Shown here: positions 1 to 64,000 of the stretch, in pieces
Layout: the number at the start of each line of letters is the position of its first letter
How positions within the stretch are numbered: position 1 is the stretch's first letter
Source of the DNA: Zanthoxylum bungeanum
Taxonomy: Eukaryota; Streptophyta; Magnoliopsida; Sapindales; Rutaceae
Reading direction: 5' to 3'
Length of the DNA: 64,000 nucleotides
Assembly (NCBI GenBank): GCA_019454045.1
Contig: SKCR01035557.1
Coordinates: 148,403-212,402, forward strand
Notes under the pieces: generated by a model
Told to the model about the DNA's origin: nothing
The model's input: only the letters and a program-made list of their open reading frames with translations
Database searches by the model: none
Translations under genes and position numbers: made by a program

Positions 1-1552
1 TCACATCATGCCTCAATAAACGACTCTCATGCGATAATATATTAAAATAAATAAAAGAAACGAAAGATAATAAATAAAGAAGGTGCCCTCAGGTCTAACC
101 TCTTTTGTCGTTTCTCGAAAACGTGTTACACGGCCGTCGGAATGGTTGATGTTCCGCAACTTTTCTGGTTCACTAATCCAATATTTTTCCTCGCTGTCTC
201 GCTGTTTGGGCTGTTGTTTTCACTCTGTTTTGCTGTTGTTTGTGTTGTATTTTCTGGTCATTATTTTTTGGTAATTAGGGGACTGTTTTGTGGGTTATTT
301 GGACTGGATTGGGCTGCGGTTTTGGAAGGGTTTAGGGCTAAAAACTGGGCAGTTTATGCGGCAGTTTCAGGGTATTTTCTGGGTAGTTTTAAGGGTCTAT
401 TTGTGCGGAAAACTAGGCAGTGTAGTGGGGGATGTGTGCGTGCATTTTGGGGCAGTGCAGTTGGGCTGTTTGGTGAGGGGATGTGCGGTAATTCCTGGCT
501 GTTTTTAGGTGTGATTTGCGGCAGTGAAGGCTGGGCAGTTTAGGTGTTTTACGGTGGTATTTAGGTGTGCAGGGAAGGGGCTTTAAGCGGCATTTAAGGG
601 GGTCTTATTACGACAGTTTTGGGGTATAGTTTGCGTGTAGTTTAGGCAGTGAGGGGTAGGGATTATGCGGCAGTTTTGGAGTGGTTTACTGGCTGTGTTG
701 CTCGGCAGTTTGTTGGCAGTTAGTGGAGGCTGTGTGATGCGCTGAATGAGGTGAAGGTTACGTGTTGAGGGCAATGGTGTGTGGCTTTGGGAGAGGCAAC
801 AATGTGAGTGAGGTTGAGGAGAGGGGCAGGTGGCTTATGCGTGAGGCAGAGGGCTTGTTGTTACGTGGGGGCTAGACGTGAGGAATGATGGGGAGTTAGT
901 GACTTATGCGTGAGGCGGGGGGGTTGTGAGGATGAGCTCTAGGTTATTTTCTTTGTGTTTTCTTTTTGTGTGAATGAGCTAGAGTTGGATGTGTTGGTGA
1001 AATGTTCTTTTTATAGGTAAAATGATGGGGGCTATCCTTGTTGGAGAAGGAAAAAGATTTGTGCATTAATGGGAGATATTTTTAATTAGTATTTGATAAG
1101 GAAAAATCTTTTAATTAGGGAAGTGATTTGATTTATTCTTCTTTAGTTAAGGATATGATTTGGTTTATTTAGACAAGGGATCCATGAGATTTATTTAATT
1201 TAGGAAGTGGATTTGGCTTGATTTATGCATGTGTTAAATGTGATTTTTGTTAATTAGGAAGGTTATGGGCGTGTGCTAGGTCTCTTTGGGCGTGTGAGAT
1301 TGGTCCATTTGGTGGGCTTGGGTGTTTGGTTTAGTGATGTGTGGGCTTGGGTGTTTTGGGCTAAGGATGTGTTTTAAAACGGAGGTCCAACAAGCGAACC
1401 CGCAGCTACTACAGCGAATTAAATCCAACAATGTGTCAATTCTTGACTCTTCTCTTCCAACGTCCGTTTCCCGCGACTTCCACAATAAAAGAGGTAGTGT
1501 CTCCATACGAGACTCATCATCGGGACTTATATGCAAAAATACAGTGCCTACA
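1..1552 (-). mobile_element. Ogre-type LTR, partial, runs off the left edge
   Basis: The sequence matches, in order, the right-hand 1.6 kb of the two complete LTRs at 5972-11043 and 15478-19046. It begins with the same CCTCAGGTCTAACC block seen near 9495 and 17510, and ends with the same block TATGCAAAAATACAGTGCCTACA-type terminus at 1552. At 1553 the sequence switches abruptly to Athila-like reverse transcriptase, so this LTR was inserted in that coding region. The rest of the element lies outside the window and its TSD cannot be tested. Short open frames here are fortuitous. Confidence 0.85.
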
Positions 1553-2635
1553 GGTGGAGGTAGTTTTTCAATTGTCTCTATCTTTGCTTTGTCTACCTCA
1601 ATTCCCTTTTGTGAGATCTGATGTCCAAGGACGATGCCTTCATGCACCATGAAGTGGCATTTCTTCCAGTTGAGTACCAGGTTGGTATATTCGCATCTTT
1701 GTAACACATTTTCCAGATTTTACAAGCAGCGATCGAATGAGTCTCCAAACACAGAGAAATCATCCATGAAAACCTCCATACTTTGTTCCAGCATGTCTGA
1801 GAAGATGGCCATCATGCAACGTTGAAATGTGGCATGAGCATTACACAGTCCAAATGGCATCGTACGGAAAGCAAAAGTACCATACGAACATGTAAAAGTG
1901 GTTTTCTCCTGATCTTTTGGGGCGATGGCAATCTGATTGTACCCCGAATATCCATCCAGAAAATAATAGAACTCATGTCCCGCCAGTCTGTCTAACATTT
2001 AGTCAATGAATGGCAGTGGAAAATGATCTTTCCTTGTTGCTTTGTTCAGCTTTTTGTAGTCCATACATACTCTTCATCCAGTCAATGTTCTTGTTGGAAT
2101 CAACTCGTTCTTTTCATTTGTGACTACAATAATCCCTCGTTTCTTTGGCACACATTGCATATGACTCACCCATGTGTTGTCAGAGATGAGGTAGATGATG
2201 CCGGCATCCAACCATTTAATAATTTCTTTCTTCACAACCTCCTTCATGATTGGATTTAGTCTTCGTTGATGCTCCACTGTGGGTTTATACTCGTCATTCA
2301 TCATAATTTTGTGCATGCAAAATGATGGACTAATGCCTCGAATGTCTGCTATAGTCTTGCCAATGGCTTTCTTGTGTTCTCGTAACACTCTCAGCATTTT
2401 TTCTTCCTGCTCCAATGTTAGCGAAGAAGAAATAATCACATGTAATTCAGAAGAGTTTCCTAAGAATGCATACCTGAGATGGCCCAGAAGTAGCTTTAGC
2501 TCCAGCTGTGGTGGTTCTTCAATTGAGGGCTTGATTCACACTTTCTTTGGTAGTTCCAGACTTTCCACCTGTGGTGTGGATTTGAAGCGAAATGATTTGT
2601 CAAGATAGTTGATACATTCCAGAATTTCAGCATCT
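1553..2635 (-). pseudogene. Athila-like reverse transcriptase fragment
   Basis: On the minus strand the translated pieces include the RT finger region with VPKKRGIIVV (frame 2439-2074), the palm region with GYSGYNQI and TMPFGLCNA, and the catalytic FMDDF motif (frame 1998-1720). The frame 1707 leftwards continues with LGHQIS. An in-frame stop lies just before 1998. At the right, the sequence is cut by LTR A (TSD 2636-2640) and resumes at 22402. At the left it is cut by the Ogre-type LTR at 1552, and the last codons of the open frame there read into that LTR. RT would copy the element RNA into DNA; this copy cannot. Confidence 0.88.
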
Positions 2636-2640
2636 AGTTC

Positions 2641-3965
2641 TGATAAGTGTGGTTTATACCCACTTACTCTTGTACTCTTAGCTTATTATTTTTTTATTTT
2701 CCATATCATTTAATGTCATTTATAGTTTATTTTATGTCTTGTTTGTAGGAAGCATTAGAACATCAAGAATGGAGCAAATACGCGTATTTCGGGACCTATT
2801 GGAAACATCAGACTCAAGAACATGCAAAATCAGCATCAGCTGCGCACTGAATTTAAAAAGGCTATAACTTTTGATATAGAGAGAGTTATGAGACCCATAA
2901 TATATCACTTTGCATCTACTCAAAGATATCTATGCGTTCCAAACAAAATCCAGGGGCGTTAGCGCCGCAACGCCAATCTGCAAGTGTTGCAGCGCCCCGC
3001 GCGCACCAGAAACATGATTTTAGGGTTTTTTTTAAAGATGTTTAATGACCCCAAGGCTCTATTATAAATACATTAGTTCGTCCAAAACTTAAGGGGAGGC
3101 TAATACACAGCACAAAACACCAAAATACATAATTTTAGAGATCCAAGGAGGATGATTGAAGAGCAACAAGAGGAGACGAATGTGGTGACATCCGAAGAGG
3201 AAGAGATTCAATTCGGGTTTTATCTTCTTGTTTCTTTCTTAGAACTCTAATGATTTACATTAGATTCATGACATGTATTTATTGTTTTTATCCTTAGTCA
3301 TGAACTAACTCCTTAATTCTGGAGAATGATGTAATTGATGTTTGAACCTTGTAATTGTTTGTCAATTTTGTTATGAAGTTTAATTAAGTTATTTATATTC
3401 TTTTGAGTTTAATGCCTTGTGTTTTCTGGCCACAAATATGATGATATATATTTGAAATCTATCACACAAGAGAGGTGATTTTGAATAGATTTAGAGAATA
3501 TAGCTTAGGATTTTTATATTGTTCGAGAGAATATATAAGTTTCTTTGAAGTCGTAAATATAGAATCATAAAGCGTAATGAGTTGTTAACTACTAGATTTT
3601 TATAAAGATATTGAAGTCTGTAGTTGATGATATTTTCACTGATGCTCGAGAGAGGGAGTGGATATTTTCGGATTCTTGACATATAAATAATATAACTGAA
3701 CAATGATTGATTGAAATGACAAATACATAGGCGACAGCTAGGTGAAATCAGGATCTATAACCTCTATCATATTAGTTCCTCATATATAATTATTTTTATA
3801 TTTATTTATTAAAATCTTTATTATTTGTTTTCTAAATAAAGTTAAGATTATCAATTGTAGTATTTAGTGCGAGTTAACGTAATCCTTGTGGGTTCGACAC
3901 TCTAAACTCATTTATACTAAAACTTGACACTGTACACTTGCGGTACGATATAAAATATCACAACA
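2641..3965 (+). repeat. LTR A of the tandem array
   Basis: Starts TGATAAGTGTGG directly after TSD AGTTC and ends ATATCACAACA directly before the PBS region. It contains a TATA box (TATAAATA, 3063-3070), preceded by a GC-rich stretch with GGCGTTAGCGCC-like partial palindromes (about 2945-3005). LTR B and LTR C are homologous throughout. Confidence 0.9.
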
Positions 3966-5334
3966 AGTTTTTGGCGCCGTTGCCGGGGATTGTTTGTTTA
4001 ATTCACATTAATACTATTACCAAGTAACCTTGACTTTAATTTAGATTCTTATTTTTATTCTTTTTTTTGCGTCTGGCTGAAGACGTTAAACTTAGCGCTA
4101 GCGGGGAGGCAACCCTTGCATTTGTTTTATTATTATTTTCTTTATTATTATTTTTTATTTTTATTGTGTGCTATTTATTCGTTTGCATGTTATTTATGCA
4201 GGTAGCACGAGACACACAAAGCCCGCACAGCCAAATTCTGACCAGCAGGAGCCTGATCAACTCCATATACGATAGTGTTGTTCCTTAATTTTGCTTCTTT
4301 ATATTTATCTTTCATTGAGGACAATGCAAGTTTTAAGTTTGGGGGTGTGTGCATGTAATCTTGCTATTTATTTATAAAAAAAAAAATTTTTTGTTTTGAT
4401 TCCTTGATAGTAAAGCATTAGTCTAATGATGAATTTTGATTGCATTTGATGAAATTTTAGAAACGATAAGTCCCAATTGATTTTTATCCAATGCCTTGAG
4501 TAGATGATCTAGGTTAGACTCGTAAGCACTTAATAACAAGTTTTTAGCAGTAAGAACTTAAGTAGTTGGCAAAGTGACTAGTTGAAGAAATTATTTGCCG
4601 ATGAATGACCGTTTGCTTAGATATCTATCTCAATATACAAGTATTATGATTTATGGTATGATTAGAAAAAAAATCACATATAATCGATAAACGTGAAGCT
4701 ACCTATGGGCTAGTGTTAGGATCACCATAAGGAGAAATGCTACCTTAAAGGGTATGTGTGTTTAAAAAAAAAAGAAAATAAAAGAAAATAAAATAGTATC
4801 ATACTAAGCAAAGAAAGGCAAATTCGGAGTACTAATGAGATATATAGGTTGGTTTGACCCATCGTATCTCAATTTTTGAGACGAAATCATCGAGTTAGCT
4901 TACTTATGAGTCGAGCTGTGAACAAACCTTTACACACACACTGTGAGTCCGACTTAGATGGTTTATTCAAGAACTTAGATTTGAGTCGCAGTTGAGTACT
5001 TTGAAGGTTCTCTGATTTACTGATAAGCATCCTTTGAGGATAATTTTATGTGGAACTATCCGGATTATTTTATTTGCTTTTATATTTTTATATTTTTTTT
5101 TTGCATGATTGTGTTTGAATGACGTTTGTGGGTGTCGTCGTTGTAAGCCCTCACGAGACTATAACTCGTCCACTAGGACCGCCTAGGGGTTTAAAGGCTT
5201 GTTGCATACGCTAAATGCAATCGTGATCCCTACGAAATTGGCTTAGTTAATTTAGTTATTTTTATCTGTTTATTTGAATTAGTTTTTATTTAGTATTTTG
5301 CTCGGGACTAGCAAAACCTTAAGTTTGGGGTGTT
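3966..5334 (+). mobile_element. Internal region 1 of the tandem array, non-coding
   Basis: Begins with the tRNA-Asp-type PBS. At about 4085-4115 it has the block AAACTTAGCGCTAGCGGGGA followed by GGCAACCC, a type of sequence found downstream of pol in Athila elements. A PPT-like block AAGTTTGGGGGTGT occurs near 4335-4350 and again, as AAGTTTGGGGTGT, immediately before LTR B. There is no gag, protease, RT or integrase; the short frame 4067-4288 has no recognisable domain. Confidence 0.8.
3972..3989 (+). other. Primer binding site, tRNA-Asp type
   Basis: TGGCGCCGTTGCCGGGGA lies 6 bases after the LTR A end. It complements the 3' end of a plant tRNA-Asp with CCA, the primer used by Athila-group elements. 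The matching site after LTR B (from 19713) has decayed at four positions. Confidence 0.88.
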
Positions 5335-6829
5335 TGATAAGTGTGGTTTATACCCACTTATTCTTGTACTATTTGCTTATTATTTTGTTAGTTTCCATAT
5401 TATTTAATGTCATTTATAGTTTATTTTATGTCTTGTTTGTAGGAAGCATTAGAACATCAAGGATGGAGCAAATACGCGTATTTCCGGACCTATTGGAAGC
5501 ATCAGAATCAAGAACAGGCAAAACCAGCATCAACTGCGCACTGAATTTAAAAAGGCTATAACTTTTGATATAGAAAGAGTTATGAGACCCATAATATATC
5601 AATTTGCATCTACTCAAAGAAATTGGCGCCGCGACGCCAATCTACAAGCGCTGTAGTGCCCCGCGCGCAACAGAAACAAGATTTTAGGGTTTTTTTTAGA
5701 TGTTTAATGACCTCAAGGCTCTATTATAAATACATTAGTTCGTCAAAAACTCAATGGGAGGCTAATACACAGCACAAAACACCAAAATACATATTTTTAG
5801 AGATCCAAGGAGGAGGATTGAAGAGCAACAAGAGGATACGAAGGCGGTGACATCCGAAGAGGAAAAGTTTTAATTCGAGTTTTATCTTATTGTTTCTTTC
5901 TTAGAACTCTAATGATTTCCATTAGATTCATGACATGTATTTATTGTTTTTATCCTTAGTCATGAACTAACTGTGGGACACAGGAACTGGGCGACGCAGT
6001 TGTTCCGGGCTCGCGGCCCGGTTGGGAGTACGGAGTAGCCCGCGGGGGACTAAACCGGAGAAATAATGGAGTTGCCACCCGGTGTGAACCAGGACAAGGA
6101 TTTAAGGCTGCACTCACCCCTCGCAAGGGAAGACCTCAAACCGTTGGGTTCGGAATGGTCCCTTACTTATGCCACTTGTAATAAAATGATTTGTGCAATA
6201 ATCTAACCAAGCCTAAGCAACATATTTCCAAGGATAATTTACTCCTAAGTTCGCATGCATAGGTATAAAGCTCACATCTAAGTTTACATATAACACATTT
6301 TCATATTTCGCATACAACCTATTTGCATACAATCTATGTCCAAATTTGCATACAACCTACTTGCATATAATCTATGTCTGAATTCATGCATAAAGATAAA
6401 TAGACACACGGAAAGCATACAATTTCATATTGGTAGACACAGAAGCGCAAACAAATAACATTCATACAAGCATGCATATTAAGGAAAGACAATTAAGCGC
6501 ATGATGGAAATAGATAACTAAAGAGGTAATGCAAATGCATAAGGTAAAAAGAGACAACTATATGCTAAAATAGACATGTCGTGATGTGATGCAGAAAAGA
6601 TATCTAGAATTGACACGAACACATGCGTGGGCCTTTTTCCAAGTGGTACGTGGAATTGTATCCCGAGTACAGATCATACTACCGTCCATTCGGAATCGGC
6701 TATGAAATTTATGTCCGGGTTTCCATCCTATATACCACGAGAAATAATGCCCAAATGATATCATAACATGGGTACACCAATGATAATAGATCGAGCCAAG
6801 ACAAGGATAGATGATGCAATCAATAGATG

Positions 6830-7660
6830 AAAGACGCGGCAAATATCGTGGTAAAGGTAGCATTTTAGGCTTTTCTTCCCCCAAATGGAGAACCTTTTAG
6901 TCCAACACAATAAGCCCATGCGTTTTTCATTACAATGCGTACAAAGATAAAGATAACTATATGGAACTTCATAATGCATGCGTAAATGAAGCAATGATTC
7001 GCAAAAGAATAAGTGGCATAGTGAGAAGCGCGGCAAGACATCGTGGTAAAGGCTTTTAACCCTTTGACATAGAGGACCTTTAATCCAACTTATCAAGCCC
7101 ATGCGCAAATAACACAATGCATATATAAAAAGTAAAGACAATGATATCGGACTTCGTGTATCTGATTGAACATATCTCACATCCAATCGAATATACATTA
7201 TCCGGCGCGGCAAAGCATCGTGGTAAAGGATTTAAACCTCTCAAAATAAAGGACCTTTAATCGCACTTACTAAGCCCATACACTAATAAAACAATGCATA
7301 TAAGAAAAAGAGAACACCAATACCGGACTTCGTATACCCGATTGAACACATCTCACATTCAACCGAATATACATCATCTGGCGCGGCAAAACATCATGGT
7401 AAAAGATTTTAACCTCTCAAAATAGAGGACCTTTAATCACACTTACTAAGCCCATACGCTAATAACACAATGCATATAAGAAAAAGAGAACAATAATATC
7501 GGACTTCGTATACCCGATTGAACACATCTCTCATTCAACCGAATATACATCATCTGGCGCGGTAAAACATCGTGGTAAAGGATTTTAACCTCTCAAAATA
7601 GTGGACCATTAATCGCACTTACTAAGCCCATGCGCTTTATCTCATCATTACATAAACAAA
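6830..7660. repeat. Tandem repeats of about 177 bp inside the 3' LTR
   Basis: Units begin with GGCGCGGCAAAGCATCGTGG-like sequence at about 7203, 7380 and 7556 (spacing 177 and 176), with two more diverged units near 7034 and 6833. Each unit carries a CTCAAAATA-GAGGACC block and an ACTTCGTATACCCGATTG block. The same array is in the other LTR (16340-17150). Confidence 0.85.
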
Positions 7661-7747
7661 TAACATGCGGAAATCAAGTAACGAATAATAAACAAATCAA
7701 AGCAACATAAAACGAAATATGCGCCGTTTACTCAAGTGGTACATGAA

Positions 7748-7848
7748 GTTGTATCCCGAGTACAGATCATACTACCGTCCATTCGGAATCGGCTATGAAA
7801 TTTATGTCCGGGTTTCCATCCTATATACCACGAGAGGCGACACACTTT
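7748..7848. repeat. 101-bp block, left copy flanking the inserted LTR
   Basis: Starts GTTGTATCCCGAGTACAG and ends GGCGACACACTTT. It is repeated with almost the same sequence at 9240-9340, on the other side of the inserted LTR, whereas the sister LTR has it once at this place (about 17253-17353). A related copy with a different right end lies upstream in both LTRs (about 6655 and 16165). Confidence 0.85.
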
Positions 7849-7856
7849 CAAAAACT

Positions 7857-9239
7857 TGTTGTTGATATTTTTATATCGTACCGCAAGTGTACAGTGTCAA
7901 GTTTTAGTATAAATCAATGAAAGAGTGTCGAACCCACAGGGATTGCGTTAACTCGCATTAAGTACTACAATTGATAATCCTAACTTTATTTAGACGACAA
8001 ATAATAAAGATTAAAGTAAATAAATAAATATATAATAATTTGATAGGAGGAACTAATACGATAGAGATTCTGGATCCTGATTTCACCTAGTTGTCACCTA
8101 TGTATTTGTCATGCCAATTAATCTTTGTTCAGTTATATTATTTATAAGTCAAGACTCCTAAAATATTTACCCCCTCTCTTGAGTGCCGAGTGAAAATATC
8201 ATCAACTATAGACTTCGATATCTCTATAAAAATCCAATAGTTAACGACTCATTACGCTTTGTGATTCTATATTAACGACTTCAAAGGACTACAGATTCTC
8301 TCGAACTCTATAAAATCCTAGGTCATATTCTCTAGATCTATTCAAAATCCCCTCTCTCGAGTGATAGATTCTAAACATTCATCATCTTCAATTGTGGCCA
8401 ACAATCAAGAAGCATTAAACTCAAAAGAATATAAATAAATTAACAAAACTTCATCACAAAATTGACAATCAATTACAAGGTTCAAGCATCGATTACACCA
8501 TTCTCCAGAATTAAGGAGTTTAGTTCATGACAAAAGATAAAATCAATGATACACAAACCATGAATCTAATGGAAATCATTAGAGTTCTAAGAAAGAAATA
8601 AGAAGATAAAACCCGAATTGAATCTCTTCCTGTCCAGACGTCACCGCCTTAATCTCCTCTTGTCGCTCTTCAATCCACTCATTGGATCTCTAAAAATATT
8701 TAATTCTGTGTTTTGTGCAGTGTATTAGCCTCCTCTTGAATGTAGGATGGACTGTTATATTTATAGTTGAGGCTTGGAGTCTTTGGGTACCATTAGGATT
8801 ATTAAAAACCCTAAAATTATATTCCTGGAGCGCGCAGACTTCCCCGCAGCTGATCTAACTGACGCCATGGCGCCCAAATCTCGGCATTGGCTTGTGGGCG
8901 CCATGGCGCATTTGTTCTTTAAGTTAACTTTGTGGCGCCATGACGCCCTTTTACTTGTAATTGGGTGGCGCCATGGCGCCACCCACTTGTGATTGATGGG
9001 CGCCATGGCGCCCATCCCTCTGGAAATTGTGTGGGATGGTGGCGTCATGGCGCCTATACTCCTGTACTCATTATGTCTTCCCAAAAGTTCCAAAATACTT
9101 GTAAATATTCCAGGATCCATGTATTAATGCTCCTACAATAAAACACAAAATAACTATAAATGACATTTAAATATCTCGAAATATAACAAAACAATAAGCT
9201 AAAAATGTCGTAATAAGTGGGTATAAACCACGCTTATCA
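7857..9239 (-). mobile_element. Inverted solo-type LTR of the array family
   Basis: In minus-strand reading it starts TGATAAGCGTGG and ends ATATCAACAACA, matching LTRs A, B and C. The adjacent plus-strand bases 7849-7856 (CAAAAACT) are the first bases of the element's internal region, just before its PBS, so a few internal bases came along. No 5-bp TSD is present; a 101-bp duplication flanks it instead. A TATA box (minus CTATAAATATA, 8756-8766) is preceded by six GGCGCCATGGCGCC-like palindromes between 8860 and 9055. Confidence 0.85.
8860..9055 (-). promoter_or_regulatory. Cluster of GGCGCCATGGCGCC-type palindromes upstream of an LTR TATA box
   Basis: Perfect or near-perfect copies lie near 8863, 8898, 8932, 8967, 8999 and 9041, about 33 bp apart, in AT-rich surroundings. 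They lie directly upstream of the TATA box at 8756-8766 in the transcription direction of this LTR. Binding by any protein is inferred only. Confidence 0.5.
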
Positions 9240-9340
9240 GTTGTATCCCGAGTACAGATCATACTACCGTCCATTCGGAATCGGCTATGAAATTTATGTC
9301 CGGGTTTCCATCCTATATACCACGAGAGGCGACACACTTT
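9240..9340. repeat. 101-bp block, right copy flanking the inserted LTR
   Basis: Copy of 7748-7848. After it, the Ogre-like LTR continues as in the sister LTR (TCATTTTATTCAAGGGCC). The pair therefore marks a duplication made when the inverted LTR entered. Confidence 0.85.
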
Positions 9341-11043
9341 TCATTTTATTCAAGGGCCACAACATACATCATTTTACAATTCATGCATTTTCTATCTATT
9401 CAAGGGCCACAACATGCTTCACTCCACAATGATCATGCAAACGAAACTCAATAAATAATAAAAATACAACTGAAAAACGGATGTGAAAGAATACCCTCAG
9501 GTCTAACCTTTTTCGTCGACTCTCGGACTCGCGTTTCACGGTGATCGGAAGGGTAAAAGCTCCGCAACTTTTCTGGTTCACTGGTTTGCATTTTTCCTCG
9601 CTGTTTTGCTGCTCAAGCTACTGTTTTTGCTCCGTTTCGCTGCTGCTTTACTGCTGTATTCTGCTGTATTTTGGTTACTATTTTTGGTGTTTTGTTCACT
9701 GTTTGGGGACTGTTTTGGGGTATTTTAGGGTGCATATCAGGGGCAGTTCCAGGGACTGGTTTACTCTCGGTTTACTCACTGTTTTGGGGTGATTTGTTCA
9801 CTGGTTTTGTGTCGGTTTAAGGGCTGATTTTTCGACTGTTTGTGGCATTTTTGGGACTATTTTTTGCTGTAGTTTTGTGCAGTTTACACGGCTGTTCGTT
9901 CACATTTCAGATGTGTGGGCTTTGTTAATGTCGTGGCTTGTAAGGGCAGGTGCGTGTTGTTTGTGAAGGGCGTTGATGGCATGAAGAAGTGGTCGATGTG
10001 GGATCTTTGGCGTGTGTATTAGGTGTGTTTGTTACAGCTAATCCAGTATGTAAGGGTAGGTGCGTGTTGAAGGTTGAGCGTGAGGGCTGATGGAGGTTGT
10101 GTGTTAAAAGTTGAGTGGGAGAGAGGCTTGATGTGGCTGCATGTGATTAGGGTTGGTGTGTGGCTTACGTTGAGGGTTTTTGGTGGCAGTGAGTTGGGCG
10201 AACATGATGAAGGTTCTTTGTGAGGGCATGTGGCGTGAGGTTATTTGAATGGTTAGGGGGGAGGTGGCTTATGTGTTTGTGTGTTGGCTGCGTTGAAGAG
10301 AGACGTGTGTGTGTGTTATACATGAAGCCAAATTTGTGGCTATTGAGGGTTGAGTTTGCCGAGTATGGAGAGTGAGAAAGATAGAGGTTAGGGCTTTGTG
10401 ATTAGGGTTTATTTTCTTTTGTTCTTGTTTGTGGCCGTGAATGAGCTAGGAGCAAGGGTTGAAGTTTGTGTTATTTTTATAGTGACAAGCTAGGGTTTGC
10501 ATGGTTTTGAATAGGAAGTAGACCAATTAGTGTTTTACAAGGAAAATATATATTTTAATTGGGGGACATGATTTGTTTGTTTAGGAATATCACATATTTA
10601 ATTTGTTTTGTTTTAGGTAGGCGATTTGTTAAGTTAGGAATACAATATTTTTAATTAGGAATAATATTTTGTTGATTGATTTTAATTAGGCATGATTTGA
10701 TTTAATGTTTTATTTAATTTGGTATATGACTTAATTAATTATTTTATTTAATTGGGTTGTATTTTGAGGGCCTTGGGCCTGTGGGCCAAGTGTGGTGGGC
10801 TAAGTGTTGTGTTGGTTTGGTGGGTGGCTTGTGCCAAGGTTAAATGGTTCTGGGTTTTTTAGGCCAAATGTGTTTTGAAACGGAGGTCCAACGAGTGAGC
10901 TTGGAGCTAAACAAGCGGATAAAATTTAACGAAATACTGATTCCCTTTCGACGACCGTTTCCCGCAACTTCCTCGACTTAAAAGGTAGTGTCTCCAAATG
11001 AGACTCATCATAGGGACTTATATGCAAAAATGCAGTGCCTACA

Positions 11044-11062
11044 GTCGCCCCCACTTTGATGG
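11044..11062 (-). other. Polypurine tract of the Ogre-like element
   Basis: In minus-strand reading AAAGTGGGGGCGAC ends directly against the 3' LTR start TGTAGGCACTG. This position and base composition fit a plus-strand primer tract. Confidence 0.75.
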
Positions 11063-11214
11063 GACTTGTGTAATGTGTAATAGTGAGAATCCTATCAAAG
11101 TTATGCAATGCATTTTTACTTACCTGGCTCGCCAGCTACCACTTGACTTACCATGTGTTGTGTTGAGTTGATTTGGTGGTGAGGTGCTGCGACCCCTGGT
11201 TCATTCCCGAACCG

Positions 11215-11545
11215 TGCTCCATTTTTGGAGCGTCATTTTCGGCATCTGTTGTATGTGCTCCATTTTGGAGTGCCATTTTCGGCATCTGTTGTGTGTGCTC
11301 CATTTTGGAGCGTCATTTTTGGCATCTGTTGTGTGTGCTCCATTTTGGAGCGCCATTTTCGGCATCTATTGCGTGTGCTCCATTTTGGAATGCCATTTTC
11401 GGCGTTTGCTGTGTGTGCTCCATTTCGGAGCGCCATTTTCGACATTTGCTGTGTGTGCTCCATTTTGGAACGCCATTTTCGGCATTTGTTGTGTGTGCTC
11501 CATTTCGGAGCGCCATTTTCAGCCTCTGTTGTGGTAGCGGTCCAT
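11215..11545. repeat. 40-bp tandem array in the 3' UTR of the Ogre-like element
   Basis: About eight units of GCTCCATTTTGGAGCGCC followed by ATTTTCGGCATCTGTTGTGTGT. Each unit contains the inverted repeat GCTCCATTTTGGAGC. A 40-bp period shifts frame by one per unit, which makes open frames in all three plus-strand frames; they are not genes. Confidence 0.92.
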
Positions 11546-11689
11546 TTCTGAACCGTGCTGTCCGAGAATGTGGCTCATTTTTGAACCGTTACTTGATGAG
11601 GTGGCATTTGCCGCTACAATCCTGCGAATACCAAACAAAAATTATATGTATATGATATGTATGCATGTATGTATGGATGCATGATGCTG

Positions 11690-12415
11690 ATGTGGGCCTC
11701 GCCCCCAAACCGATATCGATGTGGGCCTCACCCCTAAACTGACACTGATGTGGGCCTCGCCCCCCAAACTGATACTAAAGTGGGCCTCGGCCCTGGGACT
11801 CATCCCCAAACTGATACTGATATAGGCCTCGGCCTTGGTCTCATCCCCAAACTGATGCTGATGTAGGCCTCGGCTTGAGACTCATCCCCAAACTGATGCT
11901 GATGCGGGCCTCGGCCTTGGGACTCATCCCCAAACTGATGCTGATGTGGGCCTCGGTCCTAACTGATACTGTCATGGGCATCGCCCCTAGACTGATACTA
12001 ATATGGGCCTCGCCCCCAACTGATACTGAAATGGGCCTCGCCCTAAACTGATATTGACATGGGCCTCGCCCTAAACTGATACCGATGTGGGTCTCGCCCC
12101 CAAACTGATACTGATATGGGTCTCGCCCCAGACTGATACTGAAATGGGCCTCGCCCTAAACTGATACTGACATGGGCCTCGCCTTAAACTGATACTGATG
12201 TGGGCCTCGCCCCCAGACTGATACTGATATGGGCCTCGCCCCAGACTGATACTGAAATGGGCCTCGCCCTAAACTGATATTGATATGGGCCTCGCCCCCA
12301 GACTGATACTGATATGGGCCTCGCCCCAAACTGATACTGACGTGGGCCTCGCCCCCAGACTGATACTGATATGGGCCTCGCCCCAAACTGATATTGATAT
12401 GGGCCTCGCCCTATG
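11690..12415. repeat. Tandem array of units near 29 bp (GGGCCTCGCCCC)
   Basis: More than twenty units of ACTGATACTGATATGGGCCTC followed by GCCCC(A), with length variants (some carry GGCCTTGGGACTCATCCCC). The array lies between the integrase tail and the 40-bp array. Arrays in this part of Tat-lineage elements are a known source of satellite DNA. The minus-strand frame at 12156-12386 is a repeat translation. Confidence 0.92.
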
Positions 12416-12547
12416 ATTCATTCTTGAAAACTACTGACATTGTACTGTTGCTGCTTCTGGTTGGCTTGCATTTGATGTTTTCTCTTTTTCTTTGTTGAAA
12501 CCTGTGAATACAAAACAAAACAAACACAAAAAGGAATGCAAAATATG

Positions 12548-12760
12548 TTACGTGTATGCATGTATGCATGAATGAGTTTCATATCTCGTTGGGTTAGTTC
12601 GTCCGCCAATTCCCTTGGTGACTGCTCGGTCTTCTCTTCCTCTGGCAAAGTACTGCTTCAATTTATCCACACTGATCGGCTTGGTGAACTCATTTCCTTC
12701 CAAGTCTGACAGCCTCACTGCCCAATTTCCCATTACTGAACGATTTTTTTGTCTTTTCTG
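12548..12760 (-). pseudogene. Integrase C-terminal tail remnant
   Basis: The minus-strand frame from 12733 reads NWAVRLSDLEGNEF, then KPISVDKLKQYF, the style of the last segment of Ty3-type integrases (L-x-D-L-x-G then a basic LKxYF). Everything from protease to the integrase core is missing between this piece and gag at 13023, so the element has a large internal deletion. The match is short and rests on pattern only. Confidence 0.55.
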
Positions 12761-13022
12761 CTTGCTTCTTTTGGGAATCCCCCGTGTTCTGAGTGTCGCT
12801 GAATATCATGGTATCAGGGTTGAATGCTTTTCTCAAATATACTCATGTTACAGGTTGAAAGGAAAGGACTCAGGCAAGTAGGTGAAATGGATGTCTTTAT
12901 TATTATTCAGGAAAAGGTTCAAACAAGTAGACGAAGTCGATGTATTTATTAAAAATGCAGAAAATAAACCAGAAAGAACAGTTTCATTGTCTTCTTCCTC
13001 GGCATATGGTTCTTCACTGCTG

Positions 13023-14407
13023 TCATCCTCTATCCTCATGGAAGAAACTGGGTGGTTGAGAGTTTGGAGGACAAAGCTTTCGGGCAGGCCGGAGTTTATC
13101 ATGTAAGTGGGTGGGGGACATAGTGGTAATTTGGTAGAGGGTTACGATGTGTGTTGGGTTGTTCTTTCTTAGGATCAGGTATTTTATGGGCATCAATGAG
13201 GCTTTGGATTTCATGCCTAAGGCGGGTACAGTTGTCAGTTTCGTGGCCCTCCTCTGATGGAAGTGACAATACAGGCTTAGGTCAAGGTTGGGTGGTATAG
13301 GATCTGGAAGTGGTTTAGGCTCTAAGGGTTTTAAGAGTCCTTGTCCCTTCAACTTTTCAAATACCTTCGACAAAGGTCTACCCAGGTTGGAGAATTGCCT
13401 ATTTCTGATGGAAGCGACTTCGGCAGTAGCAGGCTTGGTCTCAGAATGCCCCCTAAAAGTCCTCATATTCTGGTCATAGAACTTTCTGTTCTCAGCTTCT
13501 TCTTCTTCTATATCCATGACAGTTTCCCTCAACTGTCGAAAATATGTAATCATGGAGGTCATTCTCCTCAACTTGCCATAAATGAAGGGCTTAGTACCCT
13601 TAATAATCATCTTTATTTGGTCCTTCTCCGAGGGCCTTGTCTGCATCTTCAGTAGCTGGCTTCTCCAGCGGTCCACATACTCCTTGAAGCTTTCTTCCGG
13701 CTTCTGCTTAGTGTTCTCCAAATCACAGAGTGACAAATCAATCTCTAAGTCTGTAACATACTGTTTCAGAAATGCATCTACCAATTCCCTCCAATCTTCT
13801 TTAACCTTTTTCTCAAGGTTGTGATACCACACTACAGGTGCCCCCTCGAGTGACATCCCAAACATCTTTTGGGCTTGGCGCTGTGACAGGCCCACTGAAC
13901 TCATCACCGAGACATATTGCCGCAGATGGACCATCGGGTCCCCATTCCCATTGAACTTAGCCATATCAAACATCTTGAACTGAGCAGGCAACTTTTCCTC
14001 AAAGGTCATCGCCTCAAAGTCTATAAGTCTTCATCCTTACCCTTCATCTTACGGGTAACGGACTCTACCTGGTCATGAAGTTTCTGTATCTCGGCCTGAG
14101 ACCCGGCTATTCTCCCAGCGTCATATTCAGCCATATCATCATCAAAAGCGGGGATGTCATCCCCCAACCTATTCGGAGGCTCCTCACGTCTTACATTCTC
14201 AGAGTTTCCCCCAGCACGGGGCACAACCATATTTTCCATGGCAGAAGTCAAGGCTTGCAACTGTTCAGTAATTTTGGCGAAACCATTTTCCAACTGATCT
14301 ATCCGGGATACCTCGTTATCGGATGTACTCATATCTGTTACCAGTCTTTTAGTGAGTCTTTCATCTTCCCTAACCCAACGGGAATCTTTAATGGCTTTTA
14401 GACACAA
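13023..14407 (-). pseudogene. Ogre-like gag, frameshifted
   Basis: Frame 14407-14021 holds an acidic N-terminal part with a coiled-coil-like stretch (IDQLENGFAKITEQLQAL). Frame 14009-13023 holds a gag capsid core: KFNGNGDPMVHLRQYV, then WYHNLEKKVKEDW and LKQYV. A run-off into another frame occurs close to 14020. A zinc-knuckle-like motif starts YCHFHQ near 13265; a single-base shift there moves the rest (a GHxTxxC half) into the next frame. Gag packages element RNA into virus-like particles. Neighbours are the leader upstream and an integrase tail downstream, with no protease or RT. The breaks may be decay or base-calling error. Confidence 0.85.
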
Positions 14408-14489
14408 GGATTAACATGATGCGTGTATGCATGAAATAAACGAGATGCATGCGATACAAGGAATATATCAACTCATTAAAATTTTCATA

Positions 14490-14945
14490 TAAATCAGCCC
14501 ATCATCATTTTAGAAGCTTTTGGGCTAACTGTCATATGAGTGAACTCGTCCCAGTTTAAGTGGCCCAACAAGTTCACATCTCATGGCAAGAAGTCCAACC
14601 GTATCCAAATGATAATGTTCCTAAACACAAACATATATTGGCCCATTGGCGTTTTAGAAGCTTTTGGCCCAATCATCATAAGATACGTTCTTGTCCCAGT
14701 TTAAATGGCCCAACAAGCCCATACCTCATGACAAAAGGTCTGAATGGATCCAAACGACAATGTTCCTAAACACAAGCATACATAAATAATTTCTACAGAG
14801 TGGCCCATCAACATTTCAGAAGCTTTTGGCCCAATTGTCATAGGATACGAACTCGTCCCAGTTTAAATGGCCCAACAAGTTCGCATTTCTGACAAGAAGT
14901 CCAACTGCATCCAAATGAGGATGGTCCATAAGCACAAGGAAATAG
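14490..14945. repeat. Three diverged tandem units in the leader of the Ogre-like element
   Basis: Units of roughly 145-160 bp start near 14497, 14640 and 14801. Each carries TTAGAAGCTTTTGG, CTCGTCCCAGTTTAA and GGCCCAACAAG. The leader from 14408 to 15456 shows no other recognised feature. Confidence 0.75.
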
Positions 14946-15456
14946 TTGCTATAGGCCATGCAACTCCGGTATACGTGTGGGTTTGCGGGAGTGTAGACAA
15001 AGACTCTCGCTGGCGAAGGATTACCCACAACTAGGTCTCCCCACTCAAGGGTTCGAGCGACCAAGTGAGCGCACATTTTTTATACCTTGCAGTACGTGCC
15101 AACGAGTTATGGTGTGTGATTGACTGTCAGATGGATTTCCCGTTGTAGATTCCCCAGATGGAGGGTGGAGCGAGGCCCTCTTAAGTACCCTAGCCTCTTA
15201 GGCTCTTATCGCTTGGTGACAGGAATAAACAACGAGTCCTCCAAATTAGTCCATCACAACAGGCTACAAGTAAATGATTATCTAGGTGCCTTCACGGCTT
15301 TTCTTATAGAAAGGTAGTGAATGAAGGAAGACACCAAACCATTACCCAGCCTAAACAATATGCCTTTGATTAAACCCATTTTAACCCACAGTAGACACGT
15401 TTAATTAAAGCACAAATCATAATATTACAAGACATTATTTCGGGGCCGATTCTCTA

Positions 15457-15474
15457 TCCCCAGTGGAGTCGCCA
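15457..15474 (-). other. Primer binding site, tRNA-Arg type
   Basis: Minus-strand TGGCGACTCCACTGGGGA, 3 bases inside the 5' LTR end. It complements a tRNA 3' end whose acceptor strand pairs with GACTCCA, as in plant tRNA-Arg. This is the primer type reported for Ogre elements. Confidence 0.7.
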
Positions 15475-15477
15475 GAC

Positions 15478-18400
15478 TGTGGGACATAGGAACTGGGCGA
15501 CACATGCTATTCCGGGCTCGCGGCCCGGTTGGGAGTACGGAGTAGCCCGTGGGGGACTAAACCGAAGAAATAATGGAGTCGCCACCCTGTGTGAACCGGG
15601 ACAAATATTTAAGGCCGCACTCACCCCTCGCAAGGGAAGACCTCAAACCGTTGGGTTCGGAATGGTCCCTTACTTATGCCACTTGTAATAAAATGATTTG
15701 TGCAATAATCTAACCAAGCCTAAGCAACATATTTCCAAGGATAATTTACTCCTAAGTTCGCATGCATAGGTATAAAGCTCATATCTAAGTTTACATATAA
15801 CACATTTTCATATTTTACATACAACCTATTTGCATACAATCTATGTCCAAATTTGCATACAACATACTTGCATATAATCTATGTCTGAATTCATGCATAA
15901 AGATAAATTGACATACGGAAAGCATACAATTTCATATTGGTAGACACAGAAGCGCAAACAAATAACATTCATACAAGCATGCATATTAAGGAAAGACAAT
16001 TAAGCGCATGATGGAAATAGATAACTAAAGAGGTAATGCAAATGCATAAGGTAAAAAGAGACAACTATATGCTAAATAGACATGTCGTGAAGTGATGCAG
16101 AAAAGATATCTAGAATTGACACGAACACATGCGTGGGCCTTTTTCCAAGTGGTACGTGGAATTGTATCCCGAGTACAGATCATACTACCGTCCATTCGGA
16201 GTCGGCTATGAAATTTATGTTCGGGTTTCCATCCTATATACCACGAGAAATAATGCCCAAATGCTATCATAACATGGGTACACCAATGATAATAGATCGA
16301 GCCAAGACAAGGATAGATGATGCAATCAATAGATGAAAGACGCGGCAAATATCGTGGTAAAGGTAGCATTTTAGGCTTTTCTTCCCCCAAATGGAGAACC
16401 TTTTAGTCCAACACCATAAGCCCATGCGCTTTTCATTACAATGCGTACAAAGATAAAGATAACTATATGGAACTTCATAATGCATGCGTAAATGAAGCAA
16501 TGATGCGCAAAAGAATAAGTGGCATAGTGAGAAGCGCGGCAAGACATCGTGGTAAAGGCTTTTAACCCCTTGACATAGAGGACCTTTAATCCAACTTATC
16601 AAGCCCATGCGCAAATAACACAATGCATATATAAAAAGTAAAGACAATGATATCGGACTTCGTGTATTCGATTGAACATATCTCACATCCAATCGAATAT
16701 ACATTATCCGGCGCGGCAAAGCATCGTGGTAAAGGATTTTAACCTCTCAAAATAGAGGACATTTAATCGCACTTACTAAGCCCATACGCTAATAACACAA
16801 TGCATATAAGAAAAAAAGAACAACAATATCAGACTTCGTATACCCGATTGAACACATCTCACATTCAACCGAATATACATCATCCGGCGCGGCAAAGCAT
16901 CGTGGTAAAGGATTTTAACCTCTCAAAATAGAGGACATTTAATCGCACTTACTAAGCTCATACGCTAATAACACAATGCATATAAGAAAAAGAGAACAAC
17001 AATATCAGACTTCGTATACCCGATTGAACACATCTCTCATTCAACCGAATATACATCCTCCGGCGTGGCAAAACATTGTGGTAAAGGATTTTAACCTCTC
17101 AAAATAGAGGACCTTTAATCGCACTTACTAAGCCCATGCGCTTTATCTCATCATTACATAAAAAAATAACATGCGGAAATCAAGTAACGAATAATAAACA
17201 AATCAAAGCAACATAAAACAAAATATGCGTCGTTTACTCAAGTGGTACGTGGAGTTGTATCCCGAGTACAGATCATACTACCGTCCATTCGGAATCGGCT
17301 ATGAAATTTATGTCCGGGTTTCCATCCTATATACCACGAGAGGCGACACACTTTTCATTTTATTCAAGGGCCACAACATACATCATTTTACAATTCATGC
17401 ATTTTCTATCTATTCAAGGGCCACAACATGCTTCACTCCACAATGATTATGCAAACGAAACTCAATAAATAATAAAAATACAACTGAAAAACGGATGTGA
17501 AAGAATACCCTCAGGTCTAACCTTTTTCGCCGACTCTCGAACTCGCGTTTCACGGTGATCGGAAGGGTAAAAGCTCCGCAACTTTTCTGGTTCACTGGTT
17601 TGCGTTTTTCCTTGCTGTTTCGCTGCTGAAGCTACTGTTTTTGCTCCGTTTCACTGCTGTATTCTGTTGTATTTTGGTCACTGTTTTTGGTGTTTTGTTC
17701 ACTGTTTGGGGACTATTTTAGGGTGTTTTAGGGTGCAGATCAGGGGCAGTTCTAGGGATTGGTTTACTCTCGGTTTACTCACTGTTTTGGGGTGATTTGT
17801 TCACTGATTTTGTGTCAGTTTAAGGGCTGATTTTCCGGCTGTTTGTGGCATTTTTGGAACTGTTTTTTGCCGTAGTTTTGTGTAGTTTACACGGTTGTTC
17901 GTTCACGTTTCTGATGTGTGGGCTTTGTTAATATTGTGGCTTGTAAGGGCATGTGCGTGTTGTTTGTAAAGGGCGTTGATGGCATGAAGGAGTGGTCGAT
18001 GTGAGATCTTTGGCGTGCTTATTAGGTGTGTTTGTTACGGCTAATCCAGTATGTAAGGGCAGGTGCGTGTTGAAGGTTGAGCGTGAGGGCTGATGGAGGT
18101 TGTGGGTTAAAAGTTGAGTGGGAGAGAGGCTTGTTGTGGCTGCATGTGATTAGGGCTGGTGCGTGGCTTACGTTGAGGGGTTTTTGGTGGCAGTGAGTTG
18201 GGCGAACATGATGAAGGTTCTTTGTGAGGGCAGGTGGCGTGAGGTTCTTTGAATGGTTAGGGGGGAGGTGGCTTATGTGTTTGTGTGTTGGCTGCGTTGA
18301 AGAGAGACGTGGTGTGTGTTATACGTGAAGCCAAATTCGTGGCTATTTAGGGTTGAGTTTGCCGAGTGTGGAGAGGGAGAAAGAGAGAGGTTAGGGCTTT

Positions 18401-19046
18401 GTGATTAGGGTTTATTTTCTTTTGTTCTGGTTTGTGGCCGTGAATGAGCTAGGAGCAAGGGTTGAAGTTTGTGTTATTTTTATAGTGACAAGCTAGGGTT
18501 TGCATGGTTTTGAATAGGAAGGAGACCAATTAGTGTTTTACAAGGAAAGTATATATTTTAATTGGGGGACATGATTTGTTTGTTTAGGAATATCACATAT
18601 TTAATTTGTTTTATTTTAGGTAGGTGATTTGTTAAGTTAGGAATACAATATTTTTAATTAGGAATAATATTTTGTTGATTGGTTTTAATTAGGCATGATT
18701 TGATTTAATGTTTTATTTAATTTGGTATATGACTTAATTAATTATTTTATTTAATTGGGTTGTATTTTGAGGGCCTTGGGCGTGTGGGCCAAGTGTGGTG
18801 GGCTAGGTTTTGTGTTGGTTTGGTGGGTGGCTTGTGCCAATGTTAAATGGTTCTGGGTTTTTTAGGCCAAATGTGCTTTAAAACGAAGGTCCAACGAGTG
18901 AGCTTGGAGCTAAACAAGCGGATAAAATTTAACGAAATACCGATTCCCTTCCGACGATCGTTTCCCGCAACTTCCTCGACTTAAAAGGTAGTGTCTCCAA
19001 ATGAGACTCGTCATAGGGACTTATATGCAAAAATGCAGTGCCTACA
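15478..19046 (-). repeat. 5' LTR of the Ogre-like element
   Basis: 3569 bp from TGTGGGACA to TGCCTACA in plus-strand reading, followed by TSD CTAAC. It is uninterrupted, and so shows the ancestral state of the 101-bp block. It contains the 177-bp array at 16340-17150 (unit starts near 16710, 16886 and 17061). Confidence 0.9.
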
Positions 19047-19707
19047 CTAACTCCTTAATTCTGGAGAATGATGTAATTGATGTTTGAACCTTGTAATTGT
19101 TTGACAATTTTGTTATGAAGTTTTATTGAGTTATTTATATTCTTTTGAGTTTAATGCCTTGTGTTTGATGGCCACAAATATGATGATATATGTTTGAAAT
19201 CTATCACTCGAAAAAGGGGATTTTGAATAGATCTAGAGAATATAACTTAGGAGTTTTATATAGTTCGAGAGAATATATAAGTTTCTTTGAAGTCGTAAAT
19301 ATAGAATCACAAAGCGTAATGAGTTGTTAACTACTAGATTTTTATAGAGATATCGAAGTCTGTAGTTGATGATATTATCACTGATGCTCGAGAGATGGAG
19401 TGGATATTTTCGGATTCTAAACTTATAAACAGTATAAATGAACAATGATTGATTGGAATGACAAATACATAGACGACAGCTAGGTGAAATCAGGATTTAG
19501 AATCTCTATCGAATTAGTTCCTCCTATATAATTATTTTTATATTTATTTATTAAAATCTTTATTATTTGTTTTCTAAATAAAGTTAGGATTATCAATTGT
19601 AGTATTTAGTGCGAGTTAACGCAATCCCTGTGGGTTCGACACTCTAAACTCATTTATACTAAAACTTGACACCGTACACTTGCGGTACGATATAAAATAT
19701 CACAATA

Positions 19708-21079
19708 AGTTTTTAGCTCCATTGTCGGGGATTGTTTGTTTAATTCACATTAACACTATTACTAAGTAACATTGACTTTAATTTAGATTCTTATTTTTAT
19801 TCTTATTTTTTTTTGCGTCTGGCTGAAGACGTTAAACTTAGCGCTAGCGGGGAGGCAACCCTTGCATTTTTTTTTATTATTTTTTATTTTTATTGTGTGC
19901 TATTTATTCGTTTGCATGTTATTTATGCAGGTAGCACGAGACACACAAAGCCCGCACAACCAAATTCTGACCAGCAGGAGCCTGATCAACTCCATGCACG
20001 GTAGTGTTGTTCCTTAATTTTGCTTCTTTATATTTATCTTTCATTGAGGACAATGCAAGTTTTAAGTTTGGGGGTGTGTGGATGTATTCCTGCTATTTAT
20101 TTATAAAAAAAAAATTGTTTTTGTTTTGATTCCTTGATAGTAAAGCATAAGTCTAATGATGAATTTTGATTGCTTTTGATGAAATTTTAGAAACGATAAG
20201 TCCCAATTGATTTTTATCTAATGCCTTGAGTAGATGATCTAGGTTAGACTCGTAAGCACTTAATAACAGGTTTTTAGCAGTAAGAACTTAAGTAGTTGGC
20301 AAAGTGACTAGTTGAAGAAATTGTTTGTCGATGAATGACCGTTTGCTTAAATATCTATCTCAATATGCAAGTATTATGATTTATGGTATGATTAGAAAAA
20401 AAAAAAATCACCTATAATCGATAACCGTGAAGCTACCTATGGGATAGTGTTAGGACCACCATAAGGAGAAATGCTACCTTAAATGGTATGTGTGTTTAAA
20501 AAAATGAAAAAAAAGCTGAAAAAGAAGAAAATAAAATTGTACCATACTAAGCAAAGAAAGGCAAATTCGGAGTACTAATGAGATATCTAGGTTGGTTTGA
20601 CCCATCAGATCTCAATTTTTGAGACGAAATCATCGAGTTAGCTTACTTATGAGTCGAGCTGCGAACAAATCTTTACACACACACACTGTGAGCCTGATTT
20701 AGATGGTTTATTCAAGAACTTAGATTTGAGTCGTAGTTGAGTACTTTGAATGTTTTCTGATTTCATTGATAACTATCCTTTGAGGATAATTTTATGTGGA
20801 ACTATCAGGATTATTTTATTTGCTTTTATATTTTTATATTTTTTTTGCATGATTGTGTGTGAATGACGTTTGTGGGTGTCGTCGCTGTAAGCCCTCACGA
20901 GACTATAACTCGTCCACTAGGACCGCCTAGGGGTTTAAAGGCTTGTTGCATACGCTAAATGCAATCGTGATCCATACGAAAGTGGCTTAGTTAATTTAGT
21001 TATTTTTATTTGTTTATTTGAATTAGTTTTTATTTAGTATTTTGCTCGGGACTAGCAAAACCTTAAGTTTGTGGGTGTT
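19708..21079 (+). mobile_element. Internal region 2 of the tandem array, non-coding
   Basis: Colinear with 3966-5334, including the GCGCTAGCGGGGAGGCAACC block near 19840 and a PPT-like tract before LTR C. The PBS is decayed (TAGCTCCATTGTCGGGGA). No coding domain is seen. Confidence 0.82.
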
Positions 21080-22401
21080 TGATAAGTGTGGTTTATACCC
21101 ACTTATTCTTGTATTCTTAGCTTATTATTTTGTTAGTTTCCATATCATTTAATGTCATTTATAGTTTGTTTTATGTCTTGTTTGTATGAAGCATTAGAAC
21201 ATCAAGAATGGAGCAATTACGCGTATTTTGGGACCTATTGGAAGCATCGGACTCAAGAACAAGCAAAACTAGCATCAGCTGCGCACTGAATTTAAAAATG
21301 CTATAACTTTTGATATAGAAAGCGTTATGAGACCCATAATATATCAATTTGCATCTACTCAAAGAGATTTATATGTTCCATACAAAATCCAGGGGCTTTG
21401 GCGCCGCAACGCCAATCTTCAAGCGCCGCAGCGCCCCGCGCGCACCAGAAATATGATTTTAGGGTTTTTTTTAAATGTTTAATGACCCCAAGGCTCTATT
21501 ATAAAAACATTAGTTCGTCCAAAACTTAAGGGGAGGCTAATACACAACATAAAACACCAAAATACATCTTTTTAGAGATCCAATGAGGATGATTGAAGAG
21601 CAACAAGAGGAGACGAAATTGGTGACATCCGAAGAGGAATAGATTCAATTCGGGTTTTATCTTCTTGTTTCTTTCTTAGAACTCTAATGATTTCCATTAG
21701 ATTTATGACATGTATTTATTATTTTTATCCTTAGTCATGAACTAACTCCTTAATTATGGAGAATGATGTAATTGATGCTTGAACCTTGTAATTGTTTGTC
21801 AATTTTGTTATGAAGTTTTGTTGAGTTATTTATATTCTTTTGAGTTTAATGCCTTGTGTTTGCTGGCTACAAATATGATGATATATATTTGAAATCTATT
21901 ACTCGAGAGAGGGGATTTTGAATAGATCTAGAGAATATAACTTATTAGTTTTATATAGTTCGAGAGAATATATAAGTTTCTTTGAAGTCGTAAATATAGA
22001 ATCACAAAGCGTAATGAGTTGTTAACTACTAGATTTTTATAGAGATATCGAAGTCTGTAGTTGATGATATTTTCACTGATGCTCGAGAGAGGGAGTATAT
22101 ATTTTCGGAATCTTGACTTATAAACAATATAACTGAACAAGAATTGATTGGCATGACAAATACATAGGCGACAACTAGGTGAAATCAGGATCTAAAATCT
22201 TTATCTTATTAGTTCCTCCTATATAATTATTTTTTATTTATTTATTAAAATCTTTATTATTTATTTTCTAAATAAAGTTAGGATTATCAATTGTATTATT
22301 TAGTGCGATTTAACGCAATCCCTGTGGGTTCGACACTCTAAACTCATTTATACTAAAACTTGACATCGTACACTTGCGGTACGATATAAAATATCACAAC
22401 A
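21080..22401 (+). repeat. LTR C of the tandem array
   Basis: Starts TGATAAGTGTGG, ends ATATCACAACA, and is followed by AGTTC (22402-22406), the right TSD of the whole array. After it the Athila-like coding sequence resumes. Confidence 0.9.
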
Positions 22402-23200
22402 AGTTCACTGTCAGTCATGTTGGTGATGCAAGCTTCAAGTTTATCCGTGGAAGTGGCATTGCATCAGTATCCTGGATGATACTATCTACAACATTAACTC
22501 TGAAATATTCCTCCTCCTTTTCATCACTCGGGAATTTCATGGATTTGAAAACATTGAAGGTAAATTCTTGGTCCTGCACTTTCATAGTTATTTCTCCTTT
22601 TTGTACATCAATAACACTTCGACCTATAACGAAGAATGACCTCCCAAGAATGATAGATACATCTTTGTCTTCCTCCATTTCAAGGATAATGAAATCTGCT
22701 GGGAGAATGAGTTTGTCGACTTTGACCAGCACATCTTCAACTACTCCTCTTGGAAATGCGAGCGTTCTATCAGCAAGTTGCAAAGAGACTGAGGTGAGCA
22801 TTGCTTCTCCAATCTGAAGTTTCCTGTAAATCGAAAAATGCATCAAATTAACACTAGCACCTAAATCACATAAAGCTTTACTGATGTAATGTTCTCCAAT
22901 GGTGCATGGGATAGTGAAACTGCCAGGATCTTTCAACTTTGGGGGAAGTTTCCTCTGAATGATGGCGCTGCATTCTTCTGTCAATGCTATTATTTTTTAA
23001 TCTCACAATCTCCGCTTTCGTGAAAGAATGTCTTTCATGAATTTGACATAGCTGGGCATTTCTTCCAACGCTTCTGCAAATGGAATGTTGATATGCAGCT
23101 TTTTGAAGACCTCTAGGAATCGAGCAAACTGCTTATCCAATTTACTTTTCTAGAGTCGTTGTGGAAAATGTGGAGGTGGAGTGAGTCTTTCTTGATCTTT
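22402..23200 (-). pseudogene. Athila-like protease region fragment
   Basis: The minus-strand frame 22984-22415 contains the retropepsin-like core: CTIGEHYISKALCDLGASVN, then a hydrophobic strand, then IILGRSFF. The usual D-T/S-G centre reads DLGAS, a form common in Athila elements. The enzyme would cut the gag-pol polyprotein. The region between this frame and gag has stops and frame changes. The right end of the RT part lies 20 kb away because of the tandem array insertion. Confidence 0.82.
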
Positions 23201-23203
23201 TTC

Positions 23204-24020
23204 CTATGCTTCTTTTTCCTCCATCTGTGGAACTGCATCGCTGATTTCTTTTGAAACTTCCTCAATGGATGCCTTGATTCCAACATCTTTGTTAATTTCA
23301 GTACCACTTTTCAAAGTAATGGCTTGACATTGCTCATTCCCTCGGTTCCTTGGATTTGGTTCAATGTTGCTAGGAAGGTTACCTGGCGGTCTGTAACTCA
23401 GAGCATTGGCCAGTTGTCCAATTTGATTTTCCAGTACCTTTATAGACGCAAATTGGCTTTGAAACATAGCATCATATTTTTTAACTGAGCTAGCACTTCC
23501 GCTATTCATGGTTCTTTTTCATGCTCCTGGCCTTTGTTATGCTGTTGAAATCCGGGTGATGGATTGTTCATTTACCCTGAATTGTTGTTCCATGAAAAAT
23601 TGGGATGATTCCTCCACCCTGGGTTGTAGGTGTTGGAATATGGATTGTTCCCATGTCTGTTGAAATTGTTGACATAATTCACCGTCTCTTCATGTTGGTT
23701 TGTCTCTGGTGCTCCTCCATGTGGTAAACTTGTAAATCCAACATTACCTTGCATGTTAAGAGTTTCCATGAATTTGCATATCTGATCCAACTTGGCATTC
23801 ACTGCTGTGTTGACTCCAACTTCATAAATTCCAGCAATTCTTTGGATCATGCTCTTTCTGTTGGCCACAAAGAATTGTTGTTGGCCATTTCTTCAATCAA
23901 ATCACAGGTCTGATCTTCTCCTTTTGCCATTAAAGCTCCTCCAACAGCAGCATCTATTGTGGTTCTCATTATTCCAGAAAGTCCATTATATAAGGTTTGG
24001 ACTTGTAGCCACTTTGCAAT
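23204..24020 (-). pseudogene. Athila-like gag, C-terminal two thirds
   Basis: Three frames carry it: 24020-23847 (VQTLYNGLSGIMRTTIDAAV, then IEEMANNNSLW), 23868-23572 (a region rich in Asn and Gly with NYVNNF and PGWRNHPNFSW), and 23509-23204 (FASIKVLENQIGQLANAL, then QCQAITLKSG). These blocks and their order are typical of Athila gag. Frame changes and stops separate them. The upstream part continues at 24941 beyond the hAT insertion. Confidence 0.85.
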
Positions 24021-24028
24021 CTCATGGT

Positions 24029-24932
24029 TAGGGGTGTGCATCGGTCGGTTCGGTCGGTTAGTCTTTGATTTTTTTAACCGTAACTGAAATTTTCGGTTAA
24101 ATAAAAGTGTGACCAATTTAACCAATTTATGACACATAACCATTAACCAATTAACCATTATATTTCGGTCGGTTATGGTTAATTCGGTTATTAACCAATC
24201 CAATAAATTAAAATTTAATATTTTTTATAATTTTTAATTAGTAAAATTATATATGATGTACGTCGGTTCTACCGATTTTTTTCGAACGTTTCAACCGATC
24301 AAACCACTGACACATTAAATTTTTTGGATCATTAATTCGATCACATATATGATTCTAAAAATACCGATTCTAACTAACATTTGATTAAATATATCTATAT
24401 TTAATTACATGTGAGAGAAATATTTTTTAAACCCTCGATGATTGTCACGGCCTCAGATTTCCTTCCAAACCTGCCATGTTAGAAATTTTAAGGGTCACGA
24501 ATTCACCACGATGCAAAATCTACACATTTGAAATTTTATGTATTTTTACCTTTAAATTCTTGAGAGAAATTAAAGAGAGTCAAAACCAAGCTGTTAATGC
24601 AGTTTGTCATTTGAATTTTATCAATTTTATTTTCGGGTAGTATTATCAATTCAATATAACTACAATCAATTGAGAGTTTCCATGCAAACTATCTTAACTC
24701 TAAAAAATTAAAGGATTCACACGCGCTAATATATATATATATATATATGGTTTAATGTCGGTTAAGCGGTCGGTTCGGTTATACGAATCTCATAACCGTA
24801 ACCGAACCGAATAACCGAAAAGTTAAAAATTTTAACCGCAAAAACCGATTTAACTGAATTAACCGAACCGTAATAAAAAATGGGTCGGAACGGTTCGATT
24901 AATCGGTTAAAACCGATTAATGCACACCTCTA
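24029..24932. mobile_element. Non-autonomous hAT element, 904 bp
   Basis: The 8-bp flanks CTCATGGT (24021-24028) and CTAATGGT (24933-24940) match at 7 of 8 bases. Terminal inverted repeats are TAGGGGTGTGCAT and TAGAGGTGTGCAT. The subterminal regions carry many CGGTT/AACCG motifs in both orientations, as expected for transposase binding sites. No transposase frame is present; a TA repeat lies near 24730-24750. Removing it rejoins the Athila-like gag. Confidence 0.88.
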
Positions 24933-24940
24933 CTAATGGT

Positions 24941-25073
24941 GAGGATATTTTCTGAGCAAATCCTTGTATCATTCCCAAGCTTCGCAGAGGGACTCTGAGT
25001 CATGTTGCACAAAGAATGTAATGTCATTCCTTAGCTTTGCAGTTCTAACTGGTGGAAAATATTTTGCAAGAAT
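24941..25073 (-). pseudogene. Athila-like gag fragment between two insertions
   Basis: Minus-strand translation continues the gag core from 34482 (NTLATKFL) with a stretch ending near FAQKIS at 24941. It matches the position of the capsid segment that follows WNTLATKFL in Athila gag. It is bounded by TSD AGAAT on the right and the hAT TSD on the left. Confidence 0.75.
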
Positions 25074-27682
25074 TGTTGGGGTTTTAAAGGGGAATATCGG
25101 TAATGCAGCGGAAATGCGGAAAATCGAAATTTTCCGATTTTAAAATTTTTCTCGGATCAATTAAATAAACTTATTTATTTAATTATCCAATTATCAAATT
25201 CTGAAAAATTACAAAAGAGATCAAATTTCTTAGTAATTACCAAATTGCCCCAAAACTTTGTAAATTGATTATTTTAGCCCAAAAATTATCAAATATAATT
25301 TTGGATGATTCTAAATCATTTCTAAAATATTTTTCAACACATCTAATACATCAAAATCAGATTTCACACAAATCCCCAATTTTTTAGTAATTGTCGTGAG
25401 CACTCCAAATTTTCAAGTAATTGTATTTTGGTCTTTTTTGTTCAAAACATGCCAAGATCAAATCCAATCAACCCAAGAATTTACATGCATCATATTCATA
25501 TCATAATACATCACATATATGAAAATCCCCAAATTTGGAGTGGGTTATGAACCCTAATTTTTCAATTTCATGAAATTATCAAATTTCACCAAATTTACAA
25601 AATCCAACACTTTAATCCATTCAATACTTCAAAAATCTAGCCTCACCACTTTGAAACAACTCTAGAATAATTCTAGGTCACCCAGGAGTGGCTCAAAAAC
25701 TCTAGAATGGCAACTTGATTTCCAAAGAATCAAAAGTAAAGCTTTGAAACCATTTCAAGCTTACTTACATGCATCAATCTTTCATCAAAGTTCACAACCA
25801 AAATAAACACAAACTATAAGAAGAGAGACAACACCAAAGCAACATAAAATGACGTTAAGCATGTTAGAAACAATTTTCATGTTGAAGACTTTGAAGAATA
25901 ATTTACAAAACCATGATTTTCCAAGCCATCTTCCTTTAGCCTTCAAGCTTTTCTCTCAACTAATTTTGTATTATGTTTGGTGTCTAATGAACTTTTTTAA
26001 ACCCTAAAAGTGAAACAAAACAATATATACCTTCACCAAAAGGAGCCTTGGCCGAATTTGATGTAGTATAAAATATATAGATATTATTTTTTGTTCCATT
26101 TAAAGTTTCTTTAATCAACTTGCAACTTGAATCATTACAACTTTAATGAAATTCAACAAGTTAATAAAAGCAACTCAAAAATATAACAATTATATTTGTT
26201 TAAGGTGTTGGCCGAAATTTACAATAAATGAAAGGAAATTGATATTTCATTTTTAACAATTTAAAATAAATATCCAAGGAAGTCAAATTCAATTTGACAA
26301 CATTTTCCTTTAATGTAAAGTCAAAAATTTACACTAATAATCATTTCCTAACTTTATTATTTCATAAGATATTTATATTTTAATTATATTAATTATTTAA
26401 TAATTAAATAATTAATTAATTAATTAAATATAAATATCTCAAATATATATTATATTTACTTTAAATATCTCAAATACATATATAAATGATATATGTCAAA
26501 TACCTTTATTTGACAATTTATTAATGTGTATTTAATAATATCTTATATTAAATACAAATACACATTAATTAGGAAATGACGGTTCGGCCCGTTTGCATGT
26601 ATTTTTCGTTTAACGTTTAAACGATTTATAAATAATCATCATTATTCATAAAAGTCGCCCTAGTGCTCTACGAGTATATTTCATTAGTGAGACTCTCTAG
26701 ATTCAGGTATATCCGTCACAAAATCCAATTTCGTGTCCATAATTCACCTACCCGTAAATTATGACGACTACAGATAAACTAGTTGAATCATACAGGTCGA
26801 GGTCATTGCATTTGTATAATCCATCCGTCACAGGTATCCGGATAATACCATAGATATAGATGTAAACGTCAAATCTCTATAGGTATTATCTCGTCGACGT
26901 ATCTATTAGCAATCTCTAAATAACACTCGGAACTTAGTTCCGAAGTATACTGTGGCCACAGATTTAACAGACTGCTAATCGCATATGGACTACCTATGCT
27001 CTGTACACAGAACTGACGGATTCTATCTTGACACAAATATGATATCCTGAGGATCGGTCCACACCCAACAAACATGCGGAAGTCTGATCTAAATAGATCG
27101 GTGATGTGACTGCCATCTAAGTGTGGAAGATGTCTCATACATCCACAGTTGTATCTCAAGTCGAAGGACCACTATGCTACTCAACCCGAGAAGATTCTTA
27201 TTGACGTTGGTGTACCATCCATTAAGAATCTTCGGTGAGTCGTTCAGTGTTTATCCACTATAAACACCTACATATTTATACGAGTCTCCCCAGACTCATA
27301 GTTCATTGGGATAAACCATCGGACCAAGTCTCGATATACGACATGTACCGGTCTCAACGGATTTGACTAACCGACCCGTGTTAGTGAATCTTGACTAGGA
27401 ACAATATTTGATAATATACATTTAGCAGTGACACTTCCCAATGTCAATTACAAACTAGCTTTGTAAATGTGTACTGCATTATATATTATCAGGCCTTTGT
27501 CTAATATATACGTATCACTAAACCATATTTAGTTTCAATCTAATTGTAATCAGATCGAATACGTATATAAAAACAATAGGTGCAACCATAAATAAGTAAT
27601 ATTATGGAAAAATTGATTGTTAATATTCATGAATCAGACATAAATACGGAGCGGATTGGCGCTCTGAGCACCAACCTCAACA
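25074..27682 (-). repeat. 3' LTR of the initiator-Met-PBS element
   Basis: 2609 bp, closely similar to 31864-34481 throughout with small indels. The minus-strand open frame 26869-27159 recurs in the other LTR but has no known domain. Confidence 0.88.
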
Positions 27683-27700
27683 ATTTCTCCCACTTGCTCT
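27683..27700 (-). other. Polypurine tract
   Basis: Minus-strand AGCAAGTGGGAGAAAT lies directly before the 3' LTR start TGTTGAGG. The core AGTGGGAG recurs four more times in the internal region. Confidence 0.78.
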
Positions 27701-30700
27701 TGTGCCAATCCATTGTATCATATATACATCTCAATGTGCATCGTATACACATAGCCCTCAAAAGCTCACCTAGCACTTAAGAGGTAGGCAACAAGAAGTA
27801 AGTTCGCTATAACATAATGAGTTTGTCAAACAAACCCAATCGTTTCCCATAGCCAGTATCTTTCATATTTTGTAGAATCTAAATTATACATTAATATGAA
27901 TCAGACACTACATCAGTATTGTGCTACATCTACTGAGTTGTCCAAGTATTCAGGGATCAAATCCAAAATACTATGCAGACAACCGCAAGCACAACACCAA
28001 TATAAAACTTCTAATTTATAAGGTCACTATGCAACTTCATAAGTCAATACTTTATAAGTTGCATCTAATTCCACTTAATAGTAGAATCATTTGTGACACT
28101 CCCACTGTATCTTTTGTGACTCTTTATGACGTAGACTGTCTAACGTCATAATTAGTCTCAAAATTAATATGACCCTAATGGTTGAAGACTGTATTCTCCA
28201 TGAATTAGAAACTCGTTCTTAATATCTCAAAGATCACAAAGAACATGTTTCAAGATCTATCATATGGTCTATAGGATATCAAAATAACTCGTAACAATTA
28301 CGATTAAATCGATATCTACAATCGCATATAATAAAGTATTTATTATGTCATCATCAAATGATACATAAGATTGATTAGACATTCTAATCAATATCTATTT
28401 CGAAAAAGGAATCATCATTTACGAAAGATGAATACTTTATATAAGACACACAATAACTGTCCAACAGTTATACTAACTATCATACAGATAGCCTAGTTAT
28501 GTCCTTTATTAGATCATATCTAATGTACGAATAATAGGAGTATCTCACAAGTCTCTTGGTTTTATATCTTATATAAAACTTTATATCGAATATAACAGAG
28601 ACCACTCCCACTGTTTTCACGGAGAGTAAAGAAGACTTAGGTAAATCTTTATCCTCACAAACATCTCATTATTACTATAATAATGATAATGTTGTTAGGA
28701 TAATAACACTAGAAAGTAATTTGTACGCTCCCACTAACCCTTCAAACACATATGTATTCTCTATACTTTGACAAGATCAGACAATTTGACGATATCAAAA
28801 ACAGAGAACACAAATTTCCGGAAGACTTATCCGAGTCTATAATAGGCTCTATAAGCTACAATATTAAACTGCGATCTCAGCAGAACACAAACTTTAGGGC
28901 CATTTCAGAATGTACTCTTCAAACTAAGAAATCACAACTGATATCTTATTTGAATAAGCCATTCAAAAATGTCACTTTGCATTCTTTAGCCAAAATGTAC
29001 AGTTTAATATCAACATTAACCAAAATATCTTAAATTGTTCAATCAGTGCTACTAAAGATAAGTTTCCTCAGAATCTACAATAGATTGCTGAGTGTAAATT
29101 TTCTCATTGTCATACTGTAAAGGTCAAACCTTTAATAAGCTCACACTGCTTTTGTTGCACAAATCATGAACTAATTCATAATTAAAGCTTAATCAAGTTC
29201 AAAACTTGATCGTAGTAAGCTATGAACAATCTTAGATCTATGGTTCAATGGTGAACTTCCAGAATCGATATCAAATATCGCTTCTATTATAAGTTATAGG
29301 ATAATTTTCTTCAATAAGAAAACAACATAACCATTAAGTATCAAATACTCGTAAATGATTATGTTATCATATTGGACTTGTACGGAAGATGTATAAGGGT
29401 TGTTTCATCTTATTAATTACGTATTTCCATTTATATTTATCATTCTCACATTTGACGTCAATAAGTCAAGTCTTTTCTAAAATGGTTAACATCTGATGTT
29501 ACACACCAAGTAATAAAAAAAATTTATTACTTAGGATCGTAGGAAAGATATTCTATCAAATAGAATACAATATTATTAAAATAGAATAAATGATAAACTT
29601 TTACTTATACCTCCAAGGTGTAAGTAATTTCCATTATAATAACTATTATATAAAAGAAAGATTCAAATCTCAAACTTTTCAAGATTCAGATTTTCTACCT
29701 ATACATATCATATATGTAACTATAGAAATTAATGGAACCTAAATTAAAAAGATGAACTAGTGTTACTGGAGCATATCCCCACGAGTATTGAAACTAATTC
29801 GATAACATTCAATATCAAACGAATCAAATCATATAAGATTCGACTGCTCCCACTACTCAATTCCATCAAGATGGAATCATGGAAGAATAATATTGAATAA
29901 GAATGATATTCACTTAATAACCTTAGAACTAATTGCTTTAAATTCATATGTTTGATCGTATCAAAGATCTTTGAACAGTTCAAAGACATGTAATGAATTT
30001 TAAGGATAGAGTTCTCAAAAAACTTCAGATTGAATATATTTGAACAAGTCAAAAATGTTCAATCTATGTTTCATCAGACAGATTGAAAGTTCTTGATACT
30101 TTCAAGACGTTCAATATGTGTTCCTTCAGAAAAACGTAACTAAGTTAGGACAATTCACAAACTAAGTTACGAAGTAAAGAAAACTACCTTAAGCAATTAC
30201 AATTCATTAAACTACTACATACATCTTATGTATCAGTTAAATAAATCTGGTGGTCCAATGACAATCATTGGTTAAACGAGATCTTAATCACCTTCCTGAA
30301 TACAATATTCATTAAATGGATAAGGATGTGTGTTGTGATCTCGTATCAAACCATCATTTACCATACATAATAAGCATATAATGTTTAAATGATTAAACTC
30401 ATAAAGCACCGTTCTAAATTATTTACTTTTACCGAATAATTTTTCTTAATGTTTATCTTTACGTCAATGACACTACTAGTTATATTTAAAATATATAACA
30501 ATTGTTTATAAAGAACAAATAACTATCCAATAGTCGCAAGTTCCGATATCAAATATCAAAACAACATCGTAACTAATATTTTAAATAACTAGACGGGAGA
30601 TCTGGTATCCAATACCTATAGTTATAGTATTGTGAAAATCGATATTTTCTATACACAACTATACGCATCTTCTTTCTTTAACTTTACTATTTGCATTCAA

Positions 30701-31848
30701 CTATTCACAACAATTACAAATAACTGATTAGCAAATTGTGTCAGACACATTGCCCCTAAAGGTCATTAAAGCTAAGAAACGTCATTACTGGATAAACAAA
30801 TACCTAATGAGGCTTTCTTAATGCCAGTCAAGAATCTCGAGACACGAACTAATTCAAGTCAATTCTTACTGCATAAGAAACTATTCTCTCTAAAGTATTA
30901 TATCCTAAAAGGGATATCTACCTAGATTATCTATCATGACTTAGAAACTAAGTCATTAACCATCTTGATTTTTCAAGAAAATCGGAAAAACAGTTCCCGG
31001 TGGTTTAGACCAATCTAATAATATCATAGTCTAGTAGTATCTAGAACATATTCTAGAATAACTGCAACCAAGAGTCAAGTCAGATAACATATCAAAATAT
31101 GTGTGCAGTAAATAAAAGTTCAATTCTATATAATCAATAGAATAAGGAAACAAACAAACGACAATTTCCATAATAATACACACTGCCTAAGTTATGGATT
31201 TTTTAAACTTAGAAGTGTCTCTCATTATTTACGTAATACCGTAATCCCCAACGGAAAAAGAGAATTCAATAATTAAATTGAATTCCATAATGGGAAGTGG
31301 ACCACATGAATATATTTTGACTCACAGCTGAGGCACGGTCTCGCCTACGTATATTCATCAGGTAGACAACTCATTTGTCAATCACTCAATAGTGACTCCT
31401 GGGTTTCCGGTCCTGGTCGTTTCTCGTTGTGACTGCTAAGGCTGCCCACAAAGATGTACCAAGGTTAAACTCGTCAATGATAAATCAAGATACTTACGTA
31501 ATACTGACAACTAGGGCACGTTCAGGATTGCGCTTTCGCTTGAATTTATCTAGTATCTGACATACATCCGGTATAAATAAATCTATATCGGCTACACCCT
31601 CACAGTAGAGGCACGGTCTCGGATGTAGTCACGGAAAAATATTCATAAACCGTATTGACAAGACGGACCATGTAATATGCATCAAATACATAAATTACAT
31701 AAAACATTATTATTTAGGGATTTTCCGCAAAAGATTCTTTTAATTTATTTAATCAAATTAAATAAATACATGCATGCAACAAGTAAAGAATAAATTAAAC
31801 ATTTAATTTAATAGGCATAATCATATTAGGGTGGCCAGAATCAGACTC

Positions 31849-31860
31849 GCTCTGATACCA
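31849..31860 (-). other. Primer binding site, initiator tRNA-Met
   Basis: Minus-strand TGGTATCAGAGC, 3 bases from the 5' LTR end. It complements the 3' end of plant initiator tRNA-Met, the usual primer of copia and many Ty3 elements. Confidence 0.9.
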
Positions 31861-31863
31861 TTT

Positions 31864-34481
31864 TGTTGGGGTTTTAAGGGGGAATATCGGTAACGCAGCG
31901 GAAACGCGGAAAATCAAAATTTTCCGATTTCAAAATTTTTCTCGGATCAATTAAATAAACTTATTTATTTAATTATCCAATTATCAAATTCTGAAAAATT
32001 ACACAATAGATCAAATTTCTTGGTAATTACCGAATTGCCCCAAAACTTTGTAAATTGATTATTTTAGCCCAAAAATTATCAAATATAATTTTGGATGATT
32101 CTAAATCATTTCTAAAATGTTTTTCCAACACATCTAATGCATCAAAATCAGAGTCACACACAAATCCCCAATTTTTGAGTAATTGCTGTGAGCATCCCAA
32201 ATTTTCAAGTAATTGCATGTTGGTCCATTTTGTTCAAAACATGCCAAGATCAAATCCAATCAACCCAAAAATTTACATGCATCATATTCATACCATAATA
32301 AATCACATATATGAAAAGCCTCAAATTTGGAGTGGGTTATGAACCCTAATTTTTCAATTTCATCAAATTGTCCAATTTCACCAAATTTACAAAATCCAAC
32401 ACTTTAATCCATTCAATACTTCACCAATCTAGCCTCACCACTTTGAAAAAACTCTAGAATAATTCTAGGTCACCAATTAGTGGCTCAAAAACTCTAGAAT
32501 GACAACTTGATTTCCAAAGAATCAAAAGTAAAGCTTTGAAACCATTTCAAGCTTACTTACATGCATCAATCTTTCATCAAAGTTCACAACCAAAATAAAC
32601 ACAAACTATAAGAAGAGAGACAACATCAAAGCAACACAAAATGATGCTAAGCATGTTAGAAACAATTTTCATGTTGAAGACTTTGAAGAATAACTTACAA
32701 AACCATGATTTTCCAAGCCATCTTCCTTTAGCCTTCAAGCTTTTTTCTCAACTACTTTTGTATTATGTTTGGTGTCTAATGAACTTGTTTTAAACCCTAA
32801 AAGTGAAACAAAATAATATATACCTTCACCAAAAGGAGCCTTGGCCGAATTTGATGTAGTATAAAATATCTAGATATTATTTTTTGTTTCATTTAAAGTT
32901 TCTTTAATCAACTTGCAACTTGAATCATTACAACTTTAATGAAATTCAACAAGTCAATAAAAACAACTCAAAAATATAACAATTATATTTGTTTAAGGTG
33001 TTGGCCGAAATTTACAATAAATGAAAGGAAATTGATATTTCATTTTTAACAATTTAAAATAAATATCCAAGGAAGTCAAATCCAATTTGACAACATTTTC
33101 CTTTAATGTAAAGTCAAAAATTTACACTAATAATCATTTCCTAACTTTATTATTTCATAAGATATTTATATTTTAATTATATTAATTATTTAACAATTAA
33201 ATAATTAATTAATTAATTAATTATAAATATAAATATCTCAATATATGTATTATATTTACTTTAAATATCTCAAATACATATATAAATGATATATGTCAAA
33301 TACCTTTATTTGACAATTTATTAATGTGTATTTAATAATATCTTATATTAAATACAAATACACATTAATTAGGAAATGACGGTTCAGCCCGTTTGCATGT
33401 ATTTTTCGTTTAACGTTTAAACGATTTATAAATAATCATCATTATTCATAAAAGTCGCCCTAGTGCTCTACGAGTATATTTCATTAGTGAGACTCTCTAG
33501 ATTCAGGTATATCCGTCACAAAATTCAATTTTGTGTCCATAATTTACCCACCCTTAAATTATGACGACCACATATAAACTAGCTGAATCATACAGGTCGA
33601 GGTCATTGTATACGTATAATCCCTCCGTCACAGGTATCCGGATAATACCAAAGATATAGATGTAAACGTCAAATCTCTATAGGTATTATCCCGTCGACGT
33701 ATCTATTAGCAATCTCTAAATAACACTCGGAACTTACTTCCAAAGTATAATGTGGCCACAATTTAACAGATTGCTAATCACATATGGACTACCTATGCTC
33801 TGTACACAGAACTGACGGATCATATCCTGACACACACAGAATATCCTGAGGATTGGTCCACACCCAACGAACAAGCGGAGGTCTGATCTAAATAGATCGA
33901 TGATGTGACTGCCATCAAAGTGTGGATGATGTCTCATACATCCACAGTGGTATTTCAAGTCGAAGGACCACTATGCTACTCAACCCGAGAAGATTCTTAT
34001 TGACGTTGATGTACCATCCATTAAGAATCTTCGGTGAGTCGTTCAGTGTTAATCCACTATAAATACCTACACGTCTATACGAGTCTCCCCAGACTCATGG
34101 TTCATTGGGATAAACCATCGGACCAAGTCTCGATATACGACATGTACTGGTCTCAATGGATTTGACTAACCGACCCGTGTTAGTGAATCTTGACCAGGAA
34201 CAATATTTGATAATATACATTTAGCAGTGACACTTCCCAATGTCAATTACAAACTAGTTTTGTAACTGTGTACTGCATTATATATTATCAGGCATTTGTC
34301 TAATATATACATATCACTAAACCTTATTTAGTTTCAATCTAATCGTAATCAGATCGAATACGTATATAAAAATAAGAGGTGCAACCATAAATAAGTAATA
34401 TTATGGAAAAATGGATTGTTTGTATTCATAAATCAGACATAAATACGGAGCAGATTGGCGCTTTGAACACCAACCTCAACA
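31864..34481 (-). repeat. 5' LTR of the initiator-Met-PBS element
   Basis: 2618 bp, starts TGTTGGGGTTTTAAGG and ends ACCTCAACA in plus-strand reading, followed by TSD AGAAT. Confidence 0.88.
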
Positions 34482-34887
34482 AGAATTTGGTGGCTAGAGT
34501 GTTCCAAGTTGTGATGGAACCTGCTGGTAGTGAATGTAGCCAAGCCTTAGCTCCGTCTTTCAAGGAATATAGAAAAACACGCAGTCTCATTGCTTCTTCA
34601 GCTGCTCGGTTGTAATTGAAAGTGCCGTAAACTTCCATGAAGTTGCTGATGTGTGCATTAGGATATTCAGTTGCATTCCCCCCAAACTGAACTGACTGCT
34701 GAATCATCTGGATGCATGTTTTGATATCACACGCATTTGATGGTAATGGAGGAAGTACAATACATGAAATGAAGCCATCAACCACAAGAATAGTTCTGTC
34801 TCGAATGGGAATTGGCGGTGCAACTTCCAAAGGTTCAGGTTCCATGTTGATTAGTGTTTCTTGGCTTTCTCGCATTTCCCTTCTCAA
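34482..34887 (-). pseudogene. Athila-like gag, N-terminal part
   Basis: The minus-strand frame from 34887 reads MIQQSVQFGGNATEYPNAHI, then FYSLKDGAKAWLHSLPAG, then ITTWNTLATKFL, the Retrotrans_gag core of Athila elements. It stops being gag at 34482, where the TSD and LTR begin; the continuation is at 25073. The frame itself continues into LTR sequence by chance. The start at 34887 is the first ATG of the open frame; the true start may lie further upstream in the leader. Confidence 0.88.
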
Positions 34888-35060
34888 TTATCCGATGGTT
34901 CTTTCAATTCTGGGTCAAGCGGTCGAATTTCAAAGCTTCTGGTTCGTCTCATGTAGTGTCTGAGAACCTGAAACACAAGAAAACAAAAACAATAAGTAAA
35001 AAGAAATTAGATACAAGTAACGGTATCTAACCTCAAAACTAATAGTGAAAGATAAATAAG

Positions 35061-35078
35061 TCCCCGGCAACGGCGCCA
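35061..35078 (-). other. Primer binding site of the Athila-like element, tRNA-Asp type
   Basis: Minus-strand TGGCGCCGTTGCCGGGGA, 6 bases inside the 5' LTR end (35085). Same site type and same spacing as in the array element after LTR A, which supports a common lineage. Confidence 0.88.
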
Positions 35079-35989
35079 AAAACTTGACCGACGTAATCAC
35101 ACGCGTATAACGCAAGCGCACATATCGTTCAAGTAGTATAAAAAGTATCGATCCCACGAGGACTTAATACATAAGCTATTAATTTATGAAGCCAAAATTT
35201 TATAGTTATCTAATGGATTGGTTGTTTGATTGGATGGTGACTTTAAACTTAAAACAAGTAAATTAAACAACGCGAAAGTAAATTAAAGGAAAATTCAATA
35301 TTATTAAACTATCCAAGGTTGTGACCCCTTCCAATATCTTTTTAAAGATGAAGTGGTTATTTTACGTTTGTGCAATATATTGGTTTATTAACATGAAACA
35401 TGAATTTATGCAAAAACCTCTTCCGATGGTCAGATACAAATACCTAGAATAACCCAATTAATCATTTTCTTATTTCAACCAAGTTATCTGAATTCATTAA
35501 TATTAAGTTCCAATTATGGCTACCCCCGTCCGACAGGTATATTCATATCATGTAAGGAAATCTATTAAATGGTTATCTATCGTCAAGGAAGATCATGGGC
35601 TATTGAGTCTAAGGCTTAAACCTAAAATCCCTTTTCCAAGTTCATTTTAAGTTTACCAGATCAATCTTATTAATGGCCAGTTAACAAGAAACATTAAGAC
35701 TAAGGCTTAATAAATAAAAATTTATATTACCCAAACTATAAAATAACCCTTTATAAACCAGTGATATTGGAATTCATCACAACCCTAGATAAAGGGTTTA
35801 GTTACTACACATATCTAAGATTAGTAAAAGCTTAAATAAAGTAAATGACATAAAGTAAATGCTGGAAAGTAAATGCTGAAAATTAAAAAATGAAAAGTAC
35901 AATAAAAGAAAATGATGGGGGTTAGAGGATCCACTTTTATTACTTATATTTTAGATATCTCTCTTATTATAATGTATTAACTTAGCGTG

Positions 35990-36129
35990 ATATTACCAAC
36001 CGACCATATAGGCGGTATCCTAATTAAGTCAAATTTATAATTAATTTCAACCGACCATACAGGCGGTATCCATGTTTAGTCAGGTTAATACCAATTTTAT
36101 TAAGTCCAACCGACCATAAAGGCGATATC
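35990..36129. repeat. Three units of about 54 bp in the Athila-like LTR
   Basis: CAACCGACCATA, then AGGCGGTATCC, repeats near 35996, 36050 and 36104. The third unit was hit by the solo LTR and resumes at 38643. Confidence 0.75.
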
Positions 36130-38642
36130 TGTTGGGGTTTTGGGCGATGGGCGCAGCGGAAGCGCGATTCGGGCGAAATCGTATTTTAAAACTTTTTCAA
36201 AATACCGAATAAATTATTCAATATCTAATATGAATAATTTATTCATATTTCACCTAAACCTATTTATTTAATATCAAATATTAATATAAATGAGGTTGAA
36301 AACTCGCGAAACTTTTACGAAAACCGTTTTTTCCGCAAAATGGCCTAAAATGCATTTTTGACCGAACTGACTATCCAACACTTATGGAAACTGCCTAGGT
36401 CAGCTCCAATAGTGTTGGGGCAGTTCATGTGCTACCTGAACAGTGACGGTTTCACTGTTTGGACAGCCGTCACCCGGTTGGCTTAAAATCCACCCGGTAA
36501 TGCCGTTTTTGGTCGTTTTCGCTTATTTCAAGTCGGAAACACTTTCCGACAATTGTGCCAACACCAAAATTACATCCATTACATTCATATGACATCAAAA
36601 TCATCACATAATTTTCAGATTTACAAAATCAGATCAGAAAACCGAAATTACTAAATTACATGCTTTAAATCCAATTTTCCAAAATTAATCAAATTAATCT
36701 AACACCAAATGAGTCCCACCACACATGAAACAACCCAAGAACAATTCTAGGCTATTTAGAGTGGATCAAAAACTCTAGAATGGCAACAATTCAACAATTG
36801 AATAAATTGGCATAATATTACAATAATATTCACCAATTTCACTTCACACATGCTTCCATACTTCCAATTCAACCACAACAATCAAAAGCCCCAAAAAAAT
36901 CAGATTTGTAAGAACCCTAAAACCATTCTAAGTTATCAAGAAAATAAGAAATCAAATTTTTAAGCCATGGGTTATGAAGACTTACCTTAAAACTCATAAA
37001 TCTAAGCATTTTTCTCACAAATTTTCATGGTTTTTTCAAAACATTTGAAACCCATTTCATTTTCTTTTTGTTTCGGCAGTGTGGGTGGCTTAAGGGAAGA
37101 AGAAAATAATTTTTGCAACTTAAAACCCTTTGGCCGAAAACTAGAAGGGCATTTTTGTCCAATTACAACTTAATTAAATCAAATCCATATCACTTTACAA
37201 TGTCCAATCAATATTAGACACAAATAAAGTGTATTTAATTTCATGTCATGTGTCCCAATCATTTGTCACCATGTATCATATGCATAATGACAATTGGATA
37301 AGATTTGAAAAATAATTATTTAATTATTTAACTATTAAATAATTAATTTACAAACATATATGTATTTTATTTATATTAAATAATAAATACATATATTAAT
37401 GGCATGTGTCAAAATCTTATTTGACAAATAATTAATGTGTATCTAATCGTATTATGTATCAAATATAATACACAATAATTATTAGCGGACAAAATCCCAT
37501 AATTGCATGTGTTGTCGTTTAACGATTAAACGATCCGAATTAACTCATTTAATCCGGTGAAGTATTATGAATAATCTGTATTATTCATATGGAGTTGCCT
37601 GAGTGCTCAACGAGTACACTTCATATTGTGAGACTCTCTAAGTTTAGGCTTATCCGTCACGAAATCTAATTTTATGTCCATAATCCAACCACTCATGGAT
37701 TATGACGACCACGGATAATCTTGCTAAACTATGCAAGTCGAGGTCACTACATACGTATAATCCCTTTGTCACAGGCTATCCGTATTATACCTGGGATATA
37801 GATCAGAACGTCAAATCTGTTCGGTATAATACAGCCGACTTTCAATTTACGATCACGAAATAACACTCAGAACTGATTTCCGATGTTATACGACGGCCAT
37901 GGAATTACTAGATGGTAAACATGTGTTGGATGTCTATGCCCTGTACACAGGACTGACATATCATATCTTGATACGCACAGGATATCATGAGCATCAGTCC
38001 ACACCCAACAAACAGACGGAGGTCTGATCATGACTAGATCGTTGACGTGACTGCCATCAAAGTGTGGAGGATAACTCATATATCCACAGTGGTATCTCAA
38101 GTCGAATGACCACTATGCTCGCTCAACTCGAGAAGGTTCATATTGACGTTGGTGTACCATCTATTAGAAAACCTTCAGTGAGTCGTTCAGTGTCTTATCA
38201 AATAAATACCTACATGTCTATACGAGTCTCCCGAGACTCATGGTTCACTGGGATAAACCATCGGACCAAGTCACGATATACGACATGTACTGGTCTCAGT
38301 GAATTTTACTAACCGACCCGTGTTAGCAAATCTTGACCAGAAACTTTATTTAAGAATATACAACTAATATTGTGCTTCCCAATGTCAATTACAAACTACG
38401 TTGTAACTGCGCACTATACTGTAAATCCTAGGGTCTTTGTCTAATATACATGTATCACTAAACCAGATTCAGTTTCAATCTAATCGTAATCAGATATCTA
38501 ATCGCAATTATATTGAATAAGCTTATAAAAGACAAGGGTGGTACCACTAAAATTAGTAATATTATGGAAAATAGAATTGCTTGTATTTATGAATCGGACA
38601 TAAATACGATCTGAATTGGCACTCCGAGCACCAACCCTAACA
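36130..38642 (-). mobile_element. Solo LTR related to the initiator-Met-PBS element
   Basis: 2513 bp, TGTTGGGGTTTTGGGC to ACCAACCCTAACA in plus-strand reading, flanked by ATATC (36125-36129) and GTATC (38643-38647), one mismatch. It is alignable with 25074-27682 along most of its length (for example the Tyr/His-rich segment near 37870-38110) but clearly more diverged. No PBS, PPT or internal sequence is attached, so it is a product of LTR-LTR recombination. Confidence 0.83.
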
Positions 38643-38924
38643 GTATCCTCATTAAGTCAGGTTTTAAATAGTTTATATTTATTATTAATTAAGGGAGATT
38701 AATCTAAATATTAGTAATAAAAGCTTACATTTCACCCCAGCAGTAGAGAGTTACCTACTCATGCCGAATAGTAAAAGACTGGAAAGTAAAAAAAAAAAAT
38801 TATTGCAAAAAGTAAAATATAAATTAATTACAGAAGCTGTAAATAAACAAGTAAGATACAATCTTCTTAGTTATTCTAAGGAATTTCTCAGAAGAAGTAT
38901 GAATTACAAATGAAATTTCGGCCT

Positions 38925-38934
38925 CTATTTATAG
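38925..38934 (-). promoter_or_regulatory. TATA box of the Athila-like LTR
   Basis: Minus-strand CTATAAATAG, directly followed in transcription direction by GAGGCC. The G-box-like array starts about 45 bp upstream. Confidence 0.7.
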
Positions 38935-38949
38935 AAAAAAATTTGCTTC

Positions 38950-39335
38950 ACGCGTCGCGACGCGCCGTTGATTTGCGCCACGTGGCACGACTTTTACGGA
39001 GATGAGAGGACACGTGTCGCGGTTTCATCGGCAGCCGAATTATTAGTGTCGGCAGCATGGGATGACAATACGTGTCTGGCGCACGTTAGCATGATTCGAT
39101 GTTATGTTGACACGTGGCAGGCGCATTTTAGCAAATGACTTGTGTCGATGATGGTTGCCGGCAACATGTGATGGTGACACGTGTCTGGCGCATGTTAGCA
39201 GATTTGATGTAATGGTGACACGTGTCCAGCGCACGTTAGTAAAAGCACATGATAGCAGGTTTCTCTAATTTTGACACGTGTCCAGCGCACGTTAGAGGTC
39301 GCGACGCAAAGGTGATGCGCGTCGCGACGCCTAAA
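38950..39335 (-). promoter_or_regulatory. Array of G-box (CACGTG) sites upstream of the LTR TATA box
   Basis: CACGTG occurs at 38979, 39011, 39111, 39178, 39219 and 39275, and TACGTG at 39069. Several are in the longer palindrome GACACGTGTC and are followed by CCAGCGCACGTTAG-type sequence, so the unit itself was duplicated. CGTCGCGACG palindromes flank the array at both ends (38953 and 39300-39330). G-boxes are bound by plant bZIP and bHLH factors; use here is inferred from position. Confidence 0.7.
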
Positions 39336-39483
39336 TTATAATTTTGCCCTTTTGTCAGTTTTCACTGTTTGCCCCGAATTGATTCTAGAGAGTCCTGTTA
39401 TTTTATTTATCTACAAATAAAACACAAATACATCAAAATATTCACAAAACTCAAGAAAAACTAATACAAAATATAAGTCAAAG

Positions 39484-39511
39484 GAGTGGGAAATATTACT
39501 ATTTCCCACTC
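39484..39511. repeat. Perfect 12-bp hairpin at the LTR start
   Basis: GAGTGGGAAATA, loop TTAC, TATTTCCCACTC, ending 4 bases inside the LTR terminus. The array-family LTRs also start with an imperfect hairpin (TAAGTGTGG against CCCACTTA). Confidence 0.85.
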
Positions 39512-39515
39512 ATCA

Positions 39516-40900
39516 GAATGCCAAGTGAAAGGGTCATCACTCTTGGTGCACATGTTAAGAAGTCTTCTACAACAAATGTACATTTGGGATTCCAACCTCA
39601 TGGGCTGAAGTGGAAAGGAAAAAATATTTTTTATAACTAGACAGCTTCAACAACAGATGACTTTCAAGCTCAGAAGTAGAACACAATCTCGCTTAAATGC
39701 AGCAAGCAAACCATGAAATGGGAAAAAAATATTGCTAGTTTCTATCTACTTTTGTTCAATAATATTGTGAATGGTTTGCTTGTACAAAAAATCAAGTTTC
39801 AAGTGCTAACAATCATCTTCATTTCCATTTCCAAACAAATGGATGCATACACATCATTCAACTTACAGACCCAATCTTCCAACTACAAATACATAATCAA
39901 TGTTACACATTCAAACAACTATTGCTTCTTTGTTTTTCCATATTTTCCCTCTCGGCCTCCATTTTCCTAATTATTCCAAGCAAATCGATTATTACATTTC
40001 TCGCTTGCTCAGGCATTGGAAGGATCACACCATATGAAAAATCGACAACCACCAGCCACCTGCATTCCCAACTCGTAAATTATTGATGTTGATATTTTTA
40101 TACAATCAATTAATTAATGTCAAGATTGATAATCAAATTTTAATTTTATCCCAAATGATGTGATATTTTACCAGGGGTCGGCTCAAGGGCCAGCCCACGA
40201 GGCAGCGAGTTGATGCCCCAGGATTTGGCCCAACTCCAAATTAAATAATAAAATTAAAAGTTTTTAGATGCATGTGATAGATTTATATCAATACATGAGC
40301 CATTTTTATTAAAAAAAACATTAAAAATTATATGAAGGTATTAAATCTAAAGAAAATTTAATAATCATAAAGGAAGTAAAAAAAAAAAAAAAAACTTTTT
40401 TTATCAGTAAGGCACATATTTTTAAAAACTCATTTAGAGTCCCCTAAAACTCAGGATCGCATCTGCATTTTATATATCATTTTCAAACCCGGACTGAAAT
40501 ATGAGAGAGAGAAAGGTTCAGATTTTTGACAAAAATTTGTAAGATTTTAAAAGAAAAATGGCAAATTTTTATAATTTAAAAAAAAAAAAAAAAAACTTGG
40601 GACAGTCCTCTCATAACTACTAGTTGGTATATCATATGCCGGGTGTATATGCCATCTCTCTCACTGTGTGGGGTCCGCCTGCTGTGAAAGATATGACATA
40701 TACACCCGGCACATAATATAATTTTCGCATAACTACACCTCTCATTACTGTGAGATCGTTTTCCATTTCACTTGTATCATCAATTTTATGAATGATACAT
40801 TATATGTCATATCATTCATACTTCAAATATAATGATTCAAGATAAAATACAATGATATCAATTGATCCATGCAACCAAGTTTTGTTTAGAGTGGTTATTA
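39516..40900. other. Degenerate intergenic DNA with small remnants
   Basis: No gene is seen. On the minus strand near 39990-40065 a short frame reads GCRFFIWCDP, a pattern like a GRF zinc finger, then stops; this is a weak remnant. At about 40170 CAGGGGTCGGCTCAAGGGCC resembles a hAT-type terminus, but no partner end was found. A runs occur near 40380 and 40580. Confidence 0.4.
40634..40713. repeat. Short inverted repeat, possible foldback MITE
   Basis: The arms at 40634-40655 and 40692-40713 match at about 20 of 22 positions (core GCCGGGTGTATATG). The 36-bp loop contains GTGTGGGGTCCGCC. No clear TSD. Confidence 0.5.
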
Positions 40901-40921
40901 GAGCAATTTTAAAAGACTCTT

Positions 40922-41529
40922 TGTAGACTCTGATTTCGGCCAAGGTCCACAATCGAGATTATCAATTTGTAGGGCGCGAGTAAATCCTGCAAAACAAATA
41001 GAACGAATAAGGAGCTTACTGCCCACCGGTGTGGTGGAAACCGTAGACACTCCGACGCTCAAGTTAGTGATGGTATCGATCAACGTAAAGTAAACTGGTC
41101 AAGGCTTTTTATGTACCTCAACCTTCTGTTGTATGCCGTGAGGGCGGTTGTGAATCAGTTTCGTCTTTGTAATTAGGGTGGTCTCTTTTTCGATCCCCTT
41201 GATGGTGTCTTTCTTTCTTCTTTTATAGGTATTGGTATCCCCCCTTTATCTGCCCGTTGGAGTTATTATTAATGAGGCTTTGATTCGGATGTTCCATACT
41301 CGGTAACTGACGATCTTGTCTTCTCCCTGAAACCGTCGACTTCATGGTAGTATTTATGAATGCGGATTCTTTCTTCAAGTTTGTAACTGGCGCCCGTTGA
41401 TCTTCTTTATGTTCAACAGGCCTGGACCTTTGTGTAATATCTTCGTATGTGGGCCCAGTTTGCAGATGGGCTTCTAGTCTTGTGGTGTAATGTAAGTTTT
41501 TGCCCTTAGAGTCAATTTTGGCCCAAACA
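40922..41529 (-). repeat. 3' LTR of the Tat element
   Basis: 608 bp, TGTAGACTC to CCAAACA in plus-strand reading. LTR TATA: minus CTATAAAAG at 41220-41228. Differences from the other LTR are mainly one- to few-base indels. Confidence 0.92.
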
Positions 41530-41555
41530 GTTTGTCCCCTACTCTCTAAGCCTGG
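41530..41555 (-). other. Polypurine tract of the Tat element
   Basis: Minus-strand GAGAGTAGGGGACAAAC ends exactly at the 3' LTR start TGTTTGGGCC. Confidence 0.85.
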
Positions 41556-41886
41556 AAGTCTTTAGGCTTGGAGAGTACCTTTGTATGTTCCGAAAATAAG
41601 TCTTCCTTGCTTTCGTTTATAGCCTGTAAGGGAGTGTCCTATGCTGAGCGAACCGGATTGCTTTTAGAAAGAATCTCACTCGGCATGTCGCATGGACCCA
41701 ATGGGTGGCTCCGGATGTTTGAACCAGTGGGAGGTGGGAGTGAGTTAGTTGAAAGTCTCATAGTGCGATTGATCCTTATCAAGCGTGATACACAGATAGT
41801 GAAAGTCCATATATAGCCATTTACATGTCGTATAATTGGGGATATTCTTTGTCTTGACATGGCCCGTAGGAAGTCTCTGGATGAAC

Positions 41887-43010
41887 TCACTCGACACTGT
41901 TGTATGGGAATAGTGAATGTCTTTGCTCCAATTTGACTCGACGTGAGTCATCCAGGGATGTCCCTGTGTGATTGAACCTTGAGATGGTTCAGGAGTGATT
42001 TCACTCGACACTGTCGTATGGGACGAGTAATTTCCGTAACTCAGATCTGACTCGACATGAGTCACTTGGGGGATGTCCCCTGTCGACTGAACCTTGAGGT
42101 GGTTCAGGAGTGATTTCACTCGACACTGTCGTATGGGACGAGTGAATTCCATAACTTAGATGAAACTCGACATGAGTCACTGGGGGATGTCCCCTGTCGA
42201 CTGAACCTTGAGGTGGTTCAGGAGTGATTTCACTCGACACTGTCGTAAGGGACGAGTGAATACCATAACTCAGATATAACTCGACATGAGTCATTTGGGG
42301 GATGTCCCCTGTCGACTGAACCTTGAGGTGGTTCAGGAGTGATTTCACTCGACACTGTCGTAAGGGACGAGTGAATACCATAACTCAGATATAACTCGAC
42401 ATGAGTCCTGGGGGATGTCCCCTGTCGACTGAACCTGAGGTGGTTCAGGAGTGATTTCACTCGACACTGTCGTAAGGGACGAGTGAATACCATAACTCAG
42501 ATATAACTCGACATGAGTCACCTGGGGGATGTCCCCTGTCGACTGAACCTTGAGGTGGTTCAGGAGAGGATTTCACTCGACACTGTCGTAAGGGACGAGT
42601 GAATACCATAACTCAGATATAACTCGACATGAGTCACCTGGGGGATGTCCCCTGTCGACTGAACCTTGAGGTGGTTCAGGAGTGATTTCACTCGACACTG
42701 TCGTAAGGGACGAGTGAATACCATAACTCAGATATAACTCGACATGAGTCACCTGGGGGATGTCCCCTGTCGACTGAACCTTGAGGTGGTTCAGGAGTGA
42801 TTTCACTCGACACTGTCGTAAGGGACGAGTGAATACCATAACTCAGATATAACTCGACATGAGTCACCTGGGGGATGTCCCCTGTCGACTGAACCTTGAG
42901 GTGGTTCAGGAGTGATTTCACTCGACACTGTTATATGGGACGAGTGAATTCCATAATTCAGATATAACTCGACATGAGTCATCTGGGGGATGTCCCCTGT
43001 TCGACGTTCT
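41887..43010. repeat. Ten 115-bp tandem repeats next to the 3' LTR
   Basis: Units start TCACTCGACACTGT at 41887, 42001, 42116, 42230, 42345, 42457, 42573, 42688, 42803 and 42918 (spacing 112-116). Each has the inverted pair TCACTCG/CGAGTGA about 16 bp apart. Nine of ten have TGAGTCA within CGACATGAGTCA or a close variant. The middle units are nearly identical, pointing to recent unequal exchange. Minus-strand open frames here are repeat artefacts. Confidence 0.92.
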
Positions 43011-43116
43011 CCATGCCGTAATACTTTGACCCAGTTCAACTGTTATTAATGCAAACCCTATCGCGGATTACGAGGAGTTTTTGGCGGGAATATTGGCGCC
43101 AAATTGAGTATGGGTG

Positions 43117-43123
43117 TATAAAA
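43117..43123 (+). promoter_or_regulatory. TATA box of the antisense gene
   Basis: TATAAAA within GGTGTATAAAAGGGG, about 110 bp after the end of the 115-bp array and about 250 bp before the first ATG of the gene. Strong match to plant TATA consensus. Confidence 0.75.
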
Positions 43124-43369
43124 GGGGTATGGGCGTTTCATTTTTCCTCATTTGGGAAGTCGAGTAAGGAGAGCTCTCAAGTGTTTCTCAAGGTATTCTT
43201 CACTAACTTCCTCTTGTTCTTCAATTCTTTTAAGCATTCATTGCAATATTCAAGCTGTTCTTAGGTTACTCTGGCTGTTTGATCTTTGGGTTAGTGTGTT
43301 TAGCTTAAGAATCGTGTTTGTGGTTTTTGATCTTCAAGGGGTAGATTACTAGAGAGTTTAATTGTTTAT

Positions 43370-45627
43370 ATGCTTGTTGTTTGGAAAATGTCGAGTGGAG
43401 AGTCTTTAGGCAGCTTGGGAGCCAAGATAGATAGTTATGTCGAATCATCGAGTGAAACTGAGGAGGAGGTAACGTACAAAGACTGGTCGTACGAAAAACT
43501 GATTGAGAAAGGTGTAGTTACCCTGGCCATGTCTCCTCGGGAGACTCCTACTGAGGCAATACCTCTAAGATCAATTCCTGCAATTGAGGAGCCGAGTGAC
43601 TTTCCTTGCACCAGTGAGCCTACCAACTTATTATCCAGGAATCCTGCTAGTCGTATGACTGGGAAAATGCTGAGGGAACTCAGTTGTATGTATAGATTTC
43701 CTGAGTCTCTAGAACTCCGAGTGCCTTCGTCGACTGAGAGAATTGATTACAAGGTCCCGGGGTGGATGGGTTTCTACGTTCGTCCGTTTAAAGTAGGATT
43801 GAGGTTTCCAATCCCCAGACTGGTCTGGGAAGTGTTGAACCATTTTGAAATTGCTCCGTCTCAATTGATGCCAAACGCATGGAGGATTCTTTTGTCGATT
43901 GAGTGCTTAGCCTTCGAGTTGGGTGTACTCTTCGAGGTAAATGATGTTCTAGAGACATATTACATAAAGGAGCATCTGAAAGAGAAAGGGAGATATACAA
44001 TGATCCTTCGACAAAGAAAGAAGCATCTAGTCATTGGATTGCCGACTAATGATAGGGGAAACTGGCAGTCCTACTACTTCTTCGCAAGGGGTGAGGGTAT
44101 ATTTGGTTTGACTGGGGCTGGTCGAATCCCAGAGTTTTGGTGTTTGTCGAGTGAGTGATGTTCTTTTCTAAGTTATAGGTTATAACTGTGTTTTGTGTTT
44201 TTGAATAACCAAGGTTTGTCGTTGCAGATCCTCTTCGAAACAAATCGTTCCTCTCAACTGTTCGCTCCACCTCAAACGTCGAAGCAATTCTATCTTTGCC
44301 AGACGACGTAAGGAACTGCAAGGCCATCTTAGAGGAGAAGAGATTAAGGGCGACTCCATTGTGGAAGGAAATTTATCAGCGCGAAGGTAAAGTTCTGGCC
44401 CTCTCTAACGACGTTTTGGCCGTGATAAACTGTAGGTGGTCGATTCAAAAATTGTATGGGGTGAATAAAAAATATCGAGAGCCCTTAAAAATTGAGGAAT
44501 TTTCATGCGCAGAGGAGATGATGTCTGGTCCATTCACAGTAGCTTCACTCGACGAAATGAAGAGCAGAAAAAAGTCGAGGAAACTGAAGAAGAGAGAATT
44601 AGAGGTCGAAAGAGAAACTGGCACCCAACATCAGGAGATGATTTCAAGTGGGGGTGTCGTAGAAAAAGGGAAGTCGATAGACATTATCTCATCTGAGAGA
44701 AAAGAAAAGGAAGTCTGTCGCAGAGGTGGAAACTGAAGAGGACTCTGATACCCTTATTTTGAAAGTTCCAAAGGAGTCGACGGCAATTTCAGACCCTTCG
44801 AGCATCGACTCATTCGTTGAGGGTCTTCTACTCCAAGGGGATGAAGTGAGATTGGCACAAATTGGGCCGGCGGAGGCCATGAAAAAAGCCATCGCTCTAA
44901 ACTACCAAGTGAGTATCATCATTCCTTTTTTTTTTTTTTAGTTGTCGAATGGTGCTCTGATTTGAATGTCGTAGGCCCTGGAATGTAGCTTGTTCTTGCG
45001 GAAAAATGCTGAATCCAACCAAAAGAGGGTCAAGGAGCTAGAGAAGGGTTTATCAGCTGTAAAGAAGGAGTCGTCTATATTGAGGTCTGGACTGGTTGCT
45101 TCGCAGAGAAAGGAGAAAGTTCTCGAGAAGGAGCTGAAGGAAGTGAAGGCTAGCTTGAAGCTGGAAAAGGAAACTGCCGAGTTAACAATTGAAGGTTACA
45201 AGGAGGGTTTCAACAATTTGAAGAAGGAGAACGAGTTGCTGTTGGAACAAATGGAGGATATCGCTATTGACTCCATGATGAAGAATAGATACGACTTGAT
45301 GCAAGAATTCGTTGCTGGAAAACATGTCGACTGGAAGCCTGAGAAATGGATCAGTGAATATGAAAGGCGCGCCGCTGGAATTTCCTCGTCGACAGAAGAA
45401 GAAGATGTAGAAGCAGGAACAGAGGTAGAGATGAGGAAGAGGAGGCTGAGCTAAATCCAACGACGTAGTAGAAGCGATGATGGAAGTCGAGAAGGACACA
45501 GAAGTAGAAGAAGAAAATGTGGCACAAACCGCTGTCCATTCTGAACCGGTGGATGTGGAGGGTGAAGGAGACGTTCCAACCAGCCAACCAGCAACGACGG
45601 ATGCAGACGGAGCTGACGTTTGATGTC
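43370..45627 (+). pseudogene. Antisense spliced gene of the Tat element, gypsy-type transposon domain plus coiled coil
   Basis: Exon 1 runs from ATG 43370 (or 43388) to 44147; GTGAGT donor, then acceptor TTGCAG at 44227. Exon 2 is 44228-44911, ending TACCAA before GTGAGT; the acceptor GTCGTAG ends at 44974. Exon 3 is 44975 to TGA near 45627. Both introns join open frames in phase. Exon 1 holds a domain of the Transposase_28 family, which is known only from such elements: GWMGFYVRPFKVGLRFPIP, then IAPSQLMPNAWRILLSIECL (residues about 135-185). Exon 3 is a long coiled coil (KELEKGLSAVKKESSILRSG and onward) with an acidic tail. Single-base shifts occur in an A-rich run near 44690-44715 and near 45450-45475, so it may be broken or miscalled. 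Function unknown. It points towards pol, tail to tail. Confidence 0.8.
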
Positions 45628-45839
45628 GAATTGTTCAGAATTATCTTGAACTTTTTGTTAAACTTGTATTTAGAATTTGCTAGGATGGAACAAGGTTGTA
45701 ACTTGATCATTTTGTATATTTGCGAATGGTTTTTATGATGAATGGAATGAATTTGATATTGAATTGGATGGTTTTATTGGAAATGAATGAATAATCGACA
45801 ATTTCTTGTACACAATTTGTCAACTTTCTCTACTCTACA

Positions 45840-45850
45840 GAATGAATAAA
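45840..45850 (+). terminator. Possible polyadenylation signal of the antisense gene
   Basis: GAATGAATAAAAC contains AATAAA about 220 bp after the stop. It lies only 40 bp from the end of the opposing pol frame (45888), so the two transcripts would probably overlap. Confidence 0.4.
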
Positions 45851-45887
45851 ACAGAAAGTAGACTGGTAAATAACTAATTGGCAAAAA

Positions 45888-48160
45888 TCAATCAAAATTA
45901 CCGGATAAATTTTTTAAGTGTGCACCGCGTTCCAGCTGTTGCGGATTGGTTTCCCTCATGGTTTCCAACTTGTAGGCTCCTTTCCCAACAACTCTAACAA
46001 TTTGATAAGGGCCTTCCCAATTAGGGCCCAACTTCCCATCTCCACCTTCTTTCGTGCTCTGGAATACTCTCCGTAGGACCCAGTCACCGGCGCGGAATGT
46101 CCTGGTCCTAACGTTTTTGTCGAAATACCTGGCCACCCTTTGTTGATATGTGGCCAGTCGGATGAAAGCCGTGTCCTTTTTCATCCTTCTCGTTCCATTA
46201 ATCAGTTGTTGTGTCTTTGTTTCGTTGTCGAGCCACTGGCATCGTGGTGAAGGGATGACTTCTTCGGATGGAATTACAGCTTCCGTCCCAAATGCCAATG
46301 AGAATGGAGTTTCGCCGGTTGAGGATCTCACGGTTGTCCTGTACGACCACAAGACTCCAGGTAATTCTTCAGCCCAGGCGCCCTTCGCTTTCTCCAACCT
46401 CTTCTTCATAGTGTTCAAGATCGTCTTATTGGACGACTCTGCTTGCCCGTTTGCTTGTGGAAAGCGCGGCGTCGAGTAATTTAGTCTGATACCCCAGTTC
46501 CTGCAGAAATTTTGAAAGTGATGGCTGATGAATTGTGATCCATTGTCGGTCACAATTTCTCTGGGAATGCCGTACCGGCATATGATATTCTTCCATACGA
46601 ACGTTTGAGCCTCCTTGTCACGTATTCTAGCAAATGCTTCGGCTTCAATCCACTTCGTATAATAATCTGTCATTACGAGCATGTAGACTCGTTGGCCTGA
46701 AGCGACTGGAAGTTTTCCAACAATGTCCATGCCCCATTTCATGAACGGCCATGGAGACAGGATTGGGCTCAGCTTCTCTGGTGGTAGATGAGGGACCGGT
46801 GCGAATCTCTGGCACCTGTCGCATTTCTTTGTGAATTCTGCGGAGTCGAGTCTCATTGTCGGCCAGTAATACCCTGTCGTGTGGGCTCGGAGAGCCAGAC
46901 TTCTGCCACCTGAGTGGTTCCCACATTCCCCTTCATGTAATTCAGACAACACATGCTGGGCTTCGTCGTGTGTCAAGCATTTCAAGTATGGTCCCGAGAA
47001 GGATCTTCGTAACAGCTGGCCTTCGAATACCACGAACCTTGCAGACTGTCTCTGTATCTTCCTTGCCAGCACTTTGTTTTCTGGAAGTACGCCGTTCTGC
47101 AAGTATTCAATGATCGGTGTCATCCAACTGTCGACTGAAGCGATAGCGGCCACATCCGTCTCTTCCTTCCAAATTGCCGGCCAGTTCAGAAATACTATAG
47201 GTATTGCTTGTGGTTTGTCGCCCTCCAGAGTCGAACCGAGGGTCGCCAGTGCATCTGCCCGGGAATTTTCGCTTCTTGGGATCTGTTTTATGGAGAATGT
47301 GTCGAATGCAGTTCGTAGTTCATTTACCTTCTGTAAGTAAGAGGCCATTGCTTCACCTCTTGCATGATACGATCCCTCGACCTGGTTGACAATCAGCTGA
47401 GAATCCGACGTTACTTCTATCTCCTTCGCTCCCAGTTCCTTGGCCAATAATAATCCTGCAATCAACGCTTCGTACTCGGCCTCATTATTGGTTACTCGGA
47501 AACCGCATTTGACTGCCTGCTGCAGAACGTCGCCAGAGGGAGTAGTGATTACCATACCGAGTCCACATCCCTTTCTGTTACTTGAACCGTCAACCATCAA
47601 TTTCCAAGTATTTGTCGGCTGGATGGAATTGATTTCTGCGTCAGGTGTCGCCACCATTCCGGGAGCAAAATCAGCCACAAAATCTGCCAAGGCTTGGGAT
47701 TTGATTGCCGTCCTGGGTTGAAAGTCAATGTCGTGTTCCCCCAACTCAATTGCCCACTTCATCAATCTCCCAGATAACTCAGGTTTATGAAGAATGCTTC
47801 TCAGAGGATATGTCGTGTACACTGTGATGGCATGACCTTGGAAATAGGGTCTAAGTTTCCTTGCAGCTGTGACCAGTGCGAAGACCAATTTTTGCATCAG
47901 CGGGTAGCGTGTCTCTGCCTCCAACAGTGCTTTGCTTACATAGTAGACTGGCTGTTGACTCCCTGCTTCTTCTCTTACTAAAACTCCACTGACCGCGTGT
48001 TCCGAGACTCCCAGATAAAGGTAGAGCCTCTCACAGTCGAGTGGTTTTGATAATAGGGGCGGCGAAGATAAATATTGTTTGAGCTGCTTCAGAGCTTCCT
48101 CACAAGCAGGAGTCCATTCGAATTTACTTGCTTTTTTAAAGCTGAGAAAAATAAAAAACT
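45888..48160 (-). CDS. Pol C-terminal part: RNase H, archaeal-type RNase H, integrase
   Basis: One continuous frame on the minus strand. The first RNase H (about 48060-47700) has lost the usual leading Asp (VSEHAVSGVLV) and looks structural. The second has an intact four-acid set: MVDGSS, NNEAEYEAL, TSDSQL and SRADALA (about 47600-47230), the archaeal-like RNase H of Tat elements. Integrase follows: HHCC finger (HEGECGNH, then CDRCQRF), catalytic D in WGMDIVG, D in VTDNGSQF and E in QAESSNKTI, then a GPYQIVRVVGKGAYKLE tail. It removes RNA from the RNA-DNA hybrid and inserts the copy. Upstream, a single-base loss in an A run near 48138 separates it from RT. The end at 45888 is a true stop. Confidence 0.92.
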
Positions 48161-49161
48161 CCTATCGGTTGATTTAGAAATGAACCTGTTTAATGCCGCT
48201 ATCCGCCCAGTTAGTCGCATAACATCCTTCGGGGTGGAAGGGGAAGGGATGTCGAGGATTGATCTAATCTGGTCTGGATTTGCTTCAATGCCTCGTCGAG
48301 TGACTATGTATCCCAAGAATTTTCCTGAAGCGACACCAAATGCACACTTAGTAGGATTTAATTTCATTCCGTACCTGTCCATGATGTCGAAGGCTTCTTC
48401 CAGATGGTTGAGATGTTGTTCTGATTCAATGGATTTCACCAACATGTCGTCAATATAAACTTCCATTGTTTTCCCTATTTGTTGGTCGAACATCCTATTA
48501 ACCATTCGCTGGTATGTTGCTCCTGCGTTCTTCAAGCCAAAAGGCATGACTTTGTAACAGAATATTCCTCGATTTGTAACAAAAGCTGTTTTCTCTTGAT
48601 CTTGAGGATGCATGAGGATCTGATTGTAGCCTGAATACGCGTCCATGAAGCTTAATAACTCGTGTCCAGCGGTCGCATCCACCATCGAATCAATATGTGG
48701 TAAAGGAAACGAGTCCTTTGGACAGGCTCTGTTCAGATCCGTGAAGTCGATGCACACCCTCCACTTCCCATTCTTCTTTTCACTACTACAACATTGGCAA
48801 GCCACTCGGGAAACTGTACTTCTTTAATCGCTCCGTTCTGCAGTAACTTTTGCACCTCTTCATCAATGATCCGGTTTCTTTCTGGGGCAAACTTCCTTCT
48901 TTTTTGTCTGACAGGGGTGTGGTCCGGATCCACATGCAGTGCGTGAGTGATGAGATCCGGATCAATTCCTATCATATCCTCATGTGACCATGCGAACGTG
49001 TCGTGCCGTCTTTTCAAGAATTCTATCAGGTCGGCTCGCAGTTTTGGACCCAGACCCGCTCCAACCAAAGCCTTGTGTTCCGTGAATTGAGGATGAATCT
49101 GGACCTCGTCGAGCTTCTCAATATTCGGTAGAGTAGGCTCTGACGCACTAGGTCCAGACAG
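48089..49161 (-). pseudogene. Pol N-terminal part: reverse transcriptase, one frameshift
   Basis: Directly downstream of the UAG at 49168-49170 and in the same frame as gag-pro. Blocks: FKRRHDTFAWSHEDM, RRKFAPERNRIIDEEV, then after a one-base shift in an A run near 48780, RVCIDFTDLNRACPKDSFPL, DAYSGYNQI, VMPFGLKNAGATYQ and the catalytic YIDDM (near 48450). These are the ordered Ty3 RT blocks with both catalytic Asp present. The frame ends early at 48089 because of a second one-base loss in an A run. Otherwise intact, so the breaks could be sequencing errors. Confidence 0.9.
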
Positions 49162-49170
49162 TAATTGCTA
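49162..49170 (-). promoter_or_regulatory. Stop codon in readthrough context (UAG CAA UUA) between protease and RT
   Basis: On the minus strand the gag-pro frame ends GAT CCG GCA TAG and continues CAA TTA CTG in the same frame for about 100 open codons into RT. UAG followed by CAAUUA fits the CARYYA rule for stop suppression known from tobamoviruses and from a plant retroelement env junction. The position is where Ogre elements are known to place a regulated intron, so a dosage switch between gag-pro and pol is plausible. Confidence 0.65.
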
Positions 49171-51258
49171 TGCCGGATCTGGTTTAGCCTTCAAGGTCGT
49201 TTGGTAGCAACTCCTTGACGCCAATTGATCCCCCTTTACCTCCTGAATCCCCCATTTAGTCGGGAATTTAATTACCTGATGATAGGTAGACGAGACCGCC
49301 CTCATGTCGTGAATCCAAGGTCTGCCCATAATCAAGTTATAGGCCGATGGGCTGTCCAATACCAGGAAAGTAGTCATTTTATTAACACCTGCAACATAAA
49401 CGGGGAGTCGTATTTCCCCCATAGTCAACTTTTGTTCTCCGCTAAAACCGATTAATACTGTCGTACGCCTATTGATGTTATCCAACGCCGTTCCCATGTC
49501 GGTCAGAGCACTGGCAAAGATAATGTTAGCTGAGGAGCCCGTGTCGACCAGCACACGTCTGATCATGAAGTTCGCCACTTGAAGAGAAATGACCAAAGCG
49601 TCATGGTGAGGGTTTAGATCTTGTGAGTCCCCATCATCCGGGAACCCAATTACCAAACCCGTGGTAATTCCCTCTACAGACATTAGGGTGTGTGAGGCCT
49701 TGGTGGCCAATACCCTCGAGTGCCTTTTTGCAGCAGAATAAGTAGCTCCACTAACTTCTGATCCCCCAGAAATGACATTGACTGTGTTATCAATCGGAGG
49801 TGGTGGTATTGGAATTTCTCCATGTCTGTCTCTTTCATCCCTTCGGGTCATTGTTGCCTTCCCCTTGTCCGTAAGCAAATCTTTCAAAAATCCTTTGTTC
49901 AGCAGTTCCAAAACCTCTAGTCTCAAGGCAACACATTCCGCCGTCGTATGACCGTAGTCCCTGTGGAACTCACACCATTTCTTAGTGTCTTTTTTGGATG
50001 AACTATCCCTTGCCCTTGGAGGCCACTTCACTTCATTCCCTAATTTCTTCAACACCGAAACCAATTCCCCCGGAGAAATTGTGAAATTGTAGTCTGGAAG
50101 CCGAAGCTTACTTGTCGGAAGCTCCTCCCTGTTTTTATATGGCCGTGGACGTCTATCCATTTTTTGTAGAAGGGTCGACGTTCGCCCCTACTTTGGTTCC
50201 TCCCTTCGGTTCGGGGGGGGGGGGGGGGGTAGTGTGTTCGTGTCGCCTGGAAGCAACTGGCCTTCGGTTTGCTTGTGCATTTGTTTCATCAACTCTTCTC
50301 TTATTTCTTTTATCCTCTTCCCACCTTATCTCTACTTGGGCTCGTGCCATGACCTGGTCCATTGTGTAGCACCTGAATTTCGTCAACTTCTTGTAGAGCC
50401 CGCTGTCATAAAGGAGTCCATTCCTGAAGGCTTCAACTGCTGTTGGCTGATGGAGGTCCGGTATGGTTATTCTCTCACGGTTGAACCGGGCCACGTAGCT
50501 TCGTAATGTTTCTCCTCTTCTCTGTTGTACTGAGTTAAGGTCGTCCGTCGTTTTTTCCATCCTGCACGAACTTGCGAAGTGTTGCACGAACTTGTCCGCC
50601 AGTTCTTGGTATGATTTGATTGACCTGTAAGGAAGATTAATGAACCATGTCAAGGCAGGTCCCGCCAGAGTTCCCCGAAGCACCTGCACATTCCGGCCTC
50701 CCATTGGCTCGGAGACAAACCGTTCGACATCATCTTGAATTTGTAATGCATGACGTGGTCGTCTGGATCTGTGGTCCCATCATATAACTTCATTTCAGGT
50801 GGGTTGAATTTCCTGGGCAACTCAACTGCTACAATTGACTCATGGAAAGGGGTATCTGAAATTGTCCCGGCCCGGCTTTTCCTGATCGGGAGTTTCACCC
50901 CTGGTAGTCGTGACATAACTGCTTCTTTGAATTCAACCATTTCTCTTCTGATGGAATTGGCCAGTTGATGGGCTTGATCACCAAGAGGGTCTGATCTGAA
51001 TGTAGGTGGCTGGGGGTGATTGCTGTTTGGTTCATCTGACACGGGTGGAGCAGTTGGATTACTTCGGTTATCCCTATCGCTAGTTTGGCCTTGAGGATTA
51101 TGCAGAGGGTCGGATGATAGGTGATCTAGCCTTTGTTGTAAACTTTCGTTGGTATTTCGCATCGTGAGATTTTCTTCTTCCAGGTTTGTGAGTCGTTCTT
51201 GGAGCATGGCAATTTGTACCGCTAGTTGATCTGGGATATGTTCGTTGCTTGACGCCAT
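49168..51258 (-). pseudogene. Gag-protease of the Tat element, two frameshifts
   Basis: The ATG at 51258 lies 70 bp inside the 5' LTR. The N-terminal part has a coiled coil (MLQERLTNLEEENLTMRNTN) and a Pro-rich linker; the capsid core follows with LYDGTTDPDDHVMHYKFKM, then TWFINLPYRSI and RRGETLRSYVARFN. A zinc knuckle reads [14 protein letters not shown] (near 49945). Protease has [11 protein letters not shown] (DTG) and the downstream [10 protein letters not shown]. Frame changes fall near 50676 and at the homopolymer of 17 C (50213-50229). Gag forms the particle and protease cuts the polyprotein. Ends at the readthrough-context UAG. Confidence 0.9.
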
Positions 51259-51309
51259 TGTTTATTACTTTGTTGAGACGTTCTACTTCCTGTCGATTCA
51301 CTCGTCAGC

Positions 51310-51326
51310 CCCACGGTGGGCGCCAA
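51310..51326 (-). other. Primer binding site, tRNA-Lys type
   Basis: Minus-strand TGGCGCCCACCGTGGGG, 2 bases inside the 5' LTR end. It fits the complement of a plant tRNA-Lys 3' end. Confidence 0.82.
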
Positions 51327-51328
51327 AT

Positions 51329-51931
51329 TGTAGACTCTGATTTCGGCCAAGGTCCACAATCGAGATTATCAATTTGTAGGGCGCGAGTAAATCCTGCAAA
51401 ACAAATAGAACGAATAAGGAGCTTACTGCCCACCGGTGTGGTGGAAACCGTAGACACTCCGACGCTCAAGTTAGTGATGGTATCGATCAACGTAAAGTAA
51501 ACTGGTCAAGGCTTTTTATGTACCTCAACCTTCTGTTGTATGCCGTGAGGGCGGCGGTTGTGAATCAGTTTGTCTTTGTAATTAGGGTGGTCTCTTTTTC
51601 GATCCCCTTGATGGTGTCTTTTTCCTTTTATAGGTATTGGTATCCCCCCTTTATCTGCCCGTTGGAGTTATTATTAATGAGGCTTTGATTCGGATGTTCC
51701 ATACTCGGTAACTGACGATCTTGTCTTCTCCCTGAAACGTCGACTTCATGGTAGTATTATGAATGCGGATTCTTTCTTCAAGTTTGTAACTGGCGCCCGT
51801 TGATCTTCTTTATGTTCAACAGGCCTGGACCTTTGTGTAATATCTTCGTATGTGGGCCCAGTTTGCAGATGGGCTTCTAGTCTTGTGGTGTAATGTCGTT
51901 TTTGCCCTTAGAGTCAATTTTGGCCCAAACA
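51329..51931 (-). repeat. 5' LTR of the Tat element
   Basis: 603 bp, TGTAGACTC to CCAAACA in plus-strand reading, followed by TCTT. LTR TATA: minus CTATAAAAG at 51625-51633. Confidence 0.92.
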
Positions 51932-52403
51932 TCTTCAAATATATTTAGTTATTAAATGAAGACACACATCATCAAATTTGGTTTTTTTAAAAAAAATATC
52001 AATTGAAATTCTTCAAATTGGATTTACTTCTCGCTCTTCAATATTGAAGAGTGACTTTATCTCTATTTATTTTATTATAGTGGTGGTGGTTGGACTTACT
52101 AATAATTATTTATATATTAAAATAATATAAATAAACTAAATATCATTTAATTTGATTTAAATAATATAAATTTATTTACATTATCTCTATTCTATTAATA
52201 TAATATAATTTTTTATACACATCATCATCATTACTTATAATTATTTATATATAAAAATCATATAACTAAAGTGAGCTCATTCAATTTGATTCAAATAATA
52301 TAACATTAATTTTATTTGAATAGTCTTTTGGAGAATAATTTATTTTTCAACTCTTCAATAGGTAATTAAAGAATAAAATTAGAATAAGCTTTTAGACTTG
52401 CTC

Positions 52404-53118
52404 TAACAAAACTTGCATCAAAATCGGCATGAGCTGTGAGGTTCATCAAAATTCAGAACCATGGACCATGGTCCCAAATTTTTCACTCTTAAAAACAATG
52501 TAAAGGTAACCAATTAGCTTACCCTAAGCCATTAATACAAAGTTTGGATTTTTTTTTTTTTATTTTTACCCCAATGGGTTGCCCGAGTGGTAAAAGTATT
52601 TACTCCCTCTTAAGTTCAAAATTCAAATCTCACTAGGTGTATTTTCTTGTATGCTAGTACACTTCTGAAGGGACGGGACATAGATCCCGAGAATTAATCG
52701 AGGTGTGCATACACTGGACCAGACACCCCGGTTAAAAAAAAAAATCATACAAGTACATTGATTAAAGCTTAGACAATGTTGGCAAGAATCCTGGTTTAAA
52801 AAAAAAATAAAAATCAATTACATATCAATTCTTATTCAGCTAAAGTATGCATTGGAGTTGTTGCAAAGAATCAAAGATTTTGAATGAGCCCCGGGACTCC
52901 AAATGTCAGTTTCAATTTTCAAGTTCCATTGAAAGAGAAAAAAACTACACAGAGAAAGTGTGGATGCACTAAACAACAATTAAATTGAATTAATATAATG
53001 CAAAACATGAGACTGGGATTTAATTAGTACAAAACTGTTCTTTTTTTCATTTTCAGATTTCCCTTTCATCCTTTTCATATTTAACTGGGAAATTAGTTGG
53101 GTAAATAAATTACAATGT
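52404..53118. other. 3' flank of the HD-ZIP III gene
   Basis: Apart from the SINE at 52565-52744 this stretch has no recognised gene. The 3' UTR of the HD-ZIP III gene should occupy its right part; its end cannot be fixed from sequence. Confidence 0.5.
52565..52744 (+). mobile_element. tRNA-derived SINE
   Basis: A box-like GGTTGCCCGAGTGGTAAAAG (from 52577) and B box-like TTCAAATCTCACTAGG (from 52622) are spaced as in a pol III promoter. It ends ACACCCCGGTTAAAAAAAAA, a 3' A tail. The sequence between is unlike a functional tRNA. No clear TSD was found. Confidence 0.65.
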
Positions 53119-56100
53119 TCACACGAAAGACCAGTTTATGAAGGAGAAGGCAAGACAGTGGACAGTGTTCTCTTCGGCGGCAAGAACTTTCCATGCAATG
53201 GCTTGTTCATACGAAACGTGACGCCCCATTGTCGACACGCACAAGCCAGCCGGCAAGTAAGTGAACCCCTGATAAGAATGTGTAGTTTTCTGAGACTTCA
53301 AATTCACAATCAACATTTATATCCTTTCTCCGTTTCCCTTTTGGTCGCATAAGAAGTTTCAAATGAATACACTGTGAATATATGCATGTATATTATTACC
53401 TGTTGCATTAACTTGGCAAAATCAGCACACAATGCCTTTTGCCCAGAATCATCAAAGATCTTATCCAGTGTTACGTCTTGTAGAGCCACTAGAGTCGTCT
53501 CCAGCATGTCAAGGCCGGCTTGGTTTGCGAAGATGAAAACTGGCATTGACTGCACCGTAACAACGATACATTAACAAATAATCCTGAATATTAGCCTAGA
53601 ATTTCCAGAAACGCTTTTAATACATGATATACTGTCTCTAGCATAATATATGAACTTGTGAAATATACCTTCAATGAACAACACAATATCGCATCTGAGT
53701 GCTGCCAAAGATTTTTCAACACTGAGTCACCGTCAACAGAATCAGATCTCAACTCTGCCCCTAAATGATAACTGCAGAAGGTGAAAAGGAAATATTAGTG
53801 CTAATTCTCAGAAAATTGCTAATTGTGCTGGTTACATCAAGAGCACGTTTCACTAAATCGACATTAGGATCAATTACATTACATGTGTCCAAATCATTAA
53901 ATATTTATTAAGAAAAAATTGATTCAGAACTTGCCTATAGCTCTGGCAGATCCAGTGAGCTAGTGTAAGTGCTTCTGGAGAGCCTGGTGAAAGCTTTGGC
54001 CCCAAAGTTGGGCTCAATCCGGACGGAGAAATGGCCATGGCCACCCTCTGAACAGATGAAATCACACTACGAACATACTGACGTGCCATGGCTGCTACAT
54101 TGTCTTGTAGATTGCTCTCAAAAGGGAATTGGAAGGCAATAGTCAATACAGATCGTGAGTTATGGCATGATGAAGAATCTCCTGCAGCCGGGTTTGTCGC
54201 TGGGCCAACTTCAAGACTTGATGTCAGATCTAGGGTTCGATGTGTAGTCAACTTATCCTGTCTATCAGGCTGCATAACATCATTAGCATGTTGAGGTAAA
54301 AGACCATAGTATGAAATCAAGCAACGCAGTCTAAAATTCCACATTATTGATCCACACGTTTAACGATTCTAAATAAAATTAATCCAAGGTTTATGAGTCC
54401 AATGAGCAAAACACTTGAACCTTATGTAAATTAACATTGGCAACTTTAACAAAAGGAATTTCACTAGATAAACCAAGGGAACCAAAAGTTACAACTAAAC
54501 TTTCTCCCAAGCTTGTATAAACATCAATACTGTGAAAAGACAATGAAAAGTTCAAGTGAAGTTAAACCCAACTGTTTTTGAATCCAACGGGATAATGCGG
54601 AAACCAGAGGGTAACAATGGACCATCATCTGGAAACATCTCATCAATTGGGGCAAAGACAAGTTCAGAACATGATCCCACAGCATTTTCATCAACCCCGC
54701 TACATATCTGAGCAAAATAATTACAGAATAGAAAAAGATTAGACCCCTTCCACCTCAAATTTAACAAAAACAAAATGACAAATAGTTATATAGAAACAAG
54801 ATGCAAAAAGCACCTGCAGTAGATGAATGTCCCTTGATACAAAAGCATCTTCTTGTGCAAGAGAATGCCCCTCGAGTCGGATAACTTCAAGCGACTGAAA
54901 AATTCAGAGCTAGAAATAATTAGTGTAGAACAGCAATGAATAATTAACTGTAAAACACACATATGAACAGCAGACAACTGTCAAAATCTCCTTATTAGAA
55001 GAGTCCTTAAGGGGGCAAATGAGAAGACAACTAATTGAACAAACCTCTTCATGCTCAATTGTGTGGCCAAGGGGCATGATAATTTGGCTCCCAGTAAACC
55101 TCGTAGGTCTCATTCCTGGATAGGCATAGGAACCCGCTTTCAGTGATGCGGCAGAATAGGCATCAAAATTGAAATCAGCCCACTCGGAGCGATGCTCCCG
55201 CAGGAAGCGGACAAGCACAGCAGGAGGAACATTCTGGCCGGAGAAAGAAAATAGATACAATCCTGTCATTTTTAGAGCCAGAGCCCAAGTATAAAAAGGA
55301 ACACTATCTTGAACAAACAGGACTAATAAAAACCTAGGTTCAAATTAACAGTTCACCAAATATTCCTATGTGATTGGAGAATTGTGTTCAATTGGCACTT
55401 CAGGAACATAAAATACAATCCATTTCCATCAACAAATGCATTAAATATATTATTTACAATGTTATTCACCCACTAGCACGAAAGTGAAAAACATTTTGGA
55501 CAACTAAGCCAAATTTCTAAGCCAACAATAGATTCAGAGCTCAAGAACCATTTTGGCAGTGGTGCTACTCTAGAGTCTAGACTATACGCAAAGTTTAAAT
55601 CTACAGACAAAATAACACATTTCAATCATGCTGAAATGGTTATGACAACAAGAATGTATAACAGCAAACATAAGAATTAGAACTTGTAAATAAAAATCAG
55701 AAACTTACTTGGAGTAGCATGGAAGCCTTTGCGCAGAGAATACCTCCAAGTAAAGCAAGGGAATTGGTTGGATTAGATGCATTGCTCAAACTCTTGGTTG
55801 AAGTAACTGCAATTATCACATCTTCGGCACCATCACAGGTCATCAATGACCAACCATCATCATTAAACCCATTGACAGCATCATTGAAGCCTCTATAAGA
55901 AAAAAAAATCAAAAAAGATATTACAGAAACGTGCTACATTCTAAAACTTCAAACTAGATAGACAAATAACTACAGTATGGATGTTGTGCAACTACAACGA
56001 TAACAAAAACCAAGCTAATCCTACAGCTACCTGCTTAGTCTTTGGCTGAAAGTTCTGAGAACAGCTGGCTGCCTGCCCAACCCATATACTACTTCGCCAC

Positions 56101-59100
56101 TTGACTCCTGAGCTATTTGCCTGACATAACGCAGTGCCTTCAAAGAAATCAATTAATCAGGACTGGCCATAGCAGAAACCAAGACAACTTCAACCAATAC
56201 AAGGAAATAATCACTGTTTACATGGGAAATTGCTTAAAGAATGCTGATCCATCTACCATGTTCTCTTTAGTAAACCTACTCACCGCAATGGTCATTCTCT
56301 GAGCCACTACTTTCGATGATTCATAAAGTGGCCGCAGCACCTCTGGAACACTCCATGCCTGAAGAAAGATGTGAAAGAATTTGAATTTTTCCAACAAAGA
56401 TTTGCTTTAAATAAACGAACAAACATTTGCACAGGGTAACCTCAAGATTAAGGTGGTCAACAATATGGATGATTGACCCTCCACCATCACAAGGACGAAT
56501 CAGATAACCACTAGGGAACATTTCAGCCCTCACAAACTGAGCAGCAGCAGCTTGATTTGCCCCATCACCAGAACCAGAAAGAGACCTCTCACAGACCTAG
56601 TAAAATTGAGAAAAATACAATTAACTCTTCTCTTTAGGTCTCCACCATTCAGAACCACAGTGAATCATGATGTCCATCGCAAAGATGAACAAATATAGTA
56701 TAATTTCAAGACCAAGCAGTCGAAGCTACAATAAGAAAGATAACGAGGCTAAAATGCATGGTAAAGTTTAAATAGTATTATGAGAGCAACATGGTATCAA
56801 AACCAAGTGATTCAAATCCACATGACAAGTGAAATTATAATAATATGTTTGGTTGTCGTTGGTTTTTGATCCATGTACATTGCAGTCAAGGAGACAAGCT
56901 AGAGCTTCAATACCAGTGTGGGGTTTACATATTAGCTTAAGTTGGGTCAAATGGTGGCAGAAGAAGAAGAAGATCGGTGTTTAAAAATTCGGTCGAGGCG
57001 GCCGCCTAATTCGGTTTTTCTGAGGCGCCCGCCTCAATGCTTGTGAGGCGGCCGCCTCACGCGAAACTTTTTTTTTTATTTTAATTTTTTTTTTAAATGA
57101 AACGACGACGTTTTGGGTCTCGGCGACAGCGACGGCAGTGTTTGTGGTAACATGTTCTGCTTGTTTTTCTTTTTCATTTACGAGTCAATTTCGGTTTTTG
57201 ATTTGTTGGTTGCTAATATTATTGCTATATGGTAGTTCCCCTGAATGTGTAGCACTTTATTTCAAGTAAAATATATTTCAAATATTATAAAGCTTTATTC
57301 AAACAAAAAAAATATATTATTGAATGTAATATGTTCTGCGTTTGTAGTAACCTGTTCTGCTTGTGTAGCACTTTGTTTCCTTCTGTTTGTTTGCTGAATG
57401 TAATGTTATTATATAAGGTTCGCATATAATCTGTAGATTTGGGTATTAGGGTTTTTGATTTGGGTAAAATCAGTGAAGGAGGTTCTTTGGAGGATGACCC
57501 ATCTAATGATGAGAGAGATTTTGACCCAAGCTTCATGCCGCTAGACACAAATGATAGCTTATTTAGGGATTAATTATCAATAATTGTTTGAACATATTAT
57601 GAATTATGAAGAAATGAATGTATTTTGGATTTAACATGTTTTTGTTATTCTGATATTACAATTTTAATTATTTTTTCGATTTTCCGATCGAGGCGCCCGC
57701 CTCGCCGCCTCGAGGCGGTCCGCCTCGCGCCTCAATGGCCGGCCCCCTCGAGGCGCCGCCACGTATTTTTAAACATTGAAGAAGATACAACCATAAAGCA
57801 GAGGAACCCACCAAAAGATGGTTCAAATACGCCCATGCCAACAGTTTGCCACATCAAGGTTTGAATCAAGATTTAATTATTGAATCTCTTAGGTCTTTAT
57901 TTATGGTGCTGATCACCAATGTCAAATATTTCAGTAATGCACAACAACAGGTAAAGATATGATTCCAGCAAAATGCATACCACAAGACTCCCATTGTCTA
58001 AAGTTGTAGTATATCTTAGAGTCCAGAAATCCCGTGCAGGAGCCAGAGTAGTTGGAGCATATGCCTGAAGCACTTTTGATCATCATTATTACTTTCAAAA
58101 GGAAGGTAAATACGCCAAAAATAAATAAATAACAGAAGATATGAAAACTTCAACCATTCTCGTTCACCTGTGTGTATAAAAGTTCAATTGTTCCAGCATT
58201 TCCGGCAGGAAACATTGTGAAAACTTCAAGGCTCCGACAATCCCGGAACCAAGATGGACGATCTTTAAGGATCTCCGCAATCTGTCAAAGATTTTGTAAA
58301 ATAGCTCAACAACATTTCCTCATAAAATGCATTGCTTTCAAAGAAATGACAATAAACACTTCACGATCTTCATTATCATGTGTATGCTTACCTTAGTAGG
58401 TTCTAAACTTACAAGACCACACGCTCGAGCTGCCACTCCTCTGCAACTTTGTGAAATGGCAAAGATCCCAACCGATTCCGGACCAGGCTGACAAGGAAAT
58501 TATATAAGCGGCTCAGATTTGCTTCTGATTTGCAAGGAAAAATATGTTCTGCATAATCAAACTCTAGCAATGAAATACAGAAACACACAAAATTCGGAAA
58601 TGTTTATGTGGGGAACCTTCATCCCAGGCATCTGGACCCAATCGACAGCAGTTCCTGTAGCCTTTGATAGGAACTCTGCCAAGGTCTCCTCTCCAATAGA
58701 AAGGAGTCTGCAAAAAGAAAGGACAAAAAATGTAAGTTCAAGTTGAGAGAGAGATTAGATTCGTAATGGGCATTGATTTTTTAGATTACCCAGCAGGGTT
58801 ATTGACATCTCTCAGTGAATGCTGGGGAGTGGTCACCAAAGAGTCACAGCTCGCATCAGTCGTTGCTGGTACCTGTAGAAATATCAATTAAGAAACCAGG
58901 TCAAAAACTGACAAAAGAACAAAAGAAACCATTTAATTCTTTTGCAGGGCAGATAGCCACAAAAAGTCTGCAGCCTGAAAAACTGCAAAGTGCTTTAAAT
59001 ATTCTTGAAACTCTCAAATGTGGCACAGTGAAAACTCAACAAAAACAAAGAAACACAATCCAAAGCAAAAGGCAAAAGGGTTAATTGTGTTGCATAAAAC

Positions 59101-59946
59101 TAAGGAAGTAAATTTAAGTGAATTAATCACATAATTCAAAAGGTTCTTCCCAACTCTCAATCACATGCTTTGAAGACTGATCGTCCAGAGTAAGTAATGT
59201 CGTGTCAACCCAAACACGCAATCTCATTCAATGCATTATGAATTTTGCACACCATGATAATTAGAAATCAGAGAAGAACACACACTTACAGTATGCAATT
59301 GCTGCTTCATATGCCCATTTTCACACACCAACTGTGACACCTGTTTCTGTAACCGATCATTCTCCTCCATCAACAGCTTATTCATAGCTGTCAATTTCCT
59401 ATTAACAGTCTGGAGTCTCGAAGACTCTTTCCGCTGCTTCTCGCGACACCTGCACAACCAAATTCAAAAGCCTTTCAACCCAAAATGAACCAAACCCAGG
59501 ATAAATCTATTCACATACTAATCAAACACCAGCTAAAATTTTAACACATCCCAGATCAAAAAATCTAATCTTTTACCCACAAGCACAATTTTGGTGATAA
59601 AATTTCACTCAGTGATGCACTTCTAATGCAATTCATCTAATACAAATCTCAGTGAAGTAAGATAAATACAAAATTGTAAGCTAAGAAAACTAAAACAAAT
59701 AAAATTTTACCTTCGATTTTGAAACCAGACCTTGATCTGTTTAGGTTCTATGTTGCAAAGAATGGGGCACTCACGGATCAGCTGCTGCCTACGCAAAGAA
59801 CTGGGCTTAGGACACTCAGCATAGACTCTCTCGAGAGCTTCTACTTGCTCAGCCGTGTAACGAACATATTTCCCATTATCAAGCTGGTGCCTGTTGATAC
59901 TCCCACTACTGCTCTCTCTTTGTTGCTGCTGAATCACCATAGCCAT
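53119..59946 (-). CDS. REV: Class III HD-ZIP transcription factor, REVOLUTA ortholog
   Basis: Exons: 59711-59946, 59290-59449, 58790-58872, 58617-58707, 58392-58487, 58168-58281, 57981-58064, 56441-56596, 56284-56358, 56031-56137, 55709-55892, 55045-55233, 54814-54894, 54573-54707, 53935-54269, 53669-53771, 53400-53549, 53119-53268. They sum to 2529 bp, 842 residues, the length of Arabidopsis REV. Homeodomain (residues about 25-85, IKVWFQNRRCREKQRKE), leucine zipper (LLMEENDRLQKQVSQL), START lipid-binding domain (about 160-380), long HD-SAD region, and C-terminal MEKHLA domain ending NWSFV. REV-like features: AEQVEALERVYAECPK, QHSLRDVNNPAG and RTLDLTSSLEVGP. Nuclear DNA-binding regulator of organ polarity, meristems and vasculature. 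The ATG at 59946 is the only in-frame ATG upstream of the homeodomain besides residue 3. All introns are GT-AG except intron 15 (GC-AG). Intron 7 carries a hAT element. PHB/PHV and CNA-type members fit less well. Confidence 0.93.
53933..53934 (-). other. GC splice donor of intron 15
   Basis: Exon 15 ends AGCTATAG and the intron starts GCAAGT, otherwise a perfect donor match. Only this junction keeps the frame: using the GT four bases further on gives a stop within ten codons. The acceptor is CTGCAG before TTATCATTTAG. Confidence 0.85.
56975..57778. mobile_element. Non-autonomous hAT element in intron 7 of REV, 804 bp
   Basis: A perfect 8-bp TSD AAGAAGAT (56967-56974 and 57779-57786). Termini are CGGTGTTTAAAAATTCG and, inverted, CAATGTTTAAAAATACG. 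Subterminal regions are packed with GAGGCGGCCGCCTC-like palindromes (56992-57062 and 57688-57765). A plus-strand frame ending GGSLEDDPSNDERDF, then DTNDSLFRD and a stop (about 57455-57572) may be the tail of a transposase. The element makes intron 7 much longer than the other introns but leaves the splice sites untouched. Confidence 0.85.
58478..58627 (-). promoter_or_regulatory. miR165/166 target site split by intron 4
   Basis: The spliced RNA joins CTGGGATGAAG (58627-58617, end of exon 4) to CCTGGTCCGG (58487-58478, start of exon 5). The joined 21 bases are the conserved HD-ZIP III site complementary to miR165/166, in the START domain. Known biology: the microRNA cuts these mRNAs and limits them to the adaxial side. 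The gDNA cannot pair fully, so only spliced RNA is a target. Confidence 0.93.
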
Positions 59947-60540
59947 CTTTTTTTTTTTTTTTTTTTGCAAATCCAACAACAACCCCACAAGAGATTTTAA
60001 CCAGATGGGTCTGTTCTGTGAGCTAAAATTGAATCTTCGAAGAAAAAAAAGCAAGCAAGCTAGGTGCTGCTTCTGCTTGTTTTGGGTTTTGGGTGCTTAA
60101 AGATTCAAGTTATCTTAGTTAAGTCCGTCGTTTATGATGAGTTGGAGAGATAGAGAGAGAGAAACAAAGACTTAAATTAAAAACTGATGAGGCTTAAAAG
60201 AAGATTCTTTGGTCTTGAGTGCAAAGAAATAAGCCAAATGGATGATGATTAATGGGTTCTTGAAGACAGCTTTACAAACAACAGCAATAACACAATAAAG
60301 TCTGTAATTTTATGAAACCTCTTCAGTTATTGGTCGATGATCAACAGATCAAGCTGTTAATTAGACAAAAACAAGCCCTTCAAAAAAAAAAAAAAAAACT
60401 TAGCTTTTCAGCTGAAAAAGCTAAAATTCAAAGAACCCATTTTGATCTTTAAGCTCTCTCACAAGAAAGAGAGCACTACTGGGTTGTGGCATTAATGTAT
60501 TGTAAATGAAAATGAAAATGAAAAAACCCTAAGCATGAGT
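59947..60540 (-). promoter_or_regulatory. Probable 5' leader and promoter-proximal region of REV
   Basis: Reading back from the ATG there is an A run of about 17 in the mRNA sense, CT repeats (minus strand, around 60145-60170) and a 23-codon upstream ORF from the ATG at 60492 to a TAG at 60421, overlapping a 10-codon one (60440-60408). The transcription start is not visible, so the uORFs count only if it lies beyond 60492. No convincing TATAAA was found. Confidence 0.45.
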
Positions 60541-60801
60541 GATGAAGAAGAGAAAATATAAAAATAAAAAATTCTGTAGTTTTATTTTTTGAAATCTGTT
60601 TTTGTTTTCAGAGTAAGTGATGTATGTAAGCTTCAGACAGTGAGAGAGGGAGAGTTACAATTGCAATTGCACGCATCCCGACAAACTTACTTGGCAGTTA
60701 CAGTGTTGAGTTTCTTTATCATTTTTATTCTGCGCATTTACGAGTTTGTCCCTATGGTTGATTTGAAATTACATTCCAGGCCTGAGCTGAGTTGACATGG
60801 C

Positions 60802-61218
60802 AACGGACAGGGATGGGTTCGAGTGCGTGGGGATCCGTACTAATCGAGATGGTTTAGGACTCTAAATATGTAATAATTTTGATTGGGTTGGGTTTGGAAT
60901 CCTAATTCAATCTTAACATCCAAATCAGGAATAGGTTCGGGTGCCGTCCAAGAAAAGTTTCAATTTTTTTAAAAAATTTAAAAAAGTATATAGATTACAA
61001 ATAAAAAGTTTATTGCTTTTTTTTACGATTTTTGAATATTAATAATAAGGTAAGTAGGTATTGAGTCATTACTTATTCACTATCCTCATTCGGGATAATG
61101 AAGAATATCCTCATTTGGTAAATATCAGATTCGGGATTGATTTAGAGATTTCTCAATAATTCAAATTCGGGTTCGAGGATCATGGTACTCGCCCTAAACC
61201 CGCCCATTACTACCCCTA
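60802..61218. mobile_element. Possible hAT-type MITE remnant
   Basis: The left edge ACAGGGATGGGTTCGAGTGCG and the right edge, inverted, CTAGGGGTAGTAATGGGCGGG look like diverged termini with G-rich subterminal motifs. No clean TSD. Confidence 0.35.
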
Positions 61219-63540
61219 GCAAATGATAAAATGTGATATGAAATGCCGATATTAATACATGTCATATTCAATCAATAAATAAAAAAATTATCTCCTTATT
61301 TACTTCTAATATATCAGGTCTCACGAGTCATGTATAAATGCTCGTTTAACATCTATGTAAATAGATACTTCAATGTATTGGAATGGGGGGCTGCAGTAAT
61401 GACTTTACTGCAGCCCCTCTGGTACTGCCACATGGCAGCACACAGGTCGTTGGATTTTCATCCAATGACCCACATGCTAAGTAGCAATTAAAAAAATCAA
61501 ATTTTTTATTTCTCTAAAATCGCAACTGTCGTGATTGTGCCACATGACACTGGAAACGTTACAATAACCCATTACTGTAGCGCCATCGAACCCGAATATA
61601 CCTACAACTCATAATATTATATTTAGAAGTTTGTTGAGATCTACTCAAATGTATTTTAGCAAGAAAGAAGTCATGTTTTAATATGATTTATTTATCTAAA
61701 GCTAATTTAGAAATATACTCCAAATAAAAATGAAGAGAGACTTGCTCCTATAATAGGAATAATTGTACTTTCACAACCACACGAATATACCCATACTCTC
61801 GAACTTATTAATGAAATGAGAATGTATCAACTACTAAATATCTGTTTGGTATGATTTCTATCTCGAGGTAAAAAAAAAAATTTAATTTTTTTTATGGTAT
61901 TTGGTTATATTTTAAGTAAAATTTTGTTTGTATTAGAAAAATTTCAAAAACTTGGGCTTTTTAGATTAGAGTTTGAAAAACTTTTTTAAAGTGTTAAATT
62001 ATCTATAATATCCTTATTTAATTTGATAATTTTATAGGCTTAAAATGGCATTAGGAAATGATAAAACATTTATGAGGGTTACACCCTAAACCAAATAGTA
62101 CTCACAAAGACACTCATTCATGCCTATAAAAAGGGGCATTTGGATTTATTTTGATCAATTCAATTAATCACATACTTACATTCTTAGAAAGTTTAGAGTT
62201 TGAGAGTTTCTATCATTTTGTCATAGTTCAAGTTCTTGATCAAAATGAGTGCCCCTTAATCAAGAAGCAACCAAGTATCCCGAGAAAACGTTAGTCAAGT
62301 GATCCGTAAGTGCACCGAGACAGAGTTAATAAGTTCTTAAGAATAAAGATTTTCTCGACTTGGTCTCAGGTATTCAACTTCTACAACTCCCAGGTTATTC
62401 TAATTCTCATGCTTACATTTAATTGATGATCTGCATGGTTTCCGTTTAATAACTTTATTTGAATAATGCATGTTACAATATGATTAATAACACATTCTTC
62501 TCAATAATTTTAAGAACTTATTAGAAATTTTGTGCTATAAAATCTAGTTTCTTGCATCATTTACTCATACATGACTGTTAGTCTCACTAAAAAAATTACA
62601 GTAAAAGACGTCATCCACTTGATCAAATTGGCCTCATGTTATATTAAACTAAATTTGTCTTATCTACAACTTGAAATCTGAAATTTTTTAATAATAATAA
62701 AGTTGACGAGAAGGGGAGAAAGTTAAAGGTAATTGAGTGAAATATAAAAGGTAAAAAGGTGTTGGGGAATATAAATTTATTTTGTGATGAAATAATAAAT
62801 TGAAGTAACATATTTGTCGCTGAATGTGGCAACCACGGTGTAGCACTTGTTCTAGACTTAGGAAAATTATCAATACTTCAGTTTTTTTTCCTTTTCCCCT
62901 ATATAAAAAAGTAATAATAAATAAATAAAAATGATAACGATAAAGAAAATTTTAATTACAATGATCATGTTTTATTAATTTTCCGATAAAGTTGAGTCAA
63001 TTTATATATTTATTTATGCGTTGTATAAGTACGTAGAATAATTTAATTACAAAAACATCCGAACATATATGATTTTAGGATTTATTAATTATTTAATTAA
63101 CTTTGGAAAATCATATAATGAAATTGTAAGTTTTGTTATTGTAGATTTAAGTTTATTAACGTATTTTCAATTATCATATATCAACATAATAGTTCAAGTG
63201 ATAAAATTGATGTTAGTATCCTAAAAAAATTATTCTACTATTGGATTGAGAATTACCGTGTAATACTAAAAATGAATGATTTAAGATTTTCTAATGAGAA
63301 AATGATTAAGGAAATTTTAACACCAAGGCGATAAGAGCCTAATAGGGCATAGATTTAAGTGGTTACATCGGGGCCCCCTCGTCCTTTGAGAATTTTCCTT
63401 TTTGCACTTATCATAAGAAATTTTAGTCTCAAATTCAATGACTTGTATTATTTGGTATTACTATCCAAAAACAATAACAAGTAGATTTTTAGTGTAACAC
63501 ATAAACAAGATCATAAAGTTGATCTTTATGTGATTTATCT
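61219..63540. other. AT-rich upstream DNA with MITE-like pieces
   Basis: No gene recognised. Near 61385-61600 there is a GGCTGCAGTAATGACTTTAC piece with inverted character (CTGCAGTAA against TTACTGCAG). Near 61850-62095 the pair GTTTGGTATGATTT and AAACCAAATAG resembles MITE ends. A TATA-like CTATAAAAAGG lies at 62124-62134, followed by a G+C-moderate stretch to 62400. The rest is AT-rich. Confidence 0.4.
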
Positions 63541-63560
63541 TGTGTATTTTCCAGTTACAC

Positions 63561-64000
63561 ATGGCTAGTGGAAACATCACAGTACCGGTCGCTCACGGAG
63601 AGAAACCAAATAAGTTTGGTAGAGCAAACTTCAAACAGTGGCAGAGTAAAATATTATTCTACCTGACAAAACTGCAGTTGGCTAAGTATCTCAAGGAAAA
63701 TCCTCTGGGTCCTGTGGAGGGAGAAATGGAAACAGCTAAGCAACTGCGAGTTGAGGCATGATCGAAAGGCGACTTCTTGTGTAAGGACTACATTTTGGGA
63801 TGACTTGACAATACCTTGTACGATGTGTACAGACATGACTTCTGTGAAGATTCTCTAGGAATCTCTTGAAAAAAGGTACAAAACAGAGGATGTTGGACAA
63901 AAGAAATTCATTGTGGGTAGATTCATGGACTACGAAATTGTGGATTCAATGACGGTAATGTCTTAGTTGGGTGAACTACAGTTGATCATTCGCGAAATAT
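63561..64000 (+). pseudogene. Ty1/copia gag, decayed, runs off the right edge
   Basis: From ATG 63561: FKQWQSKILFYLTKLQLAKY, then after an in-frame TGA DFLCKDYILG and LYDVY, then in another frame LEKRYKTEDVGQKKFIVGRF and MDYEIVDSMTV. These are the ordered blocks of the copia gag N-terminal domain (DUF4219/UBN2 type). At least two stops and one frameshift show a dead copy. The upstream sequence ends TTTTCCAG shortly before the ATG, like a 3' splice site, so a leader intron from the TATA-like site at 62124 is possible but unproven. Confidence 0.82.

What the first reader, a model, noticed from the sequence alone, without database searches (positions are those of the whole stretch)
49162..49170. 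UAG CAA UUA readthrough context between protease and reverse transcriptase in a Tat retrotransposon
The gag-pro frame ends TAG and stays open in the same frame into RT. The following CAATTA is the exact suppression context of tobamovirus stops (CARYYA rule), also used at a plant retroelement pol-env junction. In Ogre elements this same boundary is controlled by a regulated intron. Here a stop codon seems to do that job, which would be a different solution in the same lineage for keeping gag above pol.
Basis: partly seen in the sequence, partly recalled or inferred. Interest (0 to 1): 0.85.

Follow-up and report, generated by a model that had tools for sequence, protein, structure and literature searches.

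The report
Leaky stop between protease and RT
A very abundant family of plant jumping genes keeps a stop codon, followed by the same six letters that make the tobacco mosaic virus stop codon leaky, between its protease and its reverse transcriptase, most likely so that the enzymes are made in smaller amounts than the shell protein.

Summary
On the minus strand, a young Retand-type (Tat) Ty3/gypsy element has its gag-protease frame closed by TAG (49170-49168), then CAATTA; the same frame stays open into reverse transcriptase. At 182 places of the host genome (144 distinct local sequences), TAG is kept at 181 and CAATTA at 180. In 26 codon-intact representatives (mean identity 69% outside the motif), the only invariant third-codon positions of 30 are the two inside CAATTA. 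Both sides are under purifying selection, including about 60 codons before the usual first in-frame ATG, so RT is best reached through the TAG. Of 120 listed gag-protease relatives, 80 end at exactly this residue; relatives that read on lie mostly outside that clade. A stem 8-10 nt downstream has partial support. This copy also has four frame breaks; at least one is shared by a few other copies. Two-ORF Retand elements and plant-virus UAG-CARYYA readthrough are known; their combination here was not found in the papers searched. Readthrough was not measured, and DNA after the stop was read in one genome only.

The parts
49168..49170 (-). UAG codon that ends gag-PRO
   Evidence: sequence; TAG at 141 of 142 and 40 of 40 places of the genome
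49162..49167 (-). CAATTA, the CARYYA type I readthrough context, first two codons (Gln-Leu) of the RT side
   Evidence: CAATTA at 141 of 142 and 39 of 40 places; the only invariant third-codon positions of 30 in A3
49150..49159 (-). 5' arm of the predicted stem, starting 8 nt after the stop
   Evidence: partial support
49097..49106 (-). 3' arm of the predicted stem (codons 21-24 of the RT side, low synonymous variation)
   Evidence: partial support
49168..50187 (-). C-terminal gag and aspartic protease frame (339 codons), closed by the TAG
   Evidence: aligns with gag-PRO proteins of eudicots; no Pfam hit of its own
50153..51261 (-). gag, in two overlapping frames in this copy (50153-50779 and 50650-51261)
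   Evidence: Retrotrans_gag in 50153-50779
48733..49167 (-). start of the RT-side frame, same frame as PRO, no in-frame ATG in its first 64 codons
48089..48823 (-). reverse transcriptase core (shifted frame in this copy)
   Evidence: RVT_1, E 7.2e-35
45888..48161 (-). RNase H, second (archaeal-type) RNase H, integrase
   Evidence: RT_RNaseH_2, RVT_3, Integrase_H2C2, rve in this order
43331..44158 (+). antisense ORF with Transposase_28 domain, a Retand mark
   Evidence: PF04195, 26.2 bits, equal to the cutoff
41880..43095 (-). tandem array of about 115-bp units between pol and 3' LTR
51329..51931 (-). 5' LTR
40922..41529 (-). 3' LTR
   Evidence: AAGA flanks both outer ends (read)

Best explanation
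Programmed stop-codon readthrough. Most ribosomes that translate gag-PRO stop at UAG and release Gag-PRO. In the UAG CAAUUA context, helped perhaps by a stem that starts 8-10 nt downstream, a minority insert an amino acid (tyrosine is the likeliest in plants) and continue in the same frame to give Gag-PRO-RT-RH-aRH-INT. This sets a fixed excess of Gag-PRO over the polymerase, with the protease on the Gag side of the switch. Shown here: position, conservation of stop and hexamer, coding constraint in one frame on both sides, and in most representatives no ATG that could start the RT frame early enough. Inferred: that readthrough occurs, how much, and what the ratio is for.
For: TAG 181 of 182 and CAATTA 180 of 182 genomic places. 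In 26 representatives the six columns are invariant although mean pairwise identity outside them is 0.69 (minimum 0.46), and 0 of the other 28 third-codon positions are invariant. In 40 close copies variants fall mostly at third codon positions on both sides of the stop in one frame (13/6/4 before and 14/8/4 after, third/first/second). In 21 representatives dN/dS is 0.147 on the PRO side, 0.119 on the RT side, 0.125 for codons 3-64. First in-frame ATG at codon 65 in 17 of 21, codon 34 in 3, none found in 1. In 13 of 40 copies the TAG is the only stop in its frame in the whole fetched piece; in 2 of 8 long pieces at least 553 codons before and 556 after are open (these two may be one insertion on two contigs). 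Of 120 listed gag-PRO relatives 80 end at exactly this residue and 12 more within 4 residues, in Cannabis, Humulus, Salvia, Acer, Spinacia, Beta, Tripterygium, Pistacia, Brassica and others. Three relatives that read on keep Gln-Leu after the site: Microthlaspi Tyr-Gln-Leu (P0041, P0226) and Brassica Gln-Gln-Leu (P0122). UAG CAA UYA is leaky in plants (PMC2754532, PMC5382211; passages).
Against: No translation was measured. DNA after the stop was read only in one genome; for other plants only the position of the stop is seen. Perilla-type relatives that read on in the same clade (P0005, P0147, P0156, P0236) do not keep Gln-Leu. Related elements without the stop exist and are presumably viable (Perilla, carrot, Fagus and others), so the switch is not indispensable. 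A 2025 survey reports one gag-pol ORF in 37 of 63 Retand clusters and, as I read its percentages, in 83% of the eudicot ones (PMC11963269), so the stop form may be a minority of recently active clusters. The stem: RNAalifold on A3 keeps only 4 pairs (-1.14 kcal/mol); the number of pairs with changes on both sides (3 against 2.4) and of pair types is not above shuffles; QLM subfamilies do not form it. The places scored are the best of 2204, 31,671 and 78,654 first-look candidates, so they lean to well-kept copies, and only 144 of the 182 local sequences differ.
Confidence: 0.88

Rival explanations
1. The TAG is an ordinary nonsense mutation in a decayed copy (for example CAG to TAG by cytosine deamination).
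For: This copy has four frame breaks; random stops are common in plant LTR elements (PMC6317226, passages).
Against: The stop is at 181 of 182 places across several families and at the same residue in 80 of 120 listed relatives, with an invariant hexamer behind it in 26 of 26 representatives. The element is young: the LTRs differ by 1 substitution and seven short indels.
Confidence: 0.02
2. The stop is tight; pol is made from a spliced mRNA (as in Ogre), from its own transcript or by reinitiation.
For: Ogre, a sister clade, uses a partly spliced intron here (PMC6317226, passages). Several Centaurea gene models lack the segment at this place, as if an intron had been put there.
Against: Coding constraint runs on right after the TAG, and the first ATG lies at codon 65 in 17 of 21 representatives, behind about 60 conserved codons. 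Splicing or reinitiation gives no reason to keep CAATTA letter for letter. No RNA data were available.
Confidence: 0.06
3. The ribosome bypasses the stop by hopping or frameshifting rather than by decoding the UAG.
For: No direct evidence; hopping was considered for the TMV site (PMC2754532, passages).
Against: The RT frame is the same as the PRO frame; mass spectra at the TMV site showed tyrosine and no hop product (PMC2754532, passages).
Confidence: 0.03

Closest known systems
Tobamovirus replicase stop (type I readthrough, UAG CARYYA)
   Same: UAG followed by a CARYYA hexamer, in-frame extension, plant host (PMC2754532, PMC5382211; passages)
   Different: RNA virus replicase, not a reverse-transcribing element; 25 nt around the stop suffice there, here a downstream stem may also matter
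Ogre retrotransposons (Tat, sister of Retand)
   Same: switch at the same boundary, gag-PRO before and RT-RH-INT after (PMC6317226, passages)
   Different: Ogre has a partly spliced region of on average 274 bp between the ORFs; here one in-frame stop without a gap
Retand elements with two ORFs
   Same: domain order, antisense Transposase_28 ORF, tandem repeats; some clusters have gag and pol in two ORFs (PMC11963269, passages and first part of section 11)
   Different: the passages read name no mechanism for the two-ORF form
Murine leukaemia virus gag UAG pol
   Same: in-frame UAG readthrough makes Gag-Pol (PMC5009743, passages)
   Different: driven by a pseudoknot (same passages); the stop lies before the protease there (recalled), after it here
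SIRE1 (soybean Ty1/copia)
   Same: stop codon suppression in a plant retroelement (PMC2829016, passage)
   Different: between pol and an envelope-like ORF, not between PRO and RT

Membership tests
Retand clade (Tat, Ty3/gypsy) | extra aRH domain between RH and INT (shared with Ogre) | tested here: met
   RT_RNaseH_2, RVT_3, Integrase_H2C2, rve in order; definition from PMC6317226 (passages)
Retand clade (Tat, Ty3/gypsy) | antisense ORF with Transposase_28 between pol and 3' LTR | tested here: met
   43331-44158 +, 26.2 bits against a cutoff of 26.2; in 97% of clusters in PMC11963269 (abstract), 23% of Retand elements in PMC6317226
Retand clade (Tat, Ty3/gypsy) | RT groups with Retand in a tree of reference RTs | not tested
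   only a PRO tree of relatives was made
Ogre | gag-PRO and RT ORFs separated by a non-coding, partly spliced region | tested here: not met
   coding constraint begins directly after the TAG, no gap; splicing itself could not be tested
Type I stop-codon readthrough (UAG CARYYA) | UAG followed by CARYYA | tested here: met
   TAG CAATTA
Type I stop-codon readthrough (UAG CARYYA) | in-frame extension under coding constraint | tested here: met
Type I stop-codon readthrough (UAG CARYYA) | readthrough product made in cells | not testable with these tools
   needs a reporter or peptide data
Structure-stimulated readthrough (3' stem or pseudoknot) | conserved RNA structure close downstream of the stop | tested here: inconclusive
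   For: 78.4% of cells paired against 16-47% for slid versions, 9 both-side-changed cells against 3.1 in shuffles. Against: only 3 pairs carry them (2.4 in shuffles), 4 pairs in RNAalifold, a 10-bp helix is reached in 114 of 2000 shuffles, absent in QLM subfamilies

The most novel reading that the evidence does not exclude
A two-part readthrough element (UAG CAAUUA plus a downstream stem) was gained early in one clade of eudicot Retand elements and has been kept since as their Gag-PRO to Pol switch, in place of the intron of the sister clade Ogre; it would be one of the most abundant uses of tobamovirus-type readthrough in plant genomes.
Probability: 0.6. Interest if true: 0.8.

Novelty: new variant of a known kind. 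Interest (0 to 1): 0.72.

Why it matters
How plant Ty3/gypsy elements make more Gag than Pol is largely open (my judgement): the passage seen of a December 2025 review names frameshifting and spliced short-gag RNAs as the two main strategies (PMC12786077). Here a defined nine-letter signal, directly testable in standard plant reporters, offers a third way at high copy number in one genome, and the stop position recurs in relatives from many eudicots. It gives a natural comparison with Ogre, which handles the same boundary by splicing, and it warns annotators that such elements may be two ORFs by design and not broken.

Tried and rejected
Searches that led nowhere: gag-PRO piece against plasmids, no match; alignment A1 against viral contigs and genome contigs and alignment A2 against both: no relatives, so plant DNA outside the host genome could not be read. 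A control search with a carrot single-ORF protein (P0007) in the own genome did not complete, so whether the host also carries stop-free relatives is untested.

Considered and rejected: decayed copy; Ogre-like intron; chance motif (six occurrences in the window, but conserved across families). The frame breaks of this copy: the LTRs differ by 1 mismatch and seven indels of 1-3 bases, so I suspected assembly indels. That is not settled: the upstream frame of 339 codons, that is the break near 50.2 kb, is also shown for 6 of the other 118 rows (and for L003), so that break is shared by a few copies.

A wheat paper with many in-frame stops (PMC9744471, passages) concerns random stops and was not relevant.

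Full report
What is there. The window carries one LTR retrotransposon on the minus strand, LTRs 51329-51931 and 40922-41529. Gag (50153-51261, two frames), gag C-terminus and protease (49168-50187), RT (48089-48823), RNase H, second RNase H and integrase (45888-48161) follow in this order. An antisense ORF with a Transposase_28 domain (score equal to the cutoff) and an array of about 115-bp repeats lie between pol and the 3' LTR. These are marks of the Retand clade of Tat elements as given in PMC6317226 (passages) and PMC11963269 (passages and the first part of section 11). No RT tree with reference elements was made.

The finding. Reading the minus strand, the protease frame ends with TAG at 49170-49168, the next six bases are CAATTA, and the same frame is open for 144 codons into RT. 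The nine letters alone mean little: TAGCARYYA occurs six times in the window on the two strands.

Sister copies. The host genome is held (3.96 Gb, 51,709 contigs, unnamed). A DNA search scored 40 of 2204 first-look candidates, a protein search 119 of 31,671, a search with an Acer gag-PRO protein 60 of 78,654. From the first two, 142 places were read (12 duplicates dropped): TAG at 141, CAATTA at 141. From the third, 8 of 60 rows were already held, 40 of the other 52 were read and 12 left: TAG 40, CAATTA 39. The exceptions are L144 (TAT), L024 (CAACAT), L171 (CAATAA). The 182 places hold 144 distinct local sequences; identical ones may be recent copies or one insertion on two contigs. These are the best-scoring copies and not a census.

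More than common descent. Of 194 loci (12 of them duplicates), 169 had an open 30-codon stretch after the stop with the Leu-Asp-Glu motif; these gave 28 representatives at under 95% identity. The filter drops L171, and L024 falls into the cluster of L001, so neither exception of the hexamer is among the representatives (in the earlier set of 21, L024 is one: CAA 21 of 21, TTA 20 of 21). I aligned 26 of the 28, leaving out L046 (its downstream sequence leaves the family) and L127 (two codons missing). They align without gaps. Outside CAATTA the mean pairwise identity is 0.69 and the lowest 0.46; all six columns of CAATTA are invariant; of 30 third-codon positions only the two inside CAATTA are invariant. 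The linkers belong to several families (Gln-Leu followed by LSGPS, MEGSG, QDGARR, QSGPH, QTEPR, QNEPH).

The RT side is translated from upstream. Across 40 close copies, variants fall 13/6/4 (third/first/second position) before the stop and 14/8/4 after it. In 21 representatives dN/dS is 0.147 before the stop, 0.119 after it, and 0.125 for codons 3-64. The first in-frame ATG after the stop is codon 65 in 17 of 21, codon 34 in 3, and absent in 1. So in most representatives about 60 codons under purifying selection lie between the stop and any ATG; they can be translated only by ribosomes coming through the stop or after a splice, for which no sign was seen and no RNA data were at hand. In 13 of 40 copies the TAG is the only stop of its frame in the whole fetched piece.

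Other plants. Of the 120 listed relatives of the gag-PRO piece (310 found), 80 proteins end at exactly the residue before the stop, 12 within 4 residues, 15 run on, 13 end earlier. By their source names they include Cannabis, Humulus, Salvia, Acer, Xanthoceras, Pistacia, Tripterygium, Spinacia, Beta, Chenopodium, Arabis, Brassica, Raphanus, Camelina and Centaurea. The query ended at the stop and the length filter favours gag-PRO sized proteins, which raises the share but not the exact coincidence of ends. Other relatives (carrot, Perilla, Fagus, several Brassicaceae families, many metagenome entries) read through with sense codons. In a quick PRO tree of 102 rows, 89 labelled, the stop label needs 6 changes against 29.7 in shuffles; 13 rows with doubtful gene models were not counted, many forks are weak, and near-copies help such a result. 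Two Microthlaspi proteins have Tyr-Gln-Leu and one Brassica protein Gln-Gln-Leu at the place, one base from a stop and followed by the same two residues; Perilla-type proteins of the same clade do not keep them.

Structure. A stem starts 8 nt after the stop in the window copy (10 pairs, loop 43). Alone it is not significant (114 of 2000 shuffles reach it; z -1.6). Codons 20-24, mostly its 3' arm, have mean synonymous heterozygosity 0.018 against about 0.25 over codons 3-128; this stretch was picked after the look, and single codons elsewhere are as constant. Over 26 representatives 78.4% of cells pair, against 16-47% for slid versions; 9 cells have changes on both sides against 3.1 in shuffles. 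But only three pairs carry them (12/68, 14/66, 20/60; 2.4 in shuffles), the number of pair types is not raised, and RNAalifold keeps four pairs. Without the QLM rows the picture is the same (85.3%, 7 cells against 2.3, two pairs). The QLM subfamilies do not form this stem; they show a short local hairpin of their own (by eye). I take the stem as likely in most subfamilies but not proven.

The copy at hand. Its LTRs differ by 1 substitution and seven indels of 1-3 bases, so it is young. So many indels for one substitution suggest assembly or reverse-transcription indels, and some of the four frame breaks may be of that kind; but the one near 50.2 kb is shared with 6 of the other 118 rows and so is not private. 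Copies with open frames over the fetched piece exist.

Mechanism and its limits. In plants UAG CAA UYA gives 6-32% readthrough, loses it when the base after UAG is changed, and inserts tyrosine (PMC2754532, passages). UAG CARYYA is type I readthrough in plant viruses (PMC5382211, passages). The step from this sequence to real readthrough is inference, as is the role in keeping Gag-PRO above Pol.

Known and new. Two-ORF Retand elements are on record without a mechanism in the passages read (PMC6317226, PMC11963269). As I read the percentages of PMC11963269, most eudicot clusters there have one ORF, so the stop-bearing form is a subset. The passage seen of a review of December 2025 names frameshifting and splicing (PMC12786077). 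Nine searches of the open-access library listed no title or abstract start on this site; 'Retand' with 'readthrough' gave 0 papers. Most subscription journals are not held. Gao 2003 and Havecker and Voytas 2003 are not held either; I know them only from citations and memory.

Noticed in passing
window 40922-41529 and 51329-51931: LTR pair with 1 substitution but seven indels of 1-3 bases: may be assembly indel errors, which could also break other ORFs of this assembly.
   Followed up: partly
window 43331-45454, plus strand: Antisense Transposase_28 ORF is followed by further open pieces on the same strand (44209-44736, 44975-45454), so the antisense gene also looks interrupted in this copy.
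   Followed up: no
window 41880-43095: About ten tandem units of 115 bp in the 3' internal region of the element.
   Followed up: no
window 13023-14030, minus strand: Open frame of 335 codons that looks like gag of another LTR element (by eye, no search made).
   Followed up: no
window 54910-55344, minus strand: Open frame with a stretch that resembles an HD-ZIP III transcription factor (recalled); no Pfam hit.
   Followed up: partly
L155, L156, L158, L193 (QLM subfamilies): These lack the long stem but show a short hairpin soon after the stop in single-sequence folds, perhaps an independent replacement of the structure.
   Followed up: partly
rows: Certain upstream open-frame lengths recur among copies (339 codons in 7 of 119 rows, 369 or 370 in several), so some frame breaks in gag are shared and not random.
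   Followed up: no
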